A stretch of 64,000 nt of DNA, taken from NCBI GenBank assembly GCA_003023405.1, contig PXST01000024.1, positions 1 through 64,000 on the forward strand, in the 5' to 3' direction. The position numbers were made by a program, and so were the translations under genes. The notes beneath the pieces were generated by a model. That model searched no databases. It had not been told where the DNA came from and saw only the letters and a program-made list of their open reading frames with translations. This stretch comes from Halobacteriales archaeon SW_8_68_21. GTDB taxonomy: Archaea; Halobacteriota; Halobacteria; Halobacteriales; Haloferacaceae. Positions 1 to 64,000 of this stretch are shown here, piece by piece; position 1 is the stretch's first letter; every line of letters begins with the position of its first letter.

Positions 1-1
1 C

Positions 2-205
2 GCGGTTGTGGAGGCGGTCGCCGATATCAAGGACACCGATGTCGAGGCACTCCCGCCGTTGACACGCGCCGTGAAGGTCGGCGCGCTCAACGAGCTGCTT
101 CGCGCGACCGCGCCGACGGATCCCGGAGAGGTCATCGTTTCGCTCCAGTATCATGGGTGTAATGTGTCCCTCTCGTCCGCGGGCTGGCTCGAAGCCGAGC
201 GATAG
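2..205 (+). CDS. HalOD1-type output-domain protein (5' end outside window)
   Basis: The visible 67 residues match the haloarchaeal HalOD1 output domain: a helix ending VEAVADIKD, the ALPPLTRAV turn, then a beta-strand hairpin (VIVSLQYHGCNVSLSSAG). HalOD1 proteins are small, lineage-specific and presumed to act in signal output or transcription. The reading frame is open back to the window edge and the first in-frame start seen (GTG at 8) cuts into the domain, so the gene very probably begins upstream. Two more HalOD1 genes lie in this window (8178-8471 and 15723-16043). Confidence 0.7.
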   Translation, partial: AVVEAVADIKDTDVEALPPLTRAVKVGALNELLRATAPTDPGEVIVSLQYHGCNVSLSSAGWLEAER

Positions 206-358
206 CCGACGTACTGCGGTGGTTTCACGCGCTTCTACCGCCGCCCGCGACGTACGACGAACCGGAAGTCACGCTTCTCGGCGCCGCTCGATTCAACTAA
301 TATCAGACAGGTATAACATCCAAATGACTAAGATGTTGGGATATCTCGGGTAGTGACA

Positions 359-937
359 ATGGGGGAGGTTGAGGGACAGCCGTCCAAGAAGTCGATCGAT
401 GTCGGACCCGACCGAGGACCGACGGTCGACGGAGCCGAGCGGACGCTGACAAAAAACGACGTGTTCGACATCCTCAAGAACGAACGGCGACGAGCAGTCG
501 TCCGGTACCTCCTCGAACACGACGGGTCCGCAGACCTCTCCGACATCGCCGAACACGTCGCCGCACGTGAGAACGACACCGACGTTCGACAGCTCTCCTC
601 GCAGGAGCGGAAGCGCGTTCGGATCGCTCTCTACCAGTGTCACCTCCCGCGGATGGACGCGGCCAGAGTGATCGAGTTCGACAAGGACCGCGGGGGTATC
701 GAGCTGCGAGATGCGGCCTCGCAGCTACAGGTATATCTGGACGTGGACGCCCAGAACGGCCGAAACCCCGGATCGTCAAGCCGGTTCGCGTTCGCGCTCG
801 CCGTCGGCGTTGCGGCGCTCGTCGTGCCGGGGACGTTGGGGTTCGGACCGCTTTCCGCGGTCTCCCCGGCGGGATGGGCGGCGGTGAGCTCCCTGACGCT
901 GGTGGCGATCGCCGGGCACCAGTGGCGGTTCAACTGA
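359..937 (+). CDS. DUF7344-type winged-helix regulator with two C-terminal membrane segments
   Basis: This 192-residue protein has an N-terminal winged-helix domain of the haloarchaeal DUF7344 type (LTKNDVFDILKNERRRAVVR, then the QLSSQERKRVRIALYQCHLP core). Two hydrophobic segments follow near the C-terminus (around residues 145-165 and 170-190). It is probably a membrane-tethered DNA-binding regulator. The ATG at 359 is preferred over the GTG two codons upstream. It closely resembles the protein at 12075-12716 in both the HTH core and the two-TM tail, so the two are likely paralogues. The DNA target and the signal sensed are unknown. Confidence 0.75.
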   Translation: MGEVEGQPSKKSIDVGPDRGPTVDGAERTLTKNDVFDILKNERRRAVVRYLLEHDGSADLSDIAEHVAARENDTDVRQLSSQERKRVRIALYQCHLPRMDAARVIEFDKDRGGIELRDAASQLQVYLDVDAQNGRNPGSSSRFAFALAVGVAALVVPGTLGFGPLSAVSPAGWAAVSSLTLVAIAGHQWRFN

Positions 938-1243
938 GGCCGCGGGAGGGCGACCGGTTCGGCGGAGCGGCGACCGTCTCGGATACGTTAATAGGAGCGT
1001 AGCGGGCGAGAAACCCGTCGAGCGGCGTGGCTGTTCCGAACGGAAAAACGGGGCACTGCGGTGGGTTCCGGTGAGTCGGACCAGTTCGATAGTGGGGCGT
1101 GGCGGCCCGGCAACGAGACGCAGCGCGTCGGCGGCCGGGCGCACCGGTTCGACGGGAGGCCGAAGCCGCCGATGCGGTGTGACCCGGTTTGAACCGGCGT
1201 TTCAGTCTTTATAACAAAGCGCGGGAGCGACGAACCGCGGTCC
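938..1243. other. Intergenic region, promoter of PadR gene only
   Basis: No convincing coding sequence was seen in these 306 bases on either strand. The only recognisable signal is the TATA-like box near 1208-1215 that serves the PadR gene downstream. Confidence 0.5.
1208..1215 (+). promoter_or_regulatory. TATA box of the PadR-family gene
   Basis: The sequence tttataac stands in GC-rich DNA about 30 bases before the ATG at 1244. That spacing fits an archaeal TATA box driving a transcript with little or no leader. Confidence 0.5.
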
Positions 1244-1540
1244 ATGTCCGATCCCCTCTTCGAACTCACGAGCTTCCAACGTGATCTCCTCTACGTGATC
1301 GCCGGAGCCAAGAGGCCGTCGGGGCAGGAGATCAAAACGGAGCTCCAGTCGTCGATGGACGAAATCACCCACGGACGGCTCTATCCGAACCTCGACACGC
1401 TGGTCGAACGCGAGTACGTCGACAAGGGAGAAAGCGACCGCCGGACGAACTTCTACGAACTGACGGGAAAGGGAAGGGCGGGACTCCACGACAGACGCAG
1501 GTGGGAGAATCGGTACGTCGACCTGTCGACAGAGGAGTAA
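1244..1540 (+). CDS. PadR-family transcriptional regulator
   Basis: This 98-residue protein is a single winged-helix domain of the PadR family. It shows the family layout: FQRDLLYVIAGAKRPSGQEI, then the recognition region THGRLYPNLDTLVEREYV, then the wing ending in YELTGKGR. PadR proteins repress or activate nearby genes in response to small ligands or stress; haloarchaea encode many short, single-domain versions like this one. The extended C-terminal dimerisation helix of larger PadR proteins is absent. It is monocistronic, and no obvious target gene is adjacent. Confidence 0.9.
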   Translation: MSDPLFELTSFQRDLLYVIAGAKRPSGQEIKTELQSSMDEITHGRLYPNLDTLVEREYVDKGESDRRTNFYELTGKGRAGLHDRRRWENRYVDLSTEE

Positions 1541-1656
1541 CAGATCGGTTCCGAGCAGGCCGATCGCCCTCCGACTGCCGTTTCGCGGGTCCCCTCTCGC
1601 AGCCATCGCTTCGCGGCTCCTCTCGCAGCGAAGCAAGTGACCGGGGGACCGAGAGA

Positions 1657-4179
1657 TCAGTCGTCGGGGTCGTCCTCGTCGAAGACGGCGTCGAGAACCT
1701 TCCGCTCGGCCGTTCGAAGGTGCCGGTTGAACGTCGGTTGAGTGATCCCCATTGCCGCCGCGATCTCCTCGCCGGTGCTCGCCCGCGGCCACTCGAAATA
1801 CCCGCCGAAGTACGCCGTCTCGACGGCTTCGCGTTGCCGCTCGGTAAGCTCCGCCGAGAACTCGCCGCCGGCGTCGGATCGGTCGCCTCCGGTACGGTCC
1901 CGACGGGAGCGGAGCTCGACGTCACCGTACCGGTCCTCGAAGTGTTCGACGATCCGCCGCACGTCGATGGACCGTGGGAAGGTCGTCGTCATCGCGACAC
2001 CGTCGTCGCTGGCGACCAGCTGGTCGACGCTCCCACCGTGCGCGTTCACTCGGTCGGCCACCGTCTCGTCGCTCACCACCATCTCGAACCGACCGCTCCG
2101 GCCGCCGTCCGTCTCGCGAAGCGACTCGACGGCGACCACCGACGCCGCCACGTCAGAGGGGTCACCGTCGGTAGTGAAGTACACCAGCGACCGAGCGTTC
2201 TCCCGCGGGACGGTTCCGTCGACGTGAAGCGACTCCCCGAACGCGGACGCGACCCGGGAAAAGAGCGAGTTGCGTCCGTCGACGCGTAACTCGAGTTCGA
2301 CGAGTGACTCGGTCCGGAGCGACCGCCTCATCTCCAGGCTGCTGATCGCGTTCGCGACGTTGTCCCCAAGCTCAACGAGGAGGTCACCGAACTCGTCGTC
2401 AAAGACCGATCGACCGTCGGCGTACACCGATAGGACGCCGTAGCACAGGCCGTTATACGAGAGCGGAACGCTGAGGACGGAGCGGTGCCCGCACGCGAGG
2501 GCGCGCTCCCGCCATAGCTCCTGTCTGAGCCCGTCCGACACGTCGGCGACGCGGACCGGCTCGTCAGTCTCGACGGCCCTGACACCGGGAATCTCGGCGA
2601 TGTCGCCGGGACGCCCGCCGTCTCCGCGCCCCGGGGTCGGGGGTTCCGAGAGACGGAGCGAGTCGAGGTACCCGTCCGACCTGCCCGCCTGCGCGATCGG
2701 GGTCGGGTCGCCGCCGGTCCGGTACGTCTCGCCGAACCAGACGAACTCCACCTGCTCGGACTCGACGAGCGTGTCGCAGACGGCCCCGGCGATCTCGTCG
2801 AGGGTGTCGGCGTCGACCAGCTCCCCGTTGATCCGTCTGAGGAGACTGTTGAGGCTGTGAAGCCGCTCCAGTCGCCGCCGGTTCCGGGAGAGCTCGTTCT
2901 CGCGTTCGACGCTGTCGAGGGCCGCGACGGCGTTCGCGGCCAGCAGTCCGACCGGCTCCTCGACGTTCCCCGCCGGCTCCGCGGCGTCGAACTCGACGCG
3001 AACGAGCCCGTGTCCGTCGAGCGTCGCGTACAGGGTGCGAACGGACGGTTCGTCCGGGTCGTTCGACCGCTCGACCACGCGTCCCGTCGGGGCCGTCGTC
3101 TCCGGATCGGCCGCCGCGGCGCCGTCGATTCGGCGAAACGGCGTTCCGGACGCGTCGTCGACGTCGACCGTCCGAGCCGGATCGATCGTCGTCTCCGCGC
3201 CGGTGGTAAACGCCTCCCAGACCGGGGTTCCCGGTCCGCACTCGTCGTGTTCGCCGCCGGACGCGGCGACCGGGACCAACTTCGCGTCGGTCCGGTTGAA
3301 CGAGTAGGCGACGACCGTCGCTTCGGGCCAGACGGCGACCGTCACGTCGACGACGGTATCGAAGACCGACGCGGCGTCGTCGGCGCGGAGCAGCCGTCGT
3401 GCGGAGCGGCTCAGCTCGCGGAGGGCGCTCTCGTTGCGACGCCTGTCGGTCACGTCCCTGACGACGCCGACGCGGCCGCGTCGGCCGTCGTCGAACTCGA
3501 CCGGAGAGAAGTGAGTCTCGATCGGCAGCGACTCGCCGTCCACCGTCTGGATCGACGACTCGACCATCCCGACGTTGGAGCCGTCTCCGCGGAGCATGGC
3601 GAGGATCTCCTCGGCCTTCTCGAGTGTCTCGCTCCCCGCAAGCATCGACGCGTGCGACCCGACGAGCTCCTCGCGGTCGTACCCCGTCATCTCGGTGACC
3701 GCCTCGTTGACCGACGTGATCACGAACGCCTCGTTCAGCGTGTAGACGCCGTCCTCCAGCGTCTCAAGTATTCGGTTCGACCGACGGAGCTCGCGGCGCA
3801 GTTCGAGATCCTCGGTGGCGTCACGGACGAGCGCGGCGACGCCGTCGCTCCTCGGAACGACCCGGAATCGGAGCGTCGTCTCGTCGTCGAGGACGGCCCG
3901 CTCGTCGACGGTCTGGTCGGTCCGGGTGGCGGCCTCGATGGCGTCTACCAGCTCTGGACCGAAGCTCGGGTTGGTATCGCGCGGGTCGGCACCGACCAGA
4001 CTGCCGTCGGCGTCGAGCAGCTCCTCGGCCGTCGCGTTCGAGTCGACGACCTCCTGCGGGCCCTCCGCGTACAGGAAGCCGAGTTCGGCGCGTGCGAGGA
4101 ACTCCCCGACCGCCGCTCGGTGGTCGGGATCCGCCAGATCCATAGACTCTCTCACGGACACTTCTTCAGGTGACCCCAT
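1657..4179 (-). CDS. Bat-like regulator: PAS-PAS-GAF-HTH_10 (bacterio-opsin activator family)
   Basis: An 840-residue multidomain regulator. Two N-terminal PAS regions (about 10-115 and 130-250; the second contains the LEDGVYTLNEAF start and ends in VGVVRDVTDRRRNE) are followed by GAF-like sensor regions (about 265-400 and 430-590), a Bat-type linker domain and a C-terminal HTH_10 helix-turn-helix (about 775-830, LTERQREAVETAYFGGYFEW). Family members such as Bat in Halobacterium activate light- or oxygen-regulated genes for bacterio-opsin and retinal or carotenoid synthesis. The start at 4179 was chosen because a TATA box sits about 30 bases upstream. It is divergent from the terpene-synthase-like gene at 4439, so that gene is a natural regulatory candidate (inference). 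Confidence 0.85.
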   Translation of the reverse strand: MGSPEEVSVRESMDLADPDHRAAVGEFLARAELGFLYAEGPQEVVDSNATAEELLDADGSLVGADPRDTNPSFGPELVDAIEAATRTDQTVDERAVLDDETTLRFRVVPRSDGVAALVRDATEDLELRRELRRSNRILETLEDGVYTLNEAFVITSVNEAVTEMTGYDREELVGSHASMLAGSETLEKAEEILAMLRGDGSNVGMVESSIQTVDGESLPIETHFSPVEFDDGRRGRVGVVRDVTDRRRNESALRELSRSARRLLRADDAASVFDTVVDVTVAVWPEATVVAYSFNRTDAKLVPVAASGGEHDECGPGTPVWEAFTTGAETTIDPARTVDVDDASGTPFRRIDGAAAADPETTAPTGRVVERSNDPDEPSVRTLYATLDGHGLVRVEFDAAEPAGNVEEPVGLLAANAVAALDSVERENELSRNRRRLERLHSLNSLLRRINGELVDADTLDEIAGAVCDTLVESEQVEFVWFGETYRTGGDPTPIAQAGRSDGYLDSLRLSEPPTPGRGDGGRPGDIAEIPGVRAVETDEPVRVADVSDGLRQELWRERALACGHRSVLSVPLSYNGLCYGVLSVYADGRSVFDDEFGDLLVELGDNVANAISSLEMRRSLRTESLVELELRVDGRNSLFSRVASAFGESLHVDGTVPRENARSLVYFTTDGDPSDVAASVVAVESLRETDGGRSGRFEMVVSDETVADRVNAHGGSVDQLVASDDGVAMTTTFPRSIDVRRIVEHFEDRYGDVELRSRRDRTGGDRSDAGGEFSAELTERQREAVETAYFGGYFEWPRASTGEEIAAAMGITQPTFNRHLRTAERKVLDAVFDEDDPDD

Positions 4180-4203
4180 TAGACACGGGTATGAACGCCC
4201 AGA

Positions 4204-4213
4204 GACATATAAA
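4204..4213 (-). promoter_or_regulatory. TATA box of the Bat-like regulator
   Basis: On the minus strand the sequence reads atatttatat, about 25-30 bases before the ATG at 4179. This supports the shorter start (MGSPEEV) and a near-leaderless transcript. Confidence 0.55.
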
Positions 4214-4404
4214 TATCCCGTCACGTTCACGGAACACTATATTTCGAGTTGACAGTAGTTCGAGAAGGTCGATGAAACGTAATTTGAACTAACGAGTTAG
4301 TGATAGAATAGGGAGACACTCCGCGGATAGTCCTTTAGATATTATCAGAAATATCGTGATTGTCACCGTTTCGTACTTATTATCACGATCAAAGAATGGA
4401 ACAA

Positions 4405-4414
4405 AAGACTTAAC
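4405..4414 (+). promoter_or_regulatory. TATA-like box of the terpene-synthase-like gene
   Basis: The sequence aagacttaac lies about 28 bases before the third in-frame ATG (4439). That fits a leaderless transcript starting there and argues against the in-frame ATGs at 4421 and 4427. The 259-base divergent intergenic region (4180-4438) is distinctly AT-rich. Confidence 0.4.
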
Positions 4415-4438
4415 TCTGTTATGCTGATGTTTATTCGT

Positions 4439-5449
4439 ATGTCACACGAGACTCGCGGACAGGTGACGGTCGACCGATGGGGAGGACCAGATCCGAGGGA
4501 GTACACTCGGCAAGTAAACGACGTTACACTTCCCCTAACCGCACGAGAGTTCGCGGATCGGTACGCCCGGGTCATCGGAGACCGAGATCGGTTCCTCTGG
4601 AAGTGGATCCACAACCTCTTCGATAAGTTCACGTTAACGTCGGTTCCGGATGGGGACCGGTCCGCCGTGTACGACCACAAGACGCTGTTGACGATGTTTG
4701 TGACGGTGCTCGACGACCTCGCGGAGAGCGATGCCGACCGGGGGACCTTCGACGCCGGCCGCTGGATTCCGTTCGGGGTCGACGCAACCGAACACACGGT
4801 GTTCGTGAGCGGCGACATCGACTACGACGTGCTCGAATACCTCGCAGATCTGTGGGACGCGATCGACGCGGGGATCAGGGACACGCCGCGGTACGCGGAG
4901 TTCGTCGATGTCCTCGAGTACGACCTCCGACAGACGTTCAACGCGATGGAGTACTCCGGACTCGTGAACGACAACCCAGCGATGGCCAACCGCACCGAGA
5001 CCGAGCGCCACGACGCGTACAACATGACGATGTTCCCCTACGCCGGGATCGATCTCATGTACTCGCCGTCGTTCGACCGGTCGGAGCTCGGAGCGCTCCG
5101 GAGCATCCTCTGTGACCTCCAGCAGATGGCACGAATCGGGAACTGGGTCACCACCTGGGAGCGCGAGCTTGGTGAGGGCGACATCAGCTCCGGCGTCGTC
5201 GTCTGCGCGCTCCGACGCGGCGTGATCGACTACGAGGAAGTCGCCGAGGCCGGGGAACCGGACGTCGAACGACTAGCCGATCGAATCCGGTCGCACGGCA
5301 TCGAGTCGGAGTTCACCCGTGAGTGGGAGCTTCGGGACCGGAACGTTCGAAAGCGAACCACGGAGATCGGGAGCGTCGACATCAAGCAGATCGTCGACGG
5401 CATCGAGACGGTGATGAACCACCACCTCGCCAGCGAGGGACACAAGTGA
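4439..5449 (+). CDS. Class I terpene synthase-like protein
   Basis: A 336-residue, mostly helical protein not closely matched to a named haloarchaeal enzyme. Numbering from the ATG at 4421, it has an aspartate-rich DDxxE motif (D98-D99-x-x-E102 in TVLDDLAES) and, 143 residues later, an NSE-type triad (N241, T245, E249 in IGNWVTTWERELGEGD). These are the two Mg-binding motifs of class I terpene synthases at the usual spacing. R196 lies 45 residues before N241, about where the pyrophosphate-sensing arginine is expected. Such enzymes ionise a prenyl diphosphate and cyclise or hydrolyse it. The gene is monocistronic and divergent from a Bat-like regulator. Motifs are seen directly; substrate and product are unknown. 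Confidence 0.6.
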   Translation: MSHETRGQVTVDRWGGPDPREYTRQVNDVTLPLTAREFADRYARVIGDRDRFLWKWIHNLFDKFTLTSVPDGDRSAVYDHKTLLTMFVTVLDDLAESDADRGTFDAGRWIPFGVDATEHTVFVSGDIDYDVLEYLADLWDAIDAGIRDTPRYAEFVDVLEYDLRQTFNAMEYSGLVNDNPAMANRTETERHDAYNMTMFPYAGIDLMYSPSFDRSELGALRSILCDLQQMARIGNWVTTWERELGEGDISSGVVVCALRRGVIDYEEVAEAGEPDVERLADRIRSHGIESEFTREWELRDRNVRKRTTEIGSVDIKQIVDGIETVMNHHLASEGHK

Positions 5450-5702
5450 CCACAGGGCGGGGCGATCGGTTCTGCGCGACGGGTTCTTCGCCCGTCTCGT
5501 CCGTGAGCGGACGGAGACGAGTCCCCTTCCCCGCGGCGAGTGCGACTGTTTACATACACACCGGCTCCGGCCGACCGGACAAGACTATGCGCTGAGCAAC
5601 GCTCGAACGGTCCGAAGGACGGAGGCGCGCGAGACGCGGGACAGCCGCCGACCCGCGAATAAGAGATGTATAACGATGTGGCATATCAGTGTAGCGAGCA
5701 GT

Positions 5703-5924
5703 ATGAGCGGAGAAGCGAACGACGACGGCCGGACCGGCGGAGGGGTGACGCAGCCGAGCGAGGCGGATTCCCGGCATCCGAGACTTGAGGGGACGGTCGT
5801 GCGGTACGACGACAGGCCCGACGAGTGTACTATCCATCCGACGGACCCGACTGAGGGCGAGCGCACGACCGCGTGGATCACCGCCAAGGAGGGAAGCTAC
5901 GTCTGCGCGTCCGCGTGGCGGTGA
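5703..5924 (+). CDS. Small haloarchaeal protein (DUF7511-like)
   Basis: A 73-residue acidic protein. Its C-terminal half (RYDDRPDECTIHP, then TTAWITAKEGSYV) resembles a short haloarchaeal family that I recall as DUF7511; this was not checked against a database. The N-terminal 30 residues are low-complexity and probably disordered. ATG 5703 is preferred to the earlier in-frame ATG at 5676 because the conserved part lies entirely downstream. The function is unknown. Confidence 0.55.
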   Translation: MSGEANDDGRTGGGVTQPSEADSRHPRLEGTVVRYDDRPDECTIHPTDPTEGERTTAWITAKEGSYVCASAWR

Positions 5925-5955
5925 GTGACGGATCGACCCGACACCGCGAAGCGGT

Positions 5956-6306
5956 TCAGCGACCGCTCCCCGCTCGCCAGTCGTCCGGAAGCTGCCCGCG
6001 GCCGTCGTCGAGGTGATCGATGAACGGCTCGATCTCGCCGAACGCCGGTCCCGCGGCGACGGTCTCCTCTTCGCGGTCCCACCGGACGACGCCGGAGTCC
6101 TCAAGTTTCGGCAGGTGATTGTGATTCAGCGACACCGCCAGCGACCGGGATATCGGACCGGGAACGGCCTCCTCGGCGGGGACGGGCCCTCCGTCGACCC
6201 CGCAATCGTGAATCGACAGCAACACCGCCCGTCGGTGTACGTTCGCGAGGAGCGTCAGGCACGCGTCGGTCGATAACGTCCCGTCGGTGTCCCGTGCGTC
6301 CCTCAT
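5956..6306 (-). CDS. DUF7344-type winged-helix protein
   Basis: A 116-residue protein consisting of one winged-helix domain. Helix one is ACLTLLANVHRRAVLLSIHD and the recognition segment is ISRSLAVSLNHNHLPKLEDS, followed by GVVRWDREEETV. This is the haloarchaeal DUF7344/ArsR-like pattern without a membrane tail. It is probably a soluble transcription factor. It converges on the small gene ending at 5924. No partner is evident. Confidence 0.75.
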   Translation of the reverse strand: MRDARDTDGTLSTDACLTLLANVHRRAVLLSIHDCGVDGGPVPAEEAVPGPISRSLAVSLNHNHLPKLEDSGVVRWDREEETVAAGPAFGEIEPFIDHLDDGRGQLPDDWRAGSGR

Positions 6307-6591
6307 CGGTGCTCTCCCCTTCGTCCGTCGGCCAACCCGGTCGAAGCCGTTTCGTCGGCGTGGACTCCCGGTATCGTCCGCGTTATTGTTCGGGAGATGT
6401 CACGAATCATATCCGTTATGACGGGAGTGCCGTTCATTAGTAACAGCCTCATACTCTGGCAAAACCGGATCGAGAACGGTGGTTGTGACTGCTTAACAAT
6501 ACCGCTGTTGCGCTTACGGTAGCAACCATGTGCGCGAAGCGTCCCGCGAGCGAGCGGAGAGACGGACTGCTGACCGCGACATCGGGCCGGA

Positions 6592-6598
6592 GGAGGTG
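6592..6598 (+). promoter_or_regulatory. Shine-Dalgarno site fixing the phnM start
   Basis: GGAGGTG six bases before GTG 6605. Clear Shine-Dalgarno sites are uncommon at first genes of haloarchaeal transcripts, which are mostly leaderless. This one therefore suggests a transcript with a real 5' leader, or translation as part of a longer message. Confidence 0.6.
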
Positions 6599-6604
6599 GA
6601 TGTC

Positions 6605-7783
6605 GTGACACAGCTCACCGTGATCAGAAACGGCCGGGTGGTCACGCCGACGGGCGTTATCGAGGGTGGACGCGTCGTCATGGCGGGCGAGCACATCGCC
6701 CGGGTCGATCGTGTCGAACGCGGCGCGGCGTACGGCGGGACGGTCGTCGACGCCGACGGGCGACTCGTCATGCCCGGGCTGGTCGACCTCCACGGAGACG
6801 ACATCGAGGGACAGTTCGAGCCACGGTCCGGGGCCGAGACGGACCCGACGACCGCGCTCGCCACGACCGATCGCGTGAACGTCCTCCACGGGGTGACGAC
6901 GAAGTTCCACGCCCTCGCGTTCGAAGAGGCACCCGACGACGGCCGGAGCATCGACAACGCCGCCCGTCTCGCTCGGGCCGTCGAGCGCGGGGCGGACACG
7001 CTCGGAGAGAACCGCGTCCACGCGCGCTGCGAGCTCGCCGACGCGAGCGCCGACGCGGTACAGGAGCTGATCGGAGCGGTCGATGTCGACCTCGTGTCGG
7101 TGATGCACCACGCCCCCGGAGACGGACAGTACGACGCCGAGTCGTTCGAGCGACACTACGTCGAGGACCGGAACTGGCCGGCCGAGGCCGTCCGGTCGGC
7201 CGCCGAGGAGCGGAGCGAGATGGACGATCGAAGCCGAAACCGACGGATCGAGCGGATCGCCGGCCTCGCCCGACGGGTCGATGTCCCGCTTGCTTCCCAC
7301 GACGATGAGTGCCGCGCCGACGTGGAGGCGATGGCGGGACACGGTGCTGCGATCAGCGAGTACCCGCTCACGCTCGACGCTGCGCGGTGCGCGACGGACC
7401 GCGGTCTCGCGACCGTGATGGGTGCCCCGAACCTCGTGCGCGGCGGGAGCCTGTGGGACAACCTCAGCGCTCGCGACGCGATCGAGGCGGGAGTCCTCGA
7501 CGCGCTCTGCTCGGATTATCACCCGGCGTCGCTGCTCGCGGCACCGTTCGTCGACACGGGAGAGCCGCTGTCGACGCGGGTCAACAGGGTCACGCGGAAC
7601 CCGGCCGAGATCGCGGGGCTCCCCAACCGGGGGCGGATCGAGGTTGGTGCCAAGGGAGACCTGATCGTCGTGGACCCGTCGCCGACCCCGACCGTCGAGC
7701 GAGTCTTCGTCGCGGGGTCGGAGGTGATCCGGACGGACGACGGGGAAATCCGAGAGGCTCGCTCTCGAGCGAAGGGGTCCTGA
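6605..7783 (+). CDS. phnM: PhnM-type amidohydrolase (alpha-D-ribose 1-methylphosphonate 5-triphosphate diphosphatase-like)
   Basis: A 392-residue metal-dependent amidohydrolase. It has the N-terminal metal-binding region (MPGLVDLHGDDIEGQFEPR), the LASHDDE and SEYPLTLDAA motifs, the PhnM-characteristic MGAPNLVRGGS segment, SDYHPASLL, and the C-terminal beta domain. In bacteria PhnM removes pyrophosphate from the ribose triphosphate intermediate of the C-P lyase pathway. The GTG at 6605 is preceded six bases away by a strong GGAGGTG ribosome-binding site (6592-6598), so longer frames were rejected. No other phn gene lies in this window; it may work with distant genes or on another phosphorylated substrate. 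Confidence 0.8.
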   Translation: MTQLTVIRNGRVVTPTGVIEGGRVVMAGEHIARVDRVERGAAYGGTVVDADGRLVMPGLVDLHGDDIEGQFEPRSGAETDPTTALATTDRVNVLHGVTTKFHALAFEEAPDDGRSIDNAARLARAVERGADTLGENRVHARCELADASADAVQELIGAVDVDLVSVMHHAPGDGQYDAESFERHYVEDRNWPAEAVRSAAEERSEMDDRSRNRRIERIAGLARRVDVPLASHDDECRADVEAMAGHGAAISEYPLTLDAARCATDRGLATVMGAPNLVRGGSLWDNLSARDAIEAGVLDALCSDYHPASLLAAPFVDTGEPLSTRVNRVTRNPAEIAGLPNRGRIEVGAKGDLIVVDPSPTPTVERVFVAGSEVIRTDDGEIREARSRAKGS

Positions 7784-8177
7784 CCGGGCGCGACAAGGAC
7801 GAGAGTCGGAACTAGTCATTCTCCTCGACGACGGACACACCGATGACCGTGACGCCCGTCGGACGGCTCCGCCGACACCGACCGTGCCGGCGGATCTGTC
7901 GTCCCCGAGAAACAGCTTGAGGGAGTACCGCAGCTGACGCGGGTGTCCGGGGTCAGGGACAGTCTACCTCAGCCACGGTACGAACTACGGATCACCGGTG
8001 CGGATAATTACTATACATGACATATTCGAGATATGCTCGAATTACCGGATAGATCGTGAAGAATACGGTTTGGTTTCTGAACGGCTGCCCTCGGCTCAAC
8101 CGATTCACGCGGTTCGATCCGGATCGATACCGTTTACTAATACAAACACATATGAAAGTTAACCTTCAGAGTACACG
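7784..8177. other. Intergenic region with a short palindrome
   Basis: No coding sequence was recognised in 394 bases. The half nearest the next gene is AT-rich. It contains a perfect 7-bp inverted repeat, attcgag/ctcgaat, at 8024-8030 and 8036-8042, and a TATA-like stretch (tttactaata) near 8133 in front of the HalOD1 gene. The palindrome could be an operator, but this is only inferred from shape and position. Confidence 0.4.
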
Positions 8178-8471
8178 ATGTCTGACCCACATCACCACCG
8201 CGCGCCCGCGAAGACTGACGAGACGATCGTCGAACGCGTTCCGAACGAGTCCGACACGTCGACGACGGTCTCCGTCGTCCGGGCAGTGGCCGAAGCCGAG
8301 TCCGTGTCTCCCGGCGAGCTGTCGGTGTTGGCCGACACCGTCGATCCCGAGTCGATAGACCAGCTCTTCGACGGGAACCCCGCTGCCGGACGATCCGGCG
8401 TGTCCCTCTCGTTCGACTACTGCGGCTACGCCGTACATGTCACCGACGAGTTCGTGACGCTCCGCCGGTAG
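8178..8471 (+). CDS. HalOD1-type output-domain protein
   Basis: A 97-residue protein with a disordered N-terminus and a HalOD1 domain from about residue 30: SVVRAVAEAESVSPGEL, ADTVDPESIDQLFDG, then the paired strands GVSLSFDYCGYAVHVTDE. It stands alone with its own AT-rich upstream region. The presumed role is signalling or regulation, as for other HalOD1 proteins; its partner is unknown. Confidence 0.8.
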   Translation: MSDPHHHRAPAKTDETIVERVPNESDTSTTVSVVRAVAEAESVSPGELSVLADTVDPESIDQLFDGNPAAGRSGVSLSFDYCGYAVHVTDEFVTLRR

Positions 8472-8850
8472 CGGGACGGCGGACCGCCTGACTCCGAGAG
8501 TCTCTTAGAAGTCGACCTCGACGCACGAGACTTCCGCACCGATCGGTGCCGCCGTTTCGCCGCCTCATCGATTCGGTTGCTCGTCCCGCCTCGATCGGTT
8601 CTCCCGATCGGCCGGCGATATCGCCCCCGAGACGCCGTCGCGGTAGGAGGGACCTAACGCGACTTCGGCGCTTCGGCCGCTCGTCGTCTCGCTCGGTAGG
8701 TTGCGAAAGGTTCTGTATTACAATCACCACCCGTGCGGCAGGGGAGGGCATGGATCAATACGCCCCCCACGGTGCGGGGAAGGAAACGGACGCGCGTCCC
8801 GCCGCCACCGGTGGTCAGAGAGCGGCGCGCGCCGTCGAGGTGAGGAGGAG
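8472..8850. other. Intergenic region, no gene recognised
   Basis: In these 379 bases the frames are open because of high GC, but no protein pattern was recognised. An in-frame extension of the glmU-like gene reaches back to 8701; it has no family resemblance and is rejected. Confidence 0.4.
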
Positions 8851-10029
8851 ATGAGCGCCCTCGATGAGGCTGTCGTCCTCGCTGCCGGCGAGGGACGGCG
8901 CGTCAGACCGCTCACTAGGTACCAGCCGAAGCCGATGCTCCGCGTCGCCGGGCGACCGATACTGGAGTACCCGCTCGACGCCCTCGTCGAGGTCGGCGTC
9001 GAACACGTCGTCCTCGTGGTCGGCCACGGGCGGAACCGGATCCAGAACCGGTTCGAGAACTCCTACCGCGGGATCGACCTCACCTACGTTACGCAGCCGA
9101 CGCAGCTGGGAAGCGGACACGCGTTACAGGCCGCGGACGGCAACGTCGGCGACGAGTTTCTCGTGATGAACGGGGACAACGTCATCGACGAGACGATGGT
9201 GCGCGTCACCGCCGACCGGTACGCCGAGTCGGACGTCGCCGCCTGTCTCGCGGTCGTCACCTCGGACCGGACCGGCAAGTACGGTACGGTCGACCTCGAA
9301 GACGGCGTCGTCGACCGGATCGACGAGGGCGACGACGGGGTGTCGTCGCGGATCAACGCGGGCGTGTACGCGTTCAACGACTCGGTGTTCGACGCGCTCG
9401 AACGAACCGCGTTCCGGGGGGGCGAGCGCCCGATCACCGGCGCGATCAGCGAACTGGACGGTCCCGTGATCGCCGCGACGCCGGACGGCGTCTGGTTCGA
9501 CCCCTCGTATCCGTGGGAACTCCTCCGGACGAACGAGCGGATCCTCTACGCGCACCCGACGCTCGCCGGCGTCGACGAGCGGGTACAGGAGTCGGCCCGG
9601 GTTCACGAGTCGGCCGTGATCGGCGAGAACGTGCTCGTCGGACCGGACTGTAAAGTGTCTGCCGGCGCCGTCATCAAGCGAGGGACCTGTCTCCTCTCCA
9701 GTGTGATCGTCGGCGAGAACACGGTCCTCGAGGGATCGATCGTCGGTCCCGACTCGCGTGTCGGCGCGAACGCGCTACTCCGGGACACGATCGTCGGCGG
9801 CGGCGCGACGGTCGGCGACGGGGCGGTGTCGCCGGGGCGGTCGGCGACGCTCGTCGTCGACGGCGTCGAGCACACGGACCGACGGCTCGGGGGCATCGTC
9901 GCGGACCGCGCCACCGTCGGTGCCAACGTCACGATCACGCCGGGGTGTCGGGTGGGGCCGCGCGGGACGGTCGCTCCGGGCGTCGCGCTCCGTCGCGACG
10001 TGCCGGAGAACGCGGAGGTGGTGGCGTAA
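8851..10029 (+). CDS. glmU: GlmU-like sugar-1-phosphate nucleotidylyltransferase/acetyltransferase
   Basis: A 392-residue bifunctional enzyme. The N-terminal Rossmann-like nucleotidyltransferase starts with LAAGEGRRVRPLT and KPMLRVAGRP, and has the GSGHAL and MNGDN motifs. From about residue 250 hexapeptide repeats form a left-handed beta-helix (VIGENVLVGPDCKVSAGAVI, VGANVTITPGCRVGP), as in acetyltransferases. It should make UDP-N-acetylglucosamine, or a related UDP/dTDP sugar, from the sugar-1-phosphate. The ATG at 8851 directly follows a gaggaggag ribosome-binding site. Its stop overlaps the glmS start (TAATG), so the two are translationally coupled. Some archaeal members instead transfer other nucleotides, so specificity is inferred from the glmS partner. 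Confidence 0.85.
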   Translation: MSALDEAVVLAAGEGRRVRPLTRYQPKPMLRVAGRPILEYPLDALVEVGVEHVVLVVGHGRNRIQNRFENSYRGIDLTYVTQPTQLGSGHALQAADGNVGDEFLVMNGDNVIDETMVRVTADRYAESDVAACLAVVTSDRTGKYGTVDLEDGVVDRIDEGDDGVSSRINAGVYAFNDSVFDALERTAFRGGERPITGAISELDGPVIAATPDGVWFDPSYPWELLRTNERILYAHPTLAGVDERVQESARVHESAVIGENVLVGPDCKVSAGAVIKRGTCLLSSVIVGENTVLEGSIVGPDSRVGANALLRDTIVGGGATVGDGAVSPGRSATLVVDGVEHTDRRLGGIVADRATVGANVTITPGCRVGPRGTVAPGVALRRDVPENAEVVA

Positions 10030-11840
10030 TGTGCGGCATCACCGCTCGCGTCGGCGACGGGCCCGCGGTCGCGGAACTCCTCGTCGGACTCCGCAACCTG
10101 GAGTACCGCGGGTACGACTCCGCGGGGGTCGCCACCGTGACGCCCGACGGGATCCATACGGTGAAACGCGAGGGAGAGATGGACGTCCTCCGGGACGCCG
10201 TCGACCAGTCGTCGGTCCGCGGATCGACTGGGATCGGGCACACGCGGTGGTCTACACACGGGCCGCCGACCGACGCGAACGCGCACCCGCACACCGACTG
10301 TCTCGGTCGGGTCGCCGTTGTTCACAACGGTATCATCGACAACTACGCCGCGCTGAAAACGGAGCTGTCCGCACACGAGTTCACGAGCGACACCGACACC
10401 GAGGTCGTTCCGCACCTGCTGGAGGAGTTCCTCTCGGCCGGTTACGGCCCCGAAGCGGCGTTCAGACGAACCATCGATCGCCTCTCGGGAAGCTACGCCA
10501 TCGCGGCGGTGTTCGAGGGGACCGACACGGTGTTCGGCACGCGGAGCGGGTCGCCGCTCGTGTTGGGCCGCGACGACGACGCGTACTACCTCGCGAGCGA
10601 CGTGCCGGCGTTCCTCGAGTACACCAACGAGGTCGTGTATCTTCACGACGGCGACATCGTCGCGATCCGCCCGGACGGGCACGCGATCACCGACACGGAC
10701 GGGGGCCCCGTGGAGCGCTCGTTCGAGCGCGTCGACTGGGACCCGAACGACGCCGGGAAGGGAGGATACGACCACTACATGCTCAAGGAGATCCACGAGC
10801 AACCGGCCGCGCTGCGGCAGACGGTCCGAGGTCGGATGGATCCGCTCGAAGGTCTCGTCGAGTTCGAGGAGCTTCCCGAAGACGCGTTCGACGGGGTCGA
10901 GTCGGTACACCTCGTTGCCATGGGCACCTCATATCACGCGGCGCTGTACGCGACGACCCTGCTCGCGGACCGGGGGATCCCGGCGCAGGCGTTCCTGTCG
11001 GGGGAGTACGGGTCGAACCCGCCGCCGGTAGACGACAGCACGCTCGTCGTCGCCGTCACCCAGAGCGGGGAGACCGCCGACACCCTCTCCGCGATACGGA
11101 GCGTCCAAGGGACGGGCGTCCGCACACTGGCCGTGACGAACGTGGTCGGGTCGACGATCACGCGCGAGTGCGAACACACCGTCTACATCCGCGCCGGGCC
11201 GGAGATCGGCGTCGCCGCGACGAAGTCGTTCTCGTCGCAGGTGGCGACGCTGATCCTGCTCAGCGAACGGCTCAGCTACGACACGAACGGCGCGAGCCCC
11301 CGAAAGTCGAGCGAACTGCTCAGCTCGCTGGCCGCGTTGCCGGACGACGTCCAACAGATCCTCGACGAGCCGGCCGCCGAGTCGATCGCCGCCGCGTACC
11401 GGGACGCCGAGTCGTACTTCTTCATCGGGCGGGGGGTCGCCCACCCCGTGGCGCTGGAGGGCGCGCTGAAGTTCAAGGAGATCACGTACGACCACGCGGA
11501 GGGGTTCTCGGCCGCCGAACTGAAGCATGGACCCCTCGCGCTCGTCACCGAGAATACGCCGGTGTTCGCCGTCTTCACCGGCCGCAACGATACGAAGACC
11601 CTCCACAACGCCAAGGAAGTGAGCGCGCGCGACGCGCCCATCGTCGCCGTGACTGCCGACGGCAACGCGGAGATCGGCGATTACGCGGACCACGTGCTCC
11701 GTATTCCGGACACTCACCACGACGTGGCCGGCATCCTCGCGAACGTCCAGCTCCAGCTGGTGTCGTACGCGGCGGCCGACGAACTCTCCCGTGCGATCGA
11801 CAAGCCGCGAAACCTCGCCAAAAGCGTCACGGTCGAGTGA
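10029..11840 (+). CDS. glmS: Glutamine--fructose-6-phosphate aminotransferase (isomerizing)
   Basis: A 603-residue protein with an N-terminal class II glutaminase domain (Cys2 nucleophile in MCGITARVG; GHTRWSTHG; HNGIIDNY) and two SIS isomerase domains (VAMGTSYHAALYA, VTQSGETADTL, ATKSFSSQ). It ends with the family signature KPRNLAKSVTVE. It converts fructose-6-phosphate and glutamine to glucosamine-6-phosphate, the first step to UDP-GlcNAc. Start and upstream stop share one base (TAATG), coupling it to glmU. The pathway's mutase step would need a GlmM; the candidate at 57832-59254 is broken. Confidence 0.95.
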   Translation: MCGITARVGDGPAVAELLVGLRNLEYRGYDSAGVATVTPDGIHTVKREGEMDVLRDAVDQSSVRGSTGIGHTRWSTHGPPTDANAHPHTDCLGRVAVVHNGIIDNYAALKTELSAHEFTSDTDTEVVPHLLEEFLSAGYGPEAAFRRTIDRLSGSYAIAAVFEGTDTVFGTRSGSPLVLGRDDDAYYLASDVPAFLEYTNEVVYLHDGDIVAIRPDGHAITDTDGGPVERSFERVDWDPNDAGKGGYDHYMLKEIHEQPAALRQTVRGRMDPLEGLVEFEELPEDAFDGVESVHLVAMGTSYHAALYATTLLADRGIPAQAFLSGEYGSNPPPVDDSTLVVAVTQSGETADTLSAIRSVQGTGVRTLAVTNVVGSTITRECEHTVYIRAGPEIGVAATKSFSSQVATLILLSERLSYDTNGASPRKSSELLSSLAALPDDVQQILDEPAAESIAAAYRDAESYFFIGRGVAHPVALEGALKFKEITYDHAEGFSAAELKHGPLALVTENTPVFAVFTGRNDTKTLHNAKEVSARDAPIVAVTADGNAEIGDYADHVLRIPDTHHDVAGILANVQLQLVSYAAADELSRAIDKPRNLAKSVTVE

Positions 11841-12074
11841 GTCGTCGCCGGTCGGCGCGCAGACTCTCCGCGCTCGTCCGGCGACGCCCGCCTTGCGGCG
11901 GGAGCGAGGCCGAATTGACGAGGAACGCGGTTAGTACCGTATTAACGGGATACAACGGCGGCAGAGCGATACAGACAGCCGTGTTAGGGTAACCCTGAAG
12001 TATCTCGTGGGGTGCTGTGGGTCAATATTAATATCTGTATATCTAAGATGCCTGTGTGTGTGTGACTGACTGTG

Positions 12075-12716
12075 ATGTCAGCGGGAAAAACGGGGTCACC
12101 TACCGACACATCAGTGTACGGAGCGAACGACGAATCCGCGGAAACGGACGATAGATCCCCGGAAACGGACGTCTCCAACCTAGACGACATCGGAAAGACG
12201 TCGCGAGCGGACGGGGCAGAATTAAGCAAGGGAGAAATATTCGATCTGCTGAAGAACCGTCGGCGGCGGACGGTTATTCGGTACTTACACGAGAACGACG
12301 GACACGCGAAGCTGAACGACCTCGCGGAGTACATCGCGGCAAAGGAGAACGACATCGACATCCGGCAGCTCTCCTCTGACCAGCGGAAGCGCGTCTACAT
12401 CGGGCTCTATCAGTGCCATCTCCCGAAGATGGACTCGCTGGGAGTCATCGACTACGACAAGAACCGCGGGACGATCGAGCTACAGGAGTCGGTCGCGCAA
12501 CTGTTGGAGTACATGGACCTCGACGAGGACCACCAGGGGGGGACGGCGGGTCCGGACCAGTCGTGGGCCGTTCCCGCCGTCGCGGGCGGCGTGGTCGCCG
12601 CGCTCACGCTCGGGACTCTCGGTCCCGGTCCACTTTCCGCGGTGCCCGTCGCGGCCTGGACGCTCCTCGGCGTCGCCGGTATCCTCGCGATCGTCGGCTT
12701 ACAGTACGCGAACTGA
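12075..12716 (+). CDS. DUF7344-type winged-helix regulator with two membrane segments
   Basis: A 213-residue paralogue of the 359-937 protein. It has a low-complexity N-terminus, then the winged-helix domain from about residue 55 (LSKGEIFDLLKNRRRRTVIR, QLSSDQRKRVYIGLYQCHLP), then two C-terminal hydrophobic stretches (AVPAVAGGVVAALTLGTLG and LLGVAGILAIVGLQYA). It is likely a membrane-anchored DNA-binding protein. An AT-rich TATA-like region (attaatatct) lies near 12025, about 50 bases upstream. It converges with another DUF7344 gene (12731-13243), forming a tail-to-tail pair. Confidence 0.8.
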   Translation: MSAGKTGSPTDTSVYGANDESAETDDRSPETDVSNLDDIGKTSRADGAELSKGEIFDLLKNRRRRTVIRYLHENDGHAKLNDLAEYIAAKENDIDIRQLSSDQRKRVYIGLYQCHLPKMDSLGVIDYDKNRGTIELQESVAQLLEYMDLDEDHQGGTAGPDQSWAVPAVAGGVVAALTLGTLGPGPLSAVPVAAWTLLGVAGILAIVGLQYAN

Positions 12717-12730
12717 CGGCGAGAACCTCC

Positions 12731-13243
12731 TCACTCGCTGACGAGCTGTTCGAGAAAGTGGTAGTCGGGCCGCTTGATCTCCCTTTCGTAGTACTGGAAC
12801 GACGCGAGCGACAACAGCGCCGCGGCGAAGGGGAGGTTCGTCACCGCCGGTGCGACCCCCGACAGCTGTGCCACCGCGAGCGCGCTGCCGACGACCGCGA
12901 GCGCCCCGTAGTACAGCGCCCATCGACGGTCGGGTTCTGACTCGATCTGGAGTATCTCCTCGACATCCTTGATCTTGTCCGTCAGCGAAACGATTTTCGT
13001 GTCGCTGTCGTACTGGACGAGACCGACCTTCTCAAGTTTCGGAACGTGGGTCTGGTACAACGAGATGTAGAACCGCTTGACGACGTCGTCGTCAATCTCG
13101 TCTTCGCTTTCGGCCTCCGCCGTGTCGCTGGCGAGATCCCGTAACACCGCTTCGCCACCCCGCTGGTAGAGGTGGTACAGGATCATCCGTCGCCGCGAAC
13201 TGCTCAATACCTCAAACACCTCGTCTTTCGTGATTTTTGTCAT
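12731..13243 (-). CDS. DUF7344-type winged-helix membrane protein
   Basis: A 170-residue protein with an N-terminal DUF7344 winged helix (ITKDEVFEVLSSSRRRMILY, then FYISLYQTHVPKLEKVGLVQ) and two hydrophobic segments near residues 110-150 (LYYGALAVVGSALAVAQL, FAAALLSLASFQYYE). It is probably another membrane-tethered regulator. It lies tail-to-tail with the paralogue ending at 12716, only 14 bases apart. Confidence 0.8.
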   Translation of the reverse strand: MTKITKDEVFEVLSSSRRRMILYHLYQRGGEAVLRDLASDTAEAESEDEIDDDVVKRFYISLYQTHVPKLEKVGLVQYDSDTKIVSLTDKIKDVEEILQIESEPDRRWALYYGALAVVGSALAVAQLSGVAPAVTNLPFAAALLSLASFQYYEREIKRPDYHFLEQLVSE

Positions 13244-13783
13244 GCGATTTCGTAACTGTTTCGCGCGCTAACGACGGGAGACGTTCAGTCGGTCTATCTG
13301 GTCGGATGCGTACCCGATCGATCCATAATCAGTTTGTTACCATCTCCATATCGACACTATTCGATCCCTGATTCCCCTCGTTCGGCGCGATACGGGCATC
13401 TCGGAGCGTGCGACGACTCGGGCGACGGAGCGAACGGACGGAACGAACCGGACCATCCGATCGAGTCGCGAACGCGGCGGATCGGTGTGAATCGAGCGTG
13501 AAAACGGGGACATCAGCGCACACGGACGATGGCCGACACCGGCGTTGACGGCGTTAGGCGGATAGGACTGAGCGGTGAGTCAGTGCATAACAAAGCCCGT
13601 GTCAACGAGTCGGCATCACATGCTCCATTTGGAGAGTCCGCTCGCGGATTCCGGTCGAGGAACCCGACACGGAGCCGTCGAGACGACCGCCAGTTCGCGC
13701 GTCGCGGCAGGGAACCGACGGTCGCGAGCCTCCCAACGAGGAGCGGGCGAAAGCGCGGACCGCAGCGGAGGACACCGCTGACG
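13244..13783. other. Intergenic region, no gene recognised
   Basis: These 540 bases contain open frames upstream of the GT2 gene (back to 13529), but the translation has no recognisable pattern before MYDGQTVGVV. No RNA gene or repeat was seen. Promoters for both flanking genes must lie here. Confidence 0.4.
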
Positions 13784-14890
13784 ATGTACGACGGCCAGAC
13801 CGTCGGAGTCGTCGTTCCAGCGTACAACGAGGCCGGTCACGTCGGCGAGGTGATCGAGACGATGCCGGGCTACGTCGATCGTATCTACGCGATCGACGAC
13901 GCGTCGAGCGACGAAACGTGGACCGAGATCCGCGAACACGCCAGACGCCGGAACGACCGACCGGCCTCCCGGAACGGATCCGGCCAGGGGACGGATCGAA
14001 CCCGCGTGGTTCCGATCAGACACGAGCGGAATCGCGGCGCCGGTGGGGCGGTAAAAACAGGATACGCCCATGCGCTCGAAGACGGCATGGACGTGGTCGC
14101 CGTCATGGACGGCGACGGACAGATGGACCCCGCGCACCTCGAACGCATCATCGAGCCAGTCGTCGCCGGCGAGGTGACGTACGTGAAGGGGAACCGACTC
14201 CGGTCCAGTCGCGATCTCGCGTCGATGTCGCGCTGGCGGCTGTTCGGGAACTTCCTTCTCACCATGCTGACGCGCGTCTCGAGCGGGTACTGGGAGTTGT
14301 CCGACCCGCAGAACGGATTCACGGCGATATCCGAGAGGGGGCTCCGAACTGTCCGCTTCGACCGGCTGTACGATCAGTACGGGTTCCTCAACGACCTCCT
14401 GTTCGCGCTGAACGTGAACCGGCAGCCGATCGCCGACGTGGCGCATCCGGCGCGCTACGGCGACGAGCGAAGCACAATCCGCTACTCGACGTTCATCCCG
14501 CGCCTCTCGGCGCTGATCGCGCGGAACTTTCTCGAACGGATCTTCCAGTCATACGTGCTTCGTCGGTTCCACCCGCTCGCTGCGAGTTACGCGCTGGGTA
14601 CAGCCGTCCTGCTCACCGGCGTTGCGGGGAGCGGATACTCCCTGTTGAACACCGGAGTCGACGCGTTCGTCGGCGGGATGGCGTCGCTCTCCGTCGCGGC
14701 GCTCGGGCTCCTGTTTCTCCTCTTCGGCATGTGGCTCGACGTCGCGGAGAACGAGGGGTTGGTACACGATGTCGGCCCGCCCGAAATTAACGAGAGCGAC
14801 CGCGTCAGGAGCGATCGTCGGGACGGGCGCTTGGACGTAGCTCACGACGGCGGCACGTCGGCCGACGGGACGGAGGGCGCTCGGCGATGA
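13784..14890 (+). CDS. GT2 family glycosyltransferase with two C-terminal membrane segments
   Basis: A 368-residue glycosyltransferase of the dolichol-phosphate-sugar synthase type. It has the GT-A nucleotide-binding start VVVPAYNEAGHVGEV (residues 9-23), the metal-binding VMDGDGQMDP (around 108-117), a DPQNGF acceptor loop and two C-terminal hydrophobic segments (LGTAVLLTGVAGSGYSLL and LSVAALGLLFLLFGMW). It probably transfers a sugar from a nucleotide donor to dolichol phosphate on the cytoplasmic face for N-glycosylation or surface glycan synthesis. ATG 13784 was chosen because the GT2 fold begins within ten residues. Its stop overlaps the start of the wecB remnant (ATGA), indicating a former operon. 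Confidence 0.85.
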   Translation: MYDGQTVGVVVPAYNEAGHVGEVIETMPGYVDRIYAIDDASSDETWTEIREHARRRNDRPASRNGSGQGTDRTRVVPIRHERNRGAGGAVKTGYAHALEDGMDVVAVMDGDGQMDPAHLERIIEPVVAGEVTYVKGNRLRSSRDLASMSRWRLFGNFLLTMLTRVSSGYWELSDPQNGFTAISERGLRTVRFDRLYDQYGFLNDLLFALNVNRQPIADVAHPARYGDERSTIRYSTFIPRLSALIARNFLERIFQSYVLRRFHPLAASYALGTAVLLTGVAGSGYSLLNTGVDAFVGGMASLSVAALGLLFLLFGMWLDVAENEGLVHDVGPPEINESDRVRSDRRDGRLDVAHDGGTSADGTEGARR

Positions 14891-15692
14891 CCGGGCTCGC
14901 GTTCGTGTTCGTGTTCGTGTTCGGGACCCGTTCGGAGGCGGTCAGGCTCGCGCCCGTGATCCGGGCGTGCGAGCGGCGCGGCGTTGAGTACGCGGTGATA
15001 CGCGTGAGCGAGCGCCGCACCGGGGCCTTCGGACGAGCCGCGCTCGATCATGTTCGACGTGGACGCGCCCGATGTCGAACTCGACGTCGGATCGGGGGGG
15101 CGGGGAGCAGACGGGCGCGATGCTGGTCGAGATCGAGCGGGCGCTCTCGGCGGTCGCCCCGAGCGTCGCGGTCGTACAGAGAGACGCGAACAGCGCGCTC
15201 GCGGGGGCTATCGCCGCCAACAAGATGGAGTCGGCAGTCGCACATGTGGACGCCGGACTCAGGAGCTTCGACCGCACGACGCCGGAGGAGACGAACCGAG
15301 TGGTGGCCGACTGCGTCGCCGATTACCTGTTCGTGGCCACGGAGAAGAGCCGGTTTGACATCCTCTCCGCCCTGAAGAATGAAGATTCCCACGGTTCCGC
15401 ACCGCTGAGTTGGGATATTGTGGTTTGTAGCTGTCCGGCATGGACAGCTACTGGCTGTGCCAATCAGCCGGTACTCCTACTCGGATAGTTATTTATGTGG
15501 TGTGTGATCACTTAAATATATCTGTTACCCACGCTGACTAGAGGTTGTGTGGGCGGTGTCGGATTCATCCCCGCGCTGAAGCGCGAGGCTTTCTCCTTGT
15601 ACTTCCGTAACCTCGTTCGAAACGGGATCTCGGAGCTGCGGATAACCGTCGCTGGGAGCACGGCGGTCGACGCCGTCGAGGACGCTCCGTGA
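14887..15692 (+). pseudogene. wecB: UDP-N-acetylglucosamine 2-epimerase remnant, frameshifted and interrupted
   Basis: Fragments of one WecB protein lie in three frames. Frame 1 gives FGTRSEAVRLAPVIRACERR (from 14887). A shift near 15030 leads to MFDVDAPDVELDVGSGG (15050). A second shift at a run of seven Gs near 15093-15099 leads to GEQTGAMLVEIERALSAV, HVDAGLRSFDRTTPEETNR and YLFVATEKSRFD (to about 15360). An inserted element follows, after which WecB resumes as NLVRNGISELRITVAGS, ending at TGA 15690-15692. The distal part of a normal enzyme (about 360 residues) is missing. The intact enzyme makes UDP-ManNAc. It overlaps the GT2 stop (ATGA), so it was once coupled to it. Confidence 0.85.
15360..15606. 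mobile_element. IS200/IS605-like non-autonomous element (MITE) inside wecB
   Basis: About 250 bases interrupt the WecB coding sequence, without a transposase gene. The right part carries a CGCGC-TGAA-GCGCG hairpin (15572-15585) followed by aggctttctcc, a layout typical of the right ends of haloarchaeal IS200/IS605/IS1341-type elements. The left part contains a perfect 8-bp inverted repeat, agctgtcc/ggacagct. No target duplication is apparent, which fits this family. Boundaries are approximate, set by where WecB similarity stops and resumes. Family assignment rests on end structure alone. Confidence 0.6.
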
Positions 15693-15722
15693 CCGAGACC
15701 GGCCTCGTCTCTCAACGACGAG

Positions 15723-16043
15723 CTAACTGGGAGCGCTCGCCCGCACGGTCCGATCGCCGGTCACAGTGACGAAGCAGCCGGCCATCCGAAAGGAGACGGA
15801 GAGATCCATCGAGTCGGTGCGGTCCGCCTGCTCGACGAGGCGTGCCAACGATTCGACGTCGATCACGTCGTACAGTCGGTCGTCGATCTGCTCCGGGTCG
15901 ACGCCGCGTTCTTCGGCGACGGTCGTGACGATGTTCCAACAGAGGTTATCGGCGGTGCCCACGTTCATCATTCGTTCGTATCCAACGGCCACGGAGGCAT
16001 CCCGATTGTGACGATGTGTATGGAATGTCAATTCGATACGCAC
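15723..16043 (-). CDS. HalOD1-type output-domain protein
   Basis: A 106-residue protein whose central and C-terminal part matches HalOD1 (NIVTTVAEERGVDPEQIDD, YDVIDVESLARLVEQ, then strands LSVSFRMAGCFVTVTGD). The start is uncertain: GTG 16043 gives the full frame, while ATGs at 15974 and 15971 would give about 82 residues that still contain the domain. A perfect 6-bp inverted repeat, cactac/gtagtg, covers 16041-16056 next to the first start and may be an operator. It lies tail-to-tail with the dead wecB. Confidence 0.7.
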   Translation of the reverse strand: MRIELTFHTHRHNRDASVAVGYERMMNVGTADNLCWNIVTTVAEERGVDPEQIDDRLYDVIDVESLARLVEQADRTDSMDLSVSFRMAGCFVTVTGDRTVRASAPS

Positions 16044-16159
16044 TACTCACGTAGTGTCATGACAGCGACTATCACGAACCTGGTCGGGCACACACTGGGC
16101 GCTCGATCGACGATCGCATCCCCGCAGTGACCCGTGCGTCAGCTGCGACGAGCCCGCTA

Positions 16160-16384
16160 CTAGGTCATCCCCTCGTAGGTGATCCCGTCTCGGCGCTCGA
16201 CGATCCGTCTACAGTCGACGATATCGGTCGCGACGAACTCGACGGCGGGATCGAGGTTCTCGGGCGTGCCGAGGTAGGTGTCTTCGACCGCGATACCGTC
16301 GTTGTCGGCCGCGAGGCGGGCGAGGTTCGAGCCGATGAAGCCCGCGCCGCCCGTCACGAGGACGCGTTTGTCCTGTATATTGTC
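16160..16384 (-). pseudogene. NAD-dependent sugar epimerase/dehydratase, N-terminal remnant
   Basis: The reading frame gives NIQDKRVLVTGGAGFIGSN, a perfect GxxGxxG Rossmann start of the extended SDR (UDP-glucose 4-epimerase-like) family. It continues through LAADNDGIAVEDTYLG to about residue 60 and then stops at 16160, where a whole enzyme would be about 310 residues. No start codon stands in front of NIQDKR (the codons read GAC AAT ATA CAG), so the start also seems lost. With the wecB remnant, this suggests a once larger nucleotide-sugar locus that has decayed. Confidence 0.75.
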
Positions 16385-16460
16385 GTGGCTCGTTCGGGCG
16401 GCCGCATTACCGTGTCGGTTCCGGCGGGTCGCGGCCGCGAGTTCGCGTCTTCCCGGACCA

Positions 16461-19100
16461 TCAGTCCGGACGCTCGTCCGCGGTCGGGGCCGACTTGTGC
16501 CGCTCGTCTGCGGCCGCAACCGACTCGGGCCGGTCGACGCCGACGAACTCGAACCGCGCGCCGCCGTCGTCACCCTCCGTGACGACGACCTCCCAGCCGT
16601 GCGCCTCGGCGATGCGCTGGACGATGGCGAGTCCGAACCCGGTGCCCGTCTCGGACGTCGTGTAACCGCTCTCGAACACCGTCTCGCGCGCGTCCGAGTC
16701 GATCCCCGGCCCGTCGTCCGCGACGTAGAAGCCCTCCGGGAGGTCGCCGACGACGACGCGCTCGCCGCCGTGTTCGTCGGCGTTCCGGAACAGGTTCCCG
16801 AGGAGCTGGCGGACCCGCCCGGGGTCGGCGAGGATCTCCCCGTCGGCCTCGACCGCGATCTCGATCGGCGCTCCCGCCGCGTCGCCCGCGTCCCCCGCCG
16901 TCCCGAACGGATCGTCGCCGGCCGACTCGAACGCCTCGTCACCGTACGCGGCGGTCAGCTCGCCGAGGTGGACGCGCTCGAACGACCCGACCGTCTCGCC
17001 TTGCTTGGCGAGCGCGAGCACGTCGTCGATCAGCCGTTCCATCTCGTCGAGCGCGCGCTCGCAGTGGTCGAAGTACGAGTCTGTCCCCGTCTCGCGGGCG
17101 AGCCTGAGATAGCCCGAGAGAACGTTAAGCGGATTTCGGAGGTCGTGCGAGACGATCGAGGCGAACTCGTCGAGGCGCTCGTTCTCCCGTTCGATGCGCC
17201 GCTCGTACGCCTTTTGTTCGGAAATGTCGCGGCTACTCGCCAAGAAGCGGTCCTCGCCGCGGACATCGATGCGCCTGACGTGGACCTCGACGGGGAACGT
17301 CGAGCCGTCGGCGCGGGCGAACGACGTCTCCAGTCGGACCGTCTCGTCCATCTCCAACTCGTCCCAGAGCCGTTTCCCCTCCTCTGGGTCGAGTTCGTCG
17401 TCGACCTCCCACACGTCCATGCCGACGACTTCGTCGCGGCCGTACCCGAGTTCCGTCGTCATTGCCCGGTTGGCGTCGACGATTTCTCCCACTTCGTCGT
17501 GGATGTCGATCATGTCCGGGGAGCGCTCGAACAGCGCCTCCAGCCGCGCGGAGGTGTGTTCGAGCCGTCGCTGCCGCCGCCGCTCGTCGGTCACGTCCCG
17601 GGAGATGCCGAGGATTCCGTCGAACTCGCCGTCGATGACGAGCCGCGTCAGCACGTAGTCGACGACAGCGTTCGACTTCGTCGGCAGATCGAGTTCCGTC
17701 GTTCCAGTCAGCGACTCGCGCTCGCCGTCAACGAGCGCGTCGAACGGGTCGGCGCTCGCGTCACCGGCGTCGCTCTCAGCTCGGATCCGTTCGACGAGGC
17801 GGCTCCGTTCGCCGGCGAGTTTCTCGGGAGACGCGTCGTACACGTCCGCGAGGTGGTCGTTCGCGAGCGCGAATCCGCCGTCGGCGTCGTACACGCAGAC
17901 GGACTCGGGCAGCTCGTCGACGATCCGGCGGTACTGTTCGAGCTCGCGCTCGCGCTCCTTCTCGTCGGTGACATCAATGTGGATGCCGACGGCGCGGACC
18001 GGCTCCCCGTCGTCGGTTCGCTCGACCACTCGTCCGCGGTCGCGAATCCACTTCCACTCGCCGGACTTCGATCGCATCCGGTGGTCGCACCGGTAGACGT
18101 CCGTCTCGCCGGCGAAGTGCGCCTCGATAGCGTTCCATACCGGTCCGCGGTCGTCGGGGTGAACCCGCTCCTCCCACGCGCTGAGGTCGGACGCTATCTC
18201 CTCGCGATCGTAGCCGAGCATCGCCGCCCACCGCTCGTCGAAACGGACCTCGTCGGTCCGGACGTTCCAGTTCCAGACCCCGACGTCCGCCCCTTCGACG
18301 GCGAGTTGGAGGCGCTCGGAGAGCTCGCGCAGGTCGCGCTCGCGCTCCCGACGTTCGGTGACATCTTGGACGTACAGTGCCATCCCGCCGTCGGTCGGGT
18401 ACGCGTTCACGACGAGGTCGGCGTCAAGTCGGTCGACGCGTTCCTCGAACCGCACAGGTTCACCGGTCTCGGCCGCCTCGCGGAGCGTCGCCTCGGCGTC
18501 GCTGCCGGCGGTCCCCGGGAACGCGTCCCAGAGCCGCTCCCCGACGACGTCGTCCGCGTCGAGGTCGATCAGGTCCACCGCGCGGTCGTTGAGGTACGTC
18601 ACGCGCCAGTCGTCGTCGACCTCACAGAACGCATCGGAGATCCGCTCGAAGTGGTCGGCGGTCCGTCGCTCGCTCCGCGTCGGGGAGACGACCTCGTCGA
18701 CGGCGGCCGCGAGCCGCTCGTACTCGTCTCCCGTCTCGCCCCTGCGGAGGTACTCGTCGACGCCGGCCGAGATCGCCTCGCTGGCGACCGCCTCCGACCC
18801 CTCGTCGGTGAACAGCACGAACGGGACATCGTCGTGTCGGTCCCGGACGGCTTCGAGCAGTTCGACCCCGTCGGTCCCGGACGTCTCGTAGGCCGAGACG
18901 ACGCAGTCGAACGCCGCCGTCGACAGCGCGTCGAGCGCCGCGTCCGGGCCGTCGACCGCGGTCACGTCGACCCGCTCGTCGCCGCGTTCCAGCGCCTCGG
19001 CGGCCGCCCCCGCAAACCCCGACTCGCCGTCGGCGAGGAGGACGCGAACGGGCGGCGCAGCGCCGGTCGACGACTCCCGCGGTTCGCTCGGTTCGCTCAT
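16461..19100 (-). CDS. Hybrid REC-PAS sensor histidine kinase
   Basis: An 879-residue cytoplasmic kinase. An N-terminal receiver-like domain (about 20-130, VRVLLADGESGFAG, DCVVSAYETSGTDGVEL, SAGVDEYLRRG) is followed by about four PAS/PAC units (linkers such as VQDVTERRERER and ISRDVTDERRRQRR), a HisKA helix with the phospho-acceptor in SIVSHDLRNPL (around His652), and a HATPase domain (GNLFRNADEHG, VADDGPGIDS, GTGFGLAIVQ). No transmembrane segments were seen, so it senses internal cues. ATG 19100 was chosen because the receiver begins shortly after; the frame runs to 19232. It is divergent from methylmalonyl-CoA mutase. The receiver retains an acidic residue in VVSAYETS only as Glu, so phosphorylation there is doubtful. 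Confidence 0.9.
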   Translation of the reverse strand: MSEPSEPRESSTGAAPPVRVLLADGESGFAGAAAEALERGDERVDVTAVDGPDAALDALSTAAFDCVVSAYETSGTDGVELLEAVRDRHDDVPFVLFTDEGSEAVASEAISAGVDEYLRRGETGDEYERLAAAVDEVVSPTRSERRTADHFERISDAFCEVDDDWRVTYLNDRAVDLIDLDADDVVGERLWDAFPGTAGSDAEATLREAAETGEPVRFEERVDRLDADLVVNAYPTDGGMALYVQDVTERRERERDLRELSERLQLAVEGADVGVWNWNVRTDEVRFDERWAAMLGYDREEIASDLSAWEERVHPDDRGPVWNAIEAHFAGETDVYRCDHRMRSKSGEWKWIRDRGRVVERTDDGEPVRAVGIHIDVTDEKERERELEQYRRIVDELPESVCVYDADGGFALANDHLADVYDASPEKLAGERSRLVERIRAESDAGDASADPFDALVDGERESLTGTTELDLPTKSNAVVDYVLTRLVIDGEFDGILGISRDVTDERRRQRRLEHTSARLEALFERSPDMIDIHDEVGEIVDANRAMTTELGYGRDEVVGMDVWEVDDELDPEEGKRLWDELEMDETVRLETSFARADGSTFPVEVHVRRIDVRGEDRFLASSRDISEQKAYERRIERENERLDEFASIVSHDLRNPLNVLSGYLRLARETGTDSYFDHCERALDEMERLIDDVLALAKQGETVGSFERVHLGELTAAYGDEAFESAGDDPFGTAGDAGDAAGAPIEIAVEADGEILADPGRVRQLLGNLFRNADEHGGERVVVGDLPEGFYVADDGPGIDSDARETVFESGYTTSETGTGFGLAIVQRIAEAHGWEVVVTEGDDGGARFEFVGVDRPESVAAADERHKSAPTADERPD

Positions 19101-19522
19101 CCACTTTGGTGTTTTTAATCCGACATGATAATCGTTACGCTCGACGCGGCACGGACCGGGTGAGATCGACACGCGATTCGATCGATCGGTTCGACGCCGC
19201 GTTCCGCCGGTTTTTACGGACATTCGAGACAAAATACACCAATCGACAGATTGAATTTTGTCAGTATTCCGAGACTGACACCGGTGGTTCCACGGGATCC
19301 ATCGGATCTCCGGCGGGATCGTCGCGGTGTTTTTTCCGCCGCATCAGTTATACGGCCGGCGGGTCGGGGCCGGTCGGGCGTCGCCGGATTGGGCGTCGCC
19401 GAATCGGGCGTCGGCGGGTCGACGGTTCGGCGTCCGCTCGTCGGGTGGCTCGGACCGGAGCCGGTCCGGCGAACGGCCCCGCCTGAAAACTGTTAAGTCC
19501 CGCTCGGCCGACAGATTCGATA
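19101..19522. other. Divergent promoter region between kinase and mutase
   Basis: These 422 bases hold no recognisable gene. A TATA-like aactgttaag at about 19487-19496 is roughly 27 bases before the mutase ATG, and an AT-rich stretch lies just before the kinase start. A GC-rich section near 19375-19425 contains short imperfect repeats of the type gggcgtcg. Confidence 0.4.
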
Positions 19523-21196
19523 ATGTACGACCCTGAGGAACTCGAAGCGATCCGCGACGCCAAGTCGTCGTGGGAGGAGGGCACCTACGGGGAGACCGTC
19601 GAGCGGTTCGGCGAGCGCGAGGAGACGTTCACCACCGATACCGGCGGCCAGGAGGTCGACCCGTTGTACACCCCGGACGACGCCGAGACCGACTACCGCG
19701 AGGACCTCGGCTGCCCCGGCGAGGAGCCGTACACCCGCGGCGTCTACTCGACGATGCACCGGGGGCGGCTGTGGACGATGCGCCAGTACGCCGGGATGGG
19801 GACCGCCGCGGAGACGAACGAGCGCTTCCAATACCTCATCGACGAGGGGTCGTCGGGGCTGTCGATGGCGTTCGACCTGCCGACGCAGATGGGGTACGAC
19901 TCCGACGCCGCGATGGCCGAAGGGGAGGTCGGCCGGTCGGGCGTCGCAATCGACACGCTCGACGACTTCGAGACCGTCTTCGGCGGCATCCCGCTCGACG
20001 AGGTGTCCACGTCGATGACGATCAACGCCCCCGCCGGAGTGCTGCTTGCGATGTACGTCGCGATGGGGGACAAGCAGGGCGTCCCGCGCGAACAGCTACG
20101 GGGGACGATTCAAAACGACATCATGAAAGAGTACATCGCGCGGAACCTCTACATCTACCCGCCGACGCAGTCGATGCGGCTGATCACGGACATCTTCGAG
20201 TTCTGTGCGGCCGAGACGCCCTCGTTCAACACCATCTCCATCTCGGGGTACCACATCCGCGAGGCGGGGTCGACCGCGGCCCAAGAGATCGCCTTCACTC
20301 TCGGCGACGGCATCGAGTACGTCGAGGCCGCGCTCGACGCCGGGCTGGATGTCGACGGGTTCGCCCCGCAGCTCTCCTTCTTTTTTAACGCCCACAACAA
20401 CATCTTCGAAGAGGCCGCAAAGTTCCGCGCCGCTCGCCGGATGTGGGCACAGATCATGGACGAGCGGTTCGACGCTCAGAACCCCAAGTCGAAGCAGCTG
20501 AAGTTCCACACCCAGACAGGCGGCTCGACGCTCACCGCACAGCAGATCGAGAACAACGTCGTCCGCGTCTCGTATCAGGCGCTCGCGGCCGTCCTCGGCG
20601 GCACGCAGAGCCTCCACACGAACGGGAAAGACGAGGCGCTCGCCTTACCGACGGAGAAGTCCGTCCGCACTGCGCTCCGCACCCAGCAGATCCTCGCCCA
20701 CGAGTCCGGGGCCGCGGACACGATCGACCCGCTGGCCGGCTCGTACTACGTCGAGAACCTCACTGACGGGATCGAAGCGGAGGCGTTCGAGATACTCGAC
20801 GAGGTCAACCGCCGCGGGGGGATGCTGGAGGCTGTCGAGAGCGGCTGGGTCCAGCGACAGATCCAGGACGTCGCCTTCGAGCGCCAGCGGGAGGTCGAGG
20901 AGGGCGAGCGGATCATCGTCGGCGTCAACGAGTTCGAGGTCGACGAGGAACCGGAGATGGACCTCGAAGAGGTCGACCCCGAACAAGAGCAGAACCAGCG
21001 CGAGCGCCTGGCGGCGGTGAAGGCCGACCGCGACGGCGACGCGGTCGACGCAGCGCTCGCGGGGCTCCGCGAGGCCGCGCAGGGGACCGAGAACGTGATG
21101 CCGCACATCGTCGACGCCGTGAAGGCGTACGCGACGGTTCAGGAGATCTCGGACGTGCTCCGCGACGAGTTTGGGGAGTACAAGCCGGGGCGGTGA
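19523..21196 (+). CDS. mcmA1: Methylmalonyl-CoA mutase, large (catalytic) subunit
   Basis: A 557-residue catalytic subunit with the family hallmarks: [67 protein letters not shown] and [13 protein letters not shown]. It isomerises (R)-methylmalonyl-CoA to succinyl-CoA using adenosylcobalamin. The cobalamin-binding domain is absent, as usual in archaea, where it is a separate small subunit; that gene is not in this window. The epimerase for the same pathway lies at 22167-22553. A TATA-like box about 27 bases upstream supports the start. Confidence 0.95.
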
Positions 21197-21214
21197 AGCG
21201 GCGTCGCTTGGAGG

Positions 21215-22018
21215 TCAGTTCGCCCCGCGGACGACGTGTTCGTACTTCAGCGCCGCGACGAAGATCCCGCCGCCGACCGCGTTCCCGACCGTCGCGAGCG
21301 CGAGGAACGAGAGGTAGTCCGCGACCGTGACCGCCGGCGAGGTGAGCAGGCCGAAGAGGACCTCCACGTTGCCCGCGATCGAGTGCGGCAAGTGGAGCAT
21401 CCCGATCGTCCCGGTCACTATCACCACGAGGAGCAGCCGGCCGGTCGTCTCTTGAGCCGCGGTGACGAGCCACGCCAACAGCCCCATTAGCCACCCGGCG
21501 AAGACGCCGCCGACGAACAGCCACCGGAGGTCGTGATCGACGAGCTTGAGCGCGATCGTCTCGAACGCCGCCGGCTCGACGACGCCGAGGCCGGGCGTCA
21601 GAATTACCGCGAACAGGGTGAAGAGAATCCCGCCGACGAGGTTCCCGACGTACACCAGCCCCCAGAGGCGGCCTAGCTGACCGAGCGACGCCTGTCGGTC
21701 TAACACCGGGACCACCGCGAGCGTCGTGTGTTCGGTGAACAGCTCCGAGCGCCCGAGGATGACGAAGATGAAACCGATCGAGTAGACGCTCGCCAACAGG
21801 ATTTCGGTCCCAAGGTCGCCGTAGCCGCTGGGCGAGAGCGTCAACACAACCGCCATCATCAGCGGGCCGAACCCGATGTCGAGCCCGGCCGACAGTCCGG
21901 AGAGGAGCAGTCCGGACGGCTCGCGGTTCATCTCGTGGAGCGCGCTGTCGAGGATGGACCCGAGGACGGTCCGCGACGATTTCTGGTCGGACCGCGCGTC
22001 AGAGTTCTGGTCGCTCAC
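21215..22018 (-). CDS. Formate/nitrite transporter (FNT) family membrane channel
   Basis: A 267-residue membrane protein with six hydrophobic segments and FNT features: the SGLSAGLDIGFGP first helix, FTEHTTLAVVPVLD in the pore region and the repeat-like VGNLVGGILFTLFA and VGNAVGGGIFVAAL. FNT channels pass small monovalent acids such as formate, nitrite or acetate. GTG 22018 (VSDQNSDARSD) was chosen because the extended frame overlaps the divergent epimerase and is Arg-rich noise. It lies between the two methylmalonyl-CoA genes; export or uptake of a short carboxylate is possible but inferred. Confidence 0.85.
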   Translation of the reverse strand: MSDQNSDARSDQKSSRTVLGSILDSALHEMNREPSGLLLSGLSAGLDIGFGPLMMAVVLTLSPSGYGDLGTEILLASVYSIGFIFVILGRSELFTEHTTLAVVPVLDRQASLGQLGRLWGLVYVGNLVGGILFTLFAVILTPGLGVVEPAAFETIALKLVDHDLRWLFVGGVFAGWLMGLLAWLVTAAQETTGRLLLVVIVTGTIGMLHLPHSIAGNVEVLFGLLTSPAVTVADYLSFLALATVGNAVGGGIFVAALKYEHVVRGAN

Positions 22019-22166
22019 GGTGGGATACGCACCCGTTACGCGGGGCGCAACCCAAACCTTTCCATCTGCGAATCCCGGTCTCGGTCGTCGCGACGACCGC
22101 CGAGTCGGAGCGGAGGCGGCCGACCGCGGGCCGGTGTTTATGCTCCCCGCGGCGGCACTGTCGGGC

Positions 22167-22553
22167 ATGCGCTTCGATCACGTCGGCGTCGCGACTCGCG
22201 ACGCCACCGCCCTCGCAGACCTGTTCGGGGACCTGTGCGACGCTCCAGTCGCCCACGAGGAGACGTTCGACGACATGCGGATCGTCTTCCTCAAACTCGA
22301 CGGCGGCGGCTACTTCGAACTGCTCGAACCGGACGCCGGCGGAACGATCGCGGACTACCTCGACCGCGAGGGACCGGGGGTCCACCACGTCGCGCTCACT
22401 GTCGACGACCTCGCGGACGCACTCGGCCGCGCCCGCGACCTCGGGGTCGACCTCGTCGACGAGGAGCCGCGCCCCGGCGCGTGGGGCCACGACGTGGCGT
22501 TCTGTCACCCGCGGTCGACGGGGGGCGTGCTCGTGGAGTTCGTCGAACACTGA
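22167..22553 (+). CDS. mce: Methylmalonyl-CoA epimerase (VOC family)
   Basis: A 128-residue single VOC unit pair. Metal ligands are in MRFDHVGVATRD (His5), YFELLEP (Glu), PGVHHVALTVDD (His) and VLVEFVE (Glu), the HEHE-type pattern of the epimerase. It interconverts the S and R forms of methylmalonyl-CoA ahead of the mutase at 19523. Length equals the family norm. The similarity to other VOC proteins is wide, but context with mcmA1 supports this call. Confidence 0.85.
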   Translation: MRFDHVGVATRDATALADLFGDLCDAPVAHEETFDDMRIVFLKLDGGGYFELLEPDAGGTIADYLDREGPGVHHVALTVDDLADALGRARDLGVDLVDEEPRPGAWGHDVAFCHPRSTGGVLVEFVEH

Positions 22554-23428
22554 GGCTGCGGCGCGACTCGCTTTCGACCGCCGATCAGTCCTCGCTTTCG
22601 ATCGCCGGGTCGTGAGACTCGTACCACCCGAGGATCTTCTCTAACCGGTGGATCGCGCGGTCGGGGTCGCCGATGTTGTGGTGCTCGTCTGGGTAGACGA
22701 CCAGTTCGGCGTCGATCTCCTGCTTCCGGGCGGCGACGTACAGCTGCTCCGACTGGGAGGGGGGACACCGCCAGTCCTCGCCGCCGGCCATCACCAGCAG
22801 CGGGGTCTCGATGTTCCCGGCGTCCAACACCGCCGTCGACGCGTCGTACGCCTCCGGGTGCTCCCACGGGAGGCCGAACTCTGCCTCCAGCCAGACGTGC
22901 GTGTCGTCGGTGCCGAACGCCGAGCGCAGGTCGTAGATGCCGTGTTCCGGCGCGGCCGCGGCGAACAGGTCCGGCTCCCGCGTGACGAGGAACCCCTGCG
23001 CGATGCCGCCGTAGGAGAACCCGTGGCCGAACACGCGGTCCGGGTCGACCCAGCCGCGGTCCGCGAGCGACTCGACGCCCGCCGCGATGTCGTCGACCTC
23101 GGCGGTCCCCCACGCGCCGGTCAGCTCCGCCGTGAACGCCTGGCCGCGGGAGGTGCCGCCGCGGTAGTTCGGCCGGAAGACGAGGTATCCCCGGCTCGTC
23201 AGGGCGGCGTGCGCGAAGCTGAACACCGGCTCGTCGTACGACATCGGGCCGCCGTGGATCGCCACCACCAGCGGGTGATCGCCCTCCTCGGGGTCGACCT
23301 CGGCGTCGTGATAGAGAACGCCGTCGAGGGTCCAGCCGTCCGACTCCCACTCGACGCGGCGGGCCGTCGGCATCGAGAACTCGGCCGTGAGCGACTCGTT
23401 GACGCGGGAGAGCCGCCGGAGGGAGTCC

Positions 23429-23527
23429 GGGTCGCCACTTGCCCGGCCCCCAACGGTCGCCGGGTCGCCACTTGCCCGGCCCCCAACGGTCGCCGCGTCG
23501 TCACCTGCGCGGCCCCCGACGGTCGCC
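23429..23527 (-). repeat. 33-bp tandem repeat in the S9 peptidase
   Basis: About three units of 33 bases encode ATVGGRASGDP (11 residues) with small changes. It lies in a loop between propeller and catalytic regions and keeps the frame, so it is probably a length-variable linker. Confidence 0.75.
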
Positions 23528-24305
23528 GCGCCGAGGTCGCCGACATCGACCGCGTACAGGTCGCTCCCGTCGGTCGGGTGCGAGAGGACCGTCACCGCCG
23601 TCGAACCGTCATCGTCGACGCCGAAGGCCGCCATGGCGCGGTCACGCCCCTGCGCCTCGAAGACGCGCTCGACGGTCGTGTCGGAACTCTCGTCGCCGAC
23701 CGGTCGTCGCCGTCGTTGGCGTCGACGAGGAACACCTCGGCCGGGGCGGGCGGGTCGTCCGGGTCGCTCGCGACGGTCGCGACCCCCTCGCCGTCTGGCC
23801 GCCACGACGGCGCGCCGTGCGTGAGGTCGCCGCCGGTGAGCCGCTCCGCGTCGCCGTCCTCGGGCGACACGACGTAGAGGTCGCGGACGGTGGTGTCGTC
23901 CGGGCGGTCGAGCCGACAGGCGGTGAAGGCGATCCGGCCGTCCGGTCCCCACGCGGGGGCCATGCCGGCGAGGTCCTCGAACGCGCCGCCGCCGTGCGCG
24001 TCGTCGAGGCGGCGGGGATCGCTCTCAGGGTCGTCGAGGTCGACCACGAAGAGGTACCGCGTCACGTCGTCGGTCCACCCCGCGCCGTTCACCTTGTGCT
24101 GGAGCCGCGTCGTCTCGATCGGTCCACCCTCCTCGCGTACCTGATCGAGGTACTCGGACTCCTCGTCCGTCGGGTCGCGCGATTCGATCACCAGCCGGTC
24201 GCCGTCGGGCGAGAAGTCGAAGCCGGCGACGCCCTCGTCGCGCTCGGTGACCTGCCGCGCGTCGCCGCCGAGCGCGAGGTCGAACAGCCACACCTGCGGC
24301 TTCGG

Positions 24306-24395
24306 CTCCTCGTCGCCGTTGCTGAGGGGGTCCTCCTCGTCGCCGTTGCCGAAGGGGTCCTCCTCGTCGCCGTTGCCGAAGGGGTCCTCCTCGTC
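24306..24395 (-). repeat. 27-bp tandem repeat in the S9 peptidase
   Basis: About three units of 27 bases encode GDEEDPFGN (nine residues, the last copy GDEEDPLSN). The frame is preserved. The acidic repeat is an insertion in a propeller loop. Confidence 0.8.
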
Positions 24396-24726
24396 TTCGA
24401 ACGCGAGGCGGTCGCCGTCCGGTCCCCACGTCGGCGCGGAAGCGCCGGACGTGCTCGTCAGCCGGTGCGGCTCGCGGGACCCGTCGGTCGGGACGACAAA
24501 CAGCGAGGCGACCGCCTCGTCCGCGGCCTGATCGTACTCGGTCGCGGTGAAGGCGACGCGGTCGCCGGTCGGGGAGACGGCGACCTCGCCGATCTGCGTC
24601 AGGTCGTAGTACGCGTCCAAGGGCAGTTCCGACATGGAGCCATCCAGCGGCGGGCGGAGGATATACGTTCTGGCCGCGGAACCCGAACGGCGACCGAGTT
24701 AAGCCCGACGCGGTCCGACTACCGCC

Positions 24727-25334
24727 GTGTTCCGCGATCTCTCGCGACAGATCGAGACGGGGATGCCGACCTACCCCGGTGACCCCGACGTGACGCTCGC
24801 GCCCGACGCGACCCATGAGACCGGAGGCTACGCGACGAGCGAACTACGGACCGGGACGCATGCGGGGACGCACGTCGACGCGCCGCGACACACGATCCCC
24901 GACGGGGAGGCGATCGACGAGCGCGAGGTGGGGTCGTTCGCGTTCGACGCCCGCCTCGTCGACCTCCGGTCGCTGGAGCCGCGGGAGGCAATCGGTCCCG
25001 AGGCGCTGCCCGACCCGAGCGCCCTCGACGGCGACGTCGACCTCCTCCTCGTCCGGACCGGCTGGGCCTCGCACTGGGGGTCCGAGCGGTACCGCGATCA
25101 CCCGTACCTGACCGCCGCGGCCGCCGAGCGCTGCCGGGAGGCGGGCGTCGGCGTCGGGCTGGACGCGTTCACGGCACGCCGGCACACGACGTCCTCCTCG
25201 GCGGCTCGCTCCCGATAGTCGAGAACCTTCGTGGACTCGACGGGCTCCCCGAGCGGTTCCGCCTGTACGCCTTCCCGCTCCGGCTGCGCGGGGGCGACGG
25301 ATCGCCGGTGCGCGCGGTCGCGGAGTGGGAGTGA
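24727..25334 (+). pseudogene. Cyclase family (kynurenine formamidase-like) hydrolase, frameshifted
   Basis: From GTG 24727 the frame gives a cyclase-family metal hydrolase: TGMPTYPGDPDV, the metal motif GTHAGTHVDAPRH and VDLLLVRTGW. After GVGVGLDAF (near 25172) the frame is lost and would stop at 25218. The expected ending PAHDVLLGGSLPIVENLRGL, then ERFRLYAFPLRL, resumes in another frame and ends at 25334. Members hydrolyse cyclic or amide substrates such as N-formylkynurenine; the substrate here is unknown. The lesion is at about 25172-25190, in a normally variable linker, so a small deletion is as likely as a one-base change. Confidence 0.8.
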
Positions 25335-25412
25335 GGCGTTCAGCCCCTCGCGCGAGCCAGACCAAACCCGTTTTAACCGTCGGCGACGAACCACGCTTTA
25401 AGGTAGATATCC

Positions 25413-25694
25413 ATGGAAATGCCACGCCGCTTCAACACGTACTGTCCCCACTGTGACTCGCACCACGAACACGAGGTGGAGAAGGTTCGATCGGGTCGCG
25501 CGACCGGAATGAAACGCGACGCCCGGCAGCGACGCCGCGCGCTCGCGACGATCGGCAACGCCGGCGGGTACTCGAAGGTGCCCGGTGGCGACAAGCCGAC
25601 GAAGAAGACCCACCTGAAATACCGCTGCGGCGACTGCGGGAAGGCCCACATGCGCGAGGGATGGCGCGCCGGCCGTCTCACGTTCCAGGACTAA
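25413..25694 (+). CDS. rpl44e: 50S ribosomal protein L44e
   Basis: A 93-residue basic zinc-ribbon protein of the large subunit. Cysteine pairs stand in YCPHC and CGDC, with the invariant [18 protein letters not shown] and AGRLTFQD end. It begins the conserved archaeal block L44e-S27e-eIF2-alpha-Nop10-PAC2, with two bases before the next ATG. The MEMPRRF start is kept because haloarchaeal orthologues start M-x-MPRRF. Confidence 0.97.
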
Positions 25695-25696
25695 GC

Positions 25697-25870
25697 ATGG
25701 CAGGAAGCTTCCACCGCGTCGCCTGCGGCGACTGCGAGAACGAACAGGTCGTCTTCGGCAAGGCCTCCTCCGCGGTGTCGTGTGCGGTCTGCGGCACGAC
25801 CCTCGCGACCCCCACCGGCGGGGAGGCGGCGCTTCACGGCGAGATCGTCGAAACCGTTGAGGCGCGGTAA
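25697..25870 (+). CDS. rps27e: 30S ribosomal protein S27e
   Basis: A 57-residue zinc-ribbon ribosomal protein with CGDC and CAVC metal-binding pairs (VACGDCENEQVVFGKAS, VSCAVCGTTLATPTGG), the full family length. The ATG lies two bases after the L44e stop, so the two genes are certainly co-translated. Confidence 0.97.
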   Translation: MAGSFHRVACGDCENEQVVFGKASSAVSCAVCGTTLATPTGGEAALHGEIVETVEAR

Positions 25871-25888
25871 CAGCCTCACCGCACTGTC

Positions 25889-26689
25889 ATGAAGTACAGC
25901 GGGTGGCCCGAACCCGGCGAGTTGGTGGTCGGCGACGTTGACGAGATCGCCGACTTCGGCGTGTTCGTCGACCTCGACGAGTACGAGGACAAGCGCGGCC
26001 TCTGTCACGTCAGCGAGGTCGCCTCCGGCTGGATCAAAAACGTCCGCGACCACGTCCGCGAGGGACAGACGGTCGTCGCGAAGGTGCTGGAGGTCGACGA
26101 GTCGTCGAACCAGATCGACCTGTCGATCAAAGACGTCAACGAACACCAGCGCAAGGAGACGATCCAGGACTGGAAGAACGCCCAGAAGGCCGACAACTGG
26201 ATGGAGATCGCGCTCGGCGAGGACGTGGACGACGACCGCTACACCGCGGTCGCCAACGCCCTCCTCGTCGAGTACGAGAGCCTCTACGACGCCTTCGAGG
26301 CGGCCGCGATCAGCGGCGACGAGGCCCTCGAAGCCGTCGACGTCGGCGATGACACCGTCGACGCGATCGTCACGGCGGCCCGCAACAACGTCTCCGTCCC
26401 GTACGTCGACGTGACGGGCTACGTTGATCTTGAATCAGCGGCCGCCGACGGCGTCGACGACGTGCGCGACGCGCTGGTCGCGGCCGAGGGGAACGGCGAG
26501 ATCCCGGACGGCGTCGAACTCGACGTCGGCTACGTGGGTTCGCCGGAGTACCGGATCAAGGTCCGCGCGCCCAACTACAAGACGGCGGAGTCACAGCTCG
26601 AAGCCGCCGCCGAGCGCGCCCGCGAATCGATCGAGACCGCCGGTGGCGTCGGCGAGTTCCACCGGGAGCGACGCGAAGACGACGAGTGA
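25889..26689 (+). CDS. eif2a: Translation initiation factor IF-2 subunit alpha
   Basis: A 266-residue orthologue of eukaryotic eIF2-alpha. An N-terminal S1/OB domain (about 8-80; [38 protein letters not shown]) is followed by a helical domain and the alpha-beta C-terminal domain ([20 protein letters not shown]). It forms the aIF2 heterotrimer that brings initiator tRNA to the ribosome. It is the third gene in the translation block, 18 bases after S27e. Confidence 0.97.
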
Positions 26690-26723
26690 CCGCGACCGGT
26701 CGCCGCCGCGACCCTTTCTACCC

Positions 26724-26906
26724 GTGAAATCGGACATCCGCGTCTGCGCGAACTGGGAGGCCGTTCACGACCGGCCGGTGTACGCGCTCGGGGACCGCTG
26801 CCCGGAGTGCGACGGCCCGACCGAGAACAGCGCGCCGGCCCCGTTCGGGCCGGAGGACCCGTACGGCGAGTACCGGCGGCGGGCGCGGCGACGCGACTCG
26901 GAGTGA
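26724..26906 (+). CDS. nop10: H/ACA ribonucleoprotein subunit Nop10
   Basis: A 60-residue protein. The N-terminal zinc ribbon (IRVCANWEAV, then DRCPECDGPT) and the helix rich in Pro and Arg (APAPFGPEDPYGEYRRRARR) are the Nop10 signature, although the first metal pair is reduced to a single Cys. It acts with Cbf5, Gar1 and L7Ae in RNA-guided pseudouridylation. GTG 26724 is the start that yields the family length; the longer frame to 26424 overlaps eIF2-alpha. Confidence 0.93.
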   Translation: MKSDIRVCANWEAVHDRPVYALGDRCPECDGPTENSAPAPFGPEDPYGEYRRRARRRDSE

Positions 26907-26987
26907 GGCTCCCGCGCGCCGGCGGTACGGGCGGCGTCCGCGAGCGAATAGCCACGCTCTTGTGAGCGCCGGACAGATCGATACGGT

Positions 26988-27740
26988 ATGGAGGACATCG
27001 AGATCGACGAGGTCGCGACGCCGGAACTGGACGACCCGGTGTTGATCGAGGGGCTGCCGGGCGTCGGCCACGTGGGGAAACTCGCCGCCGAACACCTGTT
27101 AGAGGAGTTCGACGGGGAGCTGGTCCGCCGGGTGTACGCCACCGAGTTCCCGCCGCAGGTGAGCGTCGACGACGAGGGGATCGCGGCGCTGACCTGCGCT
27201 GAGTTCCACGCCGTCGAGACCGACGGGGCCGACCTGCTCGTGTTGACCGGCGACCACCAGGCTGGATCGAACGCGGGCCACTACCGGCTCACCTCGACGT
27301 TCCTCGACGTCGCCGAGGAGTTCGGCTCCGAGCGGGCATTCGCGCTCGGAGGCGTCCCCACCGGCGAACTCGTCGAAGAGTACACGGTCCTCGGTGCGGT
27401 CTCGGACGCTCCCGTCGTCGACGATCTGGAGGACGCGGGCGTGGAGTTCCGCGCGGACGAGCCGGCGGGCGGCATCGTCGGCGTCTCGGGGCTCGTCTTG
27501 GGCCTCGGCGGCCGCCGCGGGTTCGACGCCGCCTGCCTGATGGGCGAGACGAGCGGCTACCTGGTCGATCCGAAGAGCGCGCGCGCCGTGCTGGAGACGC
27601 TGGAGGCCGTCCTCGACCTCTCGGTTGGCTACGAGAGCTTGGAGGACCGCGCCGAGGAAATGGAGGAGGTCGTCGGCAAGATTCAGGAGATGCAGGACGG
27701 CCCCGCTGTCCCCGAGGACGACCTGCGCTACATCGGCTGA
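26988..27740 (+). CDS. PAC2-family proteasome assembly chaperone-like protein
   Basis: A 250-residue PAC2 domain protein (LIEGLPGVGHVGKLAAEHL, LLVLTGDHQ, GGVPTGEL, VSGLVLGLGGRRGFDAACLM) with a C-terminal coiled helix (LEDRAEEMEEVVGKIQEMQ). Archaeal PbaA/PbaB relatives help assemble the 20S proteasome core or bind it as an ATP-independent cap. It closes the conserved translation block. Confidence 0.9.
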   Translation: MEDIEIDEVATPELDDPVLIEGLPGVGHVGKLAAEHLLEEFDGELVRRVYATEFPPQVSVDDEGIAALTCAEFHAVETDGADLLVLTGDHQAGSNAGHYRLTSTFLDVAEEFGSERAFALGGVPTGELVEEYTVLGAVSDAPVVDDLEDAGVEFRADEPAGGIVGVSGLVLGLGGRRGFDAACLMGETSGYLVDPKSARAVLETLEAVLDLSVGYESLEDRAEEMEEVVGKIQEMQDGPAVPEDDLRYIG

Positions 27741-27848
27741 GCGGGTCCAGCACCCGACCTCGGGCCGTTCGAGGGACTCGCTCCCGTCTGCCGTCCGGAA
27801 CTCCCGCTTCCGGCAGAGCTAAGCCGGATCGTCGATCATCGTTCGTCA

Positions 27849-29015
27849 ATGACCGACGTACGCGTCGCCGGGGTCGGACTCACGCGCTTCGGGGAGCATC
27901 CCGACCGGAGCGGCCGCGACCTGTTCGGCGAGGCCGCGTTGCGGGCGTTCGAGGACGCCGGTGTCGACAGGGCCGACGTCGAGGAGCTGAACTACGGGAA
28001 CTTCATGGGCGCGCTCGCCGAGCATCAGGGCCATCAGGCACCGCTGGTGGCCGAGGCCGCGGGCGTCCGCTGTCCGGCGACGCGCTACGAGTCGGCGTGC
28101 GCGTCCGCGGGCGTCGCGGTCCGCGAGGCGGTGCGGACGGTGGCGGCAGGTGACGCCGACGTCGTCCTCGCCGGCGGGATGGAACGCATGACGAACCTCC
28201 CGACCGACGAGGTGACGGAGGGGCTCGCCATCGCGGCCGACGACCTCTTCGAGGTCCGGGCGGGCGTGACGTTCCCCGGCGCGTACGCGCTCATGGCGAA
28301 CGCCTACTTCGAGGCGTACGGCGGGAGCCGCGAGGACCTCGCGCACGTCGCGGCGAAGAACCACGCGAACGCCCTGCCGAACGAGTACGCCCAGTACCGC
28401 GAGGAGATCTCCGTCGACGAGGCGATGGACGCGCCGCCGGTCGCGGAGCCGCTCCACCTCTATGACGCCTGTCCGATCACCGACGGCGCGAGCGCGCTCG
28501 TGTTCGTCTCGGAGGAGTACGCGGCGGACCACGACCTCGACGCGTCGGTCGCGGTGACGGGCACGGGACAGGGGACCGACCGGATGGCGCTCGGCGACCG
28601 GGAGCGCCTTACGCGGACGCCCGCCGCCGACGACGCGGCCGACGCGGCCTACGCCGACGCGGGGGTCGAGGCGAGAGACGTCGACGTCGCGGAGGTCCAC
28701 GACTGCTTCACGATCGCCGAGGTGCTGGCGCTGGAGTCGCTCGGTCTCTTCGAGCCGGGCGAGGGGATCTCGGCCGCTCGCAAGGGGATCACGACCGCCG
28801 ACGGCGACCTTCCAGTGAACCTCTCCGGCGGGCTGAAGGCGAAGGGACACCCGGTCGGCGCGACCGGCGGCTCCCAGATCGCGGAACTGACCCGGCTCCT
28901 CCGAGGGGATCATCCAAACAGCGAACACGTCTCGGACGCCGAGGTCGGCGTCGCGCACAACGCGGGCGGCACGGTCGCCAGCGCGGTCGTCCACGTGCTG
29001 GAGGTGGTGGAATGA
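27849..29015 (+). CDS. Thiolase family protein (acetyl-CoA C-acetyltransferase-like)
   Basis: A 388-residue thiolase of the archaeal/SCP2-like type. The nucleophile is Cys84 in YESACASAG. The other active-site motifs are AEVHDCFT, GGLKAKGHPVGATG and a C-terminal HNAGGTVAS, where a typical C-G-G cysteine is replaced, as in other archaeal members. It joins or cleaves acyl-CoA units; with the adjacent DUF35 protein it resembles the archaeal thiolase/HMG-CoA synthase scaffold complexes of mevalonate synthesis. The stop overlaps the next start (ATGA). Confidence 0.9.
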   Translation: MTDVRVAGVGLTRFGEHPDRSGRDLFGEAALRAFEDAGVDRADVEELNYGNFMGALAEHQGHQAPLVAEAAGVRCPATRYESACASAGVAVREAVRTVAAGDADVVLAGGMERMTNLPTDEVTEGLAIAADDLFEVRAGVTFPGAYALMANAYFEAYGGSREDLAHVAAKNHANALPNEYAQYREEISVDEAMDAPPVAEPLHLYDACPITDGASALVFVSEEYAADHDLDASVAVTGTGQGTDRMALGDRERLTRTPAADDAADAAYADAGVEARDVDVAEVHDCFTIAEVLALESLGLFEPGEGISAARKGITTADGDLPVNLSGGLKAKGHPVGATGGSQIAELTRLLRGDHPNSEHVSDAEVGVAHNAGGTVASAVVHVLEVVE

Positions 29016-29434
29016 GTGACGAGGACGGGTCGGCGGGAGCGGTCCCGACGGACCGCGAGTACGCCAAGTGGCTCGACGCGCTGGGCGACGGCGACGGGTT
29101 CGCCCTGGTCTGTCCCGACGGCCACGGGTCGCTCCCGCCGCGGCGGGTGTGTCCCGAGTGCGGCTCCGCGGACCTCTCTCGGAAGTCGCTCGACGGGACG
29201 GGGACCGTCGAGACGTACAGCGTCGTCCACGTGCCGTCGCCGCGCTTCGCCGACGACGCCCCGTACGCGACCGCCGTGGTCGATCTCGGCCCGACGCGGC
29301 TGACGGGCGTGTTCCGGGACGAAGACGGCTCCGATCCGGACCCCGCGGTCGGCGAGCGAGTGACGGTCGACGTGGGCGAGCGCCGCACGGACGGCGAGCG
29401 ACTCGTCGTCTTCCGCCCGGCGAACGGAGAGTGA
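29012..29434 (+). CDS. DUF35 zinc-ribbon/OB-fold acyl-CoA-associated protein
   Basis: A 140-residue protein with a zinc ribbon (GSLPPRRVCPECGSADLSRK) in which only one Cys pair remains, then an OB-fold (GTGTVETYSVVHVPSP, PYATAVVDLGPTRLTG). DUF35 proteins bind thiolases and pass acyl groups between subunits. Overlap of four bases with the thiolase stop signals a paired complex. An upstream Cys pair is replaced (FALVCPDGHG), so metal binding may be weak. Confidence 0.9.
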   Translation: MSDEDGSAGAVPTDREYAKWLDALGDGDGFALVCPDGHGSLPPRRVCPECGSADLSRKSLDGTGTVETYSVVHVPSPRFADDAPYATAVVDLGPTRLTGVFRDEDGSDPDPAVGERVTVDVGERRTDGERLVVFRPANGE

Positions 29435-29570
29435 AGAGGAGCGGGATCGGCGGACGGAACGCGCCGGCGGCCGGTACGCCGGCGGGATCGGCGGAACTCA
29501 CGAAGCGGCTGAGTTGACGGAATCGGCGTCGGCAAAACTATTATACTCAGTTCGCTGATATCCCAAACGT

Positions 29571-31040
29571 ATGTCCGACCGCATCCCGGTCCTCCTCGTC
29601 GACGACGACCCGGACCTGCGCGCGGTCACCGCCTCGTTCCTAGAGCGCGAGGCCGACCAGATCGCGGTCGAGACGGCCCCCGACGCGGCCGCCGGACTCG
29701 ACGCGCTGGCGGACCGCGAGGTCGAGTGTATCGTCTCCGACTACGAGATGCCGGGGCGGAACGGGCTGGCGTTCCTCGACGTGGTGCGCGAGCGCCACCC
29801 CGATCTGCCATTCGTCCTGTTCACCGGGAAGGGGAGCGAGGAGGTCGCAAGCGAGGCCGTCTCCGCCGGCGTCACCGACTACATCCAGAAGCGCGGCGGC
29901 ACGGAGCGGTACGAACGCTTAGCGAACCGAATCGTCGAGGCCGTCGAGAAGCGCCGGGCGGAGCGGGACGCCGAGCGGGTGATCGATCAGTTCCGGGCGG
30001 TCGCCAACGGGGCGTCGGACGCGATCCTCACGATCGACATCGGCGGGGTGATCCGGTTCGCGAACCCGGCCGTCGAGTCCGTGGTCGGCTACGAGCCGGA
30101 AGCGATCGAGGGCGAACCCCTGACGACGCTGATACCGGAGCGACACCGCGAGACGGTCGACCGATACCTCGACGCCGGCGACGGGGGCGTCGACCGGTCG
30201 GAGGTCCGGTTCGACGCGCGCCGCCGCGACGGCCGCGAGGTCCCCGTCTCCATGTCGTACGGCGAGTTCGTAGTCGACGGCGAACGGCGCTTCGTCGGCG
30301 TGGTCCGCGACGACGCCGGGCGCAGCCAACACCGGGCGTTCATCGAACACGCCGGAGACATGGTCGCGGTGCTGTCGAGCGACTGGCGGTTTTGCTACCT
30401 GAGCCCGTCCTGCGAGCGCGTGACCGGGCACGCCCCGTCCGACCTGCTCGGCGAGCGGTCGCTCGACTACATCCACCCGGAGGACCGGGTGGCGGTCGAG
30501 GCGGGGTTCGGCGAACTCGACCCGGACGAGACGCCCCCGAGCGCCGAGTACCGGTTCCGAACGGCGGACGGCGACTATCGATGGCTCGAATCCGTCGGCA
30601 GCGAGCGGATTGACACCGGCGACGTCGAGGGGTACGTCGTCACCACCCGCGATGTCTCCGAGCGGAAGGAGCGCGAGCGGACTCTCTCCCGGCTCCGGGA
30701 GTGGACACGAACGCTCAACTACACTCGGACGACTGAGGAGGCAGCCGACCTAGCGGTCGAGGCGGTCGACGATCTGGTCGACGCCGGGCTGGGCGGGATT
30801 CACCTCCGCAGCGGGGCCGGGGAGCGTCTTGAACCGGTCGCGCTCGGCGAGTCGGTCCCGGCGCGGTTCGAGACGCAGCCCTCGTACGACCGCGACGCGC
30901 CGCCGAAAGCGAGACGGGCGGCGCACGGTTCGATATCACCGGCGTCGAGGTGCGGTGACCGCGCCGCGGCGGCAGTAATGAGCCGGCGAGAAGTCGTCGA
31001 TCAGTCGCGGGTGACCAGTTCGACCTCGTGGCCGTCCTGA
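29571..31040 (+). pseudogene. Hybrid histidine kinase, N-terminal remnant (REC-PAS-PAS-partial GAF)
   Basis: The frame encodes an intact receiver domain (PVLLVDDDPDLRAV, SDYEMPGRNGLAFL, phospho-Asp in CIVSDYEMP), two PAS domains (about 135-250 and 255-375; VTTRDVSERKERERTL linker) and the beginning of a GAF domain that breaks off after about residue 450 (PSYDRDAPPKARRA). The last 40 residues look like noise, and the frame ends inside the convergent VOC gene. A matching C-terminal ATPase fragment sits at 31826-32068 on the same strand. It is a disrupted kinase; the truncated product could still work as a receiver/PAS protein. Confidence 0.75.
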
Positions 31041-31768
31041 TCCTTCGTGAACGCGTAGTTGTGGTCACAAGAGGCGGGGTCGCGGTAGTCGGGCGCTTCG
31101 CGGGTCATCAGCGCGTCCCACGCGTCGTCGAGGTCGTCGACGCGCACCGCGACGTGGCCCCAGCCGTCGCCCATCGTGTACTCGCGGCCGTCGTAGTTGT
31201 ACGTGAGTTCGAGCTTCATCGCCTCCTCCGGGGCGTCCTCGGGCGCGACGAAGTAGTTCGAGAAGGTGTCGGCCTCCCAGCGGCCCGGGACCTCGGTGTA
31301 CTCGAACTTGCGGGTCCAGTAGCCGAGCGCCTCGTCGGCGTCCTCGATGCGGACCATCGCGTGATCGATGCTCCACTTCGCGCCGTGGTCGCGCTTGACG
31401 ATCTCGATCTCGTGGCCGTCGGGGTCTTTCACGAACGCGTAGCGGTTCCCGCAGGACTCGGGGTCGCGGTAGTCGTCGACGCCCTCCGCCATCAGCCGGT
31501 CGTACGACTCCTGAAGCGCGTCCTCGGGGACGCGGACCGCGATGTGGCCCCACGCGTCGCCGATCTCGTAGCTGCGGCCGTCGTGGTTGTACGTGAGCTC
31601 CAAGAGCGCCCCGTCCTCGTGGACGTCCGTAGGGCCGAGGAAGACGTTGGTGAACGTGTCGGCCTCCCAGCGGCCCTTCTCCTCGTAGTTCAGGTGCGTC
31701 CGGTACCAGTCGAGGCTCTCCGCTAACTCCTCGACGCGGATCATCACGTGGTCGAAGGTCCCGTCCAT
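31001..31768 (-). CDS. Tandem VOC (glyoxalase-type) protein
   Basis: A 255-residue protein formed of two homologous halves, each a glyoxalase-I-like unit: FDHVMIRVEELAESLDWY, LELTYNHDGRSYEIGD and WGHIAVRV in the first; IDHAMVRIEDADEALGYW, LELTYNYDGREYTMGD and WGHVAVRV in the second. Metal ligands His and Glu are present in both. The likely role is lactoylglutathione-lyase-like detoxification of methylglyoxal with an unknown thiol in haloarchaea. ATG 31768 begins exactly at the domain. It sits between two halves of a kinase gene on the other strand. Confidence 0.85.
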   Translation of the reverse strand: MDGTFDHVMIRVEELAESLDWYRTHLNYEEKGRWEADTFTNVFLGPTDVHEDGALLELTYNHDGRSYEIGDAWGHIAVRVPEDALQESYDRLMAEGVDDYRDPESCGNRYAFVKDPDGHEIEIVKRDHGAKWSIDHAMVRIEDADEALGYWTRKFEYTEVPGRWEADTFSNYFVAPEDAPEEAMKLELTYNYDGREYTMGDGWGHVAVRVDDLDDAWDALMTREAPDYRDPASCDHNYAFTKDQDGHEVELVTRD

Positions 31769-31825
31769 ACGCAAGGGATCGGCCGCTCGGGTCAAAAGCG
31801 TACTGAAGCCCGAACCCAACGGGGA

Positions 31826-32068
31826 ACGGAGACGCCGCTCCGGCACGGCAGCGGGATCGGCCTGTGGATCGTCAAGTGGGGTGTCGACCACCTCGGCGGG
31901 CGGATCCCGTTCGCCGAGCGCGAGCCGCGGGGGACGACGGTGACGGTGTCCGTCCCGGTCGACCGGACGGAAGAGGGCGAGAGCGACCGCGGGGGCAGAC
32001 CCTCCGTCGACGACCGGACGGACGACGAGTCGGGCTCGGCGCGACCGTCGCCGAACCCGGGTCGATAG
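31826..32068 (+). pseudogene. Histidine kinase C-terminal ATPase fragment
   Basis: The frame reads TPLRHGSGIGLWIVKWGVDH, then LGGRIPFAEREPRGTTVTV, the G2 box and last strands of a HATPase domain, plus an acidic tail. The N and F boxes and the HisKA helix are missing. It most plausibly is the lost end of the kinase beginning at 29571, separated by the VOC gene. It has no credible start codon of its own. Confidence 0.75.
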
Positions 32069-32098
32069 TCACTTGTCGCCGGACGGCGACCTCGCGGT

Positions 32099-32539
32099 AT
32101 GGACGCTACGGCCACCACGTACCTCCCGTACGCGCTGCTCGCGATGGGCGCGTACGCGCTCGTCTCCCCACTGATGCGTATCGCCACCACCGGACCGAAC
32201 GCGATCCCGAGCGACGTCGCCGTCATCGTGTCGAACACGCTGCTGATCGTCATGGCCGTCGGCGTGATCGCCTACACCGGACAAGGGTTCACGACGCACC
32301 TCGCCTCGCCGAAGCTGCCGCACGTACTCGCCGCGGGCTTTTTCCTCGGGGTCGGGATCCTCGCTTTGTACCGATCGCTGTCGCTCGGCCCGGTGAGTGT
32401 CGTGACGCCCATCTTCGCGACGTTCCTCGTCTTCTCGTCGGTGATCGGCTTCCTCTTTTTGGGCGAGTCGTTCACGCTCCGCAAGGGGCTGGGGATCGCC
32501 TTCGCCGCCGCCTCCGTCTACCTGGTCTCCGGCGCGTAG
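32099..32539 (+). CDS. EamA-family small membrane permease
   Basis: A 146-residue protein with about five hydrophobic segments and a single EamA (DMT) domain (ILALYRSLSLGPVSVVTPIF, FLGESFTLRKGLGIAFAAAS). It is half the size of ten-helix DMT exporters, so it may work as a dimer. Substrate is unknown. The ATG lies just after the kinase remnant. Confidence 0.85.
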   Translation: MDATATTYLPYALLAMGAYALVSPLMRIATTGPNAIPSDVAVIVSNTLLIVMAVGVIAYTGQGFTTHLASPKLPHVLAAGFFLGVGILALYRSLSLGPVSVVTPIFATFLVFSSVIGFLFLGESFTLRKGLGIAFAAASVYLVSGA

Positions 32540-32635
32540 CGACGCCGTGGGCGGACGGTCGCCGTCGCCGATCCGGAACCGCCTGCTGCGTGACGAAACC
32601 CCTTTAGTTGCCAGCGGAAAAGGGGCGCACCCGCC

Positions 32636-34249
32636 GTGTCTCGCCTTCCGAAATCCCTGCGCGCGCTGCTCTCATACGTCGAGCGCCTCCCGAACCCGTT
32701 CCGCGTGCTCATCCTCTACATCGGGTTTGCCCTCGCCCGGGTCGGCCTGATCGACCGCCACCGCGTGGTCCGGACCACGGACCTCGCGTGGCCGCGGATC
32801 GTCACGGGGATCGCGCGGATGTCAAAGAACGCGGTCGACGTGGCGATGGTCGGCGTCGCGGTCGGCACGGGCGCCGTCGCCGGCGTCGGGTTCGCGGGAC
32901 CCTACTGGGGACTCGCGTTCGCGTTCGGCGGCGGCGTCGCCGGCGGCACCATCGCTCTCGTCTCCCAGCGGTTCAGCGCCGAAGCGTTCGTCGAACTCGG
33001 CGACGCTGTCCGGTCGAGCGCCCTCCTTGCGGTTGCGATCACGGTCCCGGTCAGTGCGGCGTTCTGGGCGTACGCCCCGGCGTTCATCGACCTCCTGAGC
33101 AGCAACGAGCGGGCGATCGCCTACGGCGCGGACTACCTCCGGATGGTCGGACTCGGCGTGCCGTTCGCCGCGCTCAACCTCGTCGGCAGCCGCGTGCTGG
33201 TCGGCTGTGACGACGCCTACACCGCGATGCAGGTGCGGGCGGGCGGCGCGGTGGCGAACATCGTCCTCAGCGCGCTGTTCATCTTCGGCTTCGGCTGGGG
33301 CGTCGAGGGGGCCGCGATCGGCACCGTCCTCTCGAACGTCCTCGCAGTCGGGGGGTTCACCGTCGGTCTCGTCCGCGGCAGCGCCCCGCTGATCGGGGAG
33401 TTCCCGGTCGCGATCGACCCGACCGGCTCGTACGTGAACCCCGGAATGCTCCGCGACCTCGTCGAGATCGGGGTCCCCGTCGGCGCGCGCAACCTCGTGT
33501 GGACGGCCGCCGAGTTCCCCATGCTCTCCATCCTCGACGTGTTCGGCGAGAACACCGTCGCGGCGTTCGTCATCGCCCGCCGCATCTGGGGGATCATGAA
33601 CACGCCCGGGTAGGGTTTCGGTCTCGCCTCCTCCAGTCTCGTCGGTCAGGAACTCGGCGTCGAGCGACCCGACGAGGCGGAGGCGTACGCCCGCGACATC
33701 ATCCGCTTCTCGGCCGCGACGTACGCCGTCTCCGCGGTGCTCATCGCCGTCTTCGCGGCCGACATCGTCTCGCTTTTCGCCGAGTCGCCGGACAGCCCCG
33801 AGATACCGATCGCCGTGAACCTCGTGTACGCGGCCTGTGCCGCGGTGATATTCCGGGGCGTCTCGGGCGGTGCGGCCGGGCCGCTCGACGCCGCCGGCGA
33901 CACGAAGATCCCCTTCGCCAGCCAGTTCCTCGGGATGTTCTGCGTGTCGATCCCGCTCGCGTACGTCGGCGCGCACGACGCGACGCCGGCGATAACGGTT
34001 CCCGAAACCCTCGCGATCCCGGCGGTGGAGGTCCCGCTCGTCGGGGCGACCGTCGGGAGCGCGGAGGTCCCGTTCGTCGGATTCTCGATCCCGGAGGTCG
34101 CGCTCCCCGCGATCGGCCTGTGGGGGCTGTATCTCGCGTTCATGGCCGAGACGACGATCCCCGCCGCGATCAACTACCTGCGGTTCCGCTCGGGCAAGTG
34201 GAAGGAGATAAGCGAGGCGTACCGGCCCGAGGCGGCCGCAGACGACTGA
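32636..34249 (+). pseudogene. MATE-family efflux transporter with an in-frame TAG
   Basis: A 537-codon gene from GTG 32636 with MATE features (VDVAMVGVAVGTGAV, GADYLRMVGLGVPFAALNLV, GSRVLVGCDDAYTAM). A TAG at 33611-33613 cuts it after RRIWGIMNTPG. The same frame continues without shift as GFGLASSSLVGQELG and further membrane segments to 34249. The MATE family usually has Trp here (NTPGWGF), so one base change TGG to TAG explains the stop. MATE pumps expel drugs or metabolites using cation gradients. The long form would have about 12 helices. Confidence 0.85.
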
Positions 34250-34336
34250 ACCGTGACAATTAACTTGGGTTTTGATATCTACTTAAACCCAGCAGGAGTC
34301 ATCTGCTGAATACTAGCGATGTAGTCTCCATAGTAA

Positions 34337-35271
34337 CTACGTTACTCTCTCTTCGGTAGACTGGCGGAACTGCCGGAACACATTGACGGTGATACAATCG
34401 ATAAGACCGTAGATCGGTGCCCCAGTGGGGTTCAGTGACCGGAGGAAGCCATAGGTACAAGTGGGCTGCTCCAAGCCCTGTTTGGAGAGGCCGCGGAACT
34501 TCGCCAACCACGACTGGAGTAGCGACCAGAGACACTCTACCTGTTTCGTGTGGACGCCTTCGTCGGAGACATATTTATCGTCGTGAACGACGCACTGGTG
34601 GCCGTAGTACATACTTGATAGGCGGGAAGATCGTCAGTCCGGACCTCTCTCAGCTCTTGGGAAAGGTCGTCAGCTTCCTCAATTACTGGCTCAAGATTGT
34701 CCTCGTGGTCGCTGACTTCCTGTCCTGAAACCACGCGAAGCACGTCGCGGCACCCGCCGCGGTCGAGTCCCTCCCGCGGCGGATCTTGGCCTTTGAAACC
34801 CGAACATACTTGCTGTGTCCAATCGACCTGTGTTGGTCTTTCGACTGTCTGGGAGATGCGCTCCCAGGTAGTCGGGAAACCCCGGCAGAACGCGGTTTCA
34901 AACTCTCTGAGTTGGTCGTGAAGCGTCGTGTAACACGGTGAGAGGAGACCAGCGATCTGGGTGACGCTGAGCAGTGTATCAGCGTACAGAATGAAGGTGA
35001 TGAGGAACTCACCTAGAGTGAGTTCCGAATCGTAGAAAGACGTGCCTCGCGTGTACGTGGTCTTCAAATCACAACGGCCACACCAGATCCGGTTGGAGCC
35101 GTCGAGTGCGTGGAGGCTGTCAGCACCGCAGTTCGGACAAGATTGTGCTTCCCGGGCGGTCTTGAGACCCCGCTTGACGATGGTGTCGAGCGGCTCGGGC
35201 CGAAATTCTATTACGCCTAGTTCCGCAGGTTCCGCTAGCCTCTGGCCAAAGGCAAGATTGTTCTCATACAT
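34337..35271 (-). pseudogene. IS1595-type transposase, frameshifted
   Basis: Two overlapping frames make one transposase. The first (from 35271) has the N-terminal zinc ribbon (SCPNCGADSLHAL, IWCGRCDLKTTYTRGTSFY) and the central catalytic region. The second (34337-34612) has MYYGHQCVVHDDKYVSDEG and HTKQVECLWSLLQSWLAKF, the C-terminal motif of IS1595-family (ISH4-like) enzymes. The shift falls near 34616-34624 (DLPAYQ to YYGHQC). The stop codon at 34337 uses flanking bases beyond the element's end. Confidence 0.8.
34339..34346. repeat. Left target-site duplication of the IS1595-type element
   Basis: The bases acgttact are repeated exactly at 35333-35340 immediately outside the other end of the element. 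Confidence 0.8.
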
Positions 35272-35332
35272 ACCCGCTTCTATCCGGCTAGAGGCACTAA
35301 TACCTCTAGTTCCGCTAGTCTACTGAATAGCG
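34347..35332 (-). mobile_element. IS1595-family (ISH4-like) insertion sequence, 986 bp
   Basis: Ends were found by pairing imperfect terminal inverted repeats: about 21 of 25 positions match between the left end (ctctcttcggtagactggcg) and the reverse complement of the right end (cgctattcagtagactagcg). The element is flanked by an identical 8-base duplication, acgttact, at 34339-34346 and 35333-35340. Size, single transposase gene and 8-bp duplication fit IS1595. Its transposase is frameshifted, so it is probably dead unless mobilised in trans. Confidence 0.85.
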
Positions 35333-35340
35333 ACGTTACT
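35333..35340. repeat. Right target-site duplication of the IS1595-type element
   Basis: Exact copy of acgttact at 34339-34346. Undecayed flanks suggest a fairly recent insertion. Confidence 0.8.
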
Positions 35341-35506
35341 TTCTCAAGAACGGATTCTGAGTCACTCGATGAAACGGGCGTGTGTGGAACGTATGGACCC
35401 GATTCAAGCACTCAAAACAGAGTTAAATCTTATACAAGATATAATACATATTAACACTGATTCACCTCCAGCATCAACGGCTACCAGTAGTCAGGGACGT
35501 AATTTG

Positions 35507-35917
35507 CTAGTAAGGTTCTATTTCTATATCGTCCGGTATCTTCTCAAAATCTGAAATATTTTCTGTTACCAGAGCTTCGCCCGTATGAACTGCTGTAGCA
35601 CCGATGATTACATCTCCAAGTCCAATTCCCTCGTCATTATCGTCATCGCCTTGTTTCTGTATCTGTCCCTCATATTCACCAGCTGTCCTCATGATATCCG
35701 GAGTAGCCTCAATAAAATCATACCCGGTAAGAACTCTTTCACTCTTTTTTCTGTTCTTCTCTGTATGGTCTCCCTTACCAACACCAACATACAATTCTGA
35801 GATCACAACATAGGGTATCCGGATCTCCTCTTCCTTTGCTTCTAGAATAATCGATTTTTCAACTGCCTCTTTTTCCTGATCCTCTAGGGATATGAGGAAG
35901 CATGTATCTAATATCAT
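35507..35917 (-). CDS. PIN-domain (VapC-like) ribonuclease toxin
   Basis: A 136-residue PIN domain. Acidic catalytic residues are visible: Asp4 in MILDTCFLIS, Glu41 in VVISELYVG, Asp102 in GIGLGDVIIGATA, Asp123 in TENISDFEKI. VapC-type PIN proteins cut tRNA, rRNA or mRNA and are neutralised by a co-encoded antitoxin. Its start overlaps the stop of the acidic upstream gene by one base (TAATG). Codon use and base composition are AT-rich, unlike the rest of the window, indicating horizontal acquisition. Confidence 0.85.
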   Translation of the reverse strand: MILDTCFLISLEDQEKEAVEKSIILEAKEEEIRIPYVVISELYVGVGKGDHTEKNRKKSERVLTGYDFIEATPDIMRTAGEYEGQIQKQGDDDNDEGIGLGDVIIGATAVHTGEALVTENISDFEKIPDDIEIEPY

Positions 35918-36330
35918 TACCCTCCAAGAGATATCTCTTTATTTTTCCTAACATCTGTTTTCTTCATGGATTCAATTGAACGTTTACGTCTTTCTGCGGC
36001 CTCATCATCGGAATTCCCAGCAAGATCAAAAAGTTTGGACTCTTCAACATCGGAGTAGTCACCAGAGATGAGCTTCGCGGCGAGTTCAGCGAGAGCTCTA
36101 CCTCTGCTTTCCCCCTCCCCAGTCGCAGTTGTATCGCTGTCTCTGGCTCTATAGACTTCGCCTGATTCAGAGATCTCTACCTGTGAGTGGGGTTTAAATA
36201 CAGGTCTATCAATCGAGCTTTCGTCAACCTCCCAATCTGTGTCTTCATTACTTCCACTAAGCGAATTGGATTCGTTTTCTACGTCAAGATCGACATCAGC
36301 CTCGGTAGCGGGCTCATCTGTAAGGGGCAT
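35917..36330 (-). CDS. Acidic protein of PIN operon, probable antitoxin
   Basis: A 137-residue protein without a recognised domain. The N-terminal two thirds are strongly acidic and Ser-rich (likely disordered), then a helix (GRALAELAAKLISGDYSD) and a basic tail (ERRKRSIESMKKTDVRKNK). It is translationally coupled at both ends (TAATG with each neighbour). Position directly before a PIN gene and the acidic nature fit an antitoxin, but no standard DNA-binding antitoxin fold is evident, so the role is inferred. Confidence 0.6.
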   Translation of the reverse strand: MPLTDEPATEADVDLDVENESNSLSGSNEDTDWEVDESSIDRPVFKPHSQVEISESGEVYRARDSDTTATGEGESRGRALAELAAKLISGDYSDVEESKLFDLAGNSDDEAAERRKRSIESMKKTDVRKNKEISLGG

Positions 36331-36965
36331 TATTCTAAATGGGATTCTTTTATTTCTCGAAGCTGTTCTACTTGCTCTTCCAACGTCTCAATGTGATTGT
36401 ATGTAGCCTGGTCTATTAATTCTTGGTCAAAAGTCTCTATTGCCCCTATTTGCCTGTCCAAAAGTACCGACACCAACCGCATATGTGACTCCACACTTGC
36501 TGTAAGTGTGAATTCCTCGTTCTTTCCGTTTTCAAGTTCATGTCGGATTCCACTTGCTCCAGTCTTATTATCTAATGTATACTCAGTTGAGATATTTTTC
36601 CAGAATCGCTTTCCTTGGTTCTTTTTTAGGACTACACCGTGTACCTGTGACTGATATTTCGATGCGATGCCAGTTAAGAATCGAATCAACTCGTCGCTTG
36701 CCCCCATGTCTTGTAGGGTATTTATACTCCCAGAATCGTATGTGATAATAACACTAGCAAGCTGGTTCGCTAACTGGTTTGCGCTATCGGTGTCCGATTG
36801 GATCGAGAAAACATACTCCAACGCACGGATTACGATTGTTCTCGAAGGGTTCTTGTGTTCGATGAGATTATCACCCAGCGTTTGGTCTATTTCTTCACTG
36901 AGGCTGAGTATCAGCTCCTCATTTTCATAAATGAAACGGAGGTCTTCCGGATATACTTCGCTCAT
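36330..36965 (-). CDS. Unknown first protein of the PIN operon
   Basis: A 211-residue protein not recognised as a member of any family I know. It is mostly helical in appearance, with a Ser/Gln-rich middle (SANQLANQLASVIITYDSGS) and a C-terminal coiled coil (HIETLEEQVEQLREIKESH). It is AT-rich and begins the three-gene operon. A TATA box at 36991-37000 is about 28 bases before the ATG, indicating a leaderless transcript. It may be a third component of the toxin system, such as a sensor or chaperone; this is inferred from coupling only. Confidence 0.65.
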   Translation of the reverse strand: MSEVYPEDLRFIYENEELILSLSEEIDQTLGDNLIEHKNPSRTIVIRALEYVFSIQSDTDSANQLANQLASVIITYDSGSINTLQDMGASDELIRFLTGIASKYQSQVHGVVLKKNQGKRFWKNISTEYTLDNKTGASGIRHELENGKNEEFTLTASVESHMRLVSVLLDRQIGAIETFDQELIDQATYNHIETLEEQVEQLREIKESHLE

Positions 36966-36990
36966 GGTTCAGGTAAGACACCGTGTTCGC

Positions 36991-37000
36991 TTATAATTTC
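36991..37000 (-). promoter_or_regulatory. TATA box of the three-gene PIN operon
   Basis: On the minus strand the bases read gaaattataa, centred about 30 bases before the ATG at 36965, ideal for a leaderless transcript that carries all three genes. Confidence 0.55.
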
Positions 37001-37318
37001 GGCGTTAGTTGACTACGTCTCGTGATAGTATCCATGTAAATCCAGTCCAAACACTTGACACGGGAGTTCGACACAGGTAAAAATCGACTCTTAGGTCGTA
37101 ATATCAGGTTATTTAACAATCCTACTAATTGCGATCCATTCGCACCGGCTGCCAGCCAAAACCCGTGAGCGCAGGGGTGTTCCGGTCGTCAGTGGAGCAT
37201 TTCTCTGTATTGAGCAATTCGGACCAAATTGAGATGATTCCATGCGAGATGTACGCCCTATGTCTGGCACAGCTGACAGACTCGGCCACCGACTGAGTAC
37301 TTCAACGAACCCACGCAG
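37001..37318. other. Island edge, no gene recognised
   Basis: These 318 bases lie between the PIN operon and archaeosine synthase. Composition moves from AT-rich to mixed. Short open frames show no recognisable motif, and no tRNA gene was seen. The region may hold debris from integration of the 34.3-37.3 kb island. Confidence 0.35.
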
Positions 37319-39154
37319 TCATTTCTCGTCGACGTGGCGGACCTGAACGGCGACGCCGCGGGTCGACCCCGCCATCTCCGGGCCGGACATCTCGGCGCGA
37401 CCGACCGCGAACGCCCTCGGCCCCTCGATCACGACCTCGTCGCCGACGCGGATCCCGTCGTCCGCGTCGACGATGCCCGGCGCGAGCACGGAGCCGTGCG
37501 GGACGAACGCGTCGATCTCGACCCATTTGGTCGGCGCGTCGCTCTCCACCCAGCGGCGCGCGCCGGCAAGGGTGAAAGAGAGGGTGCCGTACGGCGGGAC
37601 CATCGTCGCCAGCTGTTCGCCCGGCTCGCCCTCGCGGCCGGCGTCCGGGTCGTCGCCCCACACCTGGAGCTTGGGGTAGCGGCCGGTGGTGCGGATGTCG
37701 GCCTCGCCGCCGTGGGTGTCGGTCCCGTCGTCGCCCGCGTTCAGTCCACCGAACAGGTCGTCGCCCGCGCCGTCGCCGAGCAGGTAGTCGGCGAGCGCCC
37801 GGACCGTGTTGTGTTCGCGCTCCCGCTTGCTGTACGCCGGTTCGCCCTGTAAGGCGGCGTTCAGTTCGCCGAGCGACTCGTCGGTCGTCGGGGGGTCGAC
37901 GCAGGTGTACTCGAAGGGGACGTCGATTTCGGGGTCGGCCTCCACGCGCTCGCAGATCTCGCGGTAGCCGTCCTCGGGGACGTGTGCGATCACGCGGGCG
38001 TAGTCGTTGCGCCGCAGGTACCGCCGGAGGACCTCCGCGACGAACCTGATCTCCGCCTCGCTCCAGTCGCCGGTGACGACCGTGTCGTAGTGTTGGGCTG
38101 GGTAGGTCGTCTCCAGCTCCTGCGGGACCACGCCGATCGGCGAGGTCATCGAGACGGTGTGGCCGCGCCACTTGATCGCGTCGTGGAACTGGCGGTGGCT
38201 CTGGGAGTCGCTGTACGGCTTCGTCGCCGAGCAGGGGACCAAGACGAGCGGCTGGTCGGAAAAGCGGTTCCGGTAGCGGCTCGTGACGCGGTCGGCGAAC
38301 CGCCGGATCTCGACGCGGTCGAGCGTCTCCGCCGACGCCGCGGTCACCTCGGCGTCGCGCATGAGCGGCGTGCGCTCCTCGACGTACCCCCACTGGTCGT
38401 CGAACTCGCGGAGGGCGGCCGTGAGCCACCCCTCGTGGCGGGCCTGTCCCTCGACGTAGTCTCGCAGGCGACCGCTCCGGATCCGCTCGCGGACGCGGCG
38501 GAGTTCGGCGCGGAGCGCGTTCACGTTGTGCTCGGCGCAGTCGGCACGGGTGAACTCGTCGCGGGATTTCGCGCAGGCTGGGCAGGCGCAGGGGAGTTCG
38601 TCGAGGTCTTCGAGGAAGTGTTCCGCGTCGACGGTGAGGTACATCCCCTGTGTCCCCTTCGTCCGGGCGAGCGTCGCGTCCACGAGGTCGACTCCCGCGT
38701 ACGCGAGGAGCGCGACGTTCCGCGGGGTCGCGACGCCCGAGAGACCGAACGCGGCGTCGGGCGGCAGCGCCGCTTTCGCCCGGACGACCGCGTCGCGGAA
38801 CGCCTCGCCGTGCCCGACGAACCCCTGCGCGTCCGAGAGGAGGTACGCGTCCGCGCCGAGGTCGCGGGCCCCGCGGCTGTCGACGACGGCCGCGATCGGG
38901 AACGCCGCGTCCGGGTGGGCGACCGCGAACGACTCGCGCACCTCGTCGCGCGTGCCGGCCGGAAACGACCGGTGCGGCAGCACCGTCAACGCGCTCTCGT
39001 CGCCGTCGGGCACCTCGCGGTTGCCGGCCCAGAGGCTCCCGGCGTCGTCGAGGATCGGGTCCGCGAGCGCCGGCGTGGTCACCGGGTCGGCGAGGCGGAC
39101 CTCGCCGAGGCGAGCCGCGCCGTCGCGCTCGTGGACCTCGAAGTGGTCGGTCAT
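37319..39154 (-). CDS. arcS: Archaeosine synthase (TgtA2/ArcS)
   Basis: A 611-residue TGT-like enzyme. The N-terminal TGT-fold part has FGLSGVATPRNVALLAYAGV and a Cys cluster (LPCACPACAKSRDEF). The middle ArcS-specific domain has VLVPCSATKPYSDSQSH. A C-terminal PUA domain reads VAPGIVDADDGIRVGDEVVI-like sequence. It changes the preQ0 base at position 15 of tRNA towards archaeosine. ATG 39154 is supported by the conserved N-terminus MTDHFEVHERDG. It is a core archaeal gene standing at the edge of the mobile island. Confidence 0.93.
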   Translation of the reverse strand: MTDHFEVHERDGAARLGEVRLADPVTTPALADPILDDAGSLWAGNREVPDGDESALTVLPHRSFPAGTRDEVRESFAVAHPDAAFPIAAVVDSRGARDLGADAYLLSDAQGFVGHGEAFRDAVVRAKAALPPDAAFGLSGVATPRNVALLAYAGVDLVDATLARTKGTQGMYLTVDAEHFLEDLDELPCACPACAKSRDEFTRADCAEHNVNALRAELRRVRERIRSGRLRDYVEGQARHEGWLTAALREFDDQWGYVEERTPLMRDAEVTAASAETLDRVEIRRFADRVTSRYRNRFSDQPLVLVPCSATKPYSDSQSHRQFHDAIKWRGHTVSMTSPIGVVPQELETTYPAQHYDTVVTGDWSEAEIRFVAEVLRRYLRRNDYARVIAHVPEDGYREICERVEADPEIDVPFEYTCVDPPTTDESLGELNAALQGEPAYSKREREHNTVRALADYLLGDGAGDDLFGGLNAGDDGTDTHGGEADIRTTGRYPKLQVWGDDPDAGREGEPGEQLATMVPPYGTLSFTLAGARRWVESDAPTKWVEIDAFVPHGSVLAPGIVDADDGIRVGDEVVIEGPRAFAVGRAEMSGPEMAGSTRGVAVQVRHVDEK

Positions 39155-39276
39155 ACCACCACTCGCGCGGGGACGGTCAATTCTCTTGTGTTCCGCGGTC
39201 GGTCGGAGTCCGTCGCGCGGAGCGCTCGGTCGACGCCCGCCGCAACTGTTAGGCGGTCCGCGACCGAGAGATTCGT

Positions 39277-39649
39277 ATGGACCCGACCGGCCCGTGGGAC
39301 CGCGAGCGCGTCGACGAGTTCCTCGCCGACGCCCGCGTCCCGGTCCGACTCGGCTGTCGCACGCCGACCGACCGCCCGTGGATCGTCTCGCTGTGGTTCG
39401 CGTGGGACCCGGCGGCCGGACCCCGCGACGACACGGGCGGCGACTCCGACGGCCCGAACGGCGCGATCCGTTGTGCGACGAGCGCGACGGCTCCTGCGGT
39501 CGCTCCTGACGAAGTACCTCGACGGGACCGACAACGCGACCGGCGAGCGGCTGCTCCGTCCGGAGCGCGAGGAGGTCGAGATCCGCATCGAACCGGAGCG
39601 GCTCCACACGTGGGACTACTCAGAGCGCATGGGGTCGGCGGCGGAGTGA
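39277..39649 (+). pseudogene. Pyridoxamine 5'-phosphate oxidase-like flavin-binding protein, deleted
   Basis: The start reads WDRERVDEFLADARVPVRLG and PWIVSLWFAWD, a haloarchaeal flavin-reductase/PPOX-like split-barrel. After CATSATA (about 39485) the middle of the barrel is missing and another frame supplies the family's end, LLRSLLTKYLDGTDN, REEVEIRIEPERL and WDYSERM, to stop 39649. About 60 residues have been lost, with a frame change, so a non-functional product is expected. Confidence 0.75.
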
Positions 39650-39794
39650 GCCGGCCACGGTCGGTGCGGTTCGTCTCCCCCGCCCCGGTTCGTCTCCCTC
39701 GTCGACCGCAGTTCGTCTCCCCCGCTGCGGTTCGCCGCTCCCCGTCGTTCTCCGACAGGCGATCGTTTAAGCGGTCGCCGGGCCACTCAGGGGT

Positions 39795-41075
39795 ATGAGC
39801 GTTCTCGACGACGACGAGTACCGCGCGTTCCGCCGTGACCTCCACCGCCACCCCGAGCCGGCGTGGTGCGAGTTCTACACCACCGCCCGCATCGTCGAGG
39901 CCCTCCGCGAGCGGGACCTGACGGCGCTTCACGTCGGTCCGGAGGCGTTAGCGACCGAGGAGCGCCTGAACGTCCCCGACGACGACGAACTGGCCGAGTG
40001 GGAGACGCGGGCCCGCGAGGCGGGCGCGGACCCCGAGATCCTCGATCAGCTGTCCGGCGGCTACACCGGCTGCGTCGCGGTCGTCGAGCGCGGCGACGGT
40101 CCCGTGGTCGGCCTGCGCGTCGACATCGACGGCCTCCCGATCAGGGAGTCGGAGGACGGCGACCACGTCCCGGCCGGGGAGGGGTTCCGATCCGAACACG
40201 AGGGGTTCATGCACGCTTGCGGCCACGACGCCCACGCGACGATGGGACTCGGCGCGCTCGATGCGGTCCTCGACTCCGAGTTCGCCGGCACGCTGAAGGT
40301 GTTCTTCCAGCCGGGCGAGGAACAGGTCGCGGGCGGCAAGCCGATGGCGGAGTCGGGCCACCTCGACGACATCGACTACCTCTACGCGGTCCACGTCGGC
40401 CTCGATCACCCCTCCGGCGAGATCGTCTGCGGCGTCGAGGGGTTCCTCGCGGTGCGGCACCTGCTCGCGGAGTTCGAGGGCGACCCCGCACACGCCGGCG
40501 CGCGGCCCGAACAGGGGCGGAACGCGGTCCAGGCGATGGCGGCGGCGGTCCAGAACCTCTACGCCATTCCGCGGCACGCCGACGGCCCGACGCGGGTGAA
40601 CGCCGGCCTCGTCGGGGGTGGCACCGCGACGAACATCATCCCCGAGGAGTCGCACATCGAGGGCGAACTGCGGGGGCAGACGACGGAACTCGCCGAGTAC
40701 ATGTCCGACCACGCAAACCGCGTCCTGAACTCGGCCGCGGAGATGCACGACTGCGGGGTCGAGGTGTCGACGCTCGGCGAGGCCCCCAGCGCGACGAGCG
40801 ACGACGCGCTCGCCGGGCTCGTCCGCGAGTCCGCGGGCGACGTCGCGGGCGTCACGAGCATCGTCGACAGCGACGACCTCGGCGGCTCCGAGGACGCGAC
40901 GTACCTGATGAACCGCGTCCAGCAACAGGGCGGGCTCGCCTGTTACCTCGGCGTCGGGACCGACCACCCCGGCGGCCACCACACCAGCGACTTCGACGTG
41001 GTCGAGGACGACATCACGGTCGGCATCGACGTGATCGCCGGCGCGATCCGGCGCGTGGCCGAGACGCGACCGTAG
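39795..41075 (+). CDS. M20-family amidohydrolase (AbgB/IAA-amino-acid hydrolase-like)
   Basis: A 426-residue zinc amidohydrolase. Visible features are the FRRDLHRHPEPAWCEFYT start, the metal motif MHACGHDAHATMGLG, the carboxylate FQPGEEQVAGGKPMAESG, the dimerisation domain (HAGARPEQGRNAVQAMAAA) and SDDLGGSEDATYLM near the end. Such enzymes cleave amide bonds in N-acyl amino acids or p-aminobenzoyl-glutamate. A 45-residue insert after the first helix (ATEERLNVPDDDELAEWETR) is also present in the paralogue at 55124. The substrate is not predictable. Confidence 0.9.
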   Translation: MSVLDDDEYRAFRRDLHRHPEPAWCEFYTTARIVEALRERDLTALHVGPEALATEERLNVPDDDELAEWETRAREAGADPEILDQLSGGYTGCVAVVERGDGPVVGLRVDIDGLPIRESEDGDHVPAGEGFRSEHEGFMHACGHDAHATMGLGALDAVLDSEFAGTLKVFFQPGEEQVAGGKPMAESGHLDDIDYLYAVHVGLDHPSGEIVCGVEGFLAVRHLLAEFEGDPAHAGARPEQGRNAVQAMAAAVQNLYAIPRHADGPTRVNAGLVGGGTATNIIPEESHIEGELRGQTTELAEYMSDHANRVLNSAAEMHDCGVEVSTLGEAPSATSDDALAGLVRESAGDVAGVTSIVDSDDLGGSEDATYLMNRVQQQGGLACYLGVGTDHPGGHHTSDFDVVEDDITVGIDVIAGAIRRVAETRP

Positions 41076-41125
41076 CGGGACCGAGCGCCGATATAGTATT
41101 TAAATGTCCCAGATCAGCGGCGATA

Positions 41126-41325
41126 ATCTCTTATAAAATAAAAACGCGGTGGCGCGTGCCAGCGAGCGGCCGATAGGCCGCGAGCCGCACGCGCGAGGGA
41201 GCGATGAGCGCTCGAAGAGCGCGAGCCGCGAGGCTGGGGATTCGGTGGTGTCCGTATCGATCTGTGATTTATAAGCAGCCACTGCGTCGTACAGCCGAGC
41301 GGGCGATATCTCGACAGTGTCGACC
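41126..41325. repeat. Dispersed repeat, copy A
   Basis: The stretch begins cttataaaataaaaacgcgg then tggcgcgtgcc, and ends ggctggggattcggtggtgt, gatttataag, and gtcgtacagccgagcgggcg. The same end blocks occur at 60228-60656 (copy B). It is rich in GC palindromic steps (gagcggccgataggccgcgag). Frames across it are not conserved between copies, so it is more likely a non-coding or mobile sequence than a gene. Confidence 0.6.
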
Positions 41326-41420
41326 GCGGAGCCGTCGTCCCATTTACGTAACCGACCACGGGTCCGTCTCCCGAACTCACGCGGGGACTCAACGCGAGAC
41401 AGATGTCGTCCGCAGCCGAC

Positions 41421-41662
41421 TCAAAACGTCAGGTGCGAACTCGACGACGGTTCCTCGTCGTCGCCGTCGTCGTCGGGAAGCCCCTCGTGGAGGTACGTGA
41501 GATCGTCGGCGAGAAACACCGCGCAGTCGCGGACATCGACGTCGATCGAGCGGAGCGTCGTCCCGGCGGCCTCCCCGTTGTCACAGAGCCGTCGCAGGTG
41601 TCGAACGCCCACGACCCCCGTTCGCGAACGGTCTCGACGGTCGTCAGTCGGTGGTCGCTCAT
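41421..41662 (-). pseudogene. Small haloarchaeal protein, apparent frameshift
   Basis: One frame gives MSDHRLTTVETVRERG from ATG 41662. After a run of five Gs near 41615 a second frame gives VVGVRHLRRLCDNGEAAGTT, then SIDVDVRDCAVFLADDLTYL, to the stop at 41421. Joined, they look like a single 80-residue protein of the kind common in haloarchaea, of unknown function. A start inside the second frame is the alternative. Confidence 0.45.
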
Positions 41663-41710
41663 GGGACGAGTCGGGATCTGTCGGCAGACGAGTTGGGATC
41701 GCTCGCCCGG

Positions 41711-43087
41711 TCAGTACTTCGCGTCCGCACCGGTCGTCTCGTACACGCGGTCCATGATCGTGTCGCGCTCGCGGGTCCAGTTCGCCATCGCGGCGGGGCT
41801 GGTCGGGTACTCGTCGTAGTGGCCGATCAGCTCGTCCGCCAGCGACTTCGTCTGGTAGAAGTTCCGGATCGTTCCCCAGTAGCCGAAGCTCTTGATCGCG
41901 GCTTTCACCTTCAGCCCGAAAGACATCGAGGTCGACCCCTCGTAGAGCGCCTCCGCGAGCTTCTCGCCCGGCAGCGACGCGAGCAGGCCCATCAGGTCGC
42001 CGACGTCGACCGCGGTCGAGAGGACGTTGTACACGTCGAGGCCGGCGTACCGGCCGCCGAAGTGGTCCATCACGCGGGTGTTGTACCGCCAGAGGTTCTC
42101 CTCGCTTACGTCGCCGTCGGAGACCGCCTTCACGGCCTGCTCGCCGGCGTACTTCCCGGCGTACGCCGCGCCGGCGATGCCGCCGCCGGTCGTCGGGTTC
42201 ACGTGGCCCGCGGCGTCGCCGACCGCCATGTACCCCGGCGCGACCGCCGAGTCGTAGGGGCGTCGGGTGGGCAGCGCGCCCCCGAGCTTGTCTCTCACCT
42301 CCGCGCCCTCGAACTCGGGGCGGTCCCGGAGGTCCTGTTTCAGCGACTCGACCAGCTGCATCGGCTCCTCGGTCATCTGGAAGCCGAGTCCGGCGTTGAT
42401 CTCCGTCCCGGTCCGCGGGAAGTACCAGAGGTAACCCGCGGCGCGGTCAGTCGCTTTGAACACCAGCGCGTCGTCCCACTCGACCGGCTCGGGCACCTCG
42501 ACGATCTCGCGGTACGCGGAACAGAACTGCGAGTACCGGACGTTCGTGTCGAAGGTGGTCCCCTCGAAGTCGGTCTTGTCCTGAAGCAGCGAGAGCGATC
42601 CCGCGCCGTCGATGACGACATCCGCCACGTAGGTGACGGGGTCGGAGTCGCCCTTCCGCACAGCGCGCAGCCCCGTGACGCGACCCGTCTCGTCCTGTAC
42701 CACGTCGTTGATGACCGTGTCGTAGTGGAAGTCGACCCCAGCGTCCTCGGCACCGGCGATGACCTGGCGGCCGTACTCCCAGCGGTCGATGACGGCGAGT
42801 TCGCCCGGCACGGGGATCTCCAGGACCGTGTCCTCCTGCGGGATCTCGAAGCGGCCGTGGTCGACGCCGGTGTTCGTGAACGCCGGCTCCAGCCGGTTTT
42901 TCGGGATCGCCTCGGGGAACGCGTCCGCGCCCTTCAGGGCGTCGCCGCAGGCGATGTGGCCGGCCTCCTCCGCGTCCTTTCGCTCGACGATGACGACGTC
43001 GAGCCCCTCGTTCGCGATCGTCGCGGCGGCGTAACAGCCGGCCGTGCCGGCCCCGGCCACGACGACATCGTACTCGTCGATATCCAT
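41711..43087 (-). CDS. Geranylgeranyl reductase family flavoprotein
   Basis: A 458-residue flavoprotein. It has an N-terminal FAD Rossmann motif (DVVVAGAGTAGCYAAATIAN), the second FAD site (YMAVGDAAGHVNPTTGGGI) and a conserved ACGDALKGADAFPEA. Archaeal members saturate the geranylgeranyl chains of membrane ether lipids (digeranylgeranylglycerophospholipid reductase) or of menaquinone. The ATG at 43087 gives a start seven residues before the fold. It is monocistronic. Confidence 0.88.
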   Translation of the reverse strand: MDIDEYDVVVAGAGTAGCYAAATIANEGLDVVIVERKDAEEAGHIACGDALKGADAFPEAIPKNRLEPAFTNTGVDHGRFEIPQEDTVLEIPVPGELAVIDRWEYGRQVIAGAEDAGVDFHYDTVINDVVQDETGRVTGLRAVRKGDSDPVTYVADVVIDGAGSLSLLQDKTDFEGTTFDTNVRYSQFCSAYREIVEVPEPVEWDDALVFKATDRAAGYLWYFPRTGTEINAGLGFQMTEEPMQLVESLKQDLRDRPEFEGAEVRDKLGGALPTRRPYDSAVAPGYMAVGDAAGHVNPTTGGGIAGAAYAGKYAGEQAVKAVSDGDVSEENLWRYNTRVMDHFGGRYAGLDVYNVLSTAVDVGDLMGLLASLPGEKLAEALYEGSTSMSFGLKVKAAIKSFGYWGTIRNFYQTKSLADELIGHYDEYPTSPAAMANWTRERDTIMDRVYETTGADAKY

Positions 43088-43188
43088 TACCGGAGCGTGT
43101 CGTGCGCCCGGCAAAACTCTTTGCTCCCGTTTCGGTCGTCCGATCGGGGACGGAATTTGGGCGGTGACGGCGTCCGCGACCGACCGAG

Positions 43189-44289
43189 CTACTCCTCCGT
43201 GTCGTAGTGCTCGCCGGCCGCCTCGGGGAGCCGCGTCCGGCCGACGAGGGCGAGCACGACGATCACGACCACGAACGGCGTGATCCGGATGAGTTGGCGG
43301 GGGACGCCGATCCCCTGAAGCTGGAGGACGGTCTGGACCGCGTCCAACCCGGCGAACAGCAGCGTCGAGAGGAACGCACCGATCGGGTTGTAGTTGCCGA
43401 AGAGGTACGCGACGATGGCGATGAACCCCTTCCCGTTGACCATCGTTGGCCCGTTGCCGGTGAACTGTCCGAGATCGAGCGACAGCGCGGCACCGCCCAT
43501 CCCCGCGAGTACGCCCGAGATTATCACCGCGGCGTACCGAACGCGGGCGACGCTCACGCCGGCGGTATCGAGCGCCTCCGGGTTCTCGCCGCTGGCGCGG
43601 ATCCACCGGCCAAACGCCGTCCGCTCGAAGACGTACCACGAGAGCGCGACCGCGGCGAAGAGCAGGTACACCGACGGCGACGCGGAGAAGAGTGCGCCGA
43701 AGAACGGGATCTCTTCGAGCACCGGCACGGAGACCGACGGCGACGTCGCAACGGTGGGCGTGTTCGGACTCCCATAGATCACCTGCGAGGCGAAGGGCGC
43801 GAGGCCCAAGGCGATGAGCCAGACCGCCAGCCCGGCGATGATCTGGTCGGCGCGGAACTGGATCGTCACGACGGCGAAAAGCGCCGCGAGCAGCGTGCTC
43901 GCGAGCACGCCGCCGGCGAATCCGATCCAGACCCCGCCGGTGACGTCCGCGACGTAGATGGCACCGAACGCGGAGACGATGAGCAGTCCCTCCAATCCGA
44001 TGTTGATCACGCCCGACTTCTCCGCGAAGATCCCGCCGAGCGCGGCGAACGCGATCGGCACGGAGAGCCGCAGCGCGGCCGCGAGCGTGTTCTCGCTCGT
44101 GAGCACGGCCGCCAGCGTCCCCGCCAGCGAGTCCGGAAAGAGGAACCCGGCGACGAGCAGCGCGGCCACCGACGCGACGGTCACCGCGGCGAAGACCGCC
44201 CGGGTCGTGTGTCGCTCGAAGAACCCCCTCCCCTCGGCGGCGGTCGCGCCGTCGGCGTCGCCGACGCCGTCCGCGGAGGCGTCACTCAT
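43189..44289 (-). CDS. ABC transporter permease, BMP/nucleoside type (second permease)
   Basis: A 366-residue membrane protein with about eight to nine hydrophobic segments and the family motifs ALGGIFAEKSGVINIGLEGL and ASGENPEALDTAGVSVAR. These permeases pair with BMP-type lipoproteins to import nucleosides or similar sugars. ATG 44289 overlaps the stop of the first permease (44282) by a few bases, so it is co-translated. Order on the minus strand is ATPase (45544-47142), permease, permease. Confidence 0.88.
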   Translation of the reverse strand: MSDASADGVGDADGATAAEGRGFFERHTTRAVFAAVTVASVAALLVAGFLFPDSLAGTLAAVLTSENTLAAALRLSVPIAFAALGGIFAEKSGVINIGLEGLLIVSAFGAIYVADVTGGVWIGFAGGVLASTLLAALFAVVTIQFRADQIIAGLAVWLIALGLAPFASQVIYGSPNTPTVATSPSVSVPVLEEIPFFGALFSASPSVYLLFAAVALSWYVFERTAFGRWIRASGENPEALDTAGVSVARVRYAAVIISGVLAGMGGAALSLDLGQFTGNGPTMVNGKGFIAIVAYLFGNYNPIGAFLSTLLFAGLDAVQTVLQLQGIGVPRQLIRITPFVVVIVVLALVGRTRLPEAAGEHYDTEE

Positions 44290-45547
44290 CGGCCTCACCC
44301 CCCTCGTCGTCGGCGACACCACCACCGGTCACGGCCCCGCCGTCGGTCGCGACCGCCTCCCGCCTCGAACCTCGGCCCGGAAGCCCCTTCGCCAGCATTC
44401 GGAAGAACTCCGGCATCGCCACGAACAGGATGACGAGTCCGCGGAGGACGCCGACCAGCTGCGGCGGCACGTCGGTCGCGAACTGGACGACCGTGGTCCC
44501 GCTTTTTAACACGCCGAAGAGCAGCGCCGCGACCCCGACGCCGAGGGGATTGTTGCCGGCAAGGATCGAGACGGTGATGCCGTCGAACCCGTACGAGGGG
44601 ATCCCCGTCTGAAACGTCCCGAGCACCATCATCACGTACATCGCGCCTGCGACGCCGCCGAGCGCGCCCGACAGCGCCAGGCTCGCGACGACGGTGCGCT
44701 CGGCGTCGACGCCGCCGTACTCTGCGGCCTCGGGCTGGACGCCGCTCGTGCGGACGTCGTACCCGAACGCCGTGTGTTCGAGGACGTAGTACAGCGCCCC
44801 GATCGCCAGCAGCCCGAACGCGAGCGCGACGAGCGAGAAGTCCTGTCGACCGCCGAACAGCACGGCGGGGAACCGGGCGAACTCCGGGAGCGGGACGGTC
44901 TGGTTCGCGGCGCTGTTCGGGTCCTTGAATACCCCGCTGACGAGGTACAAGGCGACGCCGGTCGCGATGAAGTTGAGCATGATCGTCGTGATCACCTCGT
45001 TGGCGTCGGCGTACGCCTTCAGCATGCCGGGTACCGCGCCGTAGAGCCCGCCGAACGTCGCGCCGACGAGGACGCCGAAGGGGATCAACACGACGGTGCC
45101 GACGGTACCGGACACGAACGAGGAGGCCCAGAGGACGCCGATGGCGGTCGCCAGCGCCCCGACCACCATCTGTCCCTGCGTCCCGATGTTGAAGATTCCG
45201 GCGCGGAACGCGAGCGCGACAGAGAGCCCGGTGAACAACAGTAGGGTCGTCTCCCGGAGCGTGACGGAGAACTGTCCGTCCGGCGACCAGCCGCCGCTCA
45301 GCGGGTCGCCGAGCGCGCCGAGGAACAGGCGGTCGAAGACGACGACCGGGTCGTAACAGAAGCCGACGCCGAGGTAGTAGACGGCCTCGCCGGCGGTACA
45401 CGTCGTCATCCGGCCGGCGACGAGAACCAGGACGGCACCGAGGAGGACGGAGAGGACGAGCGCCGCCGTGCTGATCAGGATCCGCTCGGTCGCGGACGCC
45501 TCGACGAGCCGGTCGAGCGCGTCCCGCAAGCGGTCGGCGGCGCTCAC
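44282..45547 (-). CDS. ABC transporter permease, BMP/nucleoside type (first permease)
   Basis: A 421-residue membrane protein with many hydrophobic segments and the LSVALAFRAGIFNIGTQGQM and TTIMLNFIATGVALYL motifs of the YufP/BmpC-type permeases. It starts at GTG 45547, overlapping the ATPase stop (45544) by four bases. It forms a heterodimeric channel with the protein encoded at 43189-44289. Confidence 0.88.
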   Translation of the reverse strand: MSAADRLRDALDRLVEASATERILISTAALVLSVLLGAVLVLVAGRMTTCTAGEAVYYLGVGFCYDPVVVFDRLFLGALGDPLSGGWSPDGQFSVTLRETTLLLFTGLSVALAFRAGIFNIGTQGQMVVGALATAIGVLWASSFVSGTVGTVVLIPFGVLVGATFGGLYGAVPGMLKAYADANEVITTIMLNFIATGVALYLVSGVFKDPNSAANQTVPLPEFARFPAVLFGGRQDFSLVALAFGLLAIGALYYVLEHTAFGYDVRTSGVQPEAAEYGGVDAERTVVASLALSGALGGVAGAMYVMMVLGTFQTGIPSYGFDGITVSILAGNNPLGVGVAALLFGVLKSGTTVVQFATDVPPQLVGVLRGLVILFVAMPEFFRMLAKGLPGRGSRREAVATDGGAVTGGGVADDEGGEADE

Positions 45548-47142
45548 GCCCGCTCACCGCCCGTGACATCGCTCGGCGTCGCCTCCGGGTCGGTCTCGTC
45601 CGTAGCTCCCGTCTCGTCGCCACCGCCGCCGGGGCGTTCCCCGGCCATCAGCAGTCCGAGCTCCTCTTCGGTCGTCTCCTCGGGGTCGACCACGTCGATG
45701 AACTCGCCCTCGTAGACGACCCCCATGCGGTCGGAGAGCCCCTGTACCTCCTCTAGCTTCGAGGAGACGAGGAGGACCGCCACGCCCTGCCGGCGGAGCT
45801 CGAGCAGTCGCTCGTGGATGAACTCGATCGAGCCCACGTCGACGCCGCGCGTCGGATGGGAGGCGACCACGAACTCGGGGTCGCGCTTGAACTCTCGGCC
45901 GACGATGAACTTCTGCTGGTTCCCGCCCGAGAGCGACTCCGCGTCGGCGTCGGCGTCCGCCGGGCGCACGTCGTACTCGTCGATGATCGCCTCGGCGTGG
46001 TCGCGCGTCGCCGGCCAGTCGATCCGGCCGTTCGGCCCCAGCTCGGGGCCATGCTGGCTGCCCAACAGTCCGTTCTCAACGAGTCCGAACTCCATCACGA
46101 GCCCGCGCTCCTGACGGTCCTCGGGGATGTACGCCATTCCGGCCTCGATCCGCTCCCGGCGCGACGCCGTCGTGACGTCCTCGTCGCGGAAGCGGATCTC
46201 CCCCTCGTCGGGCACCCCGAGGCCGGTCAGCGCCTCGACGAGCTCCGTCTGGCCGTTGCCGTCCACGCCGGCGATCCCGAACACCTCACCGGCCCGGACC
46301 TCGAAGGAGATGCCGTCGACCGCGCGGACCCCGCGGTCGTCCTCAACGACGACGTCCGACGCCGCGGCGACCACCTCGCCCGTCTGTGCGGGCTCGCGCT
46401 CGACATCCAACAGGACCTCGCGGCCGACCATCAGCTCCGCGAGCTCCTCGCGGGTGGTCCCGTCGGCGTCGACGGTCCCGACCTTCTTCCCGTCGCGGAG
46501 GACGCTGACCTCGTCGGCCGCGCGCATCGCCTCGCCGAGCTTGTGGGTGATGAAGATGATCGTCTTCCCCTGCGCGGTGAGCTCTGCTAACACGGCGAAC
46601 AGCTCCTCGACCTCCTGGGGCGTCAACACCGCCGTCGGCTCGTCGAGAATGAGCGTGTCGGCGCCGCGGTACAGCGCCTTCAGGATCTCGACGCGCTGCT
46701 GTTCCCCGACCGACACGTCCTCGATGCGCGCGTCCGGGTCGACGTCGAACCCGTAGCGGTCGGCGAGCTCGACGACGGCCTCGCGCGCCGCCGCCCGGTC
46801 GACCGCGAGCCCGCCCCACTTCCGGGGCTCGCTGCCGAGCGTGACGTTCTCGGTGACGGTCATCGGGTCGACCAACATGAAGTGCTGGTGGATCATCCCG
46901 ACCCCGGCGTCGATCGCGTCGCGCGGCGAGTCGAACGTTCGCGGCTCCCCGTCGAGCCGCACCGTCCCCGACGTGGGTTCGTAGAGCCCGTAGAGCACGT
47001 TCATCAGCGTCGTCTTGCCGGCCCCGTTCTCGCCGAGGAGGGCGTGGACGGTGCCGTGCTCGACCTCGAGGTCGACGTCGTCGTTCGCGACGACCCCGGG
47101 GAACCGCTTCGTGATCCCGTCGAGGTGGACGGCGGTGGCCAT
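45544..47142 (-). CDS. ABC transporter ATP-binding protein, BMP/nucleoside type
   Basis: A 532-residue protein with two fused ATPase domains. The first has an intact Walker A (GENGAGKTTLMN), signature VSVGEQQRVEILKAL and Walker B LILDEPTAVL. The second has a degenerate P-loop (GVDGNGQTELVEAL) and LSGGNQQKFIVGREF, typical for YufO/RbsA-type proteins. It powers the two downstream permeases. Its binding protein, normally next to it, lies at 56480-57658. Confidence 0.93.
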   Translation of the reverse strand: MATAVHLDGITKRFPGVVANDDVDLEVEHGTVHALLGENGAGKTTLMNVLYGLYEPTSGTVRLDGEPRTFDSPRDAIDAGVGMIHQHFMLVDPMTVTENVTLGSEPRKWGGLAVDRAAAREAVVELADRYGFDVDPDARIEDVSVGEQQRVEILKALYRGADTLILDEPTAVLTPQEVEELFAVLAELTAQGKTIIFITHKLGEAMRAADEVSVLRDGKKVGTVDADGTTREELAELMVGREVLLDVEREPAQTGEVVAAASDVVVEDDRGVRAVDGISFEVRAGEVFGIAGVDGNGQTELVEALTGLGVPDEGEIRFRDEDVTTASRRERIEAGMAYIPEDRQERGLVMEFGLVENGLLGSQHGPELGPNGRIDWPATRDHAEAIIDEYDVRPADADADAESLSGGNQQKFIVGREFKRDPEFVVASHPTRGVDVGSIEFIHERLLELRRQGVAVLLVSSKLEEVQGLSDRMGVVYEGEFIDVVDPEETTEEELGLLMAGERPGGGGDETGATDETDPEATPSDVTGGERA

Positions 47143-47325
47143 TGTCTGATCACCTCTGGTTCGAGCGCGACTGAATATGTTTGGATACGAATCGGGCGGT
47201 TCGCGGCGCGACGACGGTCGGTTCCCTCGGTGGCGGACAGGCTTTATTTTCGTCCGCGTCACAGTTGTTCGTCGTGATGTCACGAACGAACCGACAACCG
47301 TCGCGACGCGTCGGAGAGGTCGCCC

Positions 47326-47562
47326 GTGGTTGATGTCGAACGGAGCAAGGGTCGGGCGAGGGTGACCCTCGGCGTGTCGGTGCTGTTTTCGGCGGGCGCA
47401 CTCGCCTGGTTCTGGTACCAGGGGGACTCGCTCACCGGGTTCGGGTTGGCCGCTCTCCTGACGGCCGCCGGTTACTGGGAGTACAGGCGGCGGATCGCCG
47501 ACGTGCGTCGGGCAGCGCGAGCGGAGGCGGATGCGGAACGTCGCCGACGGGACCGCGAGTGA
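47326..47562 (+). CDS. Small membrane protein, unknown
   Basis: A 78-residue protein starting at GTG 47326 with two hydrophobic segments (VTLGVSVLFSAGALAWFWY and LTGFGLAALLTAAGYWEY) and a charged Arg-rich C-terminal helix. No family was recognised. It is divergent from the BMP-type transporter and precedes the dipeptide cassette; it may be unrelated to either. Confidence 0.6.
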   Translation: MVDVERSKGRARVTLGVSVLFSAGALAWFWYQGDSLTGFGLAALLTAAGYWEYRRRIADVRRAARAEADAERRRRDRE

Positions 47563-47681
47563 ATTCCTCCGACAGGTGTGTGTTTCGGCGTCGAATCAGC
47601 ACAAGACGAAACGAACCGTTATTTCATTTCTGATACTTCTACTCCCACACATTTATGACTCTGGTTTCGCAACGGTGTTCT

Positions 47682-49367
47682 ATGTCAGCAGATGACACGG
47701 CTGGGCGGAGAGAGTTCCTGAACAAAGCCGGTGCGACGGCCGGCGTCGTGGGACTCACGAGCCTCGCCGGGTGCAGCGGTGACGACTCGGAAGGCGACGG
47801 TTCGGGCGGTTCGGACGGTTCGGACGGCTCGGAGAACCTCGGTGACCCGCTCCCGACGTACACGTACCTGAACAACGCACAGAGCTACAACCCGCCCCGT
47901 CACGACGCGATCAACCTCATCGCGAACCAGTTCGGCGAGCTGGGGTTCGACATGGAGATCGAGGTGTTGGAGTGGGGGACCCTCTTCAACCGCGTGGACG
48001 TCGAGTACGACTACGACTTCTCGACGTGGCACACGTTCTTCACCATCGACCCGGTCTTAGAGCTGGGCACGACGATGTACTCGGAGAACACGAGCGAGGG
48101 CGACGGGAACTTCGCCGGCTACGAGAACCCGGACGCCGACGAGCTGATGGACCAGTACCTCGTCGAGCCGGACTCGGACGCCCGGGTCGACCTCGTCCAC
48201 GAGCTCCAGCAGACGCTGATGGAGGACATGCCGCAGATGCCGGTCATTGACATGCCCGACATCGCGGCGTTCAACAACAACCAAGTCGACAACTGGGAGC
48301 AGGAGCTCGAACTGGGATACAACTCCTACTGGACGATGATCAACCTGGAGATGCAGGGCGACGAGACCACCCTGAAGGGGTACTGGCCCGAGACGCTCTC
48401 CACGATGAACGTCCTCGGCCACAACGACGAGAACAAACACACCTACCAGTTCGCGGTGATGTACGACACCCTCCTCCGTCTCAACGGCGACGGCGAGTTC
48501 GACACGGAGGTGAGCCTGGCCACGGACTACGAGCGGGTCGACGAGACCACCTTCGAGTACACGATCCGAACGGACCACTCGTTCCACGACGGCGAGGATC
48601 TCACGGCCGAGGACGTGGCGTTCACCTACAATTACATCACGGACAACGAGGTGCCGCTGTTCTCGGTCCAGGCCGGCTTCCTCGAGAGCGCCGAGGTCGT
48701 CGACGACAGCACGGTCCGGGTCAACCTCTCCGAACCGCTCGGACCGTTCAACCGACTGGTGGCGACGCAGCTCCCGATCCTCCCCGAACACCGATGGGCG
48801 GACCGCGACGAGCCGAGCCAGGTGAACGTCCAGGAGCCGGTCGGCTCCGGTCCGCTCCAGTTCGACTACTGGGAGAAGGGCAGCGAGTTCGGCCTCACGA
48901 GCTTCGACGAGCACTTCGCACCGGCCGACTTCGAGGACCGTTACTGGCGGGTCATCCCGGAGGCGTCGACGGTCTGGTCGAACCTGCTCGACGGGACGCT
49001 CAACTACGAGCCGTTCGGGCGGATCGACCGCCAGCTCGACGAGAACCGCGAAGAAGACAACATCTCCGTCGAGACGCAGCCCGCGACCTCGTTCTGGCAC
49101 TGTACGCCCAACGAGCGGTCGGGGGGGCTCGACGACCCGGCGGTCCGGAAGGCCGCGTACAACGCGATCCCGCGCACGTCCATCGTCGACCAGGTCCTGT
49201 TCGGCGTGCCCGAACCCGGGTTCAACGTCGTCTCGCCGGCGTTCGGCCCCCTCCACACCGAGGACGTCACGACGTACGAGGAGAGCGTCGAGACTGGTCG
49301 TCAGCGGCTCCAGGACGCCGGGTACGTGTACGACGACGAGGGGCTGGTCCACTTCCCGGCAGAGTGA
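47682..49367 (+). CDS. SBP_bac_5 substrate-binding lipoprotein, apparently circularly permuted
   Basis: A 561-residue twin-arginine lipoprotein (GRREFLNKAG, lipobox LAGC at Cys31). The body belongs to the dipeptide-type family, but the parts are in an unusual order. Residues 75-225 carry the normal C-terminal lobe end (LIANQFGELGFDMEIEV, GNFAGYENPDADELMDQ, HELQQTLMEDMPQMPVI). The normal N-terminal part (VMYDTLLRLNGDGEFDTE, FHDGEDLTAEDVAFTYNYI) begins only at about 255. The protein ends at VRKAAYNAIPR and LQDAGYVYDDEGL, normally mid-protein. It is the binding protein for the downstream permeases and ATPases; the ligand is unknown. Confidence 0.85.
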   Translation: MSADDTAGRREFLNKAGATAGVVGLTSLAGCSGDDSEGDGSGGSDGSDGSENLGDPLPTYTYLNNAQSYNPPRHDAINLIANQFGELGFDMEIEVLEWGTLFNRVDVEYDYDFSTWHTFFTIDPVLELGTTMYSENTSEGDGNFAGYENPDADELMDQYLVEPDSDARVDLVHELQQTLMEDMPQMPVIDMPDIAAFNNNQVDNWEQELELGYNSYWTMINLEMQGDETTLKGYWPETLSTMNVLGHNDENKHTYQFAVMYDTLLRLNGDGEFDTEVSLATDYERVDETTFEYTIRTDHSFHDGEDLTAEDVAFTYNYITDNEVPLFSVQAGFLESAEVVDDSTVRVNLSEPLGPFNRLVATQLPILPEHRWADRDEPSQVNVQEPVGSGPLQFDYWEKGSEFGLTSFDEHFAPADFEDRYWRVIPEASTVWSNLLDGTLNYEPFGRIDRQLDENREEDNISVETQPATSFWHCTPNERSGGLDDPAVRKAAYNAIPRTSIVDQVLFGVPEPGFNVVSPAFGPLHTEDVTTYEESVETGRQRLQDAGYVYDDEGLVHFPAE

Positions 49368-49429
49368 CCGCAGACGCAGACCCACACCAAGCATGAACCA
49401 CGTTCAAGCGAGCTTCCACGTGACTGCCC

Positions 49430-50407
49430 ATGAGTAAGGCGAGCTTCGTCGTCCGACGGCTCCTCCAGCTCGGGGTGACCATCTGGGCGGTCGGAACGGC
49501 GCTGTTCTTCCTGTTCCGTCTGATGCCCGGCGACCCGACCTCGTTCGTGGTCTCCTCGCAGATGACGCCGGAAGCCAGGGACCGCATCATCGCGAGCTAC
49601 GGCCTCGACCAGCCGATGCACGTCCAGTACGTGCGATACATCCAGAACGCGCTCACGCTGGACTTCGGGCAGTCGTTCCACTCGAACGAGCCGGTCCAAG
49701 ACGTGATCTGGACGTACCTCCCGAACACCCTAGTGCTCATGTTGACCGCGTTCGTCATCGCGTACATCCTGGGTATCTCTCTCGGGGTCCTGACCGGCTG
49801 GTACCGGGGGTCCCGGTTCGAGAAGTCGACCGTCGTCACCGCGCTGACGGCCCGCAGCGTCCCGACGTTCTACGTCGGACTGATCGTGTTGTGGGTCTTC
49901 GGCGCGACGTTCGATGTCATCCCGATGAGCGGGATGACGACTGCGGGCCAGGACACCGGTTCCTTCCTGAGCATGGTCACGTCGGTCGACTTCGTCCAGC
50001 ACCTCGTCGCGCCGGCCGCCGTGCTGGCGTTCTACTTCATGGGCTACCCCCTGCTTATCATGCGGTCGAGCATGATGGAGGTGCTCTCGGAGGACTTCAT
50101 CGACGTCTGCCGCGCGAAGGGACTCTCCGAGCGAGCGATCATGTTCAAACACGCCGCGCGCAACGCGATGTTGCCGATCCTCACCGCGGCGGCGATCGCG
50201 CTCGGCTACGCGGTCGGCGGGAGCGTACTCATTGAGACGGTGTTCGCCTGGCCGGGCATCGGACGGGAGATGGTCCGGGCGGTGCTGCGGCGTGACTTCC
50301 CGGTCGCGCAGGGCACCTTCATGGTGCTCGCCGGCACGATCATCACCCTGAATTTCCTGGCCGACCTCCTGTACGGCTACCTCGACCCGCGGGTTACCTA
50401 CGACTGA
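49430..50407 (+). CDS. dppB: Dipeptide-type ABC transporter permease (DppB-like)
   Basis: A 325-residue permease with six membrane segments (VTIWAVGTALFFLFRLMPGD first, RYIQNALTLDFGQSF outside loop) and the EAA loop VCRAKGLSERAIMFKHAAR. It begins 62 bases after the binding-protein gene and is followed within three bases by the second permease. It imports peptides or related compounds with the ATPases at 51356 and 52412. Confidence 0.93.
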   Translation: MSKASFVVRRLLQLGVTIWAVGTALFFLFRLMPGDPTSFVVSSQMTPEARDRIIASYGLDQPMHVQYVRYIQNALTLDFGQSFHSNEPVQDVIWTYLPNTLVLMLTAFVIAYILGISLGVLTGWYRGSRFEKSTVVTALTARSVPTFYVGLIVLWVFGATFDVIPMSGMTTAGQDTGSFLSMVTSVDFVQHLVAPAAVLAFYFMGYPLLIMRSSMMEVLSEDFIDVCRAKGLSERAIMFKHAARNAMLPILTAAAIALGYAVGGSVLIETVFAWPGIGREMVRAVLRRDFPVAQGTFMVLAGTIITLNFLADLLYGYLDPRVTYD

Positions 50408-50409
50408 CA

Positions 50410-51355
50410 ATGGCAACACAAGACGAGTCCACGATATTCGGCGACATCGACGACGGAGAGTCCGAGACCGACGAGAGCGTCGACCGCTGGCGGCGGACCG
50501 CCCGGCTGTGGCGCGGGACGCTCGCGGAGCAGTGGCGGATGCTCACCAGCGACCTCATGGTCCGGCTCGCGATGTTGACGATCGGCTTCTTTGGGGTCGT
50601 GGCCGTGACGGCTCTACGATGGAGATGCCGGCGTCATCATCGCCAAGTGGATCGAACCGTCGTTCCTGTCCGCCGAGTCGGAGTACCTGCTCGGGACGAC
50701 CGCTACGGGGTTCGACATCTTCAGCCAGCTCGTGTACGGTTCGCGAGCGGCGCTTCTGGTCGGTCTCCTCGCCGCGGTGTTCACCGCGGGCATCGGCACG
50801 TTCGTCGGTCTCACCGCCGGCTACTACGGCGGACGGGTCGACGACTTCCTGATGCGGATCGTCGACTTCCTGTACGGAATGCCACTGCTCCCCACGGTGA
50901 TCGTGCTGGTCGCGCTGCTCGGGCCGAGCCTCTGGAACATCATCCTGGCGATCATCGTCCTCCAGTGGCGGGCGACGGCCCGCGTGATCCGGTCGCAGGC
51001 GCTCTCCCTGCGGGAGCGACCGTTCGTGAAGGCCGCGCAAGTTGCGGGCGCGAGTGACTGGCACATCATTTCGAGGCACCTCGCCCCCAACGTGTTGCCG
51101 ATGTCGTTCCTCTACGGCGCGTTCGCCATCGCGTGGGCGATCCTCGCGGAGGCGGGCGTCTCGTTCATCGGGCTCGGCGACCCGGACACGGTCTCGTGGG
51201 GAACGATGCTCCAGTCGTCGCGCGCCTACGCCGCGCTCGACTTCGGCGCGTGGTGGTGGTTCGTGCCGCCGGGCATCTGTATCGGCCTCGTGGTCATCAG
51301 CGGGTTCCTGATCGGCCGCGGATACGAGGAAATCACGAACCCGGAGCTGAGATAG
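50410..51355 (+). pseudogene. dppC: Dipeptide-type ABC transporter permease (DppC-like), frameshifted
   Basis: The first frame (from ATG 50410) gives the N-terminal tail and first helix (LAMLTIGFFGVVAVTA). Near 50612-50618 the frame changes and the protein resumes as LYDGDAGVIIAKWIEPSFLS, GTTATGFDIFSQLVYGSRAA, the EAA-loop FVKAAQVAGASDWHIISRH and the final FLIGRGYEEITNPELR, to stop 51355. A single missing or extra base explains all of it. The other four cassette genes are intact, so a working transporter would need this gene; a sequencing error is a real possibility. Confidence 0.85.
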
Positions 51356-52411
51356 ATGACGGTACTCGACGTCAACGACTTGGAAGTGTACTACGAGACG
51401 GACGGTGCGCCGGCGCAGGCGGTCGACGGCGTTTCCTTTACCATCGAGGAGGGCGAAAACATCGGGATCGTCGGTGAGTCCGGTTGTGGGAAGACCACGC
51501 TGGCGAAGGCGATAATCGGTATCCTCCCCGACGAGGGGTACGTCAACGCCGGCTCGATCGAGTTCGACGGTACTGATCTCACCGAGGTGTCCGAAGCCGA
51601 GCGACGCCGGTACAAGTGGGACGAGATCTCGATGATCGCCCAGTCGGCGATGAACTCTCTCGACCCGGTGTACACGATCCGCGAACAGATCGTCGAGGCG
51701 ATCGAGACCCATCGGCCTGGCACCGGCCGCACCGAGTCGGAGGAGATCGTCTCGGAGATGTTCGATCTGGTGGGGCTCGACCCCAATCGCGCGGACGACT
51801 ACCCGCACCAGTTCTCCGGCGGGATGCGCCAGCGGGCGATGATCGCGATGGCACTCGCGCTCGAACCGTCGCTCGTGCTCGCCGACGAGCCGACGACGGC
51901 GCTCGACGTGATCATGCAAGACCAGATCCTGAAACGGATCGGCGAGATCCAGTCGGAGATCAACTCCTCGATGATGGTGATCACCCACGACGTGAGCGTG
52001 GTCGCCGAGACGTGCGACCGGGTGATCGTGATGTACGCGGGACAGATCGCCGAGGAGGGGCCCGTCGAGGAGATCTTCGGGCAGCCGTACCACCCGTACA
52101 CGATCGGCCTCAAGCGTGCCTTCCCGAACATCCGTCGGTCGGACCAGGACCTCCTTTCGATCGCCGGGTACCCGCCGGAGCTGGCCGACCCGCCGGACGG
52201 CTGCCGGTTCGCGGAGCGGTGTCCGATGGCGACGGACCGCTGTCGGAACGAGGTGCCGACCGCACACCACATGGGCGACGACCTCCGGACGTACTGCCAC
52301 TACGCGGACGAGGTCGACGCGGGGTTCCGCGGCCGGGCGGACGACCCGGAGACGTGGGCCGACACGGAGGCCGCGCGGGACGCCCGCTCCGTCGCGGAGG
52401 GTGATGACTGA
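51356..52411 (+). CDS. dppD: Dipeptide-type ABC transporter ATP-binding protein (DppD-like)
   Basis: A 351-residue ATPase with Walker A GESGCGKTTLAK, signature FSGGMRQRAMIAMAL and Walker B LVLADEPTTALDV, plus the oligopeptide C-terminal extension (PPDGCRFAERCPMA) with the Cys cluster that can bind an iron-sulfur centre. It starts right after the permease stop and its stop abuts the next ATG. Confidence 0.93.
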   Translation: MTVLDVNDLEVYYETDGAPAQAVDGVSFTIEEGENIGIVGESGCGKTTLAKAIIGILPDEGYVNAGSIEFDGTDLTEVSEAERRRYKWDEISMIAQSAMNSLDPVYTIREQIVEAIETHRPGTGRTESEEIVSEMFDLVGLDPNRADDYPHQFSGGMRQRAMIAMALALEPSLVLADEPTTALDVIMQDQILKRIGEIQSEINSSMMVITHDVSVVAETCDRVIVMYAGQIAEEGPVEEIFGQPYHPYTIGLKRAFPNIRRSDQDLLSIAGYPPELADPPDGCRFAERCPMATDRCRNEVPTAHHMGDDLRTYCHYADEVDAGFRGRADDPETWADTEAARDARSVAEGDD

Positions 52412-53497
52412 ATGAGCGGAACAGTCGGTGGTGACGAGCCGCTGTTGCGCGTCGACGAGCTGAGAAAGCATTTCAAAGTCGACGAGGGCCTCGTGTCCAG
52501 CCTGCTGCGGGCCGCGACGGGCGGGGAGGCCGACTACGTCCACGCGGTCGACGGCGTGACCCTCGAACTCGAACGCGGCGAGACGCTCGGGCTCGCCGGC
52601 GAGTCCGGCTGCGGGAAGACGACGACCGGCATGTCGCTCGTGCGGCTCCACGAACCGACCGACGGCTCCATCTCGTTCCGAGGAATGAACCTCTCCGAAG
52701 CGACCGACGAGGAGCTGCGGACGTTCAGACGGAATGCCCAGATGATCTTTCAGGACCCGTTCGAGTCGCTGAACCCGCGGATGACGGTGTACGACACGGT
52801 GGCGGAACCGCTCCGCATACACGACGTCCGGAACGAGACGGCTCGTGTCCGCCGAGCGCTCGAGTTCGCCGAACTTCTCCCGCCGGAGCAGTACTACGAC
52901 CAGTACCCTCACGAACTGTCCGGCGGACAGCGTCAGCGGGTCGCCATCGCCCGGGCGCTGGTGTTGGATCCCGACTTCATCGTCGCCGACGAGCCGGTCA
53001 GCATGCTCGACGTCTCGCTGCGTGCGGGCGTGCTGTCGCTGATGGAGCGGATGACCGAGGAGTTCGACCTCTCGGTCGTGTACATCAGCCACGACCTCTC
53101 GCTGCTCCGACACATGTGCGATCGACTCGCGATCATGTATATGGGTGAGATCGTCGAGAAGGGGAAGACGGACGACATCATCGAGAATCCACAACACCCG
53201 TACACGCAGTCGCTGATCAACGCGGTGCCGGTCCCTGACCCGAACGTCGGGCGCAATCGCGTCGAACTCCCCGGCGAGGTCGGCGACACGATTGACGTCC
53301 CCTCCGGCTGTCGGTTCCACGGTCGGTGTCCCGACTATATCGGCGAGGTCTGCGAGACGGAGGAGCCGACCCTCGAACGGAAGGCCAACGTCTCGGACGA
53401 CCGCGAAGTCGCCTGTCACCTCTACGAACCCGCCGACGGGAGCGCGGAGTCGACGTCGACGGACGACGGGTCCGGGGCCGCGGCGGCCGACGATTGA
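52412..53497 (+). CDS. dppF: Dipeptide-type ABC transporter ATP-binding protein (DppF-like)
   Basis: A 361-residue ATPase: Walker A GESGCGKTTTGM, signature LSGGQRQRVAIARAL, Walker B FIVADEPVSMLDV and the Cys-bearing C-terminal extension (PSGCRFHGRCPDYIGEVC). It forms the heterodimeric motor with DppD. It ends the cassette; an acidic, Ala-rich tail (GSAESTSTDDGSGAAAADD) follows the domain. Confidence 0.93.
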   Translation: MSGTVGGDEPLLRVDELRKHFKVDEGLVSSLLRAATGGEADYVHAVDGVTLELERGETLGLAGESGCGKTTTGMSLVRLHEPTDGSISFRGMNLSEATDEELRTFRRNAQMIFQDPFESLNPRMTVYDTVAEPLRIHDVRNETARVRRALEFAELLPPEQYYDQYPHELSGGQRQRVAIARALVLDPDFIVADEPVSMLDVSLRAGVLSLMERMTEEFDLSVVYISHDLSLLRHMCDRLAIMYMGEIVEKGKTDDIIENPQHPYTQSLINAVPVPDPNVGRNRVELPGEVGDTIDVPSGCRFHGRCPDYIGEVCETEEPTLERKANVSDDREVACHLYEPADGSAESTSTDDGSGAAAADD

Positions 53498-53530
53498 CCG
53501 GCGGCGTTCCGGCCCACTCTCCGTTCTTCC

Positions 53531-54985
53531 TCACTCTCGTCCTCGCAGCGGCGCCTCCAACCGCATCGCCGGCGCGGTGACGGCGTACGGGATCCGCGAC
53601 TTGTGTTTCGACGTGACGCCGGTGACTTCGCGAAGTGCCCGTCCGATCCCGTCGATCGTCGCCATCGTCCCCGGCGTCCACGAGAGGGTCGGCTCGACGG
53701 CGGCACCGAGCGTCCCGTCCTCGACGCGGAACCCCTCGGCGACGGGGAGCGCTACCCTGCCCGGCTCCGCCGAGTCGGGAATTCGATCCGCGACGTCGTG
53801 TGCGTACGGAGTGCTCGGAGGCATCGCTCCGTCGCGTTGGGTCCGCTCGAACCGGTCGCGGTAGTACGCCGGCCCGAAGCGTCGGACGTACAGGTCCGCG
53901 TCGGCCAGCAGTTCGTCCACGGTCGCCTCGCCCGGCCGAACCCGCAGGTGCCGGTGGTGGATCCGCGGCGCCTGTTCGAACCCGATCGCCGGGACGACGT
54001 GTCCCGCTGGAGACTGTCCCGCCTCGGCGGCCATCGCGGTGTCGTACAGGAACGACTCGACGCGACCCCGGTCGACGAGTCGGACCGGCGTCGTCGGTCG
54101 TCCCTCCGCGTCGTAGGGAAGCGATCCCCACGATCCCGGTTCGACGACATCGTCGACCGTCAGTGGGGCGTCGGTCAGCCGGTCTCCGGGTTCCAACGGC
54201 GAGAACCCGAACGCCGCGATGTCGGCCGCGAGGTACCCAGCGAGTTCGTGGACCAGCTGTCCGGCCGCCTCGGGGCCGAGCACCACGACGGCGTCTCCGG
54301 TCGGGGGGTCCCCGTCGGGTGCCTTCGCCAGTTCGAGCGCGTCCCGGTCCAGTGCGTCGACGGCCTCGGGGAGCTCGTCGAGGAGCCGAGCCCCGCGGGC
54401 CGTCCCGACGTGTCGTCGCACCTTCGACTCGTCCGGCGGAACGAGCGTCACGTCCGCGTCGGCCCGGTTGACCACCGACCGGACAACGCTCCCGGCAGTC
54501 GTCGCCAGCGACACCTCGGACCGCTCGTCGGAGTAGTAGAGGCGGAGGCGTTCGGGCGTCGTCTCGGTGTCCGCCGCGGCGGCACGGACGATCGCTCGTT
54601 TCTCGTCGAGGTCCCGTTCGGTGACGGACTCCGCGGCCCACCCCTCGTGGACGGCTCGGTGCGTCGACTCGGCGTCGACGCGGGCCGGAGTCGACTGTGC
54701 GAGCCCCTCGCTCCCGGCCACCACCCGGTCGGCGACATCCGCCAGCGCCTCCTCGGAGAGGTCGGTCGTGAACCGATACGCGGCCGCGCCGTCGGCGAAC
54801 GCCCGACACCAGACGCCGGTCGTCGTGAACTCCGAAGCGCTCCGGACGCCCTCCTCGGTGACGACGACCTCGCTCGCGTCCCGATACACCCCTCCGACCT
54901 CGCCGAACGCGACCCGGTCGTCGCCGTCGAGGAGCGAGACGAATTCGTCCACCGCGTCGGCCACCGCCTCCCTGTCGGTCATCAC
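53531..54985 (-). CDS. TldD/PmbA-family protein with altered metal motif
   Basis: A 484-residue TldD/PmbA-like protein (domain I with strands such as VVVTEEGVRSASEF; domain II with the GPEAAGQLVHELAGYLAAD region; C-terminal RIPYAVTAPAMRLEAPLRG). In active TldD the metal site is HExxGH followed by a Glu; here H246-E247-L-A-G-Y251 has Tyr instead of the second His. PmbA/TldE partners also lack the metal site. The gene may therefore be a non-catalytic partner, or bind metal differently. It lies tail-to-tail with the dipeptide cassette, suggesting a role in peptide processing (inference). Confidence 0.78.
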   Translation of the reverse strand: MMTDREAVADAVDEFVSLLDGDDRVAFGEVGGVYRDASEVVVTEEGVRSASEFTTTGVWCRAFADGAAAYRFTTDLSEEALADVADRVVAGSEGLAQSTPARVDAESTHRAVHEGWAAESVTERDLDEKRAIVRAAAADTETTPERLRLYYSDERSEVSLATTAGSVVRSVVNRADADVTLVPPDESKVRRHVGTARGARLLDELPEAVDALDRDALELAKAPDGDPPTGDAVVVLGPEAAGQLVHELAGYLAADIAAFGFSPLEPGDRLTDAPLTVDDVVEPGSWGSLPYDAEGRPTTPVRLVDRGRVESFLYDTAMAAEAGQSPAGHVVPAIGFEQAPRIHHRHLRVRPGEATVDELLADADLYVRRFGPAYYRDRFERTQRDGAMPPSTPYAHDVADRIPDSAEPGRVALPVAEGFRVEDGTLGAAVEPTLSWTPGTMATIDGIGRALREVTGVTSKHKSRIPYAVTAPAMRLEAPLRGRE

Positions 54986-55123
54986 CGTCCCTGAATTCCT
55001 CCCGTGACTTGAATCCCGATGGCGACGCGGGCCGCGACGCGCCCGGCTCGTGCGGTCGAACGTCGTCGAGCGTCCTCCGGTGGGGAGGTATCCTTTTTAT
55101 TTCGGACCTCGTGACAACTTCGC

Positions 55124-56392
55124 ATGGATCCGTTGACGACGTTCGACGGCCGATCGCTTGAAGCGGTTCGCCGCGACCTCCACAAGTACGCCGAGGCGGG
55201 CTGGAAGGAGTTCCGTACGTCGGCGTTGCTCGCGGCCGAGCTGGACGACCTCGGCTACGAGGTCTCTCTCGGCGAGGCGACCGTCGACCCGGACGAACGG
55301 ATGGGCGTCCCGCCGGCCGACGAACTCGCCGCGGCTAAGGCCCGCGCTCGGGAGGAGGGAGCGCCGGAGGCGTACCTCGACGAAATGGGAGACGTGACCG
55401 GCGTCGTCGCGACGCGGGAGTTCGGCGACGGCCCGGTCGTCGGACTCCGGACCGACATCGACGCGCTGGAGCGACAGGAGGCGGCGGACGACGGACACCG
55501 TCCGGCCGCGGAGGGCTTTGCGAGCGTTCACCCGGGGGAGATGCACGCCTGCGGTCACGACGCCCACGCCGCGATCGGACTCGGCGTAGCGCGCGCGTTC
55601 GCAGACGGTGGGTTCGACGGGACGCTGAAACTGTTCTTCCAGTCGGCCGAGGAGGGTGGACGCGGCGGGAAGCCGATGGCCGCGTCCGGCCACCTCGACG
55701 ACATCGACCACCTGTTCGCGGTACACGTCGGACTCGGCGAACCCGCCGGGACAATCGTCTCCAGTTACGACGCCCCGCTGTCGAACGCCAAGCTCGACAT
55801 CACGTTCACCGGCGAGCCGTCACACGCCGGCGGCGAACCGCACGCCGGTCGCAACGCACTCCAAGCGGCGACCGCGGCGATCGAGAACCTCTACGGCATC
55901 GCGAGACACGGAGACGGTGCGACCCGGATCAACGTCGGTCAAGTGAGCGCGGACAACGCGCAGAACGTCATCTGTGAGGAGGCGACGATGCGGGTCGAGG
56001 TCCGCGGCGAGACCCACGATCTCAGCGAGTATATGCTCGGTCGGGTTCGCGATGTCGTCGACGGCGCGGCGACGATGCACGACGTGGAGTACGAGACGGG
56101 CCTCTACGGAAAGACCACGACGTTCCGCAACGACGAGTCGATGGTCGAGACGGTGGAGGCGGCCGCGGCCGCGACCGACGGGGTCGACGAGACCGTCTCG
56201 AAGGAGTTCGGCGGAAGCGAGGACGCCTCCTATCTCGTCCGTCGCGTCCAGGAGCGCGGCGGGACCGCGGTGTACCTCGGGGTCGGCGCGAGCAATCCGT
56301 CGGGACACCACACCGCATACTTCGACATCGACGAGGCGGCGATCGATCTCGGGGTGGACGTGATCGTCGAGGCGATCGCGCGGTCGGCGTGA
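55124..56392 (+). CDS. M20-family amidohydrolase (paralogue of 39795)
   Basis: A 422-residue zinc amidohydrolase with VRRDLHKYAEAGWKEFRT, MHACGHDAHAAIGLG, FQSAEEGGRGGKPMAASG and EFGGSEDASYLVRRV. It shares with the 39795 protein the insert after the first helix and most of its length, so the two are clear paralogues. It sits beside the dipeptide transporter cassette and the BMP lipoprotein, where it might hydrolyse imported N-acyl or peptide-like compounds. Substrate unknown. Confidence 0.9.
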   Translation: MDPLTTFDGRSLEAVRRDLHKYAEAGWKEFRTSALLAAELDDLGYEVSLGEATVDPDERMGVPPADELAAAKARAREEGAPEAYLDEMGDVTGVVATREFGDGPVVGLRTDIDALERQEAADDGHRPAAEGFASVHPGEMHACGHDAHAAIGLGVARAFADGGFDGTLKLFFQSAEEGGRGGKPMAASGHLDDIDHLFAVHVGLGEPAGTIVSSYDAPLSNAKLDITFTGEPSHAGGEPHAGRNALQAATAAIENLYGIARHGDGATRINVGQVSADNAQNVICEEATMRVEVRGETHDLSEYMLGRVRDVVDGAATMHDVEYETGLYGKTTTFRNDESMVETVEAAAAATDGVDETVSKEFGGSEDASYLVRRVQERGGTAVYLGVGASNPSGHHTAYFDIDEAAIDLGVDVIVEAIARSA

Positions 56393-56479
56393 CCCGGCTC
56401 GGCGGCGTCGCGTCCGGCCCGCGACCACCCGCCCGAACCGACTCCCGGCACGCCGGGGGCGACTGACCGCGCCGGACGC

Positions 56480-57658
56480 CTACACCTCCGAGGGGACGTC
56501 GATGTCGCCCGCGATGATGTCCTCGCGAGCGGTCGCGACCTCGTCTTTCACGTCTTGGGGGATCTCCGAGCCGAGCTGGTCGCCGTAGGCGAGCTCGACG
56601 CCGTCGCTCTCAAGCCCGAGCGCGACGTTCGAGCCGCCGGGGAACTCGTCGTTCACCGTGGCCTCGATCGCGTTGAAGACGGCGGTGTCGACCCGCTTGA
56701 CCATGCTCGCGAGGATGACGTCGGCGTAGTCGGGCCGGGTGAGCGACTGGTCGCGGTCGACGCCGATCGCGAACCGGCCCTGCTCCTGTGCGGCCTGGAA
56801 GACGCCCGTGCCGGTGTTGCCCGCGGCGTGGTAGACCACGTCGGCACTGCTGTTGTACATCGCGTTGGCCGCCTCGCGGCCGGCCGCCGGGTCGTTGAAG
56901 CTTCCGGTATAGTTGACGCTGACGTCGACGTCGTCGCTGCCGGCGGCGACGCCCGCCTCGAAGCCGGCCTGGAACTTCTGGATCAGGTCGGACTCGCGGC
57001 CGCCGACGAACCCGACGTTCGTCGAGTCGCCCGCAGTCGAGCCGGCACCGGCCGAGAAGTCGCGGGTCGTGAGCAGGCTCGCCATCAGTCCGGCGAGGTA
57101 CGAGCCCTCATGTTCGCGGAAGACGTAGCTCGCGACGTTGTCGGCGTCGACCGCCTCGTCGACGATCATGAAGTCCTGGTCGGGGTACGACTCGGCCGTC
57201 TCCGACAGCGAGTCCGCCTGGAGGAAGCCGATACACGAGACCAGGTCGTAGTCCGGGTCGGTCGACTCCGCGAACTGCTGCTGGAAGGTACCGAACTGCG
57301 ACACTTCGTCCGGCTGGGCCTCCTGATACGAGATGCCGAGCGCTTCTTCCGCCTGCTGGACGCCCTGCTGCGCCTGATCGTTGAACGACCCGTCGCCGAG
57401 GCCGCCCGTCGCGTACACCATCCCGACGTTCGCCGCGGGTCCGTCGCTCCCGTCGTCGTCCGAACCGCTCATCCCGTCGCTCCCGTCGTCCGAACCGTTC
57501 GTCCCGTCGCTCCCGTCGTCGCCGCCCGAACCGTCTCCGCCGGGTCCGCCGGAACACCCGGCGAGGCCGATCAGGCCCGCCGCGCTCGCCGCCTTGATGA
57601 ACCGTCGTCGGTCGAAGTCAGGTGCCATCTCGTCTCCATCCCCGTCGGAACGCGGCAT
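56480..57658 (-). CDS. BMP-family substrate-binding lipoprotein
   Basis: A 392-residue twin-arginine lipoprotein (DRRRFIKAASAAGLIGLAGC), a Gly/Asp/Ser-rich tether, and the Med/BMP fold: MVYATGGLGDGSFNDQAQQG, VSCIGFLQADSLSETA, HEGSYLAGLMASL, VGFVGGRESDLIQKFQAGFE and VYHAAGNTGTGVFQAAQEQG. BMP proteins bind nucleosides or similar ligands. It should serve the ATPase and permeases at 43189-47142, on the same strand but about 9.3 kb downstream in reading order reversed. Start ATG 57658; ATG 57628 is the alternative. Confidence 0.92.
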   Translation of the reverse strand: MPRSDGDGDEMAPDFDRRRFIKAASAAGLIGLAGCSGGPGGDGSGGDDGSDGTNGSDDGSDGMSGSDDDGSDGPAANVGMVYATGGLGDGSFNDQAQQGVQQAEEALGISYQEAQPDEVSQFGTFQQQFAESTDPDYDLVSCIGFLQADSLSETAESYPDQDFMIVDEAVDADNVASYVFREHEGSYLAGLMASLLTTRDFSAGAGSTAGDSTNVGFVGGRESDLIQKFQAGFEAGVAAGSDDVDVSVNYTGSFNDPAAGREAANAMYNSSADVVYHAAGNTGTGVFQAAQEQGRFAIGVDRDQSLTRPDYADVILASMVKRVDTAVFNAIEATVNDEFPGGSNVALGLESDGVELAYGDQLGSEIPQDVKDEVATAREDIIAGDIDVPSEV

Positions 57659-57831
57659 AAATTCACCGCTCCCGCGGCACCGAGGTGATACGTTCGTGAA
57701 AAGAATCAGTCGCGTTTGTGGAAGATCACTCGTCCGACACGGCAGTTCGATCCACGAACCCGGATTCATCACGGTCGTGAACGCTCACATCGCGGATCGG
57801 CGACGGCCCACGGCGTCCGACCGGGCCGCGG

Positions 57832-59254
57832 CTACGCCGTCGCGACGGCGTCCTCGACGACGGCCTCGACCTCGTCGACCAGTCCGTCGACATCGTCGCT
57901 CTCGGCGTACACCCGGACGTACGGCTCGGTGCCGGAGGGTCGAACCAGCGTCCACGAGGCGTCGTCGAACTCCAGCCGGACGCCGTGGTCGGTGTCGACC
58001 GCGGCCTCCGGGAACGCCGCCGGCAGCTCCGTCTCCAGTTCGGCCATCGCCGCGGTCTTCGCGTCGTCGGGACAGGGAACGCTCACCTTGCGGTACGGGC
58101 GCTCGGTGACCGGCTCGCGGAGGGCGTCGAGCCCCTCGTCGGCGACGAGGCGTGCGATCACCGCCGCGGAGGTCACCCCGTCGATCCACCCGCCGAAGCC
58201 GACGTGGACGTGCTTCCACGGCTCGGCCGCGAAGACGACCCGCGTGTCGTCGCCGCCTGCGCCGTCGGCGGCCGCGGCCGCCTCCCGCACCGCGGCGATC
58301 CCCTCGTGGAGCGCGCCGAGGCGGACGCGCTCGACGCGGCCGCCCGCCGCCCGGACGCGCTCGTCGATCCGCCCCGAGGCGTTCGGCGTCGTCACGACCG
58401 CCGGGTCCGCGGCGTCGCTCTCGCGGGTGTACCGCTCCGCGAGGACCGTGAGGACCGTGTCCTCGTGGACGACCTCGCCGTCGGCGTCGACAATTACGAT
58501 CCGGTCGGCGTCACCGTCGTGGCCGATGCCGAACGCGAACCCCTCCGCGTCGTCGCCGGCGCTCCCGCCCTCCGCGTCGTCGCCGGCGCTCCCGCCCTCC
58601 GCGTCGTCGCCGGCGCTCCCATCCTCGGCGTCGTCGCCGGCGCTCTCGCCTTCCGCGTCCGTCGAGCGCCCCGGCTCCGCGACGCCATCGTTGGCGTCGG
58701 CGACGAACGCGCGCAGGTCCGCGAGCGTCTCCGGGGTCGGCTTGCTCCCGCGGCCGGGGAAGTGGCCGTCGACGTTCCCGTTGAGCGTGACCACGTCCGC
58801 GCCGAGCTCGCGGAGGACGGTCGGCGTCGCGGGTGCGCTCATCCCGTTGCCGCAGTCGACCGCGCTCGACGGCGCGTTCCAGCTCCCGGTCGAACTCGGT
58901 GCCGTCGCGGAACAGCTTGATCCCGTTGTCGGTCGGCGGGTTGTGCGAGGCGGTGAGCATCACGCCGTAGCGCCCCTGCGAGGCGTGCGCGAGCGCCGGG
59001 GTCGGAAGCCGACCGGCGCGGCGGACGGCGACTCCGCCCGCGGCCAGCCCGGCCTCCATCGCGGCCGCGAGCGCCGGGCCGGTCACCCGCCCGTCGCGGG
59101 CGAGGACGACGGTCGGTTCGGGGGTCGACTCGCCGTCGGCTCCCCCTCGCGATCGGATCTCGGCACCCACTGCCCGCCCGACGGCGAGCGCGAGCGCCGG
59201 CGTGACGCGGTCCTCGACGCCGCCGCGGATCCCGGCGGTTCCGAACAGGTCCAT
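57832..59254 (-). pseudogene. glmM: Phosphoglucosamine/phosphomannomutase, internal deletion and frameshift
   Basis: The frame from ATG 59254 gives MDLFGTAGIRGGVEDRVTP and the phosphoserine loop MLTASHNPPTDNGIKLF. At about 58865 the sequence jumps, in another frame, to VDCGNGMSAPATPTVLRELG, then FGIGHDGDADRIVIVDADG (metal loop) and LVRPSGTEPYVRVYAES (phosphate loop) to the stop at 57832. Compared with family members about 50 residues between these blocks are missing, so a deletion with a frame change is indicated. It also carries a 27-bp tandem repeat. In haloarchaea such mutases make glucosamine-1-phosphate or related sugars, which would feed GlmU. Confidence 0.82.
58542..58660 (-). repeat. 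27-bp tandem repeat in the glmM-type gene
   Basis: About four units encode GGSAGDDAE (nine residues) with small variations. They lie in an acidic linker before the FGIGHDGDADR metal loop and keep the frame. Confidence 0.75.
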
Positions 59255-59337
59255 GCCGGTCTCCTCGGTGCCCGGGAGTTAGTAGGCGTCGGTTGCGGAC
59301 GGGGCGTTTAACTGGCGGGCGGTCCCACGGTCGGGCG

Positions 59338-59616
59338 ATGACCGACCGCGTTCGCGCACACGTGTTCGTCTCGGGTCGGGTTCAGGGCGTCTACTACCGG
59401 GCCTCGACCCGCGATACGGCCCGCGAGAAGGGCGTCGACGGCTGGGTCCGTAACCTCGACGACGGGCGCGTCGAGGCCGTCTTCGAGGGTCCCGAGGGCG
59501 ACGTTCGCGACATGGTGGCGTGGTGCGAGACCGGCAGCGAGGCCGCCGAGGTCGCCGGCGTCGACGCCGAGTACGGCGAGCCGGAGGGCGAGGACGGGTT
59601 CGCGGTCAGGTGGTGA
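59338..59616 (+). CDS. acyP: Acylphosphatase
   Basis: A 92-residue protein with the complete acylphosphatase signature: HVFVSGRVQGVYYRASTRDT (catalytic Arg in GxVQGVxxR, with Tyr in place of the usual Phe-Arg step) and GWVRNLDDGRVEAVFEG (catalytic Asn). It hydrolyses acyl-phosphates such as 1,3-bisphosphoglycerate or carbamoyl phosphate. ATG 59338 gives the family length. Confidence 0.95.
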   Translation: MTDRVRAHVFVSGRVQGVYYRASTRDTAREKGVDGWVRNLDDGRVEAVFEGPEGDVRDMVAWCETGSEAAEVAGVDAEYGEPEGEDGFAVRW

Positions 59617-59649
59617 CTGCGGGGCACCGGCGAGGGGCGACGCGGGCGA

Positions 59650-60186
59650 TCAGTCGTCGTCCGCGCTCGCCAGACTCGCGGCGTCCGCACCGCCGGGTCG
59701 CTCCCGCACGTCGAGTTCCTCCAGCGCACGCAACACCACGACCGCCTCGACCACGTCGCGCTCCTCGGTGTAGGGGTCGTCGGCCGCGTCGAGCGTCGCC
59801 TCGGCCTCCCGTTCGAGCCGCGATTCCAGCTCCGTCTGGTCCGTCTCCGCCTTCGTCGCCGACAGCAGTGCCTCGTGGTCCTCGCGGAGGTCCAAGGAGA
59901 CGTGGGCGGCGTTACACCGCGAGAGCGGATGGGTGTCCATCTCGATGGCGAGATCGCTCACGAGGTCCCAGTCGTCGGCACAAAAGCGGAGCGTCACCGT
60001 CCCGACCACGTCGCGCCACGAGATCGGACCCCCGTTCTCCATGAGGGTGAGCGCCCGCGGCGGCACGGCGATCCGAGTGTGCGTGTCGTCGCGTCCGCAC
60101 AGGCAACAGGGGGTGTTCTTCAGTCCGGCGTACACACCCGAGGTACGCACCGGAGAAGGGAGTGCGTTTCGGCGTAAAGCGATCAT
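59650..60186 (-). CDS. Haloarchaeal hypothetical protein with Cys/His pairs
   Basis: A 178-residue acidic protein not recognised. Residues near the N-terminus (NTPCCLCGRDDTHTR) and the later FCADDWDLV contain Cys and His that could bind zinc. The C-terminal half is helical with many charged residues. The start at ATG 60186 is preferred because a TATA box (tataaataaa, 60231-60240) lies about 45 bases upstream, within the end of dispersed repeat copy B. Confidence 0.55.
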   Translation of the reverse strand: MIALRRNALPSPVRTSGVYAGLKNTPCCLCGRDDTHTRIAVPPRALTLMENGGPISWRDVVGTVTLRFCADDWDLVSDLAIEMDTHPLSRCNAAHVSLDLREDHEALLSATKAETDQTELESRLEREAEATLDAADDPYTEERDVVEAVVVLRALEELDVRERPGGADAASLASADDD

Positions 60187-60227
60187 TCGCGGAGGGCGTC
60201 TGTGAAGAGCGAACGGTGGCGTCAATC

Positions 60228-60656
60228 GCTTATAAATAAACCAGGCGGTGGCGCGCGCCTCCGAGGAGTGAGGTGCGGGGCGGTGCGGGTGGGACTCGAA
60301 GGGGTAATCACGAGGCGGACGCAGGCGTTCACGAAAGCGAAACTCTCGTGAGCCAATCAGAACGCGAAGCGTTCTAATGGCGACGCAACACCGCAGGGAG
60401 AGCAGCGCGAGCGACCGAGGAGCGTGGTTCGAGACGCCCCCGGCGTCTCGTCACCGCCACAAATCGGTGATCTCCGGCTAGCGGTCGGAACGCTCCGCGT
60501 TTCGACGACGTCACGAAAATCGAGGATTTTCGAACGATAGCGAGCGTGTGCCCGCCTCCAGGCCGGGGCTTCGGTGGAGTTCGTGTCGCTCACCGATTTA
60601 TGAGCCGAACCAACGTCGTACAGTCGAGCGGCCGGGACTTCGACAGAGTTCGCCAC
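60228..60656. repeat. Dispersed repeat, copy B (longer)
   Basis: Begins cttataaataaaccaggcgg then tggcgcgcgcc, and ends ggccggggcttcggtggagt, gatttatgag and gtcgtacagtcgagcggccg, matching both ends of copy A (41126-41325). Copy B is about 230 bases longer; the extra middle section has inverted stretches (for example aaaatcgaggattttcgaac). No coding frame is shared. It may be a MITE-like or structured non-coding element. Confidence 0.6.
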
Positions 60657-60740
60657 TAATCCGCTGTCAACTATTTATAAACGAATCATCAGAGAACCGA
60701 GATTGACTTATAAAAGATCGCCCGTCTCGCCGACGAAGTC

Positions 60741-61199
60741 CTATCCCTGACACTCCGTGAGCCACTCGTGGGCCCAGTCGTCGATCTCCTCGAAGACCGG
60801 CGCGAGCGACTCCCCCTTGTCGGTCAGACTGTAGTACGTCGCCACGGGCGCGTCCTCCTCCAGCCGCCGGTCGACGAAGCCGGTCTCCTGAAGATCGTCG
60901 AGCACGCGCGAGAGGGTCCGGGCGTTCGCGTCGATCTCGCGTTTCAGCTCGTTGAACCGCGCCTCGCCGCTCAACAGCTCGTGGAGGACGACGAGCCGCC
61001 ACTTCGAACCGATCTGCTCGATCGAGTCGACGACCGGGCAGGGCGTCTCCGGCGCGGTCACCGCGTCCGTCCCCGCCGCCGGGTCTGCTCCCGTCGCCGG
61101 CGAGTCGCCCGCATCGGTCTCAGCTTCGCTCGCGGCCGCGTCGGCCTCTCCTGCCGCCGTCTCCGCCGTCTCCGTCTCGCCGAGTTCCTGCGATGACAT
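60741..61199 (-). CDS. HxlR-family transcriptional regulator
   Basis: A 152-residue protein. An acidic, Ala-rich N-terminal tail of about 50 residues precedes a winged helix of the HxlR/DUF24 type: CPVVDSIEQIGSKWRLVVLH, RFNELKREIDANARTLSRVL, and YYSLTDKGESLAPV. HxlR regulators such as YodB respond to quinones and electrophiles by a Cys near the N-terminus; here CPVV has that Cys. It is divergent from a VOC gene of the quinone-dioxygenase type, which it probably controls. Confidence 0.9.
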   Translation of the reverse strand: MSSQELGETETAETAAGEADAAASEAETDAGDSPATGADPAAGTDAVTAPETPCPVVDSIEQIGSKWRLVVLHELLSGEARFNELKREIDANARTLSRVLDDLQETGFVDRRLEEDAPVATYYSLTDKGESLAPVFEEIDDWAHEWLTECQG

Positions 61200-61370
61200 C
61201 GGTGTTACCTACCGATTGTGTTGTCCGGGAAGCGATATATGGGTTACGTCCGTATAGCAGGTTACACGGTGTTAGCTGAACTCACGACGCTACCGCTTCA
61301 GTTCGACACTCCTCTCGGGGACGGTCCGACCGCCGGAACGGCTAACCGTCCCGGCGGCGAGACCGGAGAC

Positions 61371-61853
61371 ATGAGCGACGCGCCGCCGACGACCGGACTC
61401 CATCACGTCACGAACATCTGTACGGACATCGAGGAGACAAAGTCGTTCTACGAGGATGTCCTCGGCTGGCACACGGTCAAGCGGACCCAGAACTACGACG
61501 ACCCCGGCACGCCGCACTACTACTTCTCGTCGACGCCAGAGGGCGAACCGGGGACCGTCGTCACCTACTTCGAGTACCCCGACTCGCAGGGGACGCCCGG
61601 GCCGGGCGCGAGCCATCACTTCGCGTTCGGCGTCGAAGACGAGGCGACGCTCCGCGAGTGGCGGGATCACCTACGCGAACACGACGTCCGCGTTTCCGAG
61701 GTGAAGGATCGCACCTACTTCAAGAGCGTCTACTTCACCGACCCCGACGGCCTCGTCTTCGAACTGGCGACGCGGGGGCCGGGGTTCGCCCGCGACGAAG
61801 ACGACCCGGGGAGCGACGTGATCGATCCGTTCGAGCGCGGCTACGAGAACTAA
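61371..61853 (+). CDS. VOC protein, MhqO/ring-cleaving dioxygenase-like
   Basis: A 160-residue single-domain VOC protein with LHHVTNICTDIEETKSFYED, GASHHFAFGVEDEATL and YFTDPDGLVFELAT, the pattern of the N-terminal half of hydroquinone-specific dioxygenases (MhqA/MhqE/MhqO). Metal ligands His and Glu are present. The full-size enzyme has two such halves, so this is either a half-size dimeric form or a related hydrolase. Divergence from an HxlR regulator with a conserved Cys supports a role in quinone or electrophile defence. Confidence 0.82.
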   Translation: MSDAPPTTGLHHVTNICTDIEETKSFYEDVLGWHTVKRTQNYDDPGTPHYYFSSTPEGEPGTVVTYFEYPDSQGTPGPGASHHFAFGVEDEATLREWRDHLREHDVRVSEVKDRTYFKSVYFTDPDGLVFELATRGPGFARDEDDPGSDVIDPFERGYEN

Positions 61854-61971
61854 ATCGGAAGAAGTGCTCCCCGCTTCTCGGACGATCCGTTACACGGGTC
61901 GGTCCGTCCGGTCGTGTGTCGCGATCGGGCGACCACCGAACCGATTTGTCGACACCGCGCGAATCTGGTCC

Positions 61972-62490
61972 ATGAAATCCGGGGACACGCCCGAACTACT
62001 CTCCTGTGACGACTGCGACACCCTCGCCGTCGGGACCGGACCGGTCACCTGCTGCGGTGCGGCGATGACGCCGACCGCGTCCGTCGACGCCGTCGCGGAG
62101 CCCGAACTCGAAGACCTGCTCGGCGATGTCTTCGAGATGTCCGACACCGAACTCGAGGTCTGTCTCTGCGTGATGGAGGGCGGAACGATGACGGTGAACG
62201 AACTGGCCGACCGGATCGACCGCGACAGGAGCGTCGTCGCTCGGCACCTCAACCACCTCGCGGCGTTGGGCGTCGTGGGGAAGCGCCGGCGGCTCATCGA
62301 GGACGGGGGTCACGTCTACGTGTACCGTCCAGTCGAGCCGGACGTCGTCCGGCGGCGGCTCACGGCGGCCTTCGGGACGTGGGTGCGCGGAGCGACCGAG
62401 CAACTGGCCGCGCTCCGCCGGGAGAAGGTCGCCTCCATCGCCAACGTCGACGGCGATCCGGCGTGGACGCTGTTCAGGGACGAGGGTTAG
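61972..62490 (+). CDS. TrmB-like winged-helix regulator with zinc-binding N-terminus
   Basis: A 172-residue protein. The N-terminal 35 residues hold Cys pairs (LLSCDDCDTLAVG, TCCGAAM) that look like a small zinc knuckle. A winged helix follows (SDTELEVCLCVMEGGTMTVN, RSVVARHLNHLAALGVVGKR). It is followed by a coiled helical tail. It is a soluble transcription factor of a type common in haloarchaea. The start is the ATG after which the zinc motif begins. Confidence 0.8.
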   Translation: MKSGDTPELLSCDDCDTLAVGTGPVTCCGAAMTPTASVDAVAEPELEDLLGDVFEMSDTELEVCLCVMEGGTMTVNELADRIDRDRSVVARHLNHLAALGVVGKRRRLIEDGGHVYVYRPVEPDVVRRRLTAAFGTWVRGATEQLAALRREKVASIANVDGDPAWTLFRDEG

Positions 62491-62957
62491 ATCCGGTCCG
62501 CGGTGACCGCGTAGACGCCGCCGAGCACGGCCCCGTAAGTCGCGTGCCACAGCAGCGACGGCGGCGCGAAGTTCGGGAACGGCGGCGAGGCCGGCGACCC
62601 GACGGCGCTCAGCCAGACCGGCATCACGAGTGCGGCCAAGCCGATCCAGGTCGCGACTCCCCACGCGACGCCCGCGCCGATCCGGAGGGGCGTCGAGTCG
62701 AGGTCGAACGCCCCAACGACCCCGGCGAAGACGACGCCGAGGACCGCGCCGTGAGAGATGTGGACGAAGAGTCCGACGCCGGGATTCGGCGGCGGCGCGA
62801 GCGCGTACAGCGAGGGGATGGCGACGGCCAGCGTCGCCGCGTTCATCGCCAGTACGAGACCGCCCATGGCGGCGGCACCGACGACGCCGCCGGTGAGTCC
62901 GGCCCGCCAGTTTCCGCCTACATTCCCGGCCGTCTGCGACTGGGTCGTGGTCGACAT
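62487..62957 (-). CDS. Four-helix membrane protein, unknown
   Basis: A 156-residue protein with about four hydrophobic segments (AGLTGGVVGAAAMGGLVLAM, FVHISHGAVLGVVFAGVVGA, WGVATWIGLAALVMPVWL, LWHATYGAVLGGVYAVTA). Histidines occur near two helix starts (VHISH, LWHATYG), which recalls heme- or metal-associated small membrane proteins. It is convergent with the regulator ending at 62490, overlapping it by four bases. Function unknown. Confidence 0.7.
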   Translation of the reverse strand: MSTTTQSQTAGNVGGNWRAGLTGGVVGAAAMGGLVLAMNAATLAVAIPSLYALAPPPNPGVGLFVHISHGAVLGVVFAGVVGAFDLDSTPLRIGAGVAWGVATWIGLAALVMPVWLSAVGSPASPPFPNFAPPSLLWHATYGAVLGGVYAVTADRI

Positions 62958-63063
62958 GCGTCCGGTGATCGTCGTCGCGCCCGAATAATGGCGATGAGGT
63001 CGTTCGTCGTCGAAACGAAAACGGAGAAGGTATTTCCGTTTTCGGAGCCATCGGCTCCGGGAT

Positions 63064-63522
63064 TCATCGCTCCTCGACGAGGTCCGCGAACCGGTCGAGC
63101 GCGCGCCGACAGACGGGGACGTACGCGGCCGCGACGAGCGGGACCTCGACGACGACCCGACACCGATCCGAGCGCCCCGGATAGCGCTCGACGCGGTGGC
63201 CGGTCGCGGGAACGCCGGCGACGCGCCAGTCCCAGCGGAGCCGCGTCGCGGCCGTCACCCGAAACGGGGTCCAGACGCCCGCGACCCGGACTCGTCCGGT
63301 CGTCCCGGCCTCGACGTATCGGTCCGCGCTCTCGACGCCGCCGACCGACGGACTCCACTCGGGCCACCGTCGTGTGTCCCGGAGCGTCTTCGCGGTCGGC
63401 TCGGTCGGTGCGGCGACATCACGGCCGACCGCGAGCGTCGACCCCTCTCTGATCACCGTCGATCGGTCGCGCGGACCGGCGTTCCCGAACACAGTTGATG
63501 GTTCGGCGGCGTTGCGCTTCAT
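63064..63522 (-). CDS. SRPBCC-family (polyketide cyclase-like) protein
   Basis: A 152-residue helix-grip protein: VGRDVAAPTEPTAKTLRDTR, WPEWSPSVGGVESADR, VRVAGVWTPFRVTAATRLRW and a C-terminal helix RRALDRFADLVEE. The SRPBCC fold has a deep hydrophobic pocket for lipids or polyketides. The first 30 residues are less certain. Its ligand is unknown, and no neighbour suggests a pathway. Confidence 0.7.
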   Translation of the reverse strand: MKRNAAEPSTVFGNAGPRDRSTVIREGSTLAVGRDVAAPTEPTAKTLRDTRRWPEWSPSVGGVESADRYVEAGTTGRVRVAGVWTPFRVTAATRLRWDWRVAGVPATGHRVERYPGRSDRCRVVVEVPLVAAAYVPVCRRALDRFADLVEER

Positions 63523-63711
63523 CGTCGCGGTCGCCGGATCGTTTCCGTACGTCCGTCCGGTTTCAAGACACCGATACGGCGACGATTCGGCGTTCGTTCA
63601 CCGGTCGAGCCGCGCCCAGAGTTCGATATATTAATACCTTATATGGTATGAGGTCTCATTATCTCTTTCCACGAAGGGTTAATACGGGGGTCCGGGGTAT
63701 CAGGAATCAAT

Positions 63712-63822
63712 ATGGCAAGCGATCGCGACCGCATGAAAGATGTCTCGCACACGGCACCCAACGACACCTCCGCGGACGCCGTCTGGGAACGAGGACGAGG
63801 ATCGGCCGAGGAAGAAGAGTAA
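63712..63822 (+). CDS. Very small conserved-looking haloarchaeal protein
   Basis: A 36-residue frame, MASDRDRMKDVSHTAPNDTS then ADAVWERGRGSAEEEE, with a TATA-like ttaatac (63680-63686) about 29 bases before the ATG. That spacing suits a leaderless transcript. Similar tiny proteins (DRMKDVSH...VWERG) are, to my memory, widespread in haloarchaea; this was not verified. Function unknown. Confidence 0.5.
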   Translation: MASDRDRMKDVSHTAPNDTSADAVWERGRGSAEEEE

Positions 63823-63894
63823 CGCGCCACGAACGCCGATTTCTCCCCGCCGAGGTTCGATCCGTGAGCGGCCGCGCTCTTCGCCGCGGGGCAG

Positions 63895-64000
63895 CTACTC
63901 GTCCCCGAAGTCCTCGATCGCGGCGGCCCCGCGCTCCCCGCGATGTCGAGCGTGCGGGTCTCGGCCGAGCATCTCCACCAGCGACGCCGCGGCCCAGCGC
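63895..64000 (-). CDS. C-terminal end of a gene running past the window
   Basis: On the minus strand the frame from the window edge reads RWAAASLVEMLGRDPHARHR, then GERGAAAIEDFGDE, stopping at 63895-63897. Its composition is typical of haloarchaeal proteins. The family cannot be told from 34 residues. Confidence 0.45.
   Translation of the reverse strand, partial: RWAAASLVEMLGRDPHARHRGERGAAAIEDFGDE

Follow-up and report, generated by a model that had tools for sequence, protein, structure and literature searches.

The DNA analysed here, a stretch of 64,000 nucleotides that is called the window throughout, lies in contig C24 of a haloarchaeal genome of 2.4 Mb that is about 80% complete. It carries two divergently oriented genes, one encoding a class I terpene synthase-like protein (positions 4439 to 5449, plus strand) and the other a PAS/PAS/GAF/BAT/HTH_10 regulator (positions 1657 to 4230, minus strand). 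The former was recognised from its open reading frame, a conserved start, its predicted fold, its metal motifs and its kinship to canonical terpene synthases, and the latter from its Pfam domains, its co-inheritance with the synthase and its position in a phylogenetic tree.

The synthase reading frame can be opened at an ATG at 4421, which yields 342 residues and from which all residue numbers given below are counted, or at an ATG at 4439, which yields 336. The second of these is probably the initiation codon, because close homologues begin at ATGGCACAC, which aligns with Met7 of the longer reading, and this start is common to the aligned homologues in several Halorubrum and Halobellus genomes; the initial annotation, which had opened the gene at 4439, was probably correct in doing so. 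Most homologues of the regulator align only from its residue 40 onwards, and its true start thus probably lies downstream of the GTG at 4230, at an ATG near 4143.

Fold, metal motifs and kinship of the synthase

An AlphaFold model of the synthase, built from a 24-row alignment, proved to be entirely helical (mean pLDDT 84.6, pTM 0.84). A Foldseek search of the PDB with that model returned class I terpene synthases as its best matches, with a probability of 1.00 and E-values down to 8e-5, and superposition on class I synthases using VIA-align 2 gave Z-scores of 20.0 to 21.8 and rmsd values of 3.0 to 4.1 over 260 to 291 residues, which is almost the full length of the protein. The matched structures include abietadiene, taxadiene, isoprene, biformene, 10-epi-cubebol and T-muurolol synthases, whose scores are mostly ties. 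The isoprenoid synthase alpha fold, which the initial annotation had expected a structure prediction and fold search to reveal, was found, and nothing in these comparisons speaks against it.

Within that fold, the two metal motifs were located in the open reading frame precisely where they had originally been described. The first, a DDxxE motif with the sequence DDLAE at residues 98 to 102 (positions 4712 to 4726, plus strand), ends a helix spanning residues 77 to 102 in the model, and the second, an NxxxTxxRE motif of the NSE/DTE type with the sequence NWVTTWERE at residues 241 to 249 (positions 5141 to 5167, plus strand), begins 143 residues after D98 and lies on a helix spanning residues 220 to 251. 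Conservation was assessed across 59 homologues drawn from haloarchaea, methanogens and two bacteria: in the first motif D99 and an acidic residue (E or D) at 102 are present in every member and D98 in 56, and in the second T or S at 245 is invariant, with N241, a basic residue (R or K) at 248, and E249 each retained in 58. The aspartate, asparagine, threonine and glutamate positions upon which the initial proposal depended are therefore conserved. Four additional residues (W62, P156, D211 and W246) hardly vary, and a tryptophan directly after the asparagine of the second motif, where aspartate or glutamate is usual, is a signature of the family.

Two further elements of typical terpene synthases were sought in the same 59 homologues. 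No conserved arginine was found at residues 195 to 198, the place of the pyrophosphate sensor some 46 residues before the asparagine of the NSE motif. Arg196, which the initial annotation had placed 45 residues before that asparagine, is indeed present in the window protein, but its proposed role as a pyrophosphate sensor is unsupported, since arginine occupies the position in only 20 of the homologues and this part of the spacing argument is therefore incidental. The C-terminal RY pair is likewise absent, and most members end instead in a G-x-K sequence (residues 340 to 342; positions 5438 to 5446, plus strand) that an hhalign alignment placed where the canonical pair would lie, with G340 in 47 and K342 in 41 of the 59. 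The sensor arginine and the RY pair are accessory diphosphate-binding features, outside the metal core; the protein thus has the fold and the metal motifs of a class I terpene synthase and is devoid of two such accessory features.

By sequence, the family lies at the margin of Pfam. The window protein matches no terpene synthase model there, neither PF19086 nor PF03936, an NCBIfam search with the synthase produced only a chance hit, and searches of PDB sequences with the window protein, with its profile and with a methanogen member produced no match. The Pfam family PF19086 (Terpene_syn_C_2, which includes the bacterial and fungal type of enzyme such as aristolochene, epi-isozizaene, hydropyrene and T-muurolol synthases) is matched weakly by 16 of 24 aligned relatives, and its cut-off is passed by members in six haloarchaeal genomes, at the same places as the synthase family. 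When profiles were compared by hhalign, the family matched a set of 20 canonical Chloroflexota terpene synthases with a probability of 96% (E 3.8e-9) and with both metal motifs in register, as against 2.8% for haloarchaeal prenyl diphosphate synthases, 0.1% for Bat regulators and 0.0% for a reversed decoy. In trans-prenyl diphosphate synthases the two motifs, FARM and SARM, are each rich in aspartate and have the form DDxxD; assignment to that family (PF00348) was rejected because the second motif of the window protein is N-x3-T-x3-E and the profile match is only 2.8%.

The synthase and the enzymes of PF19086 accordingly share the alpha fold over nearly its full length, a DDxxE/D motif at the end of a helix, an N-x3-T/S-x3-E motif about 140 residues later on another helix, and a basic residue directly before the last glutamate. 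The family differs from them in the tryptophan that follows the motif asparagine, in the loss of conservation at the sensor arginine and RY pair, in its C-terminal G-x-K, in the passing of the Pfam cut-off by some members only, and in forming a separate branch of the tree, where the split from canonical terpene synthases is well supported (100/99) although long branches meet there. It is a divergent, mainly archaeal clade of terpene synthase-like proteins, and the initial reading of the gene as class I terpene synthase-like is strongly supported by the fold, by motif conservation and by profile-profile comparison. Standard genome-annotation profiles are largely blind to the family; six copies of the synthase are carried on haloarchaeal plasmids, and all six are annotated as 'hypothetical protein'.

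Co-inheritance of the synthase and the Bat-type regulator

The regulator was matched by Pfam to the BAT (PF15915, 9e-32) and HTH_10 (PF04967, 8e-19) models, with PAS and GAF domains also above their cut-offs, in agreement with its original description as a Bat-type neighbour. It shares these four kinds of domain with Bat, the bacterioopsin activator of Halobacterium salinarum, which together with Brz is described as inducing bop under anaerobic growth and light (PMC3184054). The window regulator differs from Bat in belonging to a co-inherited group that lies largely apart from the other sampled Bat-like paralogues, and in adjoining a terpene synthase; among the immediate neighbours examined for this group of regulators, none was recognisable as a gene for carotenoid or retinal.

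The association of the two genes, which had been noted from their adjacency in the window, was borne out more strongly than originally claimed. In the host genus the synthase is patchily distributed, being present in 10 of 52 genomes, and in each of those ten a close copy of the regulator (689 to 1869 bits) adjoins it; the synthase-free genomes of the genus yielded no such copy, and the best Bat-like protein among them scored 249 bits. A Bat-type neighbour is present at 16 of 23 related loci in addition to the window. In a tree of regulators, those adjacent to a synthase cluster together, requiring 2 label changes as compared to 13.5 in shuffles, with two long-branch paralogues among them. The Bat-type regulator is therefore a dedicated, co-inherited partner of the synthase.

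The regulator and synthase trees also largely agree, both recovering the groupings (window,(L024,L102)), (L026,(L027,L028,L029)), (L033,(L030,L031,L032)) and (L036,(L090,L091)). Two placements recur in both: Halobellus captivus (L028) is nested within Halorubrum, and Halobacteriaceae SHR40 (L033) joins Halorubrum CSM-61, lipolyticum and kocurii. They suggest that the two genes travel together.

The control region contains two copies of a dyad that are candidate operators. On the synthase side, CGTGATTGTCACC (positions 4355 to 4367) precedes a TATA-like element; on the regulator side, CGTCACGTTCACG (positions 4219 to 4231) has such an element beside it. When at most one arm mismatch was tolerated, CGTGA-N3-TCACG was the inverted repeat found most often in the 17 intergenic regions between synthase and regulator; it occurred in 8 of them, and none of 100 shuffled sets exceeded 5. 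Several of the regions come from close relatives, which favours sharing. Across the 2.4 Mb genome the dyad occurs at 18 sites, and with one mismatch it was observed 9 times in the window against an expectation of 6.5; so frequent a motif cannot define a regulon, and it is only the clustering between the two genes that is suggestive. Its possible role as a shared operator of both divergent promoters is a lead rather than a result.

Near the pair in the window, two DUF7344 proteins and one HalOD1 protein are encoded at 353 to 937 (plus strand), 5956 to 6306 (minus strand) and 8178 to 8471 (plus strand). Directly beyond the Bat-type regulator, many loci of Halorubrum and Halobellus carry a small gene of the HalOD1 kind, which may belong to the regulatory module.

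Distribution, other neighbourhoods and substrate supply

The synthase query found matches in 21 of 97 relatives, and the family profile detected members in 38 of the 392 genomes sampled across the phylum, among them methanogens. The three distant carriers that were checked all possess McrA, and are therefore methanogens or close kin. The only bacterial members found belong to a Candidatus Anammoxibacter and a Chloroflexaceae MAG; no further members were found among 201 Chloroflexota genomes, and a search of viral contigs found none. The Anammoxibacter genome carries both an archaeal-type member (L045), which adjoins a sensor kinase of 1554 residues, and a second protein (L121) over the PF19086 cut-off, which proved to be a separate, more ordinary terpene synthase and was set outside the archaeal-type family. 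In the Chloroflexaceae MAG (L046), the bacterial family member is followed directly by a cytochrome P450 gene (1148 to 2503, plus strand; PF00067, 7e-93); cytochromes P450 are common partners of terpene synthases.

The Bat-type regulator is one of several sensors found beside the family. A PAS histidine kinase adjoins the synthase in other branches, with a PAS-HATPase architecture in the Halogranum/Salinigranum type, PAS-PAS-HisKA_2 in the Methanosarcina type, and three PAS domains plus HisKA in the L086 branch, as well as in Anammoxibacter. A member of the PAS-sensor cluster occupied the position immediately next to the synthase at 33 of 58 loci, as against 6 of 221 genes three or four places away; the 58 loci are related and do not represent 58 independent events, but at least four of the arrangements differ. 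The Natrinema-like branch (L108 to L117) mostly has no adjacent sensor and instead carries a putative MBL-fold-like hydrolase, named from its sequence.

No tailoring enzyme or dedicated prenyl synthase was found adjoining the synthase in the window. Two PF00348 prenyl synthase genes are present in every Halorubrum-type genome sampled, with or without the terpene synthase and including that of the window; a dedicated extra prenyl synthase was accordingly rejected, and the synthase probably draws upon the ordinary prenyl pool.

A distant relative of 256 residues (L088, in genome G186; 7695 to 8465, minus strand), flanked by one gene for a radical-SAM-like and one for a methyltransferase-like protein, has eroded versions of both metal motifs (EQDLL and SSWLSSWSDS) and is possibly a repurposed terpene synthase fold.

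Proposed activity and its alternatives

In class I terpene synthases, three magnesium ions held by the two metal motifs ionise a prenyl diphosphate, and the resulting carbocation is folded and quenched. The reading to which a probability of roughly three in four is assigned is that the window encodes a metal-dependent enzyme of this class, with a likely cyclic product, together with a dedicated one-component sensor-regulator that acts through the dyads. In such a mechanism: (i) magnesium would be held by D98, D99 and E102 and by N241, T245 and E249, with R248 near the diphosphate; (ii) ionisation would act on an allylic prenyl diphosphate from the pool of the two housekeeping prenyl synthases, the probable substrate being farnesyl or geranylgeranyl diphosphate; (iii) the carbocation would be folded within the helical cavity, and the product released would be a terpene, either a hydrocarbon or an alcohol and most likely a cyclic one; and (iv) the PAS and GAF domains of the regulator would sense a cue and turn the synthase gene on or off, probably through the CGTGA-N3-TCACG dyads at both promoters.

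Cyclising and non-cyclising terpene synthases are not separable by fold and motifs, and isoprene synthase, with a Z-score of 21.6, is among the top structural matches. The enzyme might thus act on prenyl diphosphates as a class I lyase or hydrolase, forming no ring and releasing a simple acyclic product of the isoprene, linalool, nerolidol or geranyllinalool type; nothing specific speaks against this reading, which is considered unlikely on the general ground that most characterised microbial class I terpene synthases cyclise their substrates.

The missing sensor arginine and RY pair imply that diphosphate is handled differently than in typical cyclases, and the N-prenyltransferases DabA (6vkz; Z 20.5) and DsKabA (9m1w; Z 20.2), which share the terpene synthase fold, tie with the cyclases in structural score. 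These observations would accord with a prenyltransferase that ionises a prenyl diphosphate and transfers the prenyl moiety to a small acceptor molecule, a reading regarded as improbable: no PDB chain, and hence not DabA, is matched by sequence, the profile of the family resembles canonical cyclases and no DabA-like protein, and recurrent genes of an acceptor pathway were not found beside the synthase. A catalytically inactive protein that binds ligands in partnership with the adjoining PAS sensors would explain why sensors, and not biosynthetic enzymes, recur beside the family, and both motifs have been lost in the distant member L088, but the near-invariance of the metal ligands in 58 of 59 members implies selection for catalysis and makes that reading very improbable.

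Archaeal membranes are built from isoprenoids, and to our knowledge dedicated terpene synthases in archaea have barely been described. Literature searches on archaeal and haloarchaeal terpene synthases yielded gene-cluster predictions, without class I terpene synthase biochemistry, and one cited preprint (Samusevich et al., bioRxiv 2024.01.29.577750, cited in PMC12797696), which, as judged by its title, reports archaeal terpenoid biosynthesis discovered through structure-based prediction. The metal-dependent terpene synthase favoured here, together with its regulator, suggests that archaea make regulated terpenoids. A broader proposal is put forward tentatively and at clearly less than even odds: that these class I terpene synthases form a clade widespread in archaea, altered in the residues that handle diphosphate and coupled time and again to PAS sensors, and that they make an environmentally controlled terpenoid new to archaea. 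If true, the product might serve in signalling, or as a redox or light protectant. Because the family is present in cultured genera (Halorubrum, Halobellus, Halogeometricum and Halomarina), direct testing is feasible; the fixed pairing of sensor-regulator and synthase offers a handle on when the product is synthesised, and comparison of the kinase-linked and methanogen branches could reveal the uses to which archaea put terpenoids.

Elsewhere in the window, a gene at 6530 to 7783 (plus strand) encodes a PhnM-like alpha-D-ribose 1-methylphosphonate 5-triphosphate diphosphatase (NF011990; score 407 bits, cut-off 233); the first 14 kb of the window apparently hold no further phosphonate genes alongside it. 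The stretch from 34001 to 38000 has a GC content of 0.52 to 0.55, as compared to 0.61 to 0.75 elsewhere in the window, and is perhaps an integrated or recently acquired element.

Follow-up and report, generated by a model that had tools for sequence, protein, structure and literature searches.

Both native ends of the peptide-binding proteins DppA and OppA lie in domain I in the solved structures, and natural circular permutation is rare among large two-lobed transport proteins. One natural permutant of an ABC-importer binding protein is TpMglB-2 (Tp0684) of Treponema pallidum, a circularly permuted cluster B glucose-binding lipoprotein, whose family, often tethered, has been proposed as Cluster Bc (PMC4990184). 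Its permuted piece spans some 70–100 residues, and acquisition from another gene has been considered because this piece is poorly conserved in sequence and there is a fourth hinge crossing (PMC4990184).

Here we describe a gene in a haloarchaeal window (the whole stretch of DNA analysed, 64,000 nucleotides) that is very probably a lossless circular permutant of the SBP_bac_5, or cluster C, class, with a product that would capture peptides in flytrap fashion for a DppBCDF-type importer, an origin by duplication, fusion and trimming, and a family in which permutation has recurred (Table 1). The order of its parts is rotated, with all canonical parts present once, a cut after the AGY helix and a join of about five residues.

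Table 1. Features of the permuted binding-protein gene and its operon in the window (aa, amino acids; residues are those of the window protein).
Feature	Position	Strand	Basis
Circularly permuted SBP_bac_5 (dipeptide/oligopeptide-type) substrate-binding lipoprotein, 561 aa	47682..49367	+	PF00496, solved-SBP matches, rotation scan
Tat signal (RR 9–10) and lipobox LAGC 28–31, lipidation of Cys31 predicted	47682..47774	+	sequence
Tether rich in Gly/Ser/Asp, residues 32–56, running into the C-lobe	47775..47849	+	sequence
C-lobe block, residues 57–224 = canonical ~350–495, normally the C-terminal third	47850..48353	+
Junction of old C-terminus and old N-terminus, residues 225–229	48354..48368	+
N block, residues 230–548 = canonical ~27–347, normally N-terminal and central	48369..49325	+
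New C-terminal tail, residues 549–561, aligning with the first half of the AppA post-AGY loop	49326..49364	+
DppB-type permease	49430..50407	+	PF00528, PF19300
DppC-type permease, frame broken near 50600 in the assembly, intact in 95%-identical relative G022	50410..51355	+
DppD-type ATPase (ABC_tran + oligo_HPY)	51356..52411	+
DppF-type ATPase (ABC_tran + oligo_HPY)	52412..53497	+
TldD/PmbA-family metallopeptidase	53531..54985	-

An earlier note, made from the letters alone, had read this gene as permuted, and the open reading frame, its coordinates and every motif that it named are where it placed them. The motifs GNFAGYENPDADELMDQ (residues 142–158) and HELQQTLMEDMPQMP (173–187) come ahead of FHDGEDLTAEDV (301–312), VRKA (488–491) and DAGY (545–548); on a canonical frame of 509 positions the protein thus reads 358–494 and then 27–347. 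Each block is present in a single copy, behind a Tat signal and lipobox in the right place, as the note also held. Five residues part the old C-terminal strand (INLEM) from the old N-terminal strand (TLKGYW), while the new ends fall in the C-lobe loop just after the AGY helix; both sites agree with the note, which had put the old-end join near residues 225–245. Since the native ends of DppA and OppA share domain I, joining them in this way is plausible, and the tether would then lead into the opposite lobe.

The protein belongs to SBP_bac_5/cluster C, scoring 163.3 bits against PF00496 (gathering score 32.4), which is its sole Pfam match above cut-off; its top PDB matches are all cluster C, and it does not fall in cluster B (type I). 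Positions 6–284 of this profile match residues 279–554 (Pfam, E = 1.2e-47), and a profile search of the own genome placed positions 288–352 upstream, at 47859–48053 (E = 1.8e-4), with positions 6–288 downstream of them. The C block (57–224) therefore stands ahead of the N block (230–548), the reverse of the canonical N-to-C order. Solved SBPs are likewise matched in two out-of-order stretches; in AppA (1xoc), chain residues 59–345 are matched by query 269–549 and chain residues 365–483 by query 65–185. That Pfam by default reports one strong stretch only, and that the match of the C block is a weak one, would suit a protein in which residues 1–220 form a domain of unrelated or foreign origin fused ahead of a C-terminally truncated SBP; that these residues might be an unrelated domain was raised in the earlier note. 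We regard this as highly improbable: the C block matches the C-lobes of solved SBPs (8vdx 357–490, 5u4o 377–506, 4jsd 457–523), and on examination these residues are the C-lobe of SBP_bac_5 itself. A haloarchaeal C-lobe HMM matches the first 240 residues at E ~1e-67, with the window protein itself among the HMM seeds; independent homologues, which for that reason provide the fairer check, match it at E values of 1e-15 to 1e-56.

Rotation of the sequence bears on the same question. When the protein was cut in silico at the old termini and the halves were swapped back, Pfam gave one PF00496 stretch (50–403 against profile 6–352, 174.4 bits) and phmmer aligned query 40–464 to AppA (1xoc) chain residues 59–483 as a single stretch with net length nearly unchanged. 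Once joined, the new ends (DAGYVYDDEGLVHFPAE + GDPLPTYTY) line up with the AppA loop EAGWKDTNGDGILDKDGKKFSF, and thus nothing was lost at the cut. We also scored every rotation with an HMM built from 31 canonical proteins, taking the best single domain: the window protein rose from 205.1 to 283.1 bits, covering 28–492 of the 509 profile positions, a similar gain was seen in L003, and permuted relatives rose from 274 to 380 (L040), 254 to 359 (L077) and 255 to 348 bits (L030), whereas five canonical controls gained nothing and their natural order stayed best. The gain was small in L005 (108 to 115 bits), because a junction insert blocks one continuous domain, and in L034 (352 to 353 bits), because a linker separates off its short moved piece; for L034 the evidence is instead a pairwise comparison (below). 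Rotation thus restores one colinear alignment to non-permuted homologues, profiles and solved structures alike, which bears out the note's claim that order was changed and content kept.

The window protein has the same nearest relatives in a tree of N blocks as in a tree of C blocks, so that we are dealing with one rearranged gene rather than a chimera; together, rotation and congruent trees refute the foreign-domain reading. Neighbours in the two trees agree for the window protein, L003, L028, L036 and L002, and the blocks of the window protein therefore share one history; the C-block tree is short and leaves the placement of L077/L080 without resolution. Of 114 profile matches among solved structures, none of the best 60 has the permuted order, as in each of them the N block begins close to the start of the chain; an AlphaFold run from three sequences only (P0001, L008, L009) gave a pLDDT of 32.5.

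The window-protein order recurs in independent genomes at 95%, 73%, 70%, 68% and 46% identity, and is therefore neither a matter of chance nor an assembly chimera. The assembly is 80% complete and in 55 contigs, and the adjoining dppC frame is broken, through either an assembly error or a pseudogene, so neighbouring SBP fragments might be thought to have been joined in the wrong order by assembly or annotation; we give this practically no credence, as it is refuted by independent genomes, the order being repeated in G022 (95%), in complete genomes and on named plasmids, and the window ORF is continuous. The order occurs in Halorussus, Haladaptatus, Haloprofundus, Natrialba and further haloarchaea, and in a 295-genome sample of the phylum at least 35 haloarchaeal genomes carry it, a lower bound counted from full-length profile matches. 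It is also found in four methanogen-side archaeal genomes (L077–L080) and, with bacterial chromosomes lying outside the sample, in the Alphaproteobacteria Nitratireductor, Microvirga, Ketogulonicigenium, Maritalea, Roseomonas and Neorhizobium, several of these occurrences being on plasmids; a scan of viral contigs found no further homologues. In five haloarchaeal genomes (four well-assembled ones and the window's own), 13 of the 28 SBP_bac_5 loci are permuted when types I–III (see below) are counted, or 14 of the 28 with L127.

Cut sites differ among lineages, an observation independent of the tree. On the canonical frame, type I, that of the window protein, is cut at ~347–358; type II at ~445, between the last two helices (L031, L034, L035, L036, L096), the last helix and strand (~55 aa) being transferred to the N-terminus, an architecture that L033 shares; and type III at ~332–340, before the AGY helix (L028, L030, L062, L064), where the nearest relative, L098, is canonical. 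Type II L034 and canonical L002, from the window's own genome, are 57% identical over 416 aa, and the final 55 aa, which come first in L034, are 38% identical. Within one genus, permuted L127:922-2802 (G026) and canonical L129:1210-3078 (G022) share 33% over 460 aa, with 48% in the 60 aa moved, a similar move in another SBP subfamily.

In a tree of 83 un-permuted concatenated sequences, 48 type I rows including the window protein form one clade (support 93/83) beside canonical methanogen proteins; the permuted order thus has a large lineage of its own, which takes in haloarchaea and Alphaproteobacteria alike, the outcome of a homologue check that the earlier note had proposed. Other type I proteins fall outside this clade: L077/L080 lie close to a Fusobacterium protein of canonical order, and L003 groups with type III L028/L030/L064 and the canonical L098. 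An approximately unbiased (AU) test rejects a single clade for all rows of type I order (p = 3e-5, type III rows in the set), and for groups picked after the tree was seen it gave p = 0.036 (main clade plus methanogen rows) and p = 0.011 (main clade plus L003). The case for separate origins of the type I order leans in part on the latter two results, whose p values are modest. A single ancient permutation as the source of every permuted protein, followed by renewed permutation or a return to canonical order, would accord with the 48 of 54 permuted rows that share one clade and a common type I cut, and with the borderline p of 0.036, but is improbable given three distinct cut zones, the nested position of canonical L098, which falls with starred support between L003 and rows of the L028 type, the sister relationship of L034 to canonical L002, and permuted L127 set against canonical L129. 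We infer from these sequence comparisons that permutation in the SBP_bac_5 family probably happened more than once, with lineages using different cut sites. More tentatively, and with rather less than even confidence, the fold may be unusually prone to permutation since its native ends adjoin, with at least five independent lossless permutations in at least three cut zones, all derived from tandem copies that had fused, and each shifting the tether and thereby the contact with the importer.

As to the route, an SBP gene may have been duplicated in tandem, the copies fused into one chain, and the outer ends trimmed to leave the permuted order. This is supported by the fused tandem L112:810-3887 from methanogen-side G144, a single 1026-aa ORF in which one signal peptide precedes two complete SBP_bac_5 copies that share 68% identity and are arranged N-C-N-C, and by the tandem SBP genes also present at L089 and L103. 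Without its outer halves L112 would have the type I order; it belongs to another lineage and is not the direct ancestor. The junctions in L005, L037 and L039 run to ~50–90 aa rich in Gly, Ser, Asp and Thr, against ~20 aa in sister sequences. Such long acidic junctions were considered as relics of a second lipoprotein tether, an idea abandoned on account of the short junctions in sister sequences.

The operon of SBP, two permeases and two ATPases, with a permuted SBP, is kept in archaea and bacteria, and the export signal together with co-encoded DppBCDF-type genes agrees with an SBP_bac_5/cluster C assignment. Most likely the window protein is an ordinary flytrap binding protein serving the adjacent importer: the rotated chain would fold into the usual two-lobed flytrap, capture a peptide or modified peptide and pass it to the importer encoded downstream. 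Operon neighbours include genes of the TldD/PmbA, M20, M28, M81, creatininase and hydantoinase/oxoprolinase families; the predicted substrates are peptides, perhaps N-blocked or cyclic. A TldD/PmbA-family gene recurs beside the permuted-SBP operon, in the window (minus strand) and at L046, L047 and L146, with Natrialba, Halorussus and Haladaptatus among the loci concerned.

In the window protein the lipid tether would enter the C-lobe (domain III side) and no longer domain I. Permutation might thus have been selected because it relocates the membrane tether from one lobe to the other, along the lines of the anchoring idea for TpMglB-2 (PMC4990184): the haloarchaeal forms are lipoproteins tethered into the C-lobe, and L080:2233-3996 ends in a PGF-CTERM-like PGFGVIAVIAGVMAATYLLRRRR, an anchor at the new C-terminus. 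We consider this unlikely, since alphaproteobacterial members carry what by eye are plain cleavable signal peptides, and lack a lipobox, so that lipid anchoring is not a general reason for permutation.

Permutation appears to be both common and recurrent: about half of the SBP_bac_5 proteins are permuted in those haloarchaeal genomes that were checked. Annotation as plain SBPs masks this different architecture, and structure and homology tools that depend on order truncate permuted SBPs. Canonical and permuted proteins as closely related as 57% identity, together with an intermediate in the form of a fused duplicate, make it possible to test directly both the duplication-fusion route and what is gained or lost when the tether moves.

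Compared with described systems, the window protein shares with DppA (1dpp), AppA (1xoc) and OppA all conserved blocks, the fold family by sequence and a DppBCDF-type operon, and differs from them in its rotated order and in having its new ends within the post-AGY loop of the C-lobe. The NCBIfam equivalogs Opp4A, Opp5A/NikA and DppA match its N block in part, with scores far under their curated cut-offs, and none describes a permuted order. Permutation of an SBP is already documented in cluster B, by TpMglB-2; what is new here is the SBP_bac_5 class, for which our literature search, made without most subscription journals, found no report of a permuted protein. TpMglB-2 belongs to another SBP class, and the window protein, by comparison, retains its whole content in recognisable form.
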